Of a stretch of DNA of 40,683 nucleotides, positions 1 to 40,683 are shown in pieces. The stretch spans positions 1-40,683 of the IMG/VR virus record IMGVR_UViG_3300036884_000030; one strand, given 5' to 3'. This DNA comes from a virus. How positions within the stretch are numbered: the stretch's first letter is position 1; each line of letters begins with the position of its first letter. The position numbers and the translations under genes were made by a program. Under the pieces are notes generated by a model that did no database searches, was not told the origin of the DNA, and saw nothing but the letters and a program-made list of their open reading frames with translations.

Positions 1-437
1 CCCAAGGCGTCGCAGGCACGCAGGGCACGACCGGCACGCAAGGGACCCAAGGGGCGACCGGTACACAAGGGACGACGGGCACTCAGGGCGCTGTAGGTAC
101 TCAAGGCGCGGCCGGGACCCAGGGCACCACTGGCACCGCCGGGGCTCAGGGAACAACTGGCACCCAGGGAGCCACGGGTACTCGAGGTGCGGTCGGCACC
201 CAGGGTGCGGTCGGCACGCAGGGGACCACCGGAACACAGGGAACGCAGGGCACGACTGGTACGCAAGGTGCCCAGGGCACCACCGGGACCCAGGGGACGC
301 AGGGCACTACGGGTACCCAGGGCGCAGCCGGGGGTTTGACCTCAGCCGGAGGCGGAGCCGCCGGAACAAGTGTCTGGGTCGGGACGACTGATCCGGCCGG
401 GAGTGCCGGCGAAGGCGACATCTGGGTGAACGCATGA
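1..437 (+). CDS. Collagen-like virion protein, 3' part (continues from 39624-40683 across the circular join)
   Basis: This is the C-terminal part of a Gly-X-Y repeat protein. Codons are in register from base 3; bases 1-2 complete the codon begun by base 40683. Repeats such as GTQGTT and GTQGAV run to about base 330. A short non-repetitive tail follows and ends in DIWVNA, with the stop at 435-437. Joined to the right-end part, the protein has 498 residues. Collagen-like triplets in phages usually form trimeric fibres or spikes on the virion, and the location next to portal and fibre genes agrees. The stop overlaps the next ATG at 434. Repeat number may be wrong because long near-identical blocks could be collapsed in assembly. 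Confidence 0.85.
   Translation, partial: QGVAGTQGTTGTQGTQGATGTQGTTGTQGAVGTQGAAGTQGTTGTAGAQGTTGTQGATGTRGAVGTQGAVGTQGTTGTQGTQGTTGTQGAQGTTGTQGTQGTTGTQGAAGGLTSAGGGAAGTSVWVGTTDPAGSAGEGDIWVNA
71..251 (+). repeat. Long near-identical repeat blocks in the collagen-like gene
   Basis: Bases 162-251 match 39819-39908 over 90 bp with one difference (G at 184, A at 39841; Arg against Gln). Bases 71-161 match about 40547-40637 with about four differences. These sit on top of the basic 9/18-bp Gly-X-Y periodicity. They point to recent duplication or gene conversion inside the gene, and they make assembly of this gene uncertain. Confidence 0.85.
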
Positions 438-1135
438 GTACCACCCTCTACGCGCACTATGCGTCCAGCGATGTGCAACTGGCGATCAAGACCGAGAGTC
501 TGTCCACGACGATCGGTACGTCCTCGTTGTATGACTCGGCCTATCCGGGGACGGCGAACGGTCCAGCCTCGATAAACGCGGGTGGCGCGGATTGGGTACC
601 GACGTGCTGGCTCTCGCCGACCATCGCTGATGGCGGCGGCGCGACCATCAGCGGCAGCATTACTGCCAATCTGTGGATGAAAGAGTCGAACACATCGGCG
701 AATGTCGGGGCCAAAGTTCTGATTCAGCGATGCGACTCCTCAGGCAACGTCATCTCGACCATCGCTAGCTCGGCGAAGGGTACAGAGGTCGGCACCTCGT
801 TGTCTGCCCAGAACTGGAGCATCTCTCCAACATCCACAATCCTCGTTCCGGGTAACCGCATTCTCGTGACAGTGTTCGGCGTAGACGCCGGTGGCACGAT
901 GAAGACCGGATATACGATGGCGTTTCAGTACGACGGCCCAGCGGGATCGGGCAACTCCTACGTCGCTTTCGCCGAGTCCCTGACATTCGGGGCTTGGACC
1001 GCTGCCCCGACTCTCAAGGTCCGACGCAGCAGCGCATGGACCGCAGGGGCCGTGAAGGTGCGCCGCAGTAGCGCTTGGGTTGCCCCTACCGCAGTCAAGG
1101 TCAGGCGGAGCGGCGCATGGACGACGGTGACATGA
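434..1135 (+). CDS. Putative virion (tail/fibre) protein with C-terminal KVRRS-AW repeats
   Basis: This 233-residue protein is not recognised by family. The first 190 residues are rich in Ser, Thr, Gly and Ala with alternating hydrophobics, as in beta-rich phage appendage proteins. The C-terminus carries three copies of KVRRS(S/G)AW, with the Lys codons at 1016, 1055 and 1097, spaced 13 and 14 residues apart. Short repeats of this kind occur at the C-termini of actinophage minor tail proteins. The start ATG at 434 overlaps the stop of the collagen-like gene, and its stop overlaps the glycosyltransferase start, so the three are probably translated together. A role in the virion appendage is inferred from composition and position. 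Confidence 0.7.
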   Translation: MSTTLYAHYASSDVQLAIKTESLSTTIGTSSLYDSAYPGTANGPASINAGGADWVPTCWLSPTIADGGGATISGSITANLWMKESNTSANVGAKVLIQRCDSSGNVISTIASSAKGTEVGTSLSAQNWSISPTSTILVPGNRILVTVFGVDAGGTMKTGYTMAFQYDGPAGSGNSYVAFAESLTFGAWTAAPTLKVRRSSAWTAGAVKVRRSSAWVAPTAVKVRRSGAWTTVT

Positions 1136-2181
1136 CCACCTACGGCGCCGTCCTCATAGTCAAGAACGAGGCGGCCAACATCGAACGCTGTCTTGCGTCG
1201 GCCATCGCGGCGGGCGTGACCGTGGCGAGCATCGTTGATACCGGGTCAAGCGACGGCACGATGGCGCTGGTCAGGAAGGCGTGCGCCGGGATCGAACTCC
1301 GGCTGTCCGAGGTTCCCTTCTCGAGCATGGGGCAGGCGCGCTCGGCGGCGTTCGCGGCGGCCTATGACTCGGCCGACTGGCTCCTGGCCCTCGACGCTGA
1401 CATGACGTGCGAGATCGAGGACGGGTTCGAACCCACCGGCGACGCCTACGGGATCACGATGGACACGGGCACCTACCGCTGGGACCTGCCCCTCCTCCTC
1501 AACGGCCGCATCCGTTGGAAGTCTACGGGGGGCTACCACGAATATACGTCCCGGGCGGACGGCGCCGGGTACGCCTACCCGCACACCGACAAGGTTCGGG
1601 TGCACTTCGTCACCCCGCCCCGGACTCTTCAGAAGTCCCATTGGATCGTCGCGCTCCTCGAAGGGGATCTCCTGAAGAACCCCGAGGATACGCGGACCCT
1701 GTTCTACCTCGCGCAGGAGCGGCGGGACCTCGGCGACCCTCGTGCGCGCGAGACGTACCTGAAGCGCGCCGGGCTGGGCGGATGGGAAGAGGAAGCCTGG
1801 TGGTGCCTGTATCAGGCCGCCCGTCTCGCAGAGTGGCCCGCCCGCGCCGGTGAGTTGATGACCGCGTGGGAGCGCCGGCCGTTCCGCTTGGAGCCTTTGC
1901 GTGACCTCGTGCGCGAGTTGAACGACCGCGGCGACCATCACGCTGCGTACCAGCTCGCCTGCGCCCCGCGCCCGCTCAACCCCGATGCCACGTTCACGGA
2001 ACCCGCCGTGTGGGACTGGGAGATGGACTTCCAGCGGAGCATCGCGGCGTGGTGGGTGGGCTATCCCGAGGAGACGCGGGCGCTCAGCGAGAACCTGCTG
2101 GCGCGCGATGACCTGCCGGCCGACGTGCGGGCGGCGGTAGAGCGGAACCTGGGACTTTGCAACCCGGCGGTGGCGGCATGA
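1132..2181 (+). CDS. Family 2 glycosyltransferase
   Basis: This 349-residue protein has a GT-A type N-terminus. It shows the opening VLIVKNEAANIERCL, the nucleotide-binding motif DTGSSDGT (residues 36-43) and a DAD metal-binding triplet (88-90) after LLAL. The C-terminal half is helical and Trp-rich, with TPR-like helices around residues 180-260. I chose ATG 1132, which overlaps the preceding stop, over the upstream in-frame ATG at 1075, which lies inside the previous gene. GT2 enzymes transfer a sugar from a nucleotide-sugar donor. Sitting directly after a collagen-like fibre and a tail protein, it may glycosylate virion proteins, or it may modify host surface glycans. The acceptor is not known. 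Confidence 0.85.
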   Translation: MTTYGAVLIVKNEAANIERCLASAIAAGVTVASIVDTGSSDGTMALVRKACAGIELRLSEVPFSSMGQARSAAFAAAYDSADWLLALDADMTCEIEDGFEPTGDAYGITMDTGTYRWDLPLLLNGRIRWKSTGGYHEYTSRADGAGYAYPHTDKVRVHFVTPPRTLQKSHWIVALLEGDLLKNPEDTRTLFYLAQERRDLGDPRARETYLKRAGLGGWEEEAWWCLYQAARLAEWPARAGELMTAWERRPFRLEPLRDLVRELNDRGDHHAAYQLACAPRPLNPDATFTEPAVWDWEMDFQRSIAAWWVGYPEETRALSENLLARDDLPADVRAAVERNLGLCNPAVAA

Positions 2182-2462
2182 ACAGCTTCCAGCGTGCTCC
2201 GCTCGGGACGACCTTCGGGTTCCAGCCCGGCTTCCAGGCGATCTCCGCTGCTCAGCCCGTCGCGGACGGCGTGGGGTTCGGGCCGCCTCGTCCGCCGCTG
2301 GCTGAGATGATGGTCGCGCAGATGACCAAGCTCGCCCGTGAGGACGCGGAGCGCGACGCGGCCATCGCGGCCATCCGACGCCGGCTCGCGCCGTTCCGAG
2401 ATGCACCCGAGGAGCTGTGGCTGCTAGGTCTCATCACTGATGAGGAGTGGGTGGCGGCATGA
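2178..2462 (+). CDS. Hypothetical protein
   Basis: This 94-residue protein has no recognised family. Residues 1-35 are rich in Gly, Phe and Pro. Residues 36-70 form a charged probable helix around EMMVAQMTKLAREDAERD. The C-terminus is acidic, with LWLLGLITDEEWVAA. It is coupled by ATGA overlaps on both sides, between the glycosyltransferase and the prohead protease. It could be a small head or assembly protein; this is position only. Confidence 0.65.
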   Translation: MNSFQRAPLGTTFGFQPGFQAISAAQPVADGVGFGPPRPPLAEMMVAQMTKLAREDAERDAAIAAIRRRLAPFRDAPEELWLLGLITDEEWVAA

Positions 2463-2827
2463 ACGAGCAGCGCTACGTCCTCGGGATCGCCTACCAGGCC
2501 GGTCCCGATCCGCGCATCGACGTGGGCGCGGACGGCGGCCGGGACTACTTCACGCCGGAGGAGCTTGAGAAGGCCGCGTGGCGCTTCCTCCAGGCCGAGC
2601 ACACGGTCGGGCTGGGGCACGCGGATGGCACCGAGGGCTCGGCGGAGATCGTCGAGAGCTACATCTACCGGGGACCGGATTGGCCGATGGGCGACGTGAT
2701 CGTGAAGTCCGGCGACTGGCTCCTCGGGGCTATCCTCGATCCCATCGCGTGGGATCTGTACAAGGTCGGAGTCATCGACGGCTGGTCCGTGCAGGGCACG
2801 GCCCGGCGCGTGAGGAGTGGAACATGA
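2459..2827 (+). CDS. Prohead protease, XkdF-like
   Basis: This 122-residue protein matches the XkdF-like serine protease domain of phage prohead proteases. It shows the opening VLGIAYQAGPDP, then FTPEELEKAAWRFLQ, then VGLGHADG supplying the probable catalytic His. Next come VESYIYRGPDWPMGD, SGDWLLGAIL and a closing GWSVQGTARR in the place of the usual GFSIGG motif. In the family it cleaves scaffold and capsid protein during head maturation. The Ser of GWSVQG is the probable nucleophile by analogy. It is followed by a scaffold-like protein and the major capsid protein, the usual order. I start it at ATG 2459, overlapping the previous stop, not at the in-frame codon at 2447. Confidence 0.8.
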   Translation: MNEQRYVLGIAYQAGPDPRIDVGADGGRDYFTPEELEKAAWRFLQAEHTVGLGHADGTEGSAEIVESYIYRGPDWPMGDVIVKSGDWLLGAILDPIAWDLYKVGVIDGWSVQGTARRVRSGT

Positions 2828-4134
2828 ACAAGAAGCCGTTGACCGAACTGCGCGACGCGGACATCCGCCGCGTGGACGCCGTGAAGGGCGCCGCCAACGG
2901 CACCCGCTTCCTCATCGCCAAGGCGTCCGCCGGAGAGGCCGGGATCGTCTCGCCGGAGGAGGTGCGCGACCTGATCGCCGACCCGGCCATTGGGGAGGAC
3001 ACGTACCTCGGCGCGGCCGGTGAGATCCTGAAGGCCGAGACAAGCGGCGCGGGCCAGAATGACCTGGCCGATGCCGACTTCGCGTACATCGAGCCCGGTG
3101 GCACGAAGGACGAGGGCGGGAAGACGACGCCGCGCTCTCTGCGCCACTTCCCCATCAATGACGAGGCCCACGTGCGCAACGCGCTCGGCCGTCTTTCCCA
3201 GAGCCCCTTCGAGTCCAAGGCGCGGCCGAAGGTCGAGGCAGCCGCGCGCCGCATGGGCATCGGCGAACCAGCCGAAGTCGCAAAGGAGTCCCAGATGACT
3301 GCTCCGGCAGATCAGGTCCCGGCAGCGTCCGGGGCTGAAGACGAAGTGGCGAAGGACGCCCCCTCCCTGAAGGACGCTCGCGCGGTCCTCAAGCAGGCGG
3401 AGCGCGACCGGCGCGTCGCCAAGCTCGAAAAGAAGATCGCGAAGGCCAAGGCGTCGTTCGGCGGCAAGAAGGCCGCTCCGTTCACGGCCGAGGAGCCGGC
3501 GGCTGACGGCGAGCCCGACGCGGACGATGCGGCCGTCGAGAAGGCCAAGCCCGTGACGCTCCGCAAGGCCAAGGCAGCCGCCAAGGCCGCCCGGCTCGAG
3601 AAGCGCACAGCCCGGGATCGCATCTCGGTCGCGAAGGCGCAGGCCACGCTCGCCAAAATCGGGCGCCGTAACTCGACATCCGATCAGCAGCACGTTGATG
3701 CCATCGACACCCACGCGGCGGCGCTCGGCGCGACCGCCCATCTGACCACTACGACCGACACCACGCTCGACCCGGCCGACCTCCAGAAGGCGGCCGACGG
3801 GCAGGTGGCGGACGCCATCGGTCTCATCCAGAAGGCCATCGGTCCTCTCTTCGGCGAGAAGTTGGAGGCGATCCGGGGCGACCTGACTGAAGTCAGTCAG
3901 CAGGTCGCGAAGATCGCGAAGACTCCGCTGGCGGGTGGGCCGCGCATCGTCCTCGAGCGCGACGGGTCTCTCGTCGGGGCTCCGGACGGTCAGCTCGGCC
4001 TGACCTACGAACAGGCGGTACTCGCGAAGGTCGCAGCGAGCTACCCGGTCGGCTCCGTCCAGCGCGAGGCGCTGGAGAAAGCCGCCGCCACGTCGGCCAT
4101 CAAGGACCTCATGCAGGCCCGCGACTCCCACTGA
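2824..4134 (+). CDS. Scaffold-like capsid assembly protein with DUF6582-like domain
   Basis: This is a 436-residue protein starting at ATG 2824, coupled to the protease stop; the same frame is open upstream to 2578, but that part is a shadow. Residues 1-25 contain VDAVKGAANGTRFLIAK, a segment often seen at the start of proteins following XkdF-type proteases. Residues about 80-145 contain ADFAYIEPGG, then LRHFPINDEAHVRNAL and AAARRMGI, a pattern I associate with DUF6582. Residues 160-290 are an Ala/Lys/Glu-rich coiled coil. A Leu/Ile-rich helical region and a C-terminus before the capsid gene complete it. Length, charge and position fit an internal scaffold that the protease digests. Confidence 0.7.
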   Translation: MNKKPLTELRDADIRRVDAVKGAANGTRFLIAKASAGEAGIVSPEEVRDLIADPAIGEDTYLGAAGEILKAETSGAGQNDLADADFAYIEPGGTKDEGGKTTPRSLRHFPINDEAHVRNALGRLSQSPFESKARPKVEAAARRMGIGEPAEVAKESQMTAPADQVPAASGAEDEVAKDAPSLKDARAVLKQAERDRRVAKLEKKIAKAKASFGGKKAAPFTAEEPAADGEPDADDAAVEKAKPVTLRKAKAAAKAARLEKRTARDRISVAKAQATLAKIGRRNSTSDQQHVDAIDTHAAALGATAHLTTTTDTTLDPADLQKAADGQVADAIGLIQKAIGPLFGEKLEAIRGDLTEVSQQVAKIAKTPLAGGPRIVLERDGSLVGAPDGQLGLTYEQAVLAKVAASYPVGSVQREALEKAAATSAIKDLMQARDSH

Positions 4135-4206
4135 CCCGAACCTGCCCCGGCGCGAGTGCGAGTGAGCGCCGAACAGCAGACCCCCGACTCGCAGGGAGAC
4201 AATCGA

Positions 4207-5826
4207 ATGACTGCACCCTACCGCGGAGGCGCGGGGCTCGCCGACGTGTCGGCCGAGTCTATCGCCGCCGTCCGCGCCGCTCTGACCTCCGGGCGGACGG
4301 TCCAGGGAGACCCGGCCGTCCTCGCCAAGGCCACCACCCAGGGCTGGCAGGTCGCGACGGGGGCCGTCGGCCTCCTGCTCGAGCCCCGCCTCATCAACCT
4401 GTTCCCCGTCCTCTCCCCGATCCGCAACTGGATGTCCCGGCACGGGGCACCGAACGGCGCGACGGCCGTCCAGTGGCGCGCCATCACGGGCATCAACGTC
4501 GCGAGCCTCAAGCCGGGCGTCGCCGACGGGCTGCGCAACAGCGTCGTATCGACCGCGGAGCACGACCGCACCCAGGCGTTCAAGAGCTTTGGGTACGATG
4601 ACTTCGTGACCTTCGACGCGCAGGACAGCGCGGCCAACCTCTACGACCTCCGCGCCGAGTCTTCGGCCAACCTCCTCGCCGCCGTGATGGCGACGGGCGA
4701 GGAGCCGCTTATCCTCGGCGGCAACGTCACGGCCCTCGGACCTCCGGTGTTCGTTGACGGCAGCATCACCGACGGCGCGGCGCTGGCCCTCGGACCTTTC
4801 ATCGCCGCCCAGTACGACATCGGCATCTCGGCCCTCACCCACTTCGGCTACGCGGCCGGAGCGGTAGGGCGCGGCCCGGCGGCAACGCCCGCCGACGCGC
4901 TCGACGAGACCAAGGTTCAGACCGTCGCGGCCACCCACACGTTGGCTGGCGGGCGCACGTCCGTTATCTGCACGTGGCCAGCCCTGCGCGGCGCGGTCGC
5001 GTACAACGTCTACATCGCCGCCACCCACGGCGGCGTCATGTACTACGCCGGCACCACGACGGCTACCCGCGTGACCATCGTCACGGCCGCGGGCGCCGCG
5101 GTGATCGCAGCGGCCCCGGCGACCTACACCCCCGCCGCCTACGGCACGCCGCTCGTCGTGGCGGCGCTGCCTGCGGCCCCGGCCTACGTTCCCAACAGCG
5201 CCGATCAGACCGCCGACACGCTCGCGTTCGATGGGCTGATCCCGCAGATCGAGGCCAACGCCGGCTCCCAGTACTACGACGCGACCGTCCAGTACAACGG
5301 CGGCGGCTACTTCAAAGACCTGTCCGGTGCGACGTACACCTCCGATGGCGGCAACGGCATCGTCGAGCTCGACAACATGCTGAAGTCGCTGTGGGACACG
5401 TCGCGCATCGGCCCCACCCGGATCTATGTGAACAGCCAGGAAGCGGAGACGTGGGGCAAGCTGATCGTTCAGGCGGGGGCCGGCGTCGGCACCTACCGCT
5501 GGACGCAGCAGGTAAACGCGGACGGTTCGGTGACCGGCGGCCTCGTGGCCGACAGTTACCGCAACAAGTTCACGAGTCCGCGGATCATCCCCATCGAGAT
5601 CCACCCGTACCTCGCGCCAGGCACGGTCATCGCGCTCTCCGAGCGCCTGCCGTTCCCCCGCGCGAACGTTCCCTCCGCCTTCCAGCTCGAGGTCTTGCGC
5701 GAATACACCCAGTACGACTGGGCGCAGGTCCAGCGGCGCTGGGAGTTCGGCATCTACGCCCGCGAGTGCCTGAAGGTCTACTTCCCGGCAGGCTGCGGCG
5801 TGATCGTCGGCAACACGCTGATCTGA
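4207..5826 (+). CDS. Major capsid protein with Ig/FN3-like insert
   Basis: This 539-residue protein sits in the capsid slot after protease and scaffold. The N-terminal helix is followed by LLLEPRLINLFPVLSPIRNW and by QWRAITGINV, patterns seen in HK97-fold capsids. Near the end are FGIYARECLKVYFPAG and GVIVGNTLI. Residues about 235-315 look like an inserted fibronectin/Ig-like domain, with CTWPALRGAVAYNVYIA followed by YYAGTTTATRVTI, which probably projects from the capsid surface. I start it at ATG 4207, preceded by AGGGAGA; GTG 4156 is in frame but has no such site. A strong hairpin follows the stop. Expression is probably high. Confidence 0.85.
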   Translation: MTAPYRGGAGLADVSAESIAAVRAALTSGRTVQGDPAVLAKATTQGWQVATGAVGLLLEPRLINLFPVLSPIRNWMSRHGAPNGATAVQWRAITGINVASLKPGVADGLRNSVVSTAEHDRTQAFKSFGYDDFVTFDAQDSAANLYDLRAESSANLLAAVMATGEEPLILGGNVTALGPPVFVDGSITDGAALALGPFIAAQYDIGISALTHFGYAAGAVGRGPAATPADALDETKVQTVAATHTLAGGRTSVICTWPALRGAVAYNVYIAATHGGVMYYAGTTTATRVTIVTAAGAAVIAAAPATYTPAAYGTPLVVAALPAAPAYVPNSADQTADTLAFDGLIPQIEANAGSQYYDATVQYNGGGYFKDLSGATYTSDGGNGIVELDNMLKSLWDTSRIGPTRIYVNSQEAETWGKLIVQAGAGVGTYRWTQQVNADGSVTGGLVADSYRNKFTSPRIIPIEIHPYLAPGTVIALSERLPFPRANVPSAFQLEVLREYTQYDWAQVQRRWEFGIYARECLKVYFPAGCGVIVGNTLI

Positions 5827-5833
5827 CCCTAGC

Positions 5834-5865
5834 GGGGGCCGGGCGTCACCTCCCGCCCGGTCCCC
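5834..5865 (+). terminator. Terminator-like hairpin after the capsid gene
   Basis: A 12-bp GC-rich stem (5834-5845 with 5854-5865, one G-U pair) encloses an 8-nt loop, starting 8 bases after the capsid stop. There is no T-tract after it, so it may attenuate transcription or protect the 3' end of the capsid mRNA rather than stop all transcription. Confidence 0.6.
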
Positions 5866-5884
5866 ACCCACAGAGGACGAACGG

Positions 5885-6751
5885 ATGTCTCAACTGACGC
5901 TCACCGTCCCGGTCCCGGGGACCGAGATCGCTGCCTATGGGACCGGCGCGCTGCTGCGCTGGGAGAGCGGCGCGTCGAGCTCCGGACCGTTCACGGAGCG
6001 CGGCACGACCGTGCTTGACCCCATCGTCACCTTCTATGCCTTCGACGACCCGAGCGTCTCGGCCTGGTACAGGACCCGGTTCTCGGACGCGGGCGGGACC
6101 AGCTTCTCCGCCTACGCCGCGGTGGACTCCGTGGGCGGCTACTGCTCATTGCTCGACGTGAAGCAGCGCCAGACGGGCGACGTGCCGGTGCAGTCAAGCG
6201 CTTTCGATGCCACGATCCTCGACGCGATCGCCGAGGTGTCCGATCTCATCAACGGCGAAGTCCGCAACCTCCGCGGCGAGCCGGAGGGGTGGTCGTTCCT
6301 CCCCGGCACTCCAACCGTGAGCCGTTACACCGGCCGGGACGCTCCGCTCCTGATGATCCACGACTCGGTGGCCGTCTCCGCCACTACCATCCTCGACCCG
6401 TTCGGGAACGTGGTCCAAGTGCTCTCTTCCGGGCTGGACTACCTGCCGTGGCCGATGAACGGCCTCCCGATCACCGGATTGACCCGCGTCAACGGCTGGT
6501 GGCCGAGCTGGTACGGCGGGGTTCAGGTGAGCCGGACGCCGGGCTACGGCCTCTCGGTCCCGCCGAACGTGCGCGGCGCTGCGCTCGCGGAGGTCATCCG
6601 CGCCATCCGCGCCGGACAGGCGGGCGAGGATGACCGGCTGGGGATGACGCCGTTCGGCTCAGTGGTCGTCTCCAAGGCCCTGCTCCAGTCCACGCTCCGA
6701 ATGTTGAGCCGCTATCGCAACGGCGCGGCGCTCCTGCGGGGGCCGGGCTGA
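5885..6751 (+). CDS. Head-tail adaptor protein with N-terminal FN3-like domain
   Basis: This 288-residue protein has two parts. Residues about 5-80 resemble an Ig/FN3 domain, ending in WYRTRFSDAGGTSFSAY. Residues 85-288 carry an adaptor-like pattern: a conserved start YCSLLDVKQR, helix DATILDAIAEVSDLIN, then a beta-rich middle and a C-terminal helix VRGAALAEVIRAIRAG. HK97 gp6-type connectors share the pattern of an N-terminal helix that counts Asp/Glu-rich 'DVK' motifs and a C-terminal helix. The start is supported by AGAGGACGA upstream. It lies directly after the capsid gene, where the connector is expected. It would form the ring between portal and tail. Confidence 0.6.
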   Translation: MSQLTLTVPVPGTEIAAYGTGALLRWESGASSSGPFTERGTTVLDPIVTFYAFDDPSVSAWYRTRFSDAGGTSFSAYAAVDSVGGYCSLLDVKQRQTGDVPVQSSAFDATILDAIAEVSDLINGEVRNLRGEPEGWSFLPGTPTVSRYTGRDAPLLMIHDSVAVSATTILDPFGNVVQVLSSGLDYLPWPMNGLPITGLTRVNGWWPSWYGGVQVSRTPGYGLSVPPNVRGAALAEVIRAIRAGQAGEDDRLGMTPFGSVVVSKALLQSTLRMLSRYRNGAALLRGPG

Positions 6752-7254
6752 TGGCCGGCAACTTCAGCGTCACGGTCGAGGTCCCGAACCTGCTTGCGGT
6801 GCAGGCGCGGCTCGAGGAGTTGGGCGTCGTCAAGGTCCCGATCGCCATGCGCAAGATCATCGTGGCCGGGGCGAAGCCGATGAAGGCCGCGATCCAGAAT
6901 GAGACGCCGATCGGCGAGTACACCAACGTCAAGGAGAACAACTGGCCGGGTGACCTACAGCGGGGCGTGCGGTACAAGTCCGGCAAGACGTCGAAGGCGC
7001 TCGCGTCGATCGCCGGAGCACACCAGTCGCTCGCGTATTACATGGTCGGTCCGATGGGCAAGGGAACCGCGCATCGCCATCTCGTCATCGGTGGGCACGA
7101 GATCGTCGGTCACAAGCCGAACCTGACGCACACCGGCAAGCGGACCACGCCGAACCCGTTCGTCGAGCGTGGCCGGAAGGCGGGCGAGGGTCCGGCTATC
7201 GCGGCGATCGAGGTCGCGGCCAAGGCAGCCCTCGAAGCGGCGGCGCGATCATGA
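6751..7254 (+). CDS. HK97 gp10-like tail completion protein
   Basis: This 167-residue protein starts at an ATG that shares one base with the previous stop (TGATG). It shows LAVQARLEELG, then MRKIIVAGAKPMKAAIQNETP, then a basic region with LQRGVRYKSGKTSKA, and the typical C-terminal TPNPFVERGRKAGEGPAI. The NPF(V/L) motif near the end is characteristic of HK97 gp10-like proteins, which complete the neck or tail before head joining. It is placed between adaptor and tail terminator genes, as expected. Confidence 0.75.
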   Translation: MAGNFSVTVEVPNLLAVQARLEELGVVKVPIAMRKIIVAGAKPMKAAIQNETPIGEYTNVKENNWPGDLQRGVRYKSGKTSKALASIAGAHQSLAYYMVGPMGKGTAHRHLVIGGHEIVGHKPNLTHTGKRTTPNPFVERGRKAGEGPAIAAIEVAAKAALEAAARS

Positions 7255-7751
7255 GCGGGAGCAGCATCGCGGCGATCGTGGATTATTCGGCGGTGCTGGC
7301 GGCTGGGATCCAGAACGTCATGATGCCGAACGGGACCCGGGTTGGCGTGCGCTCGGTCTACGGCGCCGGGCAGAACCTCTATGCCGACCCGCTCCGAGCG
7401 GGGCAGATGATCCAGCCGTGCCCTGAGAACCCGACCGAGCCGTTCACCCATTTCTCGGTTATGCCAGAGGCTCCCGACACCAAACCGATCACGCAGCAGG
7501 GGCTAGAGGAATGGAACTGGACGATCCCGATGCGGCTGGCCCTCCCGCGCGGTGACGCTGCGACAGCGACCGCGACACTGCTGCCGTTCTACAACGCCTA
7601 CAAGGCGGCCCTCACGGCAAACGGGACCGACTGGACGCTCGGTGGGCTGGCCCTGAACGCCAATATCTCGAGTTTCGACCGCAGTTCCGACGCCTCCTGG
7701 CTGTGGCTCGAGATGGAGCTGCTCGTCGTCGAGATCGTCAGCTATAGCTAG
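7251..7751 (+). CDS. Probable tail terminator protein
   Basis: This 166-residue protein is called from position (after gp10-like protein, before tail tube) and build. It has an N-terminal helix IAAIVDYSAVLAAGIQ, a central beta-rich region, the segment WNWTIPMRLALPRGDAATA, and a C-terminal strand WLEMELLVVEIVSYS. Tail terminator proteins of siphophages are about this size and have an alpha/beta fold with a long beta sheet. No single decisive motif is visible. It could also be another neck component. Confidence 0.5.
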   Translation: MSGSSIAAIVDYSAVLAAGIQNVMMPNGTRVGVRSVYGAGQNLYADPLRAGQMIQPCPENPTEPFTHFSVMPEAPDTKPITQQGLEEWNWTIPMRLALPRGDAATATATLLPFYNAYKAALTANGTDWTLGGLALNANISSFDRSSDASWLWLEMELLVVEIVSYS

Positions 7752-7811
7752 GGAGGTGCCGTCACGTCCGCCCCGTCATCCATACCCGTAGCCCCACGCA
7801 AGGAGTAGCAA

Positions 7812-8210
7812 ATGGCATCGCGCGTTCTCGTCGCACCGGCAACCACCCCCGGGGCGTATCCCGTCCTCCAGCCCGGAGCCGGGACCCTCGCCCTCGCGTT
7901 CCAGATTGCCGATCCCGCCCTCAAGCAGTACACGCCGCTCATCAACGGCAAGACCTACATCCTCGCCATGAACACGGACTCGAGCGCCCACACCGTGACG
8001 ATCTCGTCCGTCGTTGACGCCTTCAACCGGATCGGCAACATCACCGCCTACAGCCTCGCGGCGATCACGGGGACGACCCCGGTCATCGCGCAGTTCGGGC
8101 CGTTTGCGAACGCCGGCTGGCTGACGCCGACAGATGGCACGACACCGGCCGGGCTCTGGTTCGAAGCCAACGACGTGACGGTCAAGTTCGCGGTTTTGAC
8201 CCTCCCGTAA
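7812..8210 (+). CDS. Putative small virion protein
   Basis: This 132-residue beta-rich protein has its own AAGGAG site just upstream. It contains LALAFQIADPALKQYTPL, then INGKTYILAMNTDSSAHTVT, and ends in FEANDVTVKFAVLTLP. Small proteins of this build sit between neck and tail tube genes in many phages and may be decoration or tail proteins. I do not recognise a specific family, and the role is inferred from position only. Confidence 0.6.
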   Translation: MASRVLVAPATTPGAYPVLQPGAGTLALAFQIADPALKQYTPLINGKTYILAMNTDSSAHTVTISSVVDAFNRIGNITAYSLAAITGTTPVIAQFGPFANAGWLTPTDGTTPAGLWFEANDVTVKFAVLTLP

Positions 8211-8274
8211 TCCCCATCCCACCTTAGCCGGGGCGCTTGCTCAGCGGACCCGGTGAACAGGAAGGAGAGCGCTC

Positions 8275-8694
8275 ATGGTGTCCATTGGAGTCTCAGGCCC
8301 CGGGTGGATTCTCGCGGATTCGTCCATCGGCACCATCGCTGAAGTCAAGGACATCTCAGGTCCCGCCCAAGCCGCGGACAAGGACGAGATCACCAACCAG
8401 TCCAGCCCTTCCGCCTACAAAGAATGGATCGTCACCCTGCTCGACGGCGGGGCGGTCACGTTCCAGTGCGTCTACGTCCCCGACGATGCGACGCAGGGAA
8501 GCACCACGGGTCTGCTGTCGTTCCTCCAGGCTCGCGGCCTGCGGACTTGGACCCTCACCCCGCCCACGCCCTACGCGGCGAACGTCATCGGGTTTGACGC
8601 CATCGTGACCAAGTGGGATCTGAAGACGCCCGTCGGCAAGCACGCGACGGTTGACGTCGAGCTGTACGTCACCAGCCCGGTCACAGTCGCCTAA
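8275..8694 (+). CDS. Major tail (tube) protein
   Basis: This 139-residue protein has the GAAGGAGAG site upstream and occupies the tail tube position before chaperone and tape measure genes. It shows IAEVKDISGPAQAADKDEIT, then EWIVTLLDGGAVTFQCVY, then a FLQARGLRTWTLT strand and a closing VDVELYVTSPVTVA. The order 'vkdisgP... d eiT... ' and a C-terminal 'velkvtgpv' strand is typical of lambda gpV/TTP-like tube proteins. Many copies should stack as hexamer rings to form the tail tube. Confidence 0.75.
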   Translation: MVSIGVSGPGWILADSSIGTIAEVKDISGPAQAADKDEITNQSSPSAYKEWIVTLLDGGAVTFQCVYVPDDATQGSTTGLLSFLQARGLRTWTLTPPTPYAANVIGFDAIVTKWDLKTPVGKHATVDVELYVTSPVTVA

Positions 8695-8712
8695 CCCCGA
8701 AGGGAGGGCAGT

Positions 8713-8928
8713 ATGCCCCTATTCCCGCGCAACTCGCTCCTCGTCTGGCGGTCAGGAGAGGATGGCCCGGGTGATACGCCCGCCACCATCCTCCCGCCGC
8801 TGATCGAGCGGCTGCGCGCGCTCAACCGGGAGAACCCGGCACGGGAGCTTTCACTGGCGATCACGCGCGCCGAGGAGGCGCTGCATTGGCTACGGGCGCT
8901 AGAAGAGCGCCAGAAAGGGTCAGCATGA
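8713..8928 (+). CDS. Acb2/Tad1 hairpin-like small protein (candidate anti-CBASS)
   Basis: This 71-residue protein has an AGGGAGG ribosome site at about 8701-8707. Two helices are predicted: ILPPLIERLRALNRENP (residues about 27-43) and RELSLAITRAEEALHWLRAL (44-63). The second resembles the SRE(K)SLALTxLEEAxxWA signature of small phage proteins annotated as Acb2/Tad1 hairpin domain. Acb2 binds cyclic di- and trinucleotides made by CBASS and so blocks that defence. The position between tail tube and tail assembly chaperone is not required for tail building. This call rests on one short motif, so a divergent structural or chaperone role is possible. Confidence 0.45.
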   Translation: MPLFPRNSLLVWRSGEDGPGDTPATILPPLIERLRALNRENPARELSLAITRAEEALHWLRALEERQKGSA

Positions 8929-9398
8929 CAACCAAGGCTCTTCAGGTATCTCAGGATCACATGGCGTCTCGGCGCCTCAGTCGCGAGGACATCCTCAATA
9001 ATCAGGATCAGGAGACTGAGGACGTACTCGTTCCACAGTGGGAGGGCTACGTCACCATCCGCTCCCTGACCGGAACGGAGCGCGACAAGTACGAGGCGTC
9101 GCTCGTCAGTTACCAGCGTGATGCCAAGGGCCAGCCGCAGGTCAAGGCGATCGAGCTGGACAACCTCCGCGCTCGCCTGATCTCGCTCGTGGCGATCGAT
9201 GAGAAAGGCGCCCGCCTCTTCACGGCCAATGACGTGCTGGTGCTCGGCGAGAAGAACGCCAGTGCGCTCGACCTGCTCTTCACGGCTGCGCAGCGGCTCT
9301 CCAACCTGACGCCTCCCGCCATCGAGGCAGCGAAGGAAGCACTGGGAAACGCCCTGAGCGGCGAGCCTGGTTCCGACTCGCCGGGCACCTTGGGATGA
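8925..9398 (+). CDS. Tail assembly chaperone, G-like, with -1 frameshift signal
   Basis: This 157-residue protein starts at ATG 8925, overlapping the previous stop; the frame is open upstream to 8886 but that part lies in the previous gene. It is charged and helical, with LVPQWEGYVTIRSLTGTERD in the middle and LFTAAQRLSNLTPPAIEAAK near the end, typical of siphophage chaperones between tube and tape measure genes. A GGGAAAC slippery heptamer at 9344-9350 is in the right register (G GGA AAC). Slipping there gives a 222-residue fusion with the following ORF, as in lambda G-GT. The chaperone would hold the tape measure protein while the tail tube forms. Confidence 0.75.
   Translation: MTTKALQVSQDHMASRRLSREDILNNQDQETEDVLVPQWEGYVTIRSLTGTERDKYEASLVSYQRDAKGQPQVKAIELDNLRARLISLVAIDEKGARLFTANDVLVLGEKNASALDLLFTAAQRLSNLTPPAIEAAKEALGNALSGEPGSDSPGTLG
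9344..9350 (+). promoter_or_regulatory. Programmed -1 ribosomal frameshift site
   Basis: The heptamer GGGAAAC is read in the zero frame as CTG GGA AAC. It fits X XXY YYZ exactly and differs from the lambda G-T site (GGGAAAG) only in the last base. In the -1 frame, codons from 9350 onward are open to the stop at 9590-9592. It joins residues 1-142 of the G-like protein to 80 residues of the T-like frame. Confidence 0.75.
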
Positions 9399-9592
9399 GC
9401 GTCCGGCGCTGCCAGCAGGAAGTGAGCTCAGCCGAGTTCGGCGAATGGCTCGCGCTCTGGCAGCTTGAGACCGAGGGCACTGGCGAAGGTGAGCCGTCCG
9501 AGGACCAGCTCAGCGCCAAGATCGGCGCGTGGGGGGCGAGCATGAGCGGCCAGGCTCAGCGCGGCGTAACCACGCTGGAGCGGGTGAAGTAG
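9395..9592 (+). CDS. Tail assembly chaperone T-like extension (read by -1 frameshift from 9350)
   Basis: The open frame runs from 9350 to the stop at 9592; an ATG at 9395 overlaps the G-like stop and could also start a 65-residue protein. It contains VSSAEFGEWLALWQLE, which matches the DUF4035-like motif 'Ss.ef.eW.ay..le' of tail chaperone T domains, followed by an acidic segment and a helical end. The main product is probably the G-T fusion made at the slippery site. The T part binds tail tube subunits in lambda. Confidence 0.75.
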   Translation: MSVRRCQQEVSSAEFGEWLALWQLETEGTGEGEPSEDQLSAKIGAWGASMSGQAQRGVTTLERVK

Positions 9593-9594
9593 CC

Positions 9595-12462
9595 GTGTCC
9601 ACTATCGCGGAAATTCTTGTCGCGTTGGGGGTGGATACTGGTCCGTTCACGGCCGGAATGGCGAAGGCGCAGGGGGAACTTCGCGGCTTCGCGGCCGAGG
9701 CCGATGCGACAGGTCGCAGGTCCTCCAGCGCCCTCAACGCGATCGGCATCGCCTCCGTTGCGGTCGTGGCCGGAGTGGCGGCTATCGGGGCCGCGTCGGT
9801 GGACATGGCCGCCAAGAACCAGACGGCCATGACCACCATCCAGATCAACGCCCACCTGACGGCAGGGGCCACCGCCGCCATCGGGACGGCGATCGCACAG
9901 ACGGCGATCGGCACTGAAGCGTCGAGCAACGCGATGGCGACGGCCCTCGGCCCGGTGGCTGGCGAGCTCCAGCGTGTCGCCGGAGGCACGCTGACGGCAG
10001 CCGCTGCAACGCAGGTCCTGACGGCCGCGCAGGATCTCGCGGAGGCGTCCGGCGCCGACCTGACGACGACCGTCAAGAGCCTGACCGACCTCATGCTCGT
10101 CTACCACCAAGGAACCGGCGCTGCCGCGGCGGACGCCGATCTCCTCCAGGCCGCCCACGCCCAGCTCGGGGTCGGACTGGACGTGCTCTCGGGGCAGCTC
10201 CAGCGGCTCCAGCCAAAGCTCGCCGGGTCGGGCGTGGACATGAAGACGCTGCTCGGCGTGGCGCGCGAGCTCGAGCCCACGGTGGGCACTGGGGCCCGCG
10301 CCGTCCTGACGATGGGCACGGTGCTCCAGTCCTTCTCTGAGCCATCCAAGGCAGCGACGAAGGCGCTGGCGGGGATCGGCATCTCGCTGCGGGACGCACA
10401 CGGCCAGTTCATCGGGTTCGGCCCGGCCATCACCGCGATCAACGCCGCGCTGGCGAAGACCGGCCCAGCGCAGAAAGCCGCGGAGCTTCAGTCGATCTTC
10501 GGCAAGAACGTCGGCATCGTCACGGCGCTCCTCAAGGGCGGGGCATCCGGGCTCGCGGCGAACATCAAGGCGCTCACCGATCAGGGCACGGCCGCGGCTG
10601 CGGCGGCGCTGCGCTCCAAGGAACTCGGGGACCAGCTCGGGACGCTGAAGGCGTCGGTGGCGACCGCCCTGACATCGCTCGGCGGTGCGCTCCTGCCGAC
10701 GATCAATCGGATCGCCGATGCCATCCTGCCCGTCGTCAACGGCATCGCGCAGTGGATCGCAGCCAACCCGCAACTGGCGACCACGATCCTCGCCGTGGTC
10801 GGGGGCGTGGCGGCGCTTACGGCCGGTGTCATCTTCCTGAACTCGGCCATGCTTGCCACGATCGCCGGAGCGCTCCTCGCGCTCGCCCCGTTCGCCCTGA
10901 TCATCGGGGCCATCGTCGGCCTCGCGGCGCACTTCGGCCTGCTGGGCAAGGGCGCCAAGGGAGCGGTGGACGGCATCCTCGGGACGATCGCCGGGATGGT
11001 TCCAGGCGTTATCTCCTACCTGCGGAACCTTGCTGACCAGATCCTCTCGTGGGTCAGTTCGATGATCGGCCCGCTGCTTTCGCAACTCGGGCAGTGGGCC
11101 AACGCCTTCGTCGGGTGGATCGGGCCGATGATCCCGCAGGTCATCGGGACACTGGGCGAGCTCGCCAGCCAGGCCATCGGGTGGATCGCGGCGCAGGCAC
11201 CGGTCCTCCTGGCGCAGCTCCTCTCGTGGATCGACTCGTTCGTGGGCTGGATCGGCCCGATGATCCCCAAGGTGCTCGGGGCGCTCGGCCAGTTCGGCGG
11301 GAAGGTTGTCGACTGGGTCATCAAGGAGGCGCCTATCGTCGCCGTGGCGATCGGGAAGATGGCGATCGAGTTCGTCAACTGGGTCATCCCGAAGATCCCG
11401 GGGCTCCTCGTCGAGCTGGGCAAGCTCGGCCTCGCGCTCGTCGGGTGGATCCTCGAGCAGGTCCCGAAGATCGGGGGAGCCCTGCTCGACTGGGGCGGCA
11501 AGCTCGTGGGCTGGGTGCTCGACTCGATCCCGGGGCTCCTGGCCAACCTCGAGAACATGCTCAGCCAACTCCTCGGCTGGTTTGCGGGAGTCCTTGGGCA
11601 GATCGGCGATGCGGCGTTCAAGTTCGGAAAGGCGATCTTCGATGGCGTCCTCAATGGGGTCGGCGACATCGCGAAGGCCGTCGGCGACAAGCTGAACGAG
11701 ATCCCGGGCGTGAGCATCGTCGGTGGCGTGGTGTCATTCGCGGTGTCGGTTGCGAGCAATGCGGTGGGCGGCGCGGCGGACCTCGCATCGACGGCGACCG
11801 GCGGCGGGGATGCGCTGGCCCGCCTGCATGATCTACAGGCAGGCATTCCGAACGTGAGCCCGACCACCGGGTTCAACCTCAACGCCTACGCGCTCGGCGG
11901 CGTGGTCCCGGGCACTGGCCCTCAGATCGCGATAGTCCACGGCGGCGAGACGGTCATCCCGCCGATCGCGGGGATGGCTCTCGGCGGAAGCGGGGGCATC
12001 ACCGGGGCCGCCGTTCCTTCCGCCGCTGCGACGGCCGCCGCGGCGCTCTCTGCGCACATTCGGCTTCAGGCCGCGATGGATGCGGTGACGAACGCCCATA
12101 CGGCCCTCGCCCGGGTGCAGGCCGAACACGTCACCAAGACGCGGACCGCCTCTGACATCGCCACGCAGGTCGCCGCGGCCGAACGCCGGCTCCAGTTGGC
12201 GACTGAACGGTTGACGCTCCTGCGAGAACAGCAGGCGCTCCCCGCCGCCGCGCCCAAGAGCACGGCAAGCGGCACTAGCTCCGGCAATGCCTCGCTCACG
12301 GCCGCCCTTGTGGCGTTCACGGCGGGGCTCTTACGGGCCGTGTCCTCCGGGGTCCCGCTCACGCTGGACGGGCAGACGATCGGCGAGATGATTGACCGCC
12401 ACGCCTACGTCTCGGCGTCTACCGCTACCTCTGGCTTCGTGGCGCAGGGCTCGATCGGATGA
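9595..12462 (+). CDS. Tape measure protein
   Basis: This 955-residue protein starts at GTG 9595, with STIAEILVALGVDTGPFTAG, a common tape measure opening; the in-frame ATG at 9529 lies inside the previous gene. Residues 30-380 are Ala/Gly-rich helical. Residues about 400-450 hold hydrophobic segments. Residues about 485-662 contain nine Trp residues spaced exactly 22 residues apart (codons from 11050 to 11578). The C-terminal part, about 815-885, is coiled coil (AATAAAALSAHIRLQ and ATERLTLLREQQ). It sets tail length and is ejected with the DNA. It is the largest gene in the tail module. Confidence 0.9.
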   Translation: MSTIAEILVALGVDTGPFTAGMAKAQGELRGFAAEADATGRRSSSALNAIGIASVAVVAGVAAIGAASVDMAAKNQTAMTTIQINAHLTAGATAAIGTAIAQTAIGTEASSNAMATALGPVAGELQRVAGGTLTAAAATQVLTAAQDLAEASGADLTTTVKSLTDLMLVYHQGTGAAAADADLLQAAHAQLGVGLDVLSGQLQRLQPKLAGSGVDMKTLLGVARELEPTVGTGARAVLTMGTVLQSFSEPSKAATKALAGIGISLRDAHGQFIGFGPAITAINAALAKTGPAQKAAELQSIFGKNVGIVTALLKGGASGLAANIKALTDQGTAAAAAALRSKELGDQLGTLKASVATALTSLGGALLPTINRIADAILPVVNGIAQWIAANPQLATTILAVVGGVAALTAGVIFLNSAMLATIAGALLALAPFALIIGAIVGLAAHFGLLGKGAKGAVDGILGTIAGMVPGVISYLRNLADQILSWVSSMIGPLLSQLGQWANAFVGWIGPMIPQVIGTLGELASQAIGWIAAQAPVLLAQLLSWIDSFVGWIGPMIPKVLGALGQFGGKVVDWVIKEAPIVAVAIGKMAIEFVNWVIPKIPGLLVELGKLGLALVGWILEQVPKIGGALLDWGGKLVGWVLDSIPGLLANLENMLSQLLGWFAGVLGQIGDAAFKFGKAIFDGVLNGVGDIAKAVGDKLNEIPGVSIVGGVVSFAVSVASNAVGGAADLASTATGGGDALARLHDLQAGIPNVSPTTGFNLNAYALGGVVPGTGPQIAIVHGGETVIPPIAGMALGGSGGITGAAVPSAAATAAAALSAHIRLQAAMDAVTNAHTALARVQAEHVTKTRTASDIATQVAAAERRLQLATERLTLLREQQALPAAAPKSTASGTSSGNASLTAALVAFTAGLLRAVSSGVPLTLDGQTIGEMIDRHAYVSASTATSGFVAQGSIG
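11050..11580 (+). repeat. 22-residue Trp repeats in the tape measure gene
   Basis: TGG codons occur at 11050, 11116, 11182, 11248, 11314, 11380, 11446, 11512 and 11578, each 66 bp from the last. The surrounding pattern is (F/A/L)VxW(I/V), with FVGWIGPMIP at 11107 and 11239. A regular 22-residue Trp period is consistent with the repeat seen in tape measure proteins where residues face the tube wall. Confidence 0.85.
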
Positions 12463-14057
12463 GCGACACCGCCATCCTCACGATCAACGGCACGGATGTG
12501 ACGGGCGACTCCGAGTGGAGCATGTCCTGGGAGGAGCGCACCGACGGCTCGCCGGGCCAGTTCAGCGCCGTGATCCAGGATCGCTCCAACTCGATGCTCT
12601 TCGGCGTAGTGCAGCGGGACCACGTGAAGCTCGCGCTCGGGTCCGGCTTCGTCCTGTACGACGGCGAGATCGTCAACTCCAAGCTCGACCTGCCGGTCGG
12701 GATGCCGTGGGGCCGCTGGAACCTCTCCGGCTCGGACTGGAACACGATCCCCGACCTGCGACTTGTCGGCGTGCCGAACGGCGAGACATGGGTGACGTAT
12801 GACGGCGGGCTGACGGTTCAGAACGTGGACCCGAACGCGCAGTCGGGTGGCACCGACGCCGGCACGGTGGCCTACCTCTTCGACCACTACGTCCGGCGGC
12901 CATCCGATGGCGCGGCATTCGACACGAGTGTCTACGTCGGAACGTACATCCCCGATGGCATCCTCGGCGGGAACGGACAGATCAACTGGTCTCACTCCCA
13001 GCTCCGCGGCGCGTTCGACGACGTGCGCAGCGTCGGCAACTTCCCGATCTTCATGTGGATCGACCCGGCGGGCTACGTCCACTGGCAGGTGTTCCAGGAC
13101 GTGGTGGTGCCGTCCGGCGGGAGCATCGCGCCGTTCACCGAGGGATCTCTGACGCTCGGCCTGCCGGAGACATCGCCATCGCTCTCCGGCGCGGCCCCGG
13201 CGATCCTGAGCGATGGGGTCTACCCGAACCCGCCCGTGGACGGCGTGACCGTGATTGGGTGCCGCGCGCTCTCCTTCGGCTTCGATGCGTCGTACATGCC
13301 GGAGGCGGCCTACGTCAATGGCGTGACGGACGCGATCTACAACTTCGGCGACGTGATCCAACAGGGCACCGGCTGGGGCAACGGTGAGTCTTGGGTGCCC
13401 GACAGGACGATGCGCCAGATCAGCGTGGACGCGCAGGCGGCATCCGTGGCGCAACGGCTCGCGGTCGGCTCGGCGTATACCCACTACAACGGCCGGGCGC
13501 GGATCAAGATCAGTGCAACGTGCGCGGGCCGCCCCGACGAACAGGTGGACGAGTGGCGCTGCGGGCAGACCGTGACCATCTATGACATGCGACTCCCGGC
13601 GGCGCTCAACGGGCTCTCCTGGCCGATCATGCGGGTGGCCGGCAAGCTCACTCCAGGCCATCCCGAACTCCGCACCTACACGCTCGAGGCGGGGGACGCG
13701 CCGATCGGGCGCTTTTACGCCAAGTATCGGAGCTCACCGAAGACGATCGTCACGCCGCGCAAGCCCGCCTACACCCACGAGATCTACTTCACGAACCTCA
13801 GCCCCGCCATCGGCGAGTCGCAGACGCTCGTCTCACAGATGCTCGACTCCTCCAAGAAGCCGGTCCGAGCCTCTGGCCTCCCGGTCAACTGGGCGCTCGT
13901 CGTCACGCTCGCCGGTGCGCCGACCACGAGCGATGCCAGCCTCTCTCCAGTGAGCGCGACCACGAACGCGGACGGGCAGACGGCCGTGATCTTCACTGCC
14001 GACAGCGCGACGGGCGGACTCACCTATGACGTAACCGCCGAGACTCCGGCGCAGTGA
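12459..14057 (+). CDS. Tail-tip/baseplate hub-like protein with C-terminal Big-1-like domain
   Basis: This 532-residue protein follows the tape measure directly, where a distal tail or hub protein is expected. The N-terminus reads AILTINGTDVTGDSEWSMSW, then SPGQFSAVIQDR, a beta-rich tail domain. The middle contains NWSHSQLRGAFDDV and GYVHWQVFQDVV. Residues about 440-532 resemble an invasin Big-1 Ig-like domain: IGESQTLVSQMLDSSKKPV, then NWALVVT and TTNADGQTAVIFTAD. The domain is often used for surface binding. It probably joins the tail tube to the tip. No lytic domain is seen in it. Confidence 0.65.
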   Translation: MSDTAILTINGTDVTGDSEWSMSWEERTDGSPGQFSAVIQDRSNSMLFGVVQRDHVKLALGSGFVLYDGEIVNSKLDLPVGMPWGRWNLSGSDWNTIPDLRLVGVPNGETWVTYDGGLTVQNVDPNAQSGGTDAGTVAYLFDHYVRRPSDGAAFDTSVYVGTYIPDGILGGNGQINWSHSQLRGAFDDVRSVGNFPIFMWIDPAGYVHWQVFQDVVVPSGGSIAPFTEGSLTLGLPETSPSLSGAAPAILSDGVYPNPPVDGVTVIGCRALSFGFDASYMPEAAYVNGVTDAIYNFGDVIQQGTGWGNGESWVPDRTMRQISVDAQAASVAQRLAVGSAYTHYNGRARIKISATCAGRPDEQVDEWRCGQTVTIYDMRLPAALNGLSWPIMRVAGKLTPGHPELRTYTLEAGDAPIGRFYAKYRSSPKTIVTPRKPAYTHEIYFTNLSPAIGESQTLVSQMLDSSKKPVRASGLPVNWALVVTLAGAPTTSDASLSPVSATTNADGQTAVIFTADSATGGLTYDVTAETPAQ

Positions 14058-14067
14058 GGAGCTGACG

Positions 14068-14463
14068 ATGCCAGCGCAGCCAGCCATTGCAGGGCACCGC
14101 ACGTTCGTAGGGCCGGGCGCGGGCGGGGGGGACGGCGGCGGTGAGAATGATTCCTGCGTAATTCAAGGGACCTATTCCCTCCATATAGGGCCAGATCAAG
14201 TCCTCCATCTTTCGTGGATACGAACAACGGACACCTATCCATCCCTCGATGCTCTCTACTTCCACATAGTGACGGGGGACACTCCCTACATCTTCTGGGC
14301 CGAAACAGCGACCGCTGATGCGTGGGTCGGGATTGCCACCGGGTTCGGTTTCAATGGTACCTACCAATTCGGGCTCCTAGAGACGGGCATATTGAACATG
14401 GACGTAGACCCCGGAGGAGTGCTTCACGGGGAACAGGGTCCCGGAATTTACCGCGTGGAATAG
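14068..14463 (+). CDS. Putative tail-tip protein of divergent composition
   Basis: This 131-residue protein starts after GTGAGGAGCTGACG. Residues 1-27 are Gly-rich and lead to a beta-rich body with LHIGPDQVLHLSWIR and DVDPGGVLHGEQGPG. I do not recognise the family. The body is less GC-rich than its neighbours: 28 of 60 bases in 14161-14220 are G or C, unlike the flanking genes. This suggests recent transfer of a receptor-binding or tip part. The function is inferred from position only. Confidence 0.6.
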   Translation: MPAQPAIAGHRTFVGPGAGGGDGGGENDSCVIQGTYSLHIGPDQVLHLSWIRTTDTYPSLDALYFHIVTGDTPYIFWAETATADAWVGIATGFGFNGTYQFGLLETGILNMDVDPGGVLHGEQGPGIYRVE

Positions 14464-14480
14464 GACCGAGGAGATTCACC

Positions 14481-14984
14481 ATGCCGAACCCACTTTCGCC
14501 TCTGAACGCGCAGGGCCAGTCGCTGGACTACCTCATCAACGACGCCGGGGAGCCCAAGCTCCACCGCGGTGCCGGCGACTACACGCCGGCCGGCGCTGCC
14601 ACCCACTCCGCCGACACGACGGTGCAGATCGTCACGCTCGGCTCGTCAGGCGCGCTCGGGTTGGCCTACACCCCCGACGTGTTCGTGCCGTTCTCCGCGC
14701 TGGACATCTCCAGCGAGGCGGACGTGTGGGTACCGACCGGCGGCAAGGCGTTTCGCCTGCTCGGGTTCGTCATCACTCAAAACACCCTGACCGGCGATAT
14801 CCTGCTGAACGATGGCACGGGCTTGGCGACGATCTTCACGGTCCCGGCGACGCCGGTGGGTCAGCCGCTCCTCATCCCGCTCGGCGCGACGGGACTCCTG
14901 TCGGGCGCGATCGACCGACACCTGACGGCGACCGGCGTCTCGACGGAGACGATCAGCGGGGCCGTGTGGGGCGTCGAGGAGTAG
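14481..14984 (+). CDS. Putative virion (tail) protein
   Basis: This 167-residue protein starts at ATG 14481 after GAGGAGATTC; an upstream in-frame ATG at 14322 lies inside the previous gene. It is rich in Gly, Ala, Thr and Leu with many short strands: VTLGSSGALGLAYTPDVFVP, then LLGFVITQNTLTGD and GLLSGAIDRHLTAT. The family is not recognised. It is the last gene of the plus-strand tail operon, facing the convergent minus-strand gene after a 69-base gap in which I see no strong terminator. Confidence 0.6.
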   Translation: MPNPLSPLNAQGQSLDYLINDAGEPKLHRGAGDYTPAGAATHSADTTVQIVTLGSSGALGLAYTPDVFVPFSALDISSEADVWVPTGGKAFRLLGFVITQNTLTGDILLNDGTGLATIFTVPATPVGQPLLIPLGATGLLSGAIDRHLTATGVSTETISGAVWGVEE

Positions 14985-15053
14985 CTCAGCCCGTCGGCGG
15001 CTCCACGAGTTCGTAGGTCACGGTGCGACCGCCGGCCCGGAGGAACATGCCAT

Positions 15054-15551
15054 TCACGGCGTCCCGGTCACCTTCACCGTCCACGCGCATTCGGAGTTGA
15101 TCGCAAGGTGGAACGGCCCCGGCGCACCGTTCAGGTATTCCGTCGAGGTGTCGCTGCCCTTGGCAGCGAGGGCGTTGACGAGGATGTCTGGCAGGGCCGG
15201 CCCGCCGAGGCTGGCGCCATAGAACATGACCGCGAAGTTGCCCTGACTCCCGAATGCCGCACAGTTGAAGGCATAGACCAGATCCACGCTGTCACCGCTC
15301 GCGCGGAACGACTTGGTGGTCTTGATCCCGTTGCCGGAGAGCGAGAGCAGGACCCGGGGCGTTGGCTCTGGCGTGGCCGCAGGCGTTGCGAGGGCGACGG
15401 GCGCTGCCGTCTCGGCCGAAGCAGTGGCGGTCGGGACTGGGCTGGCGATCACGGTAGCAGGGCTCGCGCTCGGCTGTGACTTGCCCATTGCCGAGCCGAT
15501 CGCGGCGAGAACCACGAGCGCGACCGCGACGATGACGATGTTCCTACGCAT
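15054..15551 (-). CDS. Secreted or membrane-anchored protein (only minus-strand gene)
   Basis: This 165-residue protein begins MRRNIVIVAVALVVLAAIGSAMG, a typical signal or anchor helix (residues 4-22). A Pro/Ala/Thr/Ser stalk follows to about residue 66 (ATPAATPEPTPR). The C-terminal domain of about 95 residues contains three Cys (at CAAFGS and ECAWTV) and ends WTVKVTGTP, a pattern seen in small secreted proteins of several high-GC bacteria. An AGAGGG site precedes the start on the minus strand. It stands alone against all other genes, like a moron expressed from its own promoter in the infected cell. A role in blocking superinfection is possible but not shown. Confidence 0.65.
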   Translation of the reverse strand: MRRNIVIVAVALVVLAAIGSAMGKSQPSASPATVIASPVPTATASAETAAPVALATPAATPEPTPRVLLSLSGNGIKTTKSFRASGDSVDLVYAFNCAAFGSQGNFAVMFYGASLGGPALPDILVNALAAKGSDTSTEYLNGAPGPFHLAINSECAWTVKVTGTP

Positions 15552-15670
15552 GATCCGATCCCTCTACCTTCCGCGCCGCCCTGCCTGCCACTGCACATCA
15601 CCACGCTGACCCGACTCGCGGCCCCGTCGAAGAATCCCACGGCGCGGCCCGCCGCCCCCGTGCCATCTGG

Positions 15671-15683
15671 CCTATGCGATAGG
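15671..15683. promoter_or_regulatory. Palindromic candidate operator
   Basis: The sequence CCTATgcgATAGG is a perfect 5-bp inverted repeat with a 3-base centre. It lies 25 bases upstream of the -35 element of the plus promoter and within the divergent region. The XRE-type regulator at 16083 is the obvious candidate to bind it, but this is inference. Confidence 0.4.
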
Positions 15684-15708
15684 GCCGAATGGCCCGCCGG
15701 AATGGGGC

Positions 15709-15737
15709 TTGACAAGTGCCCATCACTCCCCTACTCT
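15709..15737 (+). promoter_or_regulatory. Sigma70-type promoter with a leaderless start
   Basis: A perfect TTGACA (15709-15714) is followed by a 17-base spacer and TACTCT (15732-15737). The next gene's ATG is at 15745, only 7 bases past the -10 element, so the transcript probably begins at or one base before the start codon. No ribosome site is present. The promoter reads into the small protein and XRE regulator, and probably starts the early operon. Confidence 0.7.
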
Positions 15738-15744
15738 CCCCGTC

Positions 15745-16086
15745 ATGAGCGAACAAACGTGGGCGTGTGAAGTGACTGGTCCAGTTGACGACCTTCCGCA
15801 GGGCTCCGATTTCCCGATGCGGATGGCCGTGCGAGATGCGTTCATGCGGGTGACGGGACATGGCGATACTGTCCTGAGAAGCGGATGGGGTTTGTCCCTT
15901 TCTGGCTCTCTTGACGCCGCCTGGGCCGAGGCTGAGGCTGCGCTGCCGGAGGGATGGTTCTTTAGTGTTACCTCGGATGGCGACACGGATGCATTCGGCC
16001 CGGGCGGCGCACAGATTCGGGTGGATGGACACAACGCCGCTGCCCTCCGCGCCCTTGCCGTGAACCTCCGCAAGGTGGTCCGGTGA
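15745..16086 (+). CDS. Hypothetical protein of the early operon
   Basis: This 113-residue protein starts at ATG 15745, directly behind a promoter (leaderless); an in-frame ATG at 15709 lies inside the promoter and is rejected. It is alpha/beta with DFPMRMAVRDAFMRVTG, then LDAAWAEAEAALPEGWFFSV and AALRALAVNLRKVVR. I do not recognise the family. The next gene overlaps its stop (GTGA) and is an XRE regulator, so the two may work together. Confidence 0.7.
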   Translation: MSEQTWACEVTGPVDDLPQGSDFPMRMAVRDAFMRVTGHGDTVLRSGWGLSLSGSLDAAWAEAEAALPEGWFFSVTSDGDTDAFGPGGAQIRVDGHNAAALRALAVNLRKVVR

Positions 16087-16403
16087 GCAACGGAACATCT
16101 GAACGACTCGACAAGGTGCTGGCCCATGCCACGGTCGCGGGGCGCCCCTCGGGATCGATCCTGCGACTGGAACGCCTGGCGCTGCGCATCGACCAAAAGG
16201 CGCTCGCCCGGCAGATGGGCATGTCCCGTCAGGGCCTCGACTTGGTTGAGCGGCGGGAGAAGGTGGCCCCAGCGATGGTCGAGCGATACCGCGCGGCCCT
16301 CCTCTTGATCGTTACGATTGCCCCTGCCGATGCACGAGGGGTAACGCTGGCCAAGGCCCGCGACAAGTCGCCCGACTCGACGACGGGCGGGGTTGACAAG
16401 TGA
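16083..16403 (+). CDS. XRE-family HTH regulator
   Basis: This 106-residue protein starts at GTG 16083, overlapping the previous stop. Residues about 27-65 form a Cro/C1-type helix-turn-helix: LRLERLALRIDQKALARQMG, then MSRQGLDLVERREKV. A basic C-terminal tail follows. Such proteins repress or activate phage early promoters. The promoter and palindrome just upstream are plausible targets. Without an integrase I do not call it a lysogeny repressor. Confidence 0.75.
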   Translation: MSNGTSERLDKVLAHATVAGRPSGSILRLERLALRIDQKALARQMGMSRQGLDLVERREKVAPAMVERYRAALLLIVTIAPADARGVTLAKARDKSPDSTTGGVDK

Positions 16404-16927
16404 CTACCGATAACGCCCAGTTATGTTGGGGAAATCCGCAGACGGCGCGGGAACGCTCCAGCGGTGCCTATAGACACCGGCCGTCCGAAGTTCCGCATTA
16501 TGTCTGGTTCTGGCGGTGGGTTGACCAGTCCGGCGGACCCGAGGCGTGCTGGCCGTGGGTCAGGGGTCGTGACACCGCTGGCTACGGCCGCTACGGCTCC
16601 CAGAAGGCCCACCGGATCGCCTTCCGTTCGGCCAAGGGTCCCATCCCGGCCGGCCTCGATGTCTGCCACACCTGCGATAACCCGCCGTGCTGCAACCCAG
16701 TCCACCTATGGGCCGGGACAGCCCAGGAGAACCTCCAGGACGCGGCCTCCAAGGGACGCCTGAGCAAGCGCTGTCTCGACTGGGCACAGGTCCGCGAAAT
16801 CCGAATCGCCTGGGCCCGGGGCACAGGGCAGGCCGCCCTTTCTCGCCGCTACGGCGTCTCGCAGGCCCACATCAGCTACATCGTCAACAACCGGCGCTGG
16901 ATCGAGTCGGATGAGGCGATCGCATGA
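16400..16927 (+). CDS. HNH homing-type endonuclease with C-terminal HTH
   Basis: This 175-residue protein starts at GTG 16400. Residues about 50-115 carry the HNH pattern: CWPWVRGRDTAGYGR, then AHRIAFRSAKGPIPAG, then [19 protein letters not shown]. The Cys/His set binds zinc and the His is catalytic in the family. Residues about 130-170 hold a small HTH (GTGQAALSRRYGVSQAHIS), likely for target recognition. It is free-standing between regulator and small genes. It probably moves itself by cutting alleles that lack it; a role in DNA packaging is less likely so far from the terminase. Confidence 0.8.
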   Translation: MTTDNAQLCWGNPQTARERSSGAYRHRPSEVPHYVWFWRWVDQSGGPEACWPWVRGRDTAGYGRYGSQKAHRIAFRSAKGPIPAGLDVCHTCDNPPCCNPVHLWAGTAQENLQDAASKGRLSKRCLDWAQVREIRIAWARGTGQAALSRRYGVSQAHISYIVNNRRWIESDEAIA

Positions 16928-17037
16928 CCCTCTTCGACCTCATCTGGATCGTCCCCATCGCCTTCCTGGCCGCCGCCGGCGCCAGCCTGCTGCTGACGTG
17001 GCGCGGTCCGAAGGGACCCAGCCGGTACCGGCGATGA
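16924..17037 (+). CDS. Tiny single-span membrane protein
   Basis: This 37-residue ORF overlaps the HNH stop by ATGA and the next start by ATGA. It is one hydrophobic helix, LIWIVPIAFLAAAGASLLL, followed by a basic tail TWRGPKGPSRYRR. The tail would face the cytoplasm. Its function is unknown. Confidence 0.6.
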   Translation: MTLFDLIWIVPIAFLAAAGASLLLTWRGPKGPSRYRR

Positions 17038-17321
17038 ACCTGTTCGATCCCCCGCTGCCGCCGCCCTGGCCGGTCGGCACTCGCGTGCGCTACCCAGGCC
17101 CCGAGTTCGCGATGTCGGACCCCGACACGGAATGGGTCCGCATCGGCGACATCGGAGTTGTCGTTCGCGTAAGAGAGGGCTCGGCCGCGACCGGACGGAT
17201 GCTCGGGGACTACCTGGACGACAAGCCGTTCCACGGCTGCTCCGTCGTGCGCTTCCACGGTGAGCCGCGTCTCGATCGTGCCGTCTCCCGCGATCAACTG
17301 CGCGGCTGGAAGATCACATGA
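17034..17321 (+). CDS. Hypothetical protein
   Basis: This 95-residue protein starts at ATG 17034; the frame is open further upstream but that part is a shadow of the previous genes. It contains a beta-rich run: GTRVRYPGPEFAMSD, then EWVRIGDIGVVVRVREGS and CSVVRFHGEPRLDRAVSRDQL. The pattern resembles SH3-like small domains, but I do not recognise the family. Confidence 0.65.
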   Translation: MNLFDPPLPPPWPVGTRVRYPGPEFAMSDPDTEWVRIGDIGVVVRVREGSAATGRMLGDYLDDKPFHGCSVVRFHGEPRLDRAVSRDQLRGWKIT

Positions 17322-17536
17322 CCGCCGCGCACCGCCATGACTGGCAACTCGGCCCGGTCAGCCCCGACTCGACGGCCCTTGTCCTCGGCTGCGCCACCTG
17401 CGGCATCCCGAAGCCGGTCCGCTCGCGTGTGATCGACGAACGCCTCATCTGCCTCGACTGCCACCTGCCGCTGATCGGCTGGCGCACCGACTTCACGGGC
17501 CGCTGGCACGGCACTCACCTGTGCGACGCGCGATGA
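17318..17536 (+). CDS. Small zinc-ribbon-like protein
   Basis: This 72-residue protein has two CxxC pairs, [11 protein letters not shown] and [10 protein letters not shown], spaced about 22 residues, as in a zinc ribbon, plus a C-terminal Cys. It is coupled by overlap to both neighbours. It may bind nucleic acid or a host protein; function unknown. Confidence 0.65.
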
Positions 17537-17682
17537 AGTGCTCCCGCCGCTTCTCGGAGTGCGACGGCACGGACGTCCGCCTCGTCGCCATCTGGCCGGG
17601 CCTGCGCCGGGTCCGGATGTGCCGAGCCTGTCAGAAGGCGGCGGCGGCGATGGGCATGAGCATCATCGAGGTGGCGGCATGA
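17533..17682 (+). CDS. Tiny CxxC protein
   Basis: This 49-residue ORF begins [16 protein letters not shown] and contains [12 protein letters not shown] near its end. It has four Cys in total, enough for one zinc site. It overlaps the stop of the previous gene and the start of the HNH-type gene. Function unknown. Confidence 0.6.
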
Positions 17683-18329
17683 CGCCGCATCGCCGCGCCG
17701 TCTCTCCGGCCGAGATCAAGATCGGAGGCGTCTACGGTCGTCTGGCCGTTCTTGAGTTGAGGTCCGGTTCGCGACCAACAGGAGTGCTCGCCCGCGTCCT
17801 GTGTGAATGCGGCACGGAAAAGACCGTTCGGCGTAGCCGCCTTGCCAGCGGCGAGACGGGCTCCTGTGGTTGCCGCCAGAGGGAACTGATGCTCGGCATC
17901 GGTGACATTTCTCGCACGCACGGCCGCTCGACGACTCGTGAGTACATGGCCTGGACGCGGATGCGTGAGCGCGTCGCCAATTCGCATCGTCTTGACTGGA
18001 AGAATTACGGCGGCCGTGGGATAAGCGTCTGCGAGCGCTGGCAGAGCTTTGAGAACTTCCTGGCCGATATGGGGACGGTCCCGCTCGGTTTGACCCTCGA
18101 CCGCATCGACAACTCGGGCAACTATGAGCCGGGCAACTGCCGCTGGGCTGATCGAAAGACTCAGGCGGCCAATCGCCGACCTCGTGCCGGCATGGCGACA
18201 CCCGGGCAGATCACAGAGGCTCGCCAGCGAACGGACGCCGGCGATTCGCGGCGATCCATCGCTGATCGCCTTGGACTCAGCCTGTCCACGATCGGGCGGA
18301 TCGCTCGAGCGTCGGGGTCGCCGGCATGA
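17679..18329 (+). CDS. Phage HNH/AP2-type homing endonuclease-like protein
   Basis: This 216-residue protein starts at ATG 17679. The N-terminus carries [19 protein letters not shown] followed by TGSCGC, a zinc-binding pattern. The middle has [21 protein letters not shown], then [20 protein letters not shown] and [19 protein letters not shown], a conserved phage endonuclease-like core. The C-terminus is a small HTH ([20 protein letters not shown]). It resembles free-standing homing nucleases that cut DNA at a specific site. It lies in a run of tiny genes. Confidence 0.75.
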
Positions 18330-18796
18330 CTCCGCGAAGGTCCAGAGCACTCTCTCGCGTTTCCCGGCGATTCGCTCGCAAGGAAGGAGGCGCTCATGAG
18401 GGGCGGGCGCAGGCCCACACTCCAAGCCCCTTGATCCTCGTTGCCCCATCTCCTGTTCGAATGCGAGTCGGGGCTCGTCAGGAGATCACTCGCGGCCGGG
18501 ACCCCGATCCCCTCCCGGCCGACGTCGCCAAGAAACTCCAGGACGGGAAGCTCGAACAGGCATGCCCCGACTGCGGGAGGTGGGAGGCAGCGGGCGGGTA
18601 TTGCTCCGGTTGCGACCGCCGGATGGGATCTGACGACTGGTACCGGAACGGGCTGTTGAGCCGACGCGCGGTAGCCCGCCAGAACGCTCCGAGCAAGGCA
18701 CAGACCCCGGGTAAAGGCGGTCCGGAGCAATCAGGCGCCGCATCGCACGCCCCGGCTCCGCTCTATTCACCCGACGCCGGTTTCAAGCCCGCCTGA
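18326..18796 (+). CDS. Zinc-ribbon protein with uncertain start
   Basis: The frame is open from ATG 18326, which overlaps the previous stop, to the stop at 18796 (156 residues). The recognisable part is the C-terminal two-thirds: [18 protein letters not shown], then [20 protein letters not shown], a zinc ribbon, and a Pro/Ala-rich end. A strong AAGGAAGGAGG site at about 18380 precedes ATG 18396 in another frame, which gives only a 12-residue peptide. That peptide's stop overlaps TTG 18431, which is in frame with the zinc-ribbon part. The real start may therefore be TTG 18431 (121 residues) or ATG 18461. Function unknown. Confidence 0.5.
18396..18434 (+). other. Possible leader peptide with strong ribosome site
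   Basis: ATG 18396 follows AAGGAAGGAGG at ideal spacing and encodes [12 protein letters not shown]. Its TGA (18432-18434) overlaps a TTG codon (18431) that opens the zinc-ribbon frame. The arrangement fits translational coupling, but chance cannot be excluded. Confidence 0.3.
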
Positions 18797-18834
18797 CAGA
18801 GCGCCGGCTGGATGGCCGAGAAGAGGAGACGCGC

Positions 18835-19086
18835 ATGGCAACGATCATGGTGCACCCGACCGCCGGGGGGATCCGCGCGGACATCGGCGACGGCTACAAA
18901 GCGCTGGGCATCTCGGACCCCGGCGGTACGACATCGATCTTCGTCGGCACGCGCGCGGTGGTCGACGCTCTCACCGCGGCACTCGCCGAGATCCGCGCCG
19001 ACATGGACCAGGACGCCCGCGACCAGGTGCCGAGCGAGATGGCCGACTGGCCGCCCGGCGAACTCGCAGAGGTTTTCGGGAAGTGA
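18835..19086 (+). CDS. Hypothetical protein
   Basis: This 83-residue protein has AGAGGAGAC upstream. It shows [18 protein letters not shown], then [21 protein letters not shown], and an acidic C-terminus. The family is not recognised. It ends in the GTGA that starts the next HNH gene. In the order of events, it was probably next to the Cas4-like gene before the HNH gene arrived. Confidence 0.65.
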
Positions 19087-19595
19087 GCCTCGCGGTCCGG
19101 GAGAACTTGAACACCCGGATGTCCCTGTCGAAGAGCGCGCCGGGGAAGCCCGGGCCAGCGCCGAGGCCGCCGTTTGAACGTTTCTGGCCCAAGGTCGCCA
19201 AGGGCCAGGGTTGCTGGGGATGGACCGGCCACCGGGAAGCCAACGGCTACGGCCGGTTCTACTTGGATGGCCGAATGCAGTGGGCACATCGTGCGTCGTG
19301 GCTCCTCTTCCGCGGCCCGATCCCGCCCGGCATGTTTGTCTGCCACACCTGCGACAACCCGCCGTGCGTGAACCCGGCGCACCTATTCCTCGGCGCCCAC
19401 CTTGAGAACATGGCGGACGCCCGATCCAAGCGGCGGATGTCCTTCTTGAGGCCTCAGAAACTTGGGCCAATGTGCAGGAACGGCCACGAGCGAGCCATCC
19501 ACACATTCACTCGCCACGACGGCCGTCGTGAATGCCGCCGCTGCCACGCCGAACAAGAGAATGCTCGCTACCACCGCGCGCGAGATGTCTCATGA
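19083..19595 (+). CDS. HNH homing endonuclease fused to a copy of the downstream gene's N-terminus
   Basis: This 170-residue protein starts at GTG 19083. Residues 2-20 ([19 protein letters not shown]) nearly repeat residues 3-21 of the next gene ([19 protein letters not shown]). The rest is an HNH_3-type nuclease: [16 protein letters not shown], then [16 protein letters not shown], then [20 protein letters not shown] second Cys set, [12 protein letters not shown] with CRRCHAE, follows. The chimeric start suggests the nuclease gene inserted into the 5' end of the Cas4-like gene, kept the old start, and left the target gene with a rebuilt one. The stop overlaps the next ATG. Confidence 0.8.
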
Positions 19596-20419
19596 CGGCT
19601 TTGGCGGTTCGCGAGGATCTCAATCAGCGGACGGCGCTCAGTAAGAGCGCGCTGAACGTAGCTGATTTGTGCGGGATGAAGGCGTGGTTAGAGATCCACC
19701 ATCGCCGGCCGCTGATCCTCGTCCCCGATCTCGTCTTCGGCTCGGCAGTGGATGCCGCGGTGGAGCAGGTCCTCAAGGCAACGGCAGCTGGGATCCCGCT
19801 CGGCGCCGCGCGGCCGATGGAGGCCGCGGCCGAGATCGTCGAGCGCGACGGGATCGAGATCCACATGGAGGAGGTCGAGGCGGCCATCGTCGACTTCGTG
19901 CGCGACATCCTGCCGGCGCACGACTGGACCGAGTGCGTGCTCCAGGCGCATCTCAACGTCGTCATGGACGGTTGGGGCGAATGCGATGGGCATCCCGACA
20001 TCGTGTTGCGTTCAGACGCCTGCTGGGACGTGAAGACGAGCAAACGCGCCAAGGAGACGGCACGAACGGTTGAACTCGGCCTCTACGCCTTGATGATCGA
20101 GGCCACCACCGGCCGACCCGTCCCCGAGATCGGTTACCTGACGCGAGTGCGGACGAAGACGCCCACCTGGCAGACGCTCTCGACCCCCGTTACCGATGAG
20201 TTCCGCGACTGGACCCGCGAGCGCGTCGATGCGTTTGTGCGCGCCAAGCGCGCCGACGTACTGCTCAACCGCAACGCGGTCGAGCCCGTCAACTGGACGT
20301 TCCCTTCAGGTCCCAAGAACGGCGGCCTGTGCCGGACCTGCCAGTACAACCCGATGTTCGGCGGCGCCTGCCGCATGGCCGTGAGAGATCCGCTTCCAGC
20401 GGGAGGAGATGAGGCGTGA
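19592..20419 (+). CDS. PD-(D/E)XK nuclease, Cas4/RecB-like
   Basis: This 275-residue protein starts at ATG 19592. It has a Cys at residue 27 (ADLCGMKAW), a conserved acidic site in [19 protein letters not shown], giving D...DVK of the PD-(D/E)XK core at about residues 133-149, and a C-terminal [17 protein letters not shown]. The one N-terminal and three C-terminal Cys are arranged like the iron-sulfur cluster of Cas4/AddB-type nucleases. It is followed directly by an ERF annealing protein. It probably resects DNA ends to give single strands for ERF. The Cys roles and the exonuclease activity are inferred. Confidence 0.75.
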
Positions 20420-21306
20420 CGACCGAGACGCGCAGCCTGCACCGGAAACTGGCACAGATTATGTACGAGGCGGACCGCATTCCCAAGAACGGGAAGGCAC
20501 CCGCCGCGATGGGCGGATTCGCGTTCGTCCAGGTGGGCGATGCCGCGGACTACATCCGCAAGGCACTCGGCGAGCACGTCGTGACGATGATGCCGACCGC
20601 CGTCCGGATCATCAATCAGGCCGACCGGGCGACGAAGGCCGGCGGCTCCATGACGACGGTCGATATCGTGACCGACTGGACCCTGACCGACGGCGAGAGC
20701 GGCGAGTCGATCGTCATCCAGTCTTTCGGAGCCGGGGCCGACGGGGGCGACAAGTACAGCGGCAAGGCCCAGACGAACGCCATGAAGTACGCCCTCCTCA
20801 TGGGCTTCCTGCTCTCCACCGGCGACGATCCGGAGATGGGCGACGGGCCCGCTAAGGCCGTTCCACAGCGGCCCCAGGCGCCCGCGCCGGCGGTCCCCGC
20901 CCGGCCGGTCCAGCGCGGCACCACGGAGCCGCCGCCGCTTTCGGACGCGGATCTGGCTGGTATAGATGCTTCGATGCCATCCCGGCCGCAAGGCGCGCCA
21001 GCCACCCCGGCGGAGGCGCTCGCCAAGACGGCGGAGGAAGCCGCCGCGGCCGTCGCGGTCAAGCGCGCGGCGCTCGTCGAGGCGGAGGCCCGGCTAACCG
21101 AACACGATGGCACACCGACGGCGAGCGTCGGCCTCAGCGTCGAGACATTCCGTGAGCTGTGCGTCACGAACGGCAAGATGACGCAGGCCATCGCGGGGGC
21201 CATCGATTGTGTGCCGGCCGACGTCAAGAAGCGCGTGGAGGGCATGTCGCCCGTCGAGCGGGGCGTGCTGGCCGACGAGCTCGGAATCGATTGGCGGACG
21301 GCATGA
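20416..21306 (+). CDS. ERF-family single-strand annealing protein
   Basis: This 296-residue protein starts at GTG 20416. The ERF core covers residues about 5-140: LHRKLAQIMYEADRIPKNG, then YIRKALGEHVV, then DIVTDWTLTDGESGESIVIQ and GDKYSGKAQTNAMKYALLMG. A Pro/Ala linker and a charged C-terminal region with LCVTNGKMTQAIAGAI follow. ERF proteins anneal complementary single strands during phage recombination and circularisation. Coupling to the Cas4/RecB-like nuclease gives a complete recombination pair. Confidence 0.85.
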   Translation: MTTETRSLHRKLAQIMYEADRIPKNGKAPAAMGGFAFVQVGDAADYIRKALGEHVVTMMPTAVRIINQADRATKAGGSMTTVDIVTDWTLTDGESGESIVIQSFGAGADGGDKYSGKAQTNAMKYALLMGFLLSTGDDPEMGDGPAKAVPQRPQAPAPAVPARPVQRGTTEPPPLSDADLAGIDASMPSRPQGAPATPAEALAKTAEEAAAAVAVKRAALVEAEARLTEHDGTPTASVGLSVETFRELCVTNGKMTQAIAGAIDCVPADVKKRVEGMSPVERGVLADELGIDWRTA

Positions 21307-21626
21307 GCGACGCCGAGCGCGTCCTCTCGCTGCTGACCAACGCCAGCGTCACGCAGGCCGACATGGCGTTCGTGCTCGACCTCTCCATCCGCGCCGTGCA
21401 GGCCGCCTGCGAGGAACTGCGCCGCGCCGGGCATCCCATTCTCTCGTCAGGAGACGGCATCCGGCTCGCGCAGACGGCCGACGAAGCCCTTTCGTGCGCT
21501 GCGGCTTTGCGAAAGCGGGCAATAACGCAGTGGGTGACGGCGCGTGCGCTGCGCCGCACGGGGCTGCGAATGAAGACGATGGAGGACGCTGTGGGGTTCC
21601 TCACGTTGTGGCGGGTGGCGTCATGA
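21303..21626 (+). CDS. Small winged-helix DNA-binding protein
   Basis: This 107-residue protein starts at ATG 21303. It shows LLTNASVTQADMAFVLDL, then SIRAVQAACEELRRAGHPI and SSGDGIRLA, the turn and wing of a phage winged HTH. The C-terminal half is basic and helical. It may regulate or help load replication proteins. It follows ERF by ATGA overlap. Confidence 0.65.
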   Translation: MSDAERVLSLLTNASVTQADMAFVLDLSIRAVQAACEELRRAGHPILSSGDGIRLAQTADEALSCAAALRKRAITQWVTARALRRTGLRMKTMEDAVGFLTLWRVAS

Positions 21627-21757
21627 CGCCCCAGGCGCACCGCCACTACCTCCTGCCGCCCGAGCCTCCCCGCGAGCCGCTGGCCCTGACGCTGATCGCC
21701 TTCGCCGGCGTGGTGCTCTGCATCCTCGGCGTGATCTTGCTCTGGGCGGCGTCATGA
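21623..21757 (+). CDS. Tiny membrane protein
   Basis: This 44-residue ORF has a Pro-rich N-terminus (LLPPEPPREP) and one C-terminal hydrophobic span, LALTLIAFAGVVLCILGVIL. It overlaps both neighbours by ATGA. Function unknown. Confidence 0.6.
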   Translation: MTPQAHRHYLLPPEPPREPLALTLIAFAGVVLCILGVILLWAAS

Positions 21758-21936
21758 GCGAGCGCAAGCACCGGCTGGTCCACGCCTGGAAGCGGACGGA
21801 GATTGATCGGGGTTACCAAACCTGCGTGGCTCGCGCTATCGAGCGTGGCGGGTTCACACCTCCGGGCACGAAGCCCGAGCCGATGGCACCTGACAAAGTG
21901 CTCCGCAAACGGACAGCGCGGAGAGGCTGGGCATGA
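21754..21936 (+). CDS. Small basic hypothetical protein
   Basis: This 60-residue protein is rich in Arg, Lys and His: KHRLVHAWKRTEIDRGYQ and VLRKRTARRGWA. No family is recognised. It lies in the run of coupled small genes. Confidence 0.6.
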   Translation: MSERKHRLVHAWKRTEIDRGYQTCVARAIERGGFTPPGTKPEPMAPDKVLRKRTARRGWA

Positions 21937-22244
21937 ACGAGATCGAACGCCTCCGGGCGCTGTACGAGGCCTATCTCGCGACCGGCACTGGCGCTCGCCT
22001 CGCGGACCTCTACGAAGCGGCGTTCGTGGCCCTGCCGCGCCTGCTGGACGTGGCGGAGGCGGCGCGGGACGAGGAGACATGCCGCAACTGTGAAGGATCA
22101 GGACGTCTGTACGCGGATGGGCTCGCACATTACGTCTCCGAGGGTGCTCCGACCCGCGCCTGTGGTGCCTGCGACGGCGAGGGAAGGGTGTTCGACGTTG
22201 ATGCCCTCCGCGCCGCCGTTGAGCGACTGGACGGTGCCTCGTGA
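21933..22244 (+). CDS. Small DnaJ-type zinc-finger-like protein
   Basis: This 103-residue protein has two CxxCxGxG-type motifs, CRNCEGSGRLY and CGACDGEGRVF, as in the DnaJ central domain, after a helical N-terminus (NEIERLRALYEAYLATGTG). It is short for a chaperone and may bind zinc to fold or to contact a host protein. Both ends overlap neighbours. Confidence 0.65.
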   Translation: MNEIERLRALYEAYLATGTGARLADLYEAAFVALPRLLDVAEAARDEETCRNCEGSGRLYADGLAHYVSEGAPTRACGACDGEGRVFDVDALRAAVERLDGAS

Positions 22245-22426
22245 GCGTCTCGCGCCGCAAGAACTCCTGCCGCCATCCGGGCACCTGGTCCTGGTTCACG
22301 CCCCTGAACCGCGGCACCACGCGCGTTTTTTGCACCACCTGCGGACGATGGTCAGATGAGATCCGAGCCGTCAAGCCGCGCGCCGCTGCGATGGCCCTTC
22401 AGCGAGAGTTGGGAGGCGCGACATGA
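22241..22426 (+). CDS. Small Cys/Trp-containing protein
   Basis: This 61-residue protein starts at GTG 22241. It contains CRHPGTWSWFTPLNRG, then VFCTTCGRWSDEI, likely one zinc site, and a C-terminal helix AAAMALQRELGGAT. Unknown function. Confidence 0.6.
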   Translation: MSVSRRKNSCRHPGTWSWFTPLNRGTTRVFCTTCGRWSDEIRAVKPRAAAMALQRELGGAT

Positions 22427-22734
22427 GCGCACTGGCGATCACCGACCGGGTGGGCCGGCCGATAACTCGGCTCGTGAGCCTGCGGATCGTGGTCGATCCG
22501 CCCCGGCCATCGTATTGGGGGCAGACAGAGGAGCAGCGCGTCCGCGAGTTGGAGGCATGGGCGCGAGAACTGGAGGCGTTCGTCCGCGACCACCGAAGTC
22601 AGGACCCCATCTCGGTGACGGTCGAGAGGGAGACCGAGACGGTGTGTGACCAATGTCACCGGGAGTGGGAAACGTACACCGAGGATGGCGTGACCTGTTG
22701 CGCCGGGTGCGGAGTCCAGGTCGGCGCAGCATGA
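22423..22734 (+). CDS. Small protein with C-terminal zinc ribbon
   Basis: This 103-residue protein has a helix (RVRELEAWARELEAFVRDH) followed by CDQCHREWETYTEDG and CCAGCGVQVG, a compact zinc ribbon at the C-terminus. No family assigned. Coupled to neighbours by ATGA. Confidence 0.65.
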   Translation: MSALAITDRVGRPITRLVSLRIVVDPPRPSYWGQTEEQRVRELEAWARELEAFVRDHRSQDPISVTVERETETVCDQCHREWETYTEDGVTCCAGCGVQVGAA

Positions 22735-22934
22735 GCACGATCCGCGAACGCATCAACGGGTCGCTCGTCCCGGGTGATGGAGCTGTTCAGGCTGCGCGCG
22801 ACCGCCGCGCCCTCCTCGCCGCTGGCGACGCACTGTCCTCGGCGATGTTGGACGAAGCCGAGCACGGGGCCGATCCCGACGAAGACTGCCCGATCTGCGC
22901 AGCCCTTGCGCGATGGAAGGCGGCTGCGGGCTAG
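22731..22934 (+). CDS. Small hypothetical protein
   Basis: This 67-residue protein starts at ATG 22731. It is helical with AVQAARDRRALLAAGDALSS and an acidic EDCPICAALARWKAAAG end carrying a CxxC. The stop is followed immediately by the next ATG at 22935. Function unknown. Confidence 0.6.
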   Translation: MSTIRERINGSLVPGDGAVQAARDRRALLAAGDALSSAMLDEAEHGADPDEDCPICAALARWKAAAG

Positions 22935-23480
22935 ATGGACACGAAGCGATGCCCCTCCTGCACCGGAATGAACCCTCGGGCCGAGTTCGGTCCGAACGGC
23001 ATGCGGACCTATTGCCGTGCCTGCACTAACGCCAAGAACAGGAAGTACAAGGCTGCCATCCCTTGGAGTAGATACGCGGCGGCAAATAGGGTCTGGATCG
23101 AAGCCAACAGGGAGAAGCAGAGGGCCACGAGTAGGCGGTACCGAGAGAACCACCCGGATCGTAGAGCGGACGCGTCTCGCGCCTACAAGGATGCCAACCG
23201 CGAGTTGACGGTGGCCTCCGCTGCCAAGGGCAAGGCGAAATGGCGCGGCGCGGCGCAATTGGAAACCGTGCTTATCGCCGACCTCGTCACTCGTGATGGA
23301 ACCAACTGTCACTGGTGCGGGCGACCGCTGGGTCGCGAGGACATGACCTATGAGCATCTTCTCCCGATCCGCCGAGGGGGCCAACACACGCTTGCCAATC
23401 TCGTCCTGAGTTGTCTGTTCGATAACCAGTCCCGCAACGCGCGGCTCGCGAACGAATGGAAACAAGAGGCAACCGGATGA
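22935..23480 (+). CDS. HNH endonuclease with N-terminal zinc motif
   Basis: This 181-residue protein begins right after the previous stop. The N-terminus carries CPSCTGMNPRAEFG and CRACTNAKNRKY, then a basic region. The C-terminal HNH core (about 125-170) has CHWCGRPLGREDMTYEHLLP, then GGQHTLANLVLSC and NQSRNARLANEW. The His in YEHLLP is the probable catalytic residue. It is another free-standing nuclease in the early region. Confidence 0.8.
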   Translation: MDTKRCPSCTGMNPRAEFGPNGMRTYCRACTNAKNRKYKAAIPWSRYAAANRVWIEANREKQRATSRRYRENHPDRRADASRAYKDANRELTVASAAKGKAKWRGAAQLETVLIADLVTRDGTNCHWCGRPLGREDMTYEHLLPIRRGGQHTLANLVLSCLFDNQSRNARLANEWKQEATG

Positions 23481-23746
23481 GCTCCCCTACCCCCCTTCGT
23501 GACTACGTTGTCGGGGGCCTCGTGTCGGCCGATACCGTGAACGCCCTGCTAGCGTTCGGTAAGCCGATGATTACGGAGCGCGACCGCGAGGTGACGTTCG
23601 AGGTCCGCAACGCTGTCTGGTTCAATCGCGAGTATCGCGTTTGGATGCGGCACCGTGCTGGTGGACGCACGTTCGGCCGGTGGGATTTCTCGCCGCAGTT
23701 TGCGGCGGATGCGTTGCTGGCGAAGCTGAGGGCGCGGCGGTGCTGA
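23477..23746 (+). CDS. Hypothetical protein
   Basis: This 89-residue protein starts at ATG 23477, overlapping the HNH stop. It is alpha/beta, with VSADTVNALLAFGKP, then REVTFEVRNAVWFNRE and FSPQFAADALLAKLRA. The family is not known. Confidence 0.65.
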   Translation: MSSPTPLRDYVVGGLVSADTVNALLAFGKPMITERDREVTFEVRNAVWFNREYRVWMRHRAGGRTFGRWDFSPQFAADALLAKLRARRC

Positions 23747-23772
23747 GCATCGACGAAGTGAAGGGAACGCCC

Positions 23773-24135
23773 ATGACCACCCGTGACACTCCCGATGCCG
23801 CCAGCGTCTTCTACGACGGCGTCCACGACGGATGCGGAGCCGACTACCGGCACAACCACAGCACCGCCCCGTTGGTGGACGCGCTAACGCCCTCTGAACG
23901 CGCTCTCATAGATGCGGTGTTGGGGAACCCGACCACCCACGACGTCGCCGAGGCTGATCCGTTCTATGACGAGTTGCGGCTGCACGGCAAGCGCCCCAAG
24001 CGTCCGTTCGACAACGCTTTGCGGGACCGAGTGCGCGAGAGCGCCGAAGACTGCGCGCGGTGTCGGGCGCTCATCGAAGCGTTAGATGCTGCCCTGATGG
24101 GTTCTTTCCTCGACGGAACGGGGCCGTTCGCATGA
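23773..24135 (+). CDS. Hypothetical protein
   Basis: I start this at ATG 23773 (120 residues), which has AAGGGAA upstream; GTG 23740, overlapping the previous stop, would add 11 residues. It starts MTTRDTPDAASVFYDG, similar to MASRDTP near the start of the gene at 28256. It has several His/Cys and a helix ALIDAVLGNPTTHDVAEAD. Function unknown. Confidence 0.6.
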   Translation: MTTRDTPDAASVFYDGVHDGCGADYRHNHSTAPLVDALTPSERALIDAVLGNPTTHDVAEADPFYDELRLHGKRPKRPFDNALRDRVRESAEDCARCRALIEALDAALMGSFLDGTGPFA

Positions 24136-24530
24136 CTGGTACCCACGACCTGAGGTACCTCGTCGACGCAAGTTGGCGTCCCGGCGAGTGGGTCGCCACG
24201 GAGGATAAGGCGGTGCGCACACTTCACGATGCACTCAAGCGCAAGAAACGCGTCTCGCTGGCCGAACGTGTCGCCCTCGGCAAACTCGTGGAGTCGGCGC
24301 TCGCCACGAGAGCACCAGCCGTCGCGGCAAGGATTGTCGCTGCGCTCGCAGGCGTCGCGGAGCGGTCCGCGCCTGCTCCTGCGTCGGGCAACGGCGAGAT
24401 CGTCACGGTCGCGCTGCACGTCGCGCCGGAGCGCCAGGGGGAGTTCGAGCTCGCGGTGGCCGAGCTTGATCGGACGCTGCTCGGACGTGTGGACTTCCGC
24501 GTGTTCGGGCCGGCTGAGGCGCAGTTGTGA
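24132..24530 (+). CDS. Hypothetical protein
   Basis: This 132-residue protein starts at ATG 24132. The N-terminal half is helical with RTLHDALKRKKRVSLAERV and the C-terminal half is beta-rich, EIVTVALHVAPERQGEFEL, then VDFRVFGPAEAQL. No family recognised. Confidence 0.6.
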   Translation: MTGTHDLRYLVDASWRPGEWVATEDKAVRTLHDALKRKKRVSLAERVALGKLVESALATRAPAVAARIVAALAGVAERSAPAPASGNGEIVTVALHVAPERQGEFELAVAELDRTLLGRVDFRVFGPAEAQL

Positions 24531-24904
24531 GCACCGATGCCCGAACCGCCCTGGCTGGGGCGCTCGTAACCGTGATTGGGCCGGGCCACTGGTGGGTGCG
24601 GCTGGATACGGACGAAGTGCAGGATGCCGCCGCCATCCTCGTCGCCATGCCCGACTGGCGCTTCGTCCCGGCCGACGAGTTGGATGAGATGCAACGTCGC
24701 ATCGATCGCTGGGAGGAACGCGCGCTCGGCCTCACCGCCGCCGCCGTACTCGTGGACGCGGAGCGGCTGGCGGCGGCGCGAGACGAACTGGTGGGCCGCA
24801 TCACCTTCCTCCTCGACGGCGAGTTTGGGCCAACGGGAAGGGCGATCGTGCGCTACATCGACGAGACCTTCGCCGCCCTCGCCCCAGCCCCGAGCGAGCC
24901 GTGA
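24527..24904 (+). CDS. Small protein with the GPGHWW duplicated domain
   Basis: This 125-residue protein starts at GTG 24527. Residues 8-50 (ALVTVIGPGHWW, then DEVQDAAAILVAM) are repeated in the gene at 28256. Thirty-three bases, 24614-24646, are identical to 28493-28525. The rest is charged and helical. Function unknown. The conserved domain may be an accessory binding module. Confidence 0.6.
   Translation: MSTDARTALAGALVTVIGPGHWWVRLDTDEVQDAAAILVAMPDWRFVPADELDEMQRRIDRWEERALGLTAAAVLVDAERLAAARDELVGRITFLLDGEFGPTGRAIVRYIDETFAALAPAPSEP
24614..24646 (+). repeat. 33-bp exact repeat, copy 1
   Basis: Identical to 28493-28525 and in the same reading frame, covering the EVQDAAAILVA segment. The surrounding domains are similar at protein level but diverged in DNA, so this stretch may have been converted recently. 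Confidence 0.85.
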
Positions 24905-25110
24905 GCATGGAGCCGATCGTTCTCGCGTTCCACGCCGAGACGGAAGACGACGCTCGGGAACAGGCCGAAGCCTGGGGTCGCGCCGAGCGAAATGTGGCGA
25001 GCCTCGTGGTGGATCGCATCCGGCAACCCAACGGGCCCGGGAGCAACTACTTCGCGGTCACGGTGATCGTGACACTGCGGGAGAGCGATCAGGGGAGTTT
25101 GGGGCTGTGA
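24901..25110 (+). CDS. Small hypothetical protein
   Basis: This 69-residue protein starts at GTG 24901 (an ATG at 24907 is also possible). It is alpha/beta with DDAREQAEAWGRAERN and YFAVTVIVTLRESD. It precedes the methyltransferase by GTGA overlap. Function unknown. Confidence 0.6.
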   Translation: MSMEPIVLAFHAETEDDAREQAEAWGRAERNVASLVVDRIRQPNGPGSNYFAVTVIVTLRESDQGSLGL

Positions 25111-25763
25111 CCCCGTACTACGCCGATGACCTCGTGACGATCTACCACGGTGATTGCCGGGAGATTCTGTCGAGCGTCGCGTCCGGCGCCCTCGTCACTG
25201 ACCCGCCCTACGGCATCGGTTGGGCGCGGGCGACGTGGGCGGACCGGCCGCAGGACTACCCGGAACTCATACGCTGGCTGGTCGCCGAGGGGCAGCGGCT
25301 TGGCGGATGGTGTTTCGTGTTTCAGGCGATGCGGAACGTGGGCCACTTCCACGAGTGGTTCCCCGAGGGCTTCCGCATCTTCGCGGCCTGCAAGAACTTC
25401 GCGCAGATTCGCCCGACCGGCGTGTGGTACAGCTGGGACCCCGTCGTCTTCTGGAACAGCGGCCCAAACAGCGGCCCAAACAGCGGCCACGTAAACCGGG
25501 ACTATCACGTCGGGAATGTCGCAGGGGTATTCGGGGATCGGATTGGGCACCCCTCGCCGCGTCCGCTCGACACGATGGCGCACATCGTCCAGCTGGCCGC
25601 GCCCGTTGGTGGCTTCGTGGTCGATCCATTCGCCGGGTCGGGCACCACGCTCCGCGCCGCCAAGAGCGTCGGCCGCCGCGCCATCGGCATCGAGATCGAA
25701 GAACGCTACTGCGAGATCGCCGCCAACCGCTGCCGGCAGGAAGTGTTGGGGCTGGGCGCATGA
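25107..25763 (+). CDS. DNA methyltransferase (DPPY type)
   Basis: This 218-residue protein starts at GTG 25107; the frame is open far upstream but that part is a shadow of other genes. It shows DDLVTIYHGDCREIL, the catalytic motif DPPY (residues 32-35), and the SAM-binding FAGSGTT motif (175-181) near the C-terminus, followed by GRRAIGIEIEERYCEIAANR. DPPY before FAGSGTT is the beta-class order, for N6-adenine or N4-cytosine methylation. No partner restriction enzyme is seen, so it probably protects phage DNA. A 12-bp unit is repeated nearly three times at 25455-25489, coding for SGPN repeats. Confidence 0.85.
   Translation: MTPYYADDLVTIYHGDCREILSSVASGALVTDPPYGIGWARATWADRPQDYPELIRWLVAEGQRLGGWCFVFQAMRNVGHFHEWFPEGFRIFAACKNFAQIRPTGVWYSWDPVVFWNSGPNSGPNSGHVNRDYHVGNVAGVFGDRIGHPSPRPLDTMAHIVQLAAPVGGFVVDPFAGSGTTLRAAKSVGRRAIGIEIEERYCEIAANRCRQEVLGLGA
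25455..25489 (+). repeat. 12-bp tandem repeat in the methyltransferase
   Basis: The unit AACAGCGGCCCA occurs nearly three times in tandem, in frame, encoding SGPNSGPNSG. Its length is a multiple of three, so copy changes would lengthen or shorten a loop without shifting the frame. Confidence 0.7.
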
Positions 25764-25933
25764 AGCCCGCCGCTCAGCCGAAGGAATGCCAATCCATCCG
25801 CGGCGAATGGGGGTCGCGTTGCCCAGATTGTGGCCAGCTCCTGCCACCGAAGCCCGGGCCGCTGGCCTCGCGGCGCCCGTCGCCGAATGCACGCCCGCCG
25901 TCGAAGAGGGCGTTCGGGATCGGGCGGCCATGA
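25760..25933 (+). CDS. Small basic CxxC protein
   Basis: This 57-residue ORF starts at ATG 25760, overlapping the methyltransferase stop. It contains SRCPDCGQLLPPKPG and a basic Pro/Arg-rich end. Three Cys, with one CxxC pair. Function unknown. Confidence 0.55.
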   Translation: MKPAAQPKECQSIRGEWGSRCPDCGQLLPPKPGPLASRRPSPNARPPSKRAFGIGRP

Positions 25934-26157
25934 GTGAGTGGACCCGCGCGGAACTCACGGGCCGGCTGCCGGCCGCCTACCTCGGGCTGGACCGCAAGCC
26001 ATCCGATGACGTTGAGGGACGGCCCTGCGCCTGCGGAGCGATGGTCTGGGCAAACCCTGCGTCTCCTGCGGAGGGCGTCAGGGGGCACAACGCGACGGTG
26101 GAGCACCTGGCATGGATCGAGCGCGTGTTGGACTGGCAGGGAGAGGAGACATCGTGA
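25930..26157 (+). CDS. Small hypothetical protein
   Basis: This 75-residue protein starts at ATG 25930. It contains LTGRLPAAYLGLDRKPSDD, then CACGAMVWANPAS, and a helix VEHLAWIERVLDWQG. No family recognised. Coupled to both neighbours. Confidence 0.6.
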   Translation: MSEWTRAELTGRLPAAYLGLDRKPSDDVEGRPCACGAMVWANPASPAEGVRGHNATVEHLAWIERVLDWQGEETS

Positions 26158-26288
26158 GTTACAGCGTCCACCCGATCCGCGAGTGCCGGAACTGCGCCTA
26201 CTTCCGGCCGACCGCCGGACGGGGGCTCTGCGGTGGCTGCTATCGGCGTTGGTGGGAGAAGCGATTGAAGCGGCGAGGTGCGGCGTGA
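26154..26288 (+). CDS. Tiny zinc-finger protein
   Basis: This 44-residue ORF starts at GTG 26154. It has two CxxC pairs, CRNCAYFRP and CGGCYRRW, enough for one zinc site, and a basic C-terminus (WEKRLKRRGAA). It overlaps the replication gene by GTGA. It could bind nucleic acid. Confidence 0.65.
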   Translation: MSYSVHPIRECRNCAYFRPTAGRGLCGGCYRRWWEKRLKRRGAA

Positions 26289-27061
26289 GCGACGATCCCA
26301 AGTACGTCCGGGTCTACTACTCGGTCGTAAATGACGACCGTTTCGCAGAGATTTATCACGATGCGCGTCGATTCGGTGCGTGGCTCCAACTGCTTCTCGT
26401 AGCGGACGCGATGTACCCCGCAGACGCACCGATTCCCGCCTATATCCACCGACCCTCGTTGAAGGCCCTGACGGACGCCGGATTGGTGGAACTTTGTGCT
26501 CACCAGCACTACCGGATGCATGGCCTCGCATCCGAGCGCGGGAAGCGCTCGCAGTCCGCGCGCAATGCGGCCGTATTGCGCTGGCAGTCCGCCCGCAATG
26601 CCGACCCAATGCCTAGCAGAGCAGAGCAGAGACAAGACGAGCAGAGCATACGCGCGGGCAATGCGGACGCATCGCCGCCCGACGAGGCGCGCCCCGATGT
26701 TGAGGCGTTTCTCGGCACTAGGTTCCGACTACCCACCCCGGGACAGCGCACTCTCATGGACGCCTACTGCCAGGTGTTCGATCAGACAGGTCCCGAGAGG
26801 GCCGCGCGGCTGATCTGGGGTCACCCCGACGATCCGATCGGCGCCATGAAAGAGGAGCTCGCCGCCTTCCGTGAAGAGCGCCGCGTCGAAGCGCTGGCAT
26901 CCGAGACGCCCAAACCACGGCGGACCAAAGGGTCCGGCATGTCGAAGATCAGCGATGAACTGGCGAAACTCTACCTGGCCCCGAACAACGGAGGCGACGC
27001 CGTGCCGCTCTCCGAGTTGGTAACACCCGAAGCCCTGGCAGCGGCGGGACGGAAGCCATGA
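26285..27061 (+). CDS. Replication initiator-like (replisome organiser-like) protein
   Basis: This 258-residue protein starts at GTG 26285. The N-terminus, VRVYYSVVNDDRFAEIYHD, then FGAWLQLLLVADAMYP and ALTDAGLVEL, matches the N-terminal domain of phage replisome organisers. A charged linker follows, with a helical domain (TPGQRTLMDAYCQVF and RAARLIWGH) that may carry a DnaD-like helicase-recruiting function. No primase or helicase is seen nearby, so it probably uses the host ones. The origin may lie in or near this gene, as in many phages, but I see no iteron set. Confidence 0.65.
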   Translation: MSDDPKYVRVYYSVVNDDRFAEIYHDARRFGAWLQLLLVADAMYPADAPIPAYIHRPSLKALTDAGLVELCAHQHYRMHGLASERGKRSQSARNAAVLRWQSARNADPMPSRAEQRQDEQSIRAGNADASPPDEARPDVEAFLGTRFRLPTPGQRTLMDAYCQVFDQTGPERAARLIWGHPDDPIGAMKEELAAFREERRVEALASETPKPRRTKGSGMSKISDELAKLYLAPNNGGDAVPLSELVTPEALAAAGRKP

Positions 27062-27222
27062 CCGAGTTGTGGCAGCGCCTAGCCACCGATCTCGTGCTCC
27101 TATTCGTCCAACGCGCCCTCGACGAAGCGGCGCACTACATGGCCGAGGCATATCTCCAGGATCTCGGGGAGAGCGACTGCCAGGTGTGTCTCGCCAACCG
27201 GCGCCGGGAGGCATGGGGATGA
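27058..27222 (+). CDS. Small hypothetical protein
   Basis: This 54-residue ORF starts at ATG 27058. It is mostly one helix, LATDLVLLFVQRALDEAAHY, and ends CQVCLANRRREAWG with a CxxC. It overlaps both neighbours. Function unknown. Confidence 0.55.
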   Translation: MTELWQRLATDLVLLFVQRALDEAAHYMAEAYLQDLGESDCQVCLANRRREAWG

Positions 27223-27878
27223 CCGACGAGTTCAGCGATGACCTCGAGGTGGCGCTCGATGCGGCAAACGCCAGAATGGCCCGAGGTCCTGTCCCGATCC
27301 AAGTGATTGACGAGCGTCATGACTGGCCCTCTGATCTCCCCTGGGATACCGGCACCTCGCCGGCCACCCGCAACGGCGCCAAGGGCCGGCGCTGCCGACG
27401 ACACGAGTGGATTGATGTGATCTCGAAGCCTTACGACATTGAGGTGAATACCCAAACTCCGGGCGTCCCCATCAGCCGGAACACCACACAGATCCAACTG
27501 TCTCTGCCAGCCATCTGTCTCCGATGCGGGTCGCGCCGCGATCCCGTCGCCAGCCGCCGCGGCAGGAACAACCGCAGTCGCGGACTCGCCATCCAGCGCG
27601 AGATCGCCCGCAGCCTCGGCCTCCTCAACCTCCAGGGCAACGGCCCGACCGACGCCCGCACTGAGGAGATCTACGGGAACGCCGCCTTCGTCTGCCAGGT
27701 CAAGTCAGGCGCCCGGTTCCCCGGCTGGATGGCGACCGAGCTCGCCAAGCTGCCGACCACCGGCGGCCGCATCCCGATCCTTGCCATCGCCGAGACACCC
27801 GGGCCCGGCCATCGCCGCCGCGCCGTGATCGTGGTCGAGATCGGCGACTGGATCGATCTCCACGGCGGCGCAAAATGA
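27219..27878 (+). CDS. Resolvase-like PD-(D/E)XK nuclease
   Basis: This 219-residue protein starts at ATG 27219. The middle has CRRHEWIDVISKPYD and CLRCGSRRDPV. The C-terminal core shows RSRGLAIQREIARSLGLL, then DARTEEIYGN, then VCQVKSGARFPGWMATELAK and RRRAVIVVEIGDWIDL. The QVKSG strand after an Asp fits the D..(E/Q)xK site of phage Holliday-junction resolvase-like nucleases, with Gln in the usual Glu position. It would resolve branched DNA before packaging. The family call is moderate. Confidence 0.6.
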   Translation: MTDEFSDDLEVALDAANARMARGPVPIQVIDERHDWPSDLPWDTGTSPATRNGAKGRRCRRHEWIDVISKPYDIEVNTQTPGVPISRNTTQIQLSLPAICLRCGSRRDPVASRRGRNNRSRGLAIQREIARSLGLLNLQGNGPTDARTEEIYGNAAFVCQVKSGARFPGWMATELAKLPTTGGRIPILAIAETPGPGHRRRAVIVVEIGDWIDLHGGAK

Positions 27879-27961
27879 GCCGCCACGTCGGCCTCGTCGT
27901 CCTCGCGCTCATGGCGCTGGCACTGCTCATCTTCGCGCTGTTCCCGGAAGGCGCGAGATGA
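27875..27961 (+). CDS. Tiny single-span membrane protein
   Basis: This 28-residue ORF is almost all hydrophobic: VGLVVLALMALALLIFALFP. ATGA overlap on both sides. It could be a small membrane peptide acting on the host; function unknown. Confidence 0.55.
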   Translation: MSRHVGLVVLALMALALLIFALFPEGAR

Positions 27962-28041
27962 GCAGCTGCCTGATCCTGTGGGTTCTCGCGGCGGGCGTCG
28001 CGTGGGCCTTCGTCCGCGGTGGCACAAGGAGGAAGTCATGA
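27958..28041 (+). CDS. Tiny membrane peptide
   Basis: This 27-residue ORF has a hydrophobic run CLILWVLAAGVAWAF and a basic end. It follows the previous tiny membrane gene directly, so the two may act as a pair. AAGGAGGAAG near its end serves as the ribosome site of the next gene. Confidence 0.5.
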   Translation: MSSCLILWVLAAGVAWAFVRGGTRRKS

Positions 28042-28259
28042 GCTTTCCGACAACCGGTGGCTGGACGTGCGCGCAGTGCGGAACCTTTGTGGGCGTGAAC
28101 CAGAGTCATACCTGCCGGACAGTGCCCGAGACGCCCAATGCCCCGTCCGTCGTCTATTCGATCCGGCCGACTCGCTACCGCGTCCACGGCAGGTTCATAG
28201 ACCGCGCCCCAGGGGGCCGAAAGTACGACGTGGACCTCACGGTCGAGGTGACCCCATGA
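28038..28259 (+). CDS. Small Cys-containing protein
   Basis: This 73-residue protein starts at ATG 28038 after AAGGAGGAAG. It contains WTCAQCGTFVGVNQSHTC, one zinc-like Cys/His set, and a beta-rich C-terminus ending DVDLTVEVTP. Function unknown. Confidence 0.65.
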   Translation: MSFPTTGGWTCAQCGTFVGVNQSHTCRTVPETPNAPSVVYSIRPTRYRVHGRFIDRAPGGRKYDVDLTVEVTP

Positions 28260-28795
28260 GCATCCCGCCCGAGATGGAGGGTGGTTACCCCATGGCCTCC
28301 CGCGACACCCCCGCGGTTGCACCCCGAGCGTTCTCCGATTTGTCAAAGATCGACCGGCCAATGACCGACACCGACGGCAACGCCGTCTCGTTCCTCGACG
28401 TTCCTGAGAACCCGCAAGCCGTAACCGCGCTGGCGGCGGCGCTCGTCGAAGTCATTGGCCCCGGACACTGGTGGGAGCACCGCGCAACGAATGAAGTGCA
28501 GGATGCCGCCGCCATCCTCGTCGCCCTCGACGGCTGGGTGCTGGTGCCGAGTGGCCCTGATTCCGAATGGGGTAAGGGCTACGACGCCGGGAAATACGAC
28601 GCTCGGAACAAATGCGGTCATGCGGCCGAGATCGAGCGGCTGGCCGCGGCGTTCGGTGCCGTGTGGGAGGCGTCGCGTTCGGCGATCACCGGATACTGCC
28701 GGTGGTGCGGATGCCGTCCCGACCAGTCCCACGAGGACGATTGCGCCGCGTCCATCGCCCGCGCCGCCCTCGCCCCGGAGGCCGACCATGACTGA
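28256..28795 (+). CDS. Mosaic protein with the GPGHWW domain
   Basis: This 179-residue protein starts at ATG 28256. It has MASRDTP near the start, like the gene at 23773, and ALVEVIGPGHWW followed by EVQDAAAILVAL, like the gene at 24527. The C-terminus has KCGHAAEIERLAAAFG and CRWCGCRPDQSHEDDC, a Cys/His set. It looks assembled from parts of other phage genes. Function unknown. Confidence 0.6.
   Translation: MSIPPEMEGGYPMASRDTPAVAPRAFSDLSKIDRPMTDTDGNAVSFLDVPENPQAVTALAAALVEVIGPGHWWEHRATNEVQDAAAILVALDGWVLVPSGPDSEWGKGYDAGKYDARNKCGHAAEIERLAAAFGAVWEASRSAITGYCRWCGCRPDQSHEDDCAASIARAALAPEADHD
28493..28525 (+). repeat. 33-bp exact repeat, copy 2
   Basis: Identical to 24614-24646 and in frame in a paralogous domain about 3.9 kb away. 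Recombination between the two copies would delete the genes between them. Confidence 0.85.
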
Positions 28796-29066
28796 GGCCG
28801 GGAAGCGACTACTGTCGTCCTCATGGGCGCTCGGTCCCGATGAACCCCTGATGGCCGAAACCATCGCCACCATCGAAGCCGAGGCACGGCAATCCGCCAT
28901 CGACGGTTGCATCGCCATCGTGCAGCAATCGCTTGACACGGTGCGCGGAGAGGACGATGGCGAGAGCCGGGCCATCCGGGCGAGCATCGGTGCCCGTGAG
29001 CATGTCATTCGGCTGCTGACCGGATATCGCACAGCGCCCTCAAAGGAGAGCGTTGATGCTGACTGA
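28788..29066 (+). CDS. Hypothetical protein
   Basis: This 92-residue protein starts at ATG 28788, overlapping the previous gene by 8 bp. It is helical with EPLMAETIATIEAEARQSAI and RASIGAREHVIRLLTGYR. The stop overlaps the next HNH gene by 11 bp. No family recognised. Confidence 0.55.
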   Translation: MTEAGKRLLSSSWALGPDEPLMAETIATIEAEARQSAIDGCIAIVQQSLDTVRGEDDGESRAIRASIGAREHVIRLLTGYRTAPSKESVDAD

Positions 29067-29559
29067 GGCTGTGGCCACCCGCTTCTGGTCAAAGGCTCTG
29101 TGTGGACCCGAGTGCTGGGAATGGCAGAGCGCGAGGATGCGTGACGGATACGGCCAGTTCTTTCTCGATGGACGGAGCCAACTCGCTCACCGCGTTGCGT
29201 GGGAGTTGTCGTTCGGCCCGATCCCGACTGGGCTGCACGTTCTCCACCATTGCGACACGCCGCGATGCGTCAGGCCGGATCATCTCTTCCTTGGCACAAA
29301 CGCGGACAACATCGCTGACCGCGTGTCCAAGGGGCGTGACTCATCCCCGAGCGGCCTATGGAGTGCAACTCGTCTACATCCCGACAGCCTGCCGCGTGGC
29401 GAGCGGAACGGACGCGCATCGGTTCAGGAGGCGACGGTCCATGAAATCCGACGACGCTATGACGCAGGAGACGCGATCAGGGCAATCGCTCGCGACCTCG
29501 GCGTTGACCAAGCCAATGTCCGACGCATCGCCAAGCGACGGGCTTGGACCCATGTGTGA
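29056..29559 (+). CDS. HNH homing-type endonuclease with C-terminal HTH
   Basis: This 167-residue protein starts at ATG 29056 after AAAGGAGAG. The HNH core is CWEWQSARMRDGYGQF, then AHRVAWELSFGPIPTG, then VLHHCDTPRCVRPDHLFLG. The C-terminus is an HTH, IRAIARDLGVDQANVRRIAK. It is related to the nuclease at 16400 and probably arrived independently. Confidence 0.8.
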   Translation: MLTEAVATRFWSKALCGPECWEWQSARMRDGYGQFFLDGRSQLAHRVAWELSFGPIPTGLHVLHHCDTPRCVRPDHLFLGTNADNIADRVSKGRDSSPSGLWSATRLHPDSLPRGERNGRASVQEATVHEIRRRYDAGDAIRAIARDLGVDQANVRRIAKRRAWTHV

Positions 29560-29701
29560 GAAGGCAATCAACGAGGCCGTCGCCGCTCGTAACGCCGAGA
29601 TGGCGGCAGCGGTGCGAAAGCTGCGCGAGGTTTACCAGCTCAATCCGACAGCGGTCATCGTCCTCAACCGCGTCCTCGCCGCCCTCGAGGGGCCGCGCTG
29701 A
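29552..29701 (+). CDS. Small helical protein
   Basis: This 49-residue ORF starts at ATG 29552, overlapping the HNH stop; ATG 29516 is also in frame. It is one long helix, INEAVAARNAEMAAAVRKLR, followed by LNPTAVIVLNRVLAALEG. Function unknown. Confidence 0.5.
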   Translation: MCEKAINEAVAARNAEMAAAVRKLREVYQLNPTAVIVLNRVLAALEGPR

Positions 29702-29704
29702 GCG

Positions 29705-29926
29705 ATGCCGCCCCCGACGGCGCGCCAACTTGCCGCGCTCGGGGCCTGTCTCGACGCCGATTCGATCAAGCAAGCGGCGCACAACCAGCACATCGGCTAC
29801 GACCGGATGCGCCACATCCTCCACGAGCTCTATCGCGACCTCGGTGTGCATTCGCAGGGCGAGGCAGTTGTGCGGCTAGACGAACGCTACCCGGACTGGC
29901 GCACCACAACTTGGTGCCCGAAATAA
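29705..29926 (+). CDS. LuxR/GerE-type mini HTH protein
   Basis: This 73-residue protein is essentially one HTH of the LuxR/GerE type: PTARQLAALGACLDADS, then IKQAAHNQHIGYDRMRHILH and ELYRDLGVHSQGEAVVRL. No sensor domain is present. It may be a phage switch controlling the following lysis or late genes. Two 12-bp direct repeats start at 29905 and 29927, inside its 3' end and just after it, and could be its binding sites. Confidence 0.6.
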   Translation: MPPPTARQLAALGACLDADSIKQAAHNQHIGYDRMRHILHELYRDLGVHSQGEAVVRLDERYPDWRTTTWCPK

Positions 29927-29938
29927 CACAACTTGGTG
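29905..29938. repeat. Two 12-bp direct repeats (candidate operator)
   Basis: CACAACTTGGTG occurs at 29905-29916 and 29927-29938, start to start 22 bp, or about two helical turns. Each is an imperfect palindrome. They sit at the 3' end of a LuxR-type HTH gene and just before the structured region. Confidence 0.5.
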
Positions 29939-29961
29939 TGCGCCGAGGCTGACGAACAGGC

Positions 29962-29967
29962 TACGGT
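29962..29967 (+). promoter_or_regulatory. Weak candidate -10 element for a leaderless ORF
   Basis: TACGGT lies 7 bases before ATG 29975, the same spacing as at 15732-15745. No good -35 element is seen at the right distance, so this is a weak call. Confidence 0.25.
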
Positions 29968-29974
29968 GTGGGCC

Positions 29975-30163
29975 ATGGATGAGCCCGGGTGTCAGTCTCC
30001 TCTTGCATTCGGGCCTCCCTTACTGACACCGGCGAGCCCACTGGCCCATTGCTCGCCCCGTCACCGGGGTCGGTCATCCCCGGCATTCCTTCCGATGACT
30101 GAGCACCCGCAGATGCTCGCCTCCGGGAGTGACGGACTCCCGGAGAGCGGGCGCGTGAGGTGA
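29975..30163 (+). CDS. Doubtful small ORF in the structured region
   Basis: This 62-residue ORF begins MDEPGCQSPLAFGPP and is rich in Pro, Ser and Arg without a clear fold. Its stop overlaps GTG 30160 of the next gene, as genes do elsewhere here. It is also crossed by several inverted repeats, which suggests the region may work as DNA or RNA. I keep it with low confidence. Confidence 0.3.
   Translation: MDEPGCQSPLAFGPPLLTPASPLAHCSPRHRGRSSPAFLPMTEHPQMLASGSDGLPESGRVR
29988..30030. repeat. Inverted repeat with 9-bp arms
   Basis: GGTGTCAGT (29988-29996) and ACTGACACC (30022-30030) are perfectly complementary, with 25 bases between. It lies in the region between the LuxR-type gene and the lysis cassette. 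Confidence 0.6.
30121..30145 (+). terminator. Perfect 10-bp hairpin upstream of the lysis-like genes
   Basis: CTCCGGGAGT, loop GACGG, ACTCCCGGAG forms a perfect 10-bp stem. No T-tract follows. It could be a terminator, an antitermination site or an RNA that controls translation of the gene starting 15-27 bases later. Confidence 0.5.
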
Positions 30164-30543
30164 GCGATGAGATGAGCGACGACATCCGCGGTTCCGCCCC
30201 GGTCATGACCACGAAAGATGTGATCCTGGAGCTGCGATCTGACGTCAAGCTCCTTGGCCGGGACGTGAGCGAGATCAAGCGCGAGCAGTCCGTTGTCGCG
30301 GACCACCTCAGGCGCGAGCAATCCCGCGACGCGGAGCGGAATGATCGGCTAACGGAGATCAGGACCGGCCTCGCCTCGCGGATCGACGTCCACGCCCTCG
30401 AGATCGACAAGTTGAACTCGTTCCGCGACAAAACCGAAGGGGCGATCATCCTCGCGCGCTGGGCGCTGGGCGCTTCGCTGTTGGCCGCCATCGCTGTTGT
30501 GGCGCAGTTCTTGCTCTCGGTGTCGGGGCACCCGGCGACATGA
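30160..30543 (+). CDS. XhlA-like coiled-coil membrane protein (lysis module)
   Basis: This protein is 127 residues from GTG 30160; ATG 30172, with GAGGTGA in front, is an equally good start (123 residues). It has a coiled coil of about 70 residues, VILELRSDVKLLGRDVSEIK, and one C-terminal span, ALGASLLAAIAVVAQFLLSV. This arrangement resembles the XhlA haemolysin-like protein that works with holin and endolysin. It is first in a cassette with a peptidase and further membrane proteins. Confidence 0.6.
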   Translation: MSDEMSDDIRGSAPVMTTKDVILELRSDVKLLGRDVSEIKREQSVVADHLRREQSRDAERNDRLTEIRTGLASRIDVHALEIDKLNSFRDKTEGAIILARWALGASLLAAIAVVAQFLLSVSGHPAT

Positions 30544-31058
30544 CCCTCGCCCCGATGGAGAACCGTCTCCCGGTCGGCCCCGGCTCCCGTGGCGGGCGCT
30601 GGCACGAGCCCGGCTACAGCGCGGCCTACCACCGCGCCTGGCGAGCAGGGGCTCCCGAATACCGCGAGCGTGAGGCGCTGCGCACAGCACGGGAGCGGGC
30701 GCGGAGGAACGGCAATGATCCGGCTGACATCCTGGAGTCTGCCCACTATCCCCGCCCGTTCCCGCCCTCGGCGCAGATCTGCGCATGTCCGTGCCGATGC
30801 GCCGAGCCGACGACCATGCCCGCATTCGCGGACTGGGTGCGGGACGGACTGAAGCGGTCGGGCCTCTCGCAACGGCACTTGGCGCAGGCGGCTGGCGTTG
30901 ACCACACCAAAATCAGTCGCCTCCTGTCCACCGTGCAGCAGACCACCAGGCTGGATGTCGCCAACCGCCTGTTCGCGGCGCTCACCGCCGCTGGGGTTCG
31001 CGGTCTGCGCTGCGGCTTCTGCCGCGACGGTATGCACGGAGGCTCCTTGAATGCCTGA
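30540..31058 (+). CDS. HTH protein with Cys-rich parts
   Basis: This 172-residue protein starts at ATG 30540. The N-terminus is basic and Tyr/Trp-rich (YSAAYHRAWRAGAPEYRE), then CACPCRC. Residues about 95-150 form a Cro/C1-like HTH: FADWVRDGLKRSGLSQRHLA, then AAGVDHTKISRLLS. A further CGFCRDGMHGG follows. It could regulate late or lysis genes. It overlaps the peptidase gene by 8 bp. Confidence 0.65.
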   Translation: MTLAPMENRLPVGPGSRGGRWHEPGYSAAYHRAWRAGAPEYREREALRTARERARRNGNDPADILESAHYPRPFPPSAQICACPCRCAEPTTMPAFADWVRDGLKRSGLSQRHLAQAAGVDHTKISRLLSTVQQTTRLDVANRLFAALTAAGVRGLRCGFCRDGMHGGSLNA

Positions 31059-32004
31059 TCTCCTTCACGGCCTCGGGGCGATCCCGTCGCCGCCAGACGA
31101 CAGGGACTACCCCATCGACGCGCTGTACGCCGCCCTTGGGATCGATCTCCCTGTCACGCTGCCGGCGGCTTTTGCCTCGGTCCCGGTCCCGCCGATTCTG
31201 GACCAAGGGTTGACACCCGAATGCGTCGCGTACTCGACTGCGGGCATGAAGGACTTCCAGGACTACGACGACCAGGCGCCTGCCCGTTGGTGGAACTTTG
31301 ATGAGGGACGGTTCTTCTCGCTCATCGGCGGTGGTTCGAACGGCGCGATCCTCCGCAACGCGATGGATCAACTCCTGAAGGTCGGCTATCCGGTTGTCGG
31401 TGACCCCGCCGCCGAGACCCAGCACAAGATCGCCGCGTACTACGCCGTCCCGATCACGATGGCCGACATCAAGGCCGCGATCGCGACGTTCGGTGAGGTC
31501 GTGTTCGGTGTCCAGTGGCAGAACTCATGGTCTAGCCCGAACGTAGCCGGCGTCCTGCCGGCGGCCGATTACACCATCGGGGGACATGCGATCCGCTGCC
31601 GGGGTTGGGACGATTCCAAGGGCTTCCGGCTCTCCAACTCGTGGGGTAGCGCCTGGGCCGTGAACGGCGAATGCTATCTGCCCTATCGCCAGCTCATCCA
31701 CGTCTTCGAGATCTGGAAGGCTCCGGACCAGCCCAAGCCGCCGCCCCCTTCGCCGGCGCTCTTCCACTGGCACGTCCAGCATGGCGCACCGGTGAAGGTC
31801 TACCAACTCGACTCACCCGGAGCCATCCTGCCGGGCTGGACGACAACCATCTGGCTCGCCCGGTCGTCCTCCGCGCCGTGTGCCAAGCCCGTTTTCCGCG
31901 CGACGGTAGACGGCAAGAGTCATGCCACGACGGTCAAGGTCCTATCGGGCGCCTACGCCGGCAAGACCGTGGGTGTCTCGCCGCCGGGCACGAGCGTCAC
32001 ATGA
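31051..32004 (+). CDS. Papain-like (C1A) cysteine peptidase in the lysis cassette
   Basis: This 317-residue protein has all four residues of the papain family: Q52 and C58 in DQGLTPECVAYSTAG (the family spacing of six), H179 in TIGGHAIRCRGWDD, and N196 in LSNSWGSAW. A C-terminal domain of about 80 residues after PDQPKPPPPSPA is unknown. No signal peptide is visible. It lies between an XhlA-like protein and holin-like membrane proteins, the place where an endolysin is expected, and no other wall hydrolase is seen in the genome. It may cut peptide bonds of the cell wall or of envelope proteins. A virion or anti-host role is possible. Confidence 0.8.
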   Translation: MPDLLHGLGAIPSPPDDRDYPIDALYAALGIDLPVTLPAAFASVPVPPILDQGLTPECVAYSTAGMKDFQDYDDQAPARWWNFDEGRFFSLIGGGSNGAILRNAMDQLLKVGYPVVGDPAAETQHKIAAYYAVPITMADIKAAIATFGEVVFGVQWQNSWSSPNVAGVLPAADYTIGGHAIRCRGWDDSKGFRLSNSWGSAWAVNGECYLPYRQLIHVFEIWKAPDQPKPPPPSPALFHWHVQHGAPVKVYQLDSPGAILPGWTTTIWLARSSSAPCAKPVFRATVDGKSHATTVKVLSGAYAGKTVGVSPPGTSVT

Positions 32005-32270
32005 ACCCAGCCCACCGAAGCGCACTCAAGCGCGGGGGTCGCTACTTCGGCTATCAGCTGGTCGGTGTAGCCGTGGCCAATGCCGCGGCTCTCGCCGGAA
32101 CCGTCCTGGTCGGCTTCCACGCGGAGCCCGGGCTTGTGACGGTCGGCGGGTGGTTGGCGGCATCGGTCGCCGCCGCCGCCAAGCGCGCCTACAGCTTTGC
32201 CGAGACGGGCACTCCTCCGCCGGAGGAGGCGCTTCCGACTCTCCAAGTGCCCACGGGAGGAACCGCATGA
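32001..32270 (+). CDS. Holin-like membrane protein
   Basis: This 89-residue protein starts at ATG 32001, overlapping the peptidase stop. It has two hydrophobic spans: YQLVGVAVANAAALAGTVLV and LVTVGGWLAASVAAAA, followed by a polar tail. It fits a class II holin by topology and position. Function is inferred. Confidence 0.6.
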   Translation: MNPAHRSALKRGGRYFGYQLVGVAVANAAALAGTVLVGFHAEPGLVTVGGWLAASVAAAAKRAYSFAETGTPPPEEALPTLQVPTGGTA

Positions 32271-32497
32271 TCGCCGGTCGCAGCACAGCACTTTGGGGTG
32301 GCCTGATCGCCGCCGTCCTCAACGTCGCAGGGGCAGTCGTCATCATCACGACGAACCATCCTCTCGACGCCTCGGTCATCGCCTTGTTCGCCGCGGTGGA
32401 CGCGCTCGCACTCGCGGTCATCGGCATCCTCGCCAATGTGGCTGCCACGGGCACGGCGTTCAGCCGCGCCGCGAACGACGTCCATAGGAACTGGTGA
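32267..32497 (+). CDS. Second holin-like membrane protein
   Basis: This 76-residue protein starts at ATG 32267. It has two spans, LWGGLIAAVLNVAGAVVIIT and ASVIALFAAVDALALAVIGI, and a basic C-terminus. With the previous gene it may form a holin and antiholin pair or two subunits. Confidence 0.6.
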   Translation: MIAGRSTALWGGLIAAVLNVAGAVVIITTNHPLDASVIALFAAVDALALAVIGILANVAATGTAFSRAANDVHRNW

Positions 32498-32709
32498 TGC
32501 CTGACACGCTCTGGGTCAAGATCCGCGACGTTCTTCTGCTGTCATGGCATGCCGTAGTCGCGGTCAACGGGACGCGGTGCGGTCGGAAGGCCGAGGGGTC
32601 GATCGAAGATGTACTGAGCCGCACGGTGACCGACCTGCCCCTGGGTGAGAAGTCGTGCGAGACCTGCCTCCGGCTGGTGGCGCACGATCAGGAGAAGGCG
32701 GGCGCATGA
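32497..32709 (+). CDS. Small hypothetical protein
   Basis: This 70-residue protein starts at ATG 32497, sharing one base with the preceding stop. It shows MPDTLWVKIRDVLLLSWHAV, then CGRKAEGSIEDV and SCETCLRLVAHDQE with a CxxC. It has no obvious span. Function unknown. Confidence 0.55.
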   Translation: MPDTLWVKIRDVLLLSWHAVVAVNGTRCGRKAEGSIEDVLSRTVTDLPLGEKSCETCLRLVAHDQEKAGA

Positions 32710-32873
32710 CAGCGGCTGCAAGGAGTCCATACGTGGTCATCACCGCGAAATGGGTGCTCGTCCTAGTGGCGGTCATCCTCGTCATCCTCGCCGCCTTCGG
32801 TGTGAAAGCTGGCGACGTGAACCTGTTCTATCTCGGCATCGCGGCGTTCTTTGCGTCGTACCTGGTGCCGTGA
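32706..32873 (+). CDS. Small two-span membrane protein
   Basis: This 55-residue protein starts at ATG 32706. It has hydrophobic runs VVITAKWVLVLVAVILVILA and LFYLGIAAFFASYLV. It could be a third holin-like or antiholin component at the end of the cassette. Confidence 0.6.
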   Translation: MTAAARSPYVVITAKWVLVLVAVILVILAAFGVKAGDVNLFYLGIAAFFASYLVP

Positions 32874-32891
32874 ACGGCAAGGAGTCTTGAC

Positions 32892-33827
32892 ATGGCGATC
32901 ACAATCACGGCCGATGTAGCGTCAGGTGACAGCGTCTTTCACGTCAGTGGCGTGACCACGCAACATGCCCCATTCCGGGCACAGATCGACGGCGAGCAGG
33001 TAGACGTCGACAGTGCCTCGGCGCTCGTCTGGGGCATGGTCCATCGCGGCGTGAACGGCACGTCGCGGGCGGCTCACACCTCGGGGGCGACGATCATCCC
33101 GCTGAGCGCCGTCGAGCAGACGGGTGCTCCGCTTGCGAGCCCGATCACCAATCCCAACGTTTCGCTGGTGGCGCCGCTCGACTTCTCGGCGACCACGCCG
33201 GCGGGCGGCACCGCTGGCGATCTCGTCACCACGGGCACGACGTGGGTGGTCTTCTCTGGCGCGGGCGCATGCGGTGTCAAGCTCCTGTTGGAGAACGACT
33301 GCGCGACCGGCGAATTCGCTACCCTGCGAATGCGAGCCCGGTACGGTGGCGCTGCCACGGCCTCGGGTGATGGGGGCGCCTCGATCGGGACCACGACATG
33401 CTACGACGCCTCGGCGTCGGCCAATCACGCCGACTATGGGAACCTCAAGGCTGTCAATGCCTGCGCTCAGCCCAACGCGTTTGCACAGACGACCGACGCG
33501 ACGAACATCGTGACCGCGCTCTATGGGCGCATCGATGCGACGGCGGCCTCTGTCGGGCGCCGGTGGGTCGGCTGGCTTGATACCCATGCCACCACGAAGG
33601 CCGATGCTGGCGACTACATGCAGCGGATCAGCCACAACGGCACCGTGGCCAACGATGGCGTCTGGACGATCTACAACGGCGGACGGCTTCCGCAGCTCTT
33701 CAACTTCGAGGACGTGGCGGGCTTCCTGTCCACGTCGGCGACCACGTTCACGAAGACCCACAAGATCGCCGTGAAGATCGCCGGCGACGCCACGCAGTAC
33801 TACATCCAGGTGGGCACGGTCGCATGA
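32892..33827 (+). CDS. Putative tail fibre or appendage protein
   Basis: This 311-residue protein has AAGGAGTCTTGAC upstream. The N-terminal domain (ITADVASGDSVFHVSG, then IDGEQVDVDSASALVWGMVH, then RGVNGTSRAAHTSGATIIPL) is a pattern found in virion appendage proteins, perhaps for attachment. The rest is Gly/Ala/Thr-rich and beta-like. It lies apart from the tail genes, next to packaging genes. It probably adds to the fibre set with the collagen-like protein. Confidence 0.6.
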   Translation: MAITITADVASGDSVFHVSGVTTQHAPFRAQIDGEQVDVDSASALVWGMVHRGVNGTSRAAHTSGATIIPLSAVEQTGAPLASPITNPNVSLVAPLDFSATTPAGGTAGDLVTTGTTWVVFSGAGACGVKLLLENDCATGEFATLRMRARYGGAATASGDGGASIGTTTCYDASASANHADYGNLKAVNACAQPNAFAQTTDATNIVTALYGRIDATAASVGRRWVGWLDTHATTKADAGDYMQRISHNGTVANDGVWTIYNGGRLPQLFNFEDVAGFLSTSATTFTKTHKIAVKIAGDATQYYIQVGTVA

Positions 33828-33997
33828 CCCGAGAAGCCATCGAGGCACGGCGCGCTGCCCTCGATGCTCAGCGTGTCGCCCTCGAGGGCCAGATCAACGC
33901 TGTCCTTGGTGCTATCCAGGACTGCGACTATTGGCTTGCGCAGGTGGTAGAGGCTGAGATGCAGCCGAAGCGGCCACTGGAGGCAGTGCCGTCCTGA
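33824..33997 (+). CDS. Small coiled-coil protein
   Basis: This 57-residue ORF starts at ATG 33824. It is one helical coil, AIEARRAALDAQRVALEGQI, followed by CDYWLAQVVEAEMQPK. Its stop shares one base with the next ATG. It may be a small virion or regulatory protein; unknown. Confidence 0.55.
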   Translation: MTREAIEARRAALDAQRVALEGQINAVLGAIQDCDYWLAQVVEAEMQPKRPLEAVPS

Positions 33998-34338
33998 TGC
34001 CTTGGCGTCCTGCTCCGCCATGCCCGCTCTGCTATCGGATCGGTGGCTGCGCCTGTGTCCGCACCTCACCGCGCAAGCAAGGCGGCTTGTCGGCTGCGCT
34101 GCGTGGGTACGGGCGGGCGCATCGGGCAGAGCGGATGGCGTGGACTGAGGACGTCGAAGAGGGCGGCGTTGCCTGCGCTAGATGCGGTCGTCTCATCTGG
34201 CCCGGCGAACCGTGGGACCTTGGGCACAGTGATGATAGGCAGAGCACGGCGCCCGAGCACGCGCGCTGCAATCGGGCAGCGCCGCGGCTGGTAGGCCACC
34301 CCTCGCGGAATGCCTTTTCGCAGGATCGTAGACCGTGA
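33997..34338 (+). CDS. HNH endonuclease (packaging associated)
   Basis: This 113-residue protein starts at ATG 33997. It has CPLCYRIGGCAC, then the HNH core CARCGRLIWPGEPWDLGHSD and PEHARCNRAAP. HNH proteins placed next to terminase genes are needed for terminase cutting and DNA packaging in several phages, such as HK97 gp74. A packaging role is therefore more likely here than homing. Confidence 0.75.
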   Translation: MPWRPAPPCPLCYRIGGCACVRTSPRKQGGLSAALRGYGRAHRAERMAWTEDVEEGGVACARCGRLIWPGEPWDLGHSDDRQSTAPEHARCNRAAPRLVGHPSRNAFSQDRRP

Positions 34339-34427
34339 CGCCCATAAGCGCACGCGCGTCCGCAGTTCAGCACCACGGGGTCGGACGCATGAACCCGCCC
34401 AGTTGGACGACGGGCGGAGCCGCATGA
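34335..34427 (+). CDS. Possible 30-residue linking ORF
   Basis: GTG 34335 overlaps the HNH stop and the TGA at 34425-34427 overlaps ATG 34424 of the small terminase. The internal ATG 34389 is followed by AACCCGCCCA, the same sequence as after the terminase ATG. It may only couple translation. Low confidence that it encodes a functional peptide. Confidence 0.3.
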   Translation: MTPISARASAVQHHGVGRMNPPSWTTGGAA

Positions 34428-34855
34428 ACCCGCCCAAGCCGACCGCCCTCAAGGTCCTCAACGGCTCGGCCGCGCATGACAAGAAGCGTCTCAACGCCGA
34501 AGAGCCGCAGCTCGACCCGCTGTCCGCCGCCCCGCTGCCACCGGCAGCCATGCCGCTCGTTGGCCCGGCCCGCGCCGCGTGGGACAACCTCGCTGCCCAG
34601 GCCGTCAAGATGCGGGTCCTGACTGACGCCGACCTCATCTCGCTGGCCCTCACCTGTCGTGCTCTCGCCGAGTACGAAGCCGCTCGCCGGGACGACATGG
34701 CGTGGCGCCGGGCTGACGCCGCGTGGAAGCGCGCGATGACCGGGCTCGGCAAGTTCGGCCTCAACCCGTCCGACCGGACTCGCGTCCACGCCACGCCGAA
34801 GCCGAACGACACCCGCATGGCCGATCTCATGACACCGAAGAGGCGTACCAGATGA
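34424..34855 (+). CDS. terS: Terminase small subunit, P27-like
   Basis: This 143-residue protein starts at ATG 34424; an in-frame start at 34310 lies inside the previous gene. It contains NPPKPTALKVLNGSAAHDKK, the 'kP..lk.l.Gn...r' opening of P27-family small terminases, then ARAAWDNLAAQAVKMRVLTD, ALTCRALAEYEAARRD and a basic C-terminus. It binds phage DNA and feeds it to the large subunit that follows. Confidence 0.8.
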   Translation: MNPPKPTALKVLNGSAAHDKKRLNAEEPQLDPLSAAPLPPAAMPLVGPARAAWDNLAAQAVKMRVLTDADLISLALTCRALAEYEAARRDDMAWRRADAAWKRAMTGLGKFGLNPSDRTRVHATPKPNDTRMADLMTPKRRTR

Positions 34856-36582
34856 CGCCCGATCCCGTCCGCGCCTACGCGCAGGCCGTGGTGACGCGCA
34901 AGATCGTCGCTGGCGGTCTCGTGCGGCAGGCGTGTCAGCGCCACCTCGACGATCTCGCCCACGGGGCCGAGCGCGGCCTCATCTGGCACCGCGAGGAGGC
35001 GCAGCGCGTCATCGACCTGATCGGCGAGATGCGCCTGCCGACCGGCGAGCCGTTCATCCTCCAACCCTGTCAGGCGTTCATCGTCGGCTCGCTCTTCGGC
35101 TGGTTCGTGAAAGGCGACGGGCGGCGCTTCCGCACGGCCTATGTCGAGATGGGCAAGGGCAACGGCAAGACGCCACTCGCCGCGGCTATCGGGATCGTCG
35201 GACTTGTCGCCGACGGGAAGCCCGCAGCGGAGATCTACACCGCGGGCGTTACGCGCGACCAGGCGCAGTACCTGTGGGCCGACGGTCGGCGGATGGTCGA
35301 GGCGTCCGACACCCTAAAGGGACTGATCGAGGTCGGTGCCCACAACCTCATCGCCAAGGGGACCGACTCATACATGCGCCCGGTCAGCTCCGAGGCTCGC
35401 TCGCTCGACCAGAAGCGCGTCCACATGGCGCTCGTCGACGAGATCCACGAGCACGAGACAGCGCTCGTGGTTGAGAAGATGCGGGCCGGCACGAAGGGCG
35501 ACCCCGACGCCCTCATCTTCGAGATCACGAACAGTGGCTACGATCGCCACTCGATCTGCTGGCAGCACCACCAGTACAGCCGGCAGGTCCTCTCAGGGAC
35601 CGTTCCCAACGACTCGTGGTTTGCCTTCATCGCGGCGATCGACGAAGGGGACGACTACACCGACGAGCGCGTGTGGCCAAAGGCAAACCCGCTGCTCGAC
35701 GTGGCCGTGACCCGCCGGTATCTACGCGAGCAGGTGCAGGAAGCGCGCGACATGCCGCCCAAGGCTGCCCTCGTGCAGCGCCTCAACTTTTGTGTCTGGA
35801 CCGAGGCATCGGTCGGCGCGATCGAGATGAGCAAGTGGGACGCCTGCGGTGAACAGCCCGAGGTTTCGGCCGGTGCGGAATGCTACGCCGGGCTCGACCT
35901 CAGCATGACGACGGACCTCTCGGCCTACGTCCTACTCCACGAGGATGAGGACGGCTACCTCAACGTGCTGCCCTTCTTCTGGTGTCCGGCGGAGGGTGTG
36001 ACGCTCCGTTCGCGCCGTGACCACGTGCCCTACGCCCTGTGGGTGCAGCAGGGCTACATCACCGCGACCGAGGGCAACATCGTCGACTACGACGTCATCC
36101 GCGGGGCGATCCGCGACCTCGCCAAGCGGTACGGCGTCCGCGAGCATGGCTACGACCGCTGGAATGCCACGCAGCTCGTCACCCAGCTCATGGGTGACGG
36201 CGCCCCGATGGTCCCAGTCGGCCAGGGGTACTTCTCGCTCAGCGCCGCGACGAAGGAATGGCTCGGCCGGATCGTGGCCGGCAAGGTGCGCCACGGCGGG
36301 AACCCAGTGCTCCGGTGGATGGCCGCCAACCTCGTGGTCGAGCAGGACGCGGCCGGCAACCTCAAGCCATCGAAGGCGAAGAGCACCGAACGCATCGACG
36401 GCCAGGCGGCCGCGATCACTGCGCTGGCTCGTCTGATCGTGCCACACGAGATCGTCAGGGAGCCGGCCATCCTCGGGCTCCTGCGAGGCATCGCCGGGCC
36501 TATCCCGGAGCGCTCGCCAGAGGTCGTCCCGGTGGCCGCCTTCCGGCGCCTGCTCGGTTCCCATGAGGTGGCCGCGCCATGA
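34852..36582 (+). CDS. terL: Terminase large subunit, HK97-like
   Basis: This 576-residue protein starts at ATG 34852. The ATPase domain has EMGKGNGKT (Walker A, residues about 99-107) and HMALVDEIHEHE with D196-E197 (Walker B). The nuclease domain starts GLDLSMTTDLSA with D349 as a likely metal ligand. Later motifs include DVIRGAIRDLAKRYGV and EHGYDRWNATQLV. It packages DNA into proheads using ATP and cuts it. The HK97-type sequence suggests cohesive ends, but no cos site can be read. Confidence 0.9.
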   Translation: MTPDPVRAYAQAVVTRKIVAGGLVRQACQRHLDDLAHGAERGLIWHREEAQRVIDLIGEMRLPTGEPFILQPCQAFIVGSLFGWFVKGDGRRFRTAYVEMGKGNGKTPLAAAIGIVGLVADGKPAAEIYTAGVTRDQAQYLWADGRRMVEASDTLKGLIEVGAHNLIAKGTDSYMRPVSSEARSLDQKRVHMALVDEIHEHETALVVEKMRAGTKGDPDALIFEITNSGYDRHSICWQHHQYSRQVLSGTVPNDSWFAFIAAIDEGDDYTDERVWPKANPLLDVAVTRRYLREQVQEARDMPPKAALVQRLNFCVWTEASVGAIEMSKWDACGEQPEVSAGAECYAGLDLSMTTDLSAYVLLHEDEDGYLNVLPFFWCPAEGVTLRSRRDHVPYALWVQQGYITATEGNIVDYDVIRGAIRDLAKRYGVREHGYDRWNATQLVTQLMGDGAPMVPVGQGYFSLSAATKEWLGRIVAGKVRHGGNPVLRWMAANLVVEQDAAGNLKPSKAKSTERIDGQAAAITALARLIVPHEIVREPAILGLLRGIAGPIPERSPEVVPVAAFRRLLGSHEVAAP

Positions 36583-36773
36583 AGCTTCCGAACACCCGCG
36601 TCATCACCATGATCTATCTGTGGCGCGCTGGTTACCAACAGAAGGTGATCGCAGGCCTGTTTGATGTTACCCCATCCCGTGTCCACCAGATTCTGGAGCG
36701 GGAGGCTTATCGCTCTGGATGCTCTATGGCGGAACTTCGCGCTGGACGCTCCCTGACGGGACCTCCCGCATGA
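36579..36773 (+). CDS. Small HTH protein
   Basis: This 64-residue protein starts at ATG 36579. It has a sigma-region-4-like HTH: YLWRAGYQQKVIAGLFDV, then TPSRVHQILERE. It lies between terminase and portal, so it may regulate late transcription or bind DNA at packaging. No family assigned. Confidence 0.6.
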   Translation: MKLPNTRVITMIYLWRAGYQQKVIAGLFDVTPSRVHQILEREAYRSGCSMAELRAGRSLTGPPA

Positions 36774-36895
36774 ACGAACGCATCCTCCCGGCCCTGAGTG
36801 CGAGTGAGGGGCCGGAGCAGGATCGGTACTCGCCCGAGACGGTCGGCAGGCGCGAAGCTGGCGCCTCCGACGTCTTCCTGCGCGGTGCGCGATGA
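36770..36895 (+). CDS. Tiny hypothetical protein
   Basis: This 41-residue ORF overlaps both neighbours by ATGA. It is charged and Ser/Gly-rich, MNERILPALSASEGPEQD and RREAGASDVFLRGAR. Function unknown. Confidence 0.5.
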   Translation: MNERILPALSASEGPEQDRYSPETVGRREAGASDVFLRGAR

Positions 36896-39627
36896 GCGTC
36901 ATCCTCGGTCCCGACGGCCGCCCGCTGCCTTCCATGCTTCCGGTACCGCTTTCGAAGGCGGGGATTGACTCCGCGCTCGCGACGGGCTCCCTGCCCGCCG
37001 GTGCCGTGGCGCAGAGCGACCTGTCCGGGCTGGCCCGCGCGCTCGGCGACGGGCTCTCCGTCACGAACTCGCTCGGCCCCGGCATCCCGATGGGACCGGC
37101 CCACCAGGAGGAGGGCCACCCGCGCTGGTGGGACTACATCCCCGGCCAGAACCTCACGATCAGCCCGCGCTACGGGGAGCAGTACAGCTTCGACGCGTTG
37201 TACGCCCTCGCTAACACGTGGGACGTGGCCGGCATCGCGATAGAGAAGCGCAAGGACGAGTTCCTCAAGCTCGAGCCGATGATCCGCCCGCGGCCGGTGC
37301 CGGGCCAGACGCAGAAGCAAGCGCGCTGCCGGCAGGACGAGCTGCGCGACCAGACCGCGGACGCCACGGGCTTCCTCGAGACGCCGGACCAGCAGAACAC
37401 GTACCCGAGCTGGCTCGGACGCTACCTCGACGACCTGTTCAAAGGCGACTGCGCCACGTGGTACTTGCGCGCCAACATGAGCTCCGGGCTGGCGGCGGTG
37501 GAGGTTCCGGACGGGACCACGATCAAGCCGATCATTGATCTCTGGGGCCGCATCGCGCAGGTCCCGCCGGGGACCCCGCGCCACGTCCACGAGTGGACCC
37601 ACGGCGAGACGGTGGGCTACCAGTCCGCCGGCGCGGGGATCGGGATGGCGTGTTCCGTCTGCGGCGCGGCGCCTGGCTACGCCCAGGTGGTCAAGGGCAT
37701 GGTTTGGGGCTGGTACGGCTCCGACGAGATCGTCTACCAGCCGCGCTGGCTTCGCGGCAAGGGACCGTTCGGCCACCCGCCCGCCGAGGGGATCATCCTC
37801 TCGATCAACCGCGCTCTCCGGCGCCAGAGTCTCGACCTCGCGTGGTACACGGAGGGCACGCTGCCGGCCGCGTTCATGCGCATCCCCGAGACGTGGACGA
37901 TCGAGCAGGCCAAGGAGTTCATGGCGGTCCTCGACCAGCTCTATGCCGGCAACGATGCGCTGCGCTCCCGGATCATTCCGATCCCCGGCGGTCCCAACTC
38001 CGGGATCGACCGGGTGATGCCGGAGCCCAAGGGCGACATGGAGGAGTACCTGCTCCACGTCGGCTGCGCCGCCTACGCGGTCAGCCCGATGGAGATCGGC
38101 TTCATTCGGAGCTCCGGCGGCGCGGGGCTCGGCGGCAAGGGCATCGCCGAGGAGCAGAAGGACACCGGGCGGCTACGCCAGATCAGCCTCGCGGCCCACG
38201 TCCGGCGCGCCTACAACCGCATTCTCGCCAGGTACTGGACGCCCGATCTCGTCCTGTTCTTCCCGAGCTTGGAGGAGCGCAAGGACCAGCTTGATGAGGC
38301 CAAGACGCTCCACGAGTACTGGTCGATGGGTGCCACGACCTCGGACTGGATCGCGGAGAACGTCCTCCAGCAGGACCCGCCCGGCCTCGGAGCCATCATC
38401 CTCACGGGTCAGGGCATGGTCGTCCCCGTGGCGCAGATCACGGCTGGCGGTCCGCCACCGGAGACGCCCACGCCGCCGCCCACCCCAACCTCGGAGCCCG
38501 GCGTCAACACGGTGGCGCCGCTCGCCAAGGCACTCGGCGGGAAGCGCGTCGAGTACACCGGCGATCTCGCGCAGGTCGTCCACCGCTACCTCCTGCGGAG
38601 CTATCCCGCGGCCGACGTGGCATGGGTGCTCGACCCGGCGATCGACTGGGAGTACGACCCGGGCGTGAAGCTCGACAAGATCAACATGGCCCGCCGTCCG
38701 GGTGGCCGGAACGAGGCCAAGGTCAACGCCATCGCGGACTCCGTGGGCGCCGGCGCGTCCGTTGACTTCATCGTGCTCGTGGAGTTCGTCACGCCGAACC
38801 CGAACGGGCTGGACGTGGCTGACGGCTACCACCGCACGCTCGGGGTCCAGCACGCCGGCAAGGATGCCGTCCCCGCGATGGTCGGTCGGAACGTCCCAGA
38901 CAGGTACGAGCCGCTCGTCACCGGGCGGATGCAGGCGCAGTCGGCGTCAAGGGTCACGAAGGGCAATGGCTCCCCAGCCATTGGCTATCGGGGAGCCGCG
39001 CCCTTAGATGCGGGCGCTCTTTCGCCTACTGGCCCGCAAGGGGCCTCATTCGGCGGTGGCCTTCAGACCACTGACCTGAGTATAGACCTCCGCAAGTGGC
39101 GCCAGAAGGCGATCGGGGCGCTGAAGCGCGGCGAGAGCGCGGCGGTGGCGTTCGACTCCGCGGCGATCCCCGAACCGCATCGCGAGTTGATCGCCAAGGG
39201 GCTTCAGACAGCGGCCTCGGTTGAGGACGTGTGGGCGCTCTTCGGGGATGCCCCGCGGGAGGCGCAGCGCCCGGAGCTTGGCCCCAAGGCGCTCTCGGCC
39301 GCCTATGCGGTCCAAGCGGAGGAGGAGCAGGTGCAGGCGGATCGGATTGCGAAGATGGCAGCCGAGCAGGCCGAGCAGCACGGACGCGACATGGCATCCG
39401 TGGTTGCGCTGGTCAAGGCGACGGTGGAGCGGCCGATCGTCGTCAACGTCGCACCGCCACCGCCGGCTGTCGTCAACGTCGCACCTCCCGTCGTGAACGT
39501 CCCGCGCCAGGAGGCGCCGGTCGTCCACGTTGCCGCGCCCATCGTCAAGGTCGAAGCGCCCAAGGCGACCACGAAGACGGTGGAGCGCGACTCCGAGGGT
39601 CGCATCGTGCGGGTGACCGAGTCGTGA
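36892..39627 (+). CDS. Portal protein fused to a ParB-like domain
   Basis: This 911-residue protein starts at ATG 36892. The portal part is residues 1 to about 520: WWDYIPGQNLTISPRYGEQY, then WDVAGIAIEKRKDEFLKL, then WLGRYLDDLFKGDCATW and DEAKTLHEYWSMG. A Pro-rich linker (PPPETPTPPPTP) follows. Residues about 550-690 resemble a ParB/Srx-like fold: DLAQVVHRYLLRSYPAADV, then VADGYHRTLGVQHAGK. The C-terminus ends VERDSEGRIVRVTES, seen in other phage portals. Portals form the 12-subunit ring for DNA entry. At 911 residues it is about twice the usual size. Confidence 0.8.
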   Translation: MSVILGPDGRPLPSMLPVPLSKAGIDSALATGSLPAGAVAQSDLSGLARALGDGLSVTNSLGPGIPMGPAHQEEGHPRWWDYIPGQNLTISPRYGEQYSFDALYALANTWDVAGIAIEKRKDEFLKLEPMIRPRPVPGQTQKQARCRQDELRDQTADATGFLETPDQQNTYPSWLGRYLDDLFKGDCATWYLRANMSSGLAAVEVPDGTTIKPIIDLWGRIAQVPPGTPRHVHEWTHGETVGYQSAGAGIGMACSVCGAAPGYAQVVKGMVWGWYGSDEIVYQPRWLRGKGPFGHPPAEGIILSINRALRRQSLDLAWYTEGTLPAAFMRIPETWTIEQAKEFMAVLDQLYAGNDALRSRIIPIPGGPNSGIDRVMPEPKGDMEEYLLHVGCAAYAVSPMEIGFIRSSGGAGLGGKGIAEEQKDTGRLRQISLAAHVRRAYNRILARYWTPDLVLFFPSLEERKDQLDEAKTLHEYWSMGATTSDWIAENVLQQDPPGLGAIILTGQGMVVPVAQITAGGPPPETPTPPPTPTSEPGVNTVAPLAKALGGKRVEYTGDLAQVVHRYLLRSYPAADVAWVLDPAIDWEYDPGVKLDKINMARRPGGRNEAKVNAIADSVGAGASVDFIVLVEFVTPNPNGLDVADGYHRTLGVQHAGKDAVPAMVGRNVPDRYEPLVTGRMQAQSASRVTKGNGSPAIGYRGAAPLDAGALSPTGPQGASFGGGLQTTDLSIDLRKWRQKAIGALKRGESAAVAFDSAAIPEPHRELIAKGLQTAASVEDVWALFGDAPREAQRPELGPKALSAAYAVQAEEEQVQADRIAKMAAEQAEQHGRDMASVVALVKATVERPIVVNVAPPPPAVVNVAPPVVNVPRQEAPVVHVAAPIVKVEAPKATTKTVERDSEGRIVRVTES
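38968..39020 (+). repeat. Nested hairpins inside the portal gene
   Basis: GGCTCCCC (38968-38975) pairs with GGGGAGCC (38990-38997), with an inner AGCC/GGCT pair in the loop. A second stem, GCGCCC with GGGCGC, follows almost at once near 38998-39018. Dense structure in a coding region is unusual. It lies between the ParB-like domain and the C-terminal region. Confidence 0.6.
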
Positions 39628-40683
39628 GCGCCATCCGGCACAAGAAGGTGCCCGGCGGCCCGGACGTTCCGGGCTACGAGGTCAACTTCACTGACTGGAA
39701 GGATGGCCACGTCACCGACGAGCTCGACACGAGCCTCTTCCTCCATCCCGACGGGGCCGGTGGGGTAGCCTTCGGCCCTGGCGCCACCGGGACCGCCGGC
39801 CCTCAGGGCACCACCGGAACCCAGGGAGCCACGGGTACTCAAGGTGCGGTCGGCACCCAGGGTGCGGTCGGCACGCAGGGGACCACCGGAACACAGGGAA
39901 CGCAGGGCTTACTTGGGACGCAAGGAACCACCGGAACCGCTGGCACCCAGGGAACGACCGGGACCCAAGGGGCCGCCGGGACGCAAGGGACGACCGGCAC
40001 GGGCGGGGCGCAGGGAACCACGGGGACCCAAGGCGCGCAAGGGACTCAGGGGACAACCGGCACGCAAGGCACTCAGGGTGTCGCAGGAACGCAAGGCACG
40101 ACGGGTACAGCCGGTCCGCAAGGGACTACGGGGACTCAAGGGGCCGCCGGAACGGCCGGGGTACAGGGGACTACCGGGACACAAGGTGCCGTAGGAACGC
40201 AAGGCGGAGTTGGTACCCAGGGCGCAACCGGTACCCAAGGCACAACTGGCACCCAGGGGACAGCCGGGACTCAAGGCACCGCCGGCGCTCAGGGAACAAC
40301 GGGTACCCAAGGTGGATGGGGCACGACGGGTACGCAAGGCGCTGCTGGAACCCAGGGCGCTGTCGGAACGCAAGGCACGACGGGCACCCAGGGCGTAGCC
40401 GGAACGCAAGGCACCACCGGTACCCAGGGGACCCAAGGCACGACGGGGACCCAGGGGGCTGCCGGAACCCAAGGCACTACGGGGACCCAGGGAACCCAGG
40501 GCGTTGTTGGCACGCAGGGAACCACGGGCACGGCAGGCGCTCAGGGGACGACGGGTACTCAGGGCGCTGTAGGTACTCAAGGCGCGGCCGGGACCCAGGG
40601 CACTACTGGCACCGCCGGGGCTCAAGGCACAACTGGCACGCAGGGCACGCAAGGCGCGGTCGGGACACAGGGAACGACCGGGA
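39624..40683 (+). CDS. Collagen-like virion protein, 5' part (continues at base 1)
   Basis: The gene starts at GTG 39624, overlapping the portal stop. Residues 1-53 are a non-repetitive N-terminal domain: IRHKKVPGGPDVPGYEVNFT, then DWKDGHVTDELDTSLFLHPD, which may attach the fibre to the virion. From about residue 54 the protein is Gly-X-Y, mostly GTQ, GTT, GAV and GAA triplets, to the window end and on across the join to the stop at 437 (498 residues in all). Collagen-like triplets form stiff trimeric rods in phages. It follows the portal and precedes a KVRRS-repeat protein and a glycosyltransferase. Repeat number is uncertain. Confidence 0.85.
   Translation, partial: MSAIRHKKVPGGPDVPGYEVNFTDWKDGHVTDELDTSLFLHPDGAGGVAFGPGATGTAGPQGTTGTQGATGTQGAVGTQGAVGTQGTTGTQGTQGLLGTQGTTGTAGTQGTTGTQGAAGTQGTTGTGGAQGTTGTQGAQGTQGTTGTQGTQGVAGTQGTTGTAGPQGTTGTQGAAGTAGVQGTTGTQGAVGTQGGVGTQGATGTQGTTGTQGTAGTQGTAGAQGTTGTQGGWGTTGTQGAAGTQGAVGTQGTTGTQGVAGTQGTTGTQGTQGTTGTQGAAGTQGTTGTQGTQGVVGTQGTTGTAGAQGTTGTQGAVGTQGAAGTQGTTGTAGAQGTTGTQGTQGAVGTQGTTG

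Follow-up and report, generated by a model that had tools for sequence, protein, structure and literature searches.

Between the tail tube and tail chaperone genes of this viral DNA lies a small gene, here called X, and the question it raises is whether a phage nucleotide sponge is encoded within a tail operon. A previous reading of the sequence (the sequence-only reading) had taken the product for an Acb2/Tad1 hairpin protein that acts as Acb2 does, sponging cyclic nucleotides and blocking CBASS. The present analysis, in which the window is the entire stretch of 40,683 nucleotides, retains the hairpin and points to a cut-down variant of Tad1, a known kind of sponge, rather than to Acb2.

Gene X and its setting in the tail operon

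Gene X is an ATG-to-TGA open reading frame (ORF) of 71 amino acids on the plus strand (8713-8928), with the product MPLFPRNSLLVWRSGEDGPGDTPATILPPLIERLRALNRENPARELSLAITRAEEALHWLRALEERQKGSA. The features of the locus are as follows.

8275..8694, plus strand: tail tube (major tail) protein, 5' neighbor of X (phrog_158, E 0.002; PF16461, Phage_TTP_12, E 0.01; synteny)
8700..8708, plus strand: Shine-Dalgarno-like AAGGGAGGG, 5' of the gene X ATG (sequence)
8713..8928, plus strand: gene X, predicted shortened Tad1-like hairpin protein of 71 aa (ORF, Pfam, PHROG, orthologs, dN/dS)
8737..8751, plus strand: codons 9-13 (LLVWR), placed by profile-profile alignment on the final Tad1 beta strand (V-x-F/W-Q); low-confidence coil in AlphaFold2
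8752..8778, plus strand: codons 14-22, loop, including the greater part of the GDTP motif (residues 20-23; family alignment)
8779..8832, plus strand: predicted hairpin helix 1, residues 23-40 (AlphaFold2)
8842..8922, plus strand: predicted hairpin helix 2, residues 44-70, ARExSLAIT.AEEAxHWLxAL (AlphaFold2; Pfam match to residues 34-60)
8925..8928, plus strand: ATGA in which the gene X stop overlaps the start of the tail chaperone gene (sequence)
8925..9398, plus strand: tail assembly chaperone, 3' neighbor of X (phrog_344, E 1.3e-22)

The placement of X between these two tail genes, as described by the sequence-only reading, is borne out by synteny in all eight contigs that carry the gene and by the strong chaperone match. 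For the tail tube protein itself the profile matches are weak and the synteny is firm, with homologs found at the same spot in all relatives. The chaperone gene is followed by a second small ORF and then by the tape measure gene. This second small ORF (9395-9592), which occupies a chaperone position and overlaps the end of the first chaperone ORF with its start, has the highest dN/dS of the genes compared (0.36-0.80). Elsewhere in the window, a 911-aa ORF soon after the large terminase gene (36892-39627) has no Pfam match.

X is a real gene on which purifying selection acts. Values of dN/dS between the three closest copies are 0.21-0.26, within the range of, or below, those of the adjoining tail genes, and the ribosome site ascribed to X by the sequence-only reading is indeed a good one. 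The ATGA overlap makes translational coupling of X to the tail chaperone likely, and gene order suggests that X would be expressed late, together with the tail genes. No promoter-like site was found between 7700 and 9700, a result of little weight. Isolated phages with related chaperones infect Streptomyces, Rhodococcus and Thermobifida, which hints weakly at an actinobacterial host. Searches with PADLOC and NCBIfam returned no match for X. A longer protein with an overlooked N-terminal sheet was considered and rejected: an upstream stop leaves 77 codons at most, since the frame opens only at 8695.

Relationship to the C-terminal half of Tad1

The best Pfam family for X is PF24729 (Acb2_Tad1_hairpin), matched over residues 34-60 with an E-value of 3.2e-5, but at 24.5 bits, which is below the curated cut-off of 27 bits; the expected membership of the Acb2/Tad1 hairpin family is thus upheld as to best family and falls short as to score. 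PF24729 is also the top Pfam match for every one of the eight X proteins (17.3-26.7 bits). Among PHROGs, the best match of X is phrog_2428 (E 4e-4), the group to which the validated Tad1 of SBSphiJ7 belongs (8e-47), whereas T4 Vs.4 (Acb2) matches phrog_717, for which X gives no match. When 177,635 PDB sequences were searched with a profile built from the X proteins, chains of Tad1 alone were retrieved, with E-values of 0.002-0.06 (four members) or 0.01-0.02 (eight members).

Direct comparison of profiles gives the same result. Aligned by hhalign with a profile of seven Tad1 proteins, X reaches a probability of 96% and a score of 51.2, compared with a maximum of 19.8 among 100 column shuffles, and the alignment, which spans residues 9-63 of X, takes in the last strand (V-x-F/W-Q) and the hairpin of Tad1. 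The AlphaFold2 model contains two helices (residues 23-40 and 44-70) with a pLDDT of about 94, the second of which is the helix RELSLAITRAEEALHWLRAL singled out by the sequence-only reading; the N-terminal third is of low confidence and no sheet is modeled. In Foldseek searches of solved structures the top rank goes to Tad1, with an E-value (about 0.2) that by itself is weak for a helical hairpin, and two of the best three viral models are named as Acb2/Tad1 hairpin proteins, again with weak E-values. Homology over the two-helix hairpin is therefore present, given scores far above those of the shuffles and the confident hairpin model, and the combined Pfam, PHROG, PDB profile, HMM-HMM, AlphaFold2 and Foldseek results relate X to the C-terminal half of Tad1. 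Chance resemblance to the hairpin family is ruled out by the eight orthologs, the shuffles and the searches of solved structures.

The identification as Acb2 fares less well. X shares with Acb2 (T4 Vs.4, phrog_717) the PF24729 domain and a small helical build, so that a genuine Acb2, blocking CBASS as a hexamer that holds cyclic dinucleotides at three sites and trinucleotides at two, might be envisaged; however, the hhalign score against five Acb2 proteins is 17.8, barely beyond the shuffled maximum of 15.9. The short N-terminal helix of Acb2, with its motif, is likewise absent from both the sequence and the AlphaFold2 model of X, in which the two-helix hairpin named by the sequence-only reading is predicted. 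The N-terminal Acb2 helix helps to shape the 3'3'-cGAMP pocket (PMC10419184). A true Acb2 is accordingly regarded as very unlikely.

Parts of Tad1 kept and missing in X

Compared with full-length Tad1 (Thoeris anti-defense 1; 114-142 aa, comprising sheet and hairpin; SBSphiJ7, and the solved cbTad1 and cmTad1), X is a modest structure of 71 aa. The last beta strand and the two-helix hairpin are common to both, as are a glycine in the strand-helix loop and the signature (R)E..xAIT..EEALxWL. The N-terminal antiparallel sheet of Tad1 (beta1-beta4) is missing from X, in which only the last strand aligns. An Arg located a few residues beyond the helix 2 Trp-Leu (R127 of SBSphiJ7), which we take to be a gcADPR contact, is invariant in seven Tad1 proteins and is replaced by Leu in all eight X proteins. 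Also absent is the C-terminal tail of Tad1 (R.VEGT), which forms part of the gcADPR/dinucleotide pocket (PMC12043709). Conversely, the GDTP motif, kept in seven of the eight members, is X's own, and the location of X within a tail operon is another departure from Tad1.

A natural intermediate is provided by the Brochothrix phages BtpYZU04 and ADU4, which encode a 79-aa short Tad1 (contig L116, 383-622; 47% identity to validated Tad1) that is shortened at the front in the way X is. This protein consists of the last strand, hairpin and tail, and thus illustrates that a shortened form of Tad1 occurs in nature; unlike X, it keeps both the Tad1 Arg and the C-terminal tail, and in BtpYZU04 its gene adjoins that of the endolysin rather than lying in a tail operon. 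A search of one literature collection for shortened Tad1 or hairpin-only proteins found none.

These differences bear on the ligands, which for Tad1 comprise gcADPR and both cyclic di- and trinucleotides. With the first strands and tail of Tad1 missing, the Arg changed to Leu and the N-terminal helix of Acb2 absent, the cyclic dinucleotide and gcADPR pockets are probably altered or lost: a gcADPR/dinucleotide site in X is doubtful, and a trinucleotide site possible. Because some of the parts that serve Tad1 in ligand binding are among those that X lacks, ligand binding and CBASS inhibition cannot be read from homology. X may nonetheless have anti-CBASS activity, which is conceivable in that CBASS signals are also bound by Tad1 (PMC12043709).

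Inheritance of X and contents of the slot

Orthologs of X (50-87% identity) are encoded by seven other viral contigs (L001, L002, L007, L011, L021, L022 and L096). In a tree of the chaperone, a single group (SH-aLRT 91) unites seven of the carriers, with L096, the eighth, placed apart, for a total of two changes, on a tree of few columns and many open forks. This grouping indicates mostly vertical inheritance. No bacterial or prophage carrier was found in a profile search of genome contigs, made with a three-sequence alignment and no positive control, and none was found in 395 and 301 genomes around one Streptomyces and one Anaerolineae genome, respectively, likewise without a positive control.

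In most relatives of the tail module X is absent and the tail tube gene is followed directly by the chaperone gene, usually after a gap of 13-60 bp; these include the isolated Streptomyces phages Dubu and phiSASD1, and the contigs counted for this junction include near-duplicates, with a weak tail tube call in a few cases. X is therefore dispensable for building such tails. Elsewhere among the relatives the slot is occupied by unrelated genes. Together with the grouping on the chaperone tree, these slot contents make X look like cargo that one lineage acquired early and has retained since. The occupants include a CxxCxxCC protein of metal-chelating type (L008, 3616-3966), a 104-aa protein without an assigned role (L102, 3678-3992) and, in Rhodococcus phages, a 167-aa protein likewise without one (L106, 1365-1868).

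The constant position, the predominantly vertical inheritance, a dN/dS resembling that of the neighbors and the loss of the invariant Arg and tail would all suit a hairpin derived from a Tad1-like sponge that has forfeited nucleotide binding and now serves in tail morphogenesis, for instance by acting as a small helical chaperone or by binding either the tail tube protein or the tail assembly chaperone. Close relatives of the module that lack X presumably still make tails, however, unrelated genes fill the same slot in other phages, and one carrier lies elsewhere on the chaperone tree; such domestication is judged the chief rival of a sponge, though rather unlikely. A slot that accepts varied cargo, and a conserved W..GDTP motif without a counterpart of known function, might instead suggest another host-takeover role, for example the binding of a host protein or nucleotide sensing, in which the hairpin is kept merely for oligomerization. 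Against this, the hairpin-family members that have been tested are nucleotide sponges (PMC12043709), and we consider it improbable.

Proposed function

The reading we favor, at about even probability, is that X is a shortened Tad1-like sponge, made late as cargo from the tail tube-chaperone slot and altered in its ligand range. Built from only the final strand of Tad1 and its two-helix hairpin, with neither the first beta strands nor the C-terminal tail, X would most likely oligomerize through the hairpin, as Tad1 and Acb2 do into hexamers, and the oligomer would most likely trap a nucleotide alarm signal of the host. It is this trapping that would probably make X a counter-defense sponge of changed ligand range. 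The cyclic trinucleotide site at the trimer ends, common to Tad1 and Acb2, is the likeliest to be retained, and translational coupling would ensure that X is made together with the tail proteins. In favor of a sponge are the PF24729 assignment, the PDB matches to Tad1 alone, the hhalign and Foldseek matches to Tad1, the natural bridge offered by Brochothrix and the tails that are built without X. Against it are a fixed place in eight contigs and a tail-gene-like conservation, both unusual for a counter-defense gene, as well as the Arg-to-Leu replacement, the missing pocket tail and the low-confidence N-terminal third.

More broadly, and tentatively, the locus may represent a nucleotide-sponge fold that was trimmed and fixed in a tail operon, either as a tail-assembly factor or as a counter-defense tied to tail production. 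If X is a sponge, it would reveal how little of Tad1 suffices for binding an alarm nucleotide; if it is domesticated, a Tad1-type sponge can be converted into a structural helper. In either case, the tail tube-chaperone junction is a place in which to seek overlooked counter-defense genes that score just below database cut-offs. Structural labels are also found on Tad1 relatives in other phages: orf71 of Lactococcus phage 1706 (L114, 2381-2734), labeled a structural protein, is a Tad1 homolog, and the Bacillus phages P59 and CM1 have Tad1-like proteins that likewise carry the annotation putative structural protein.
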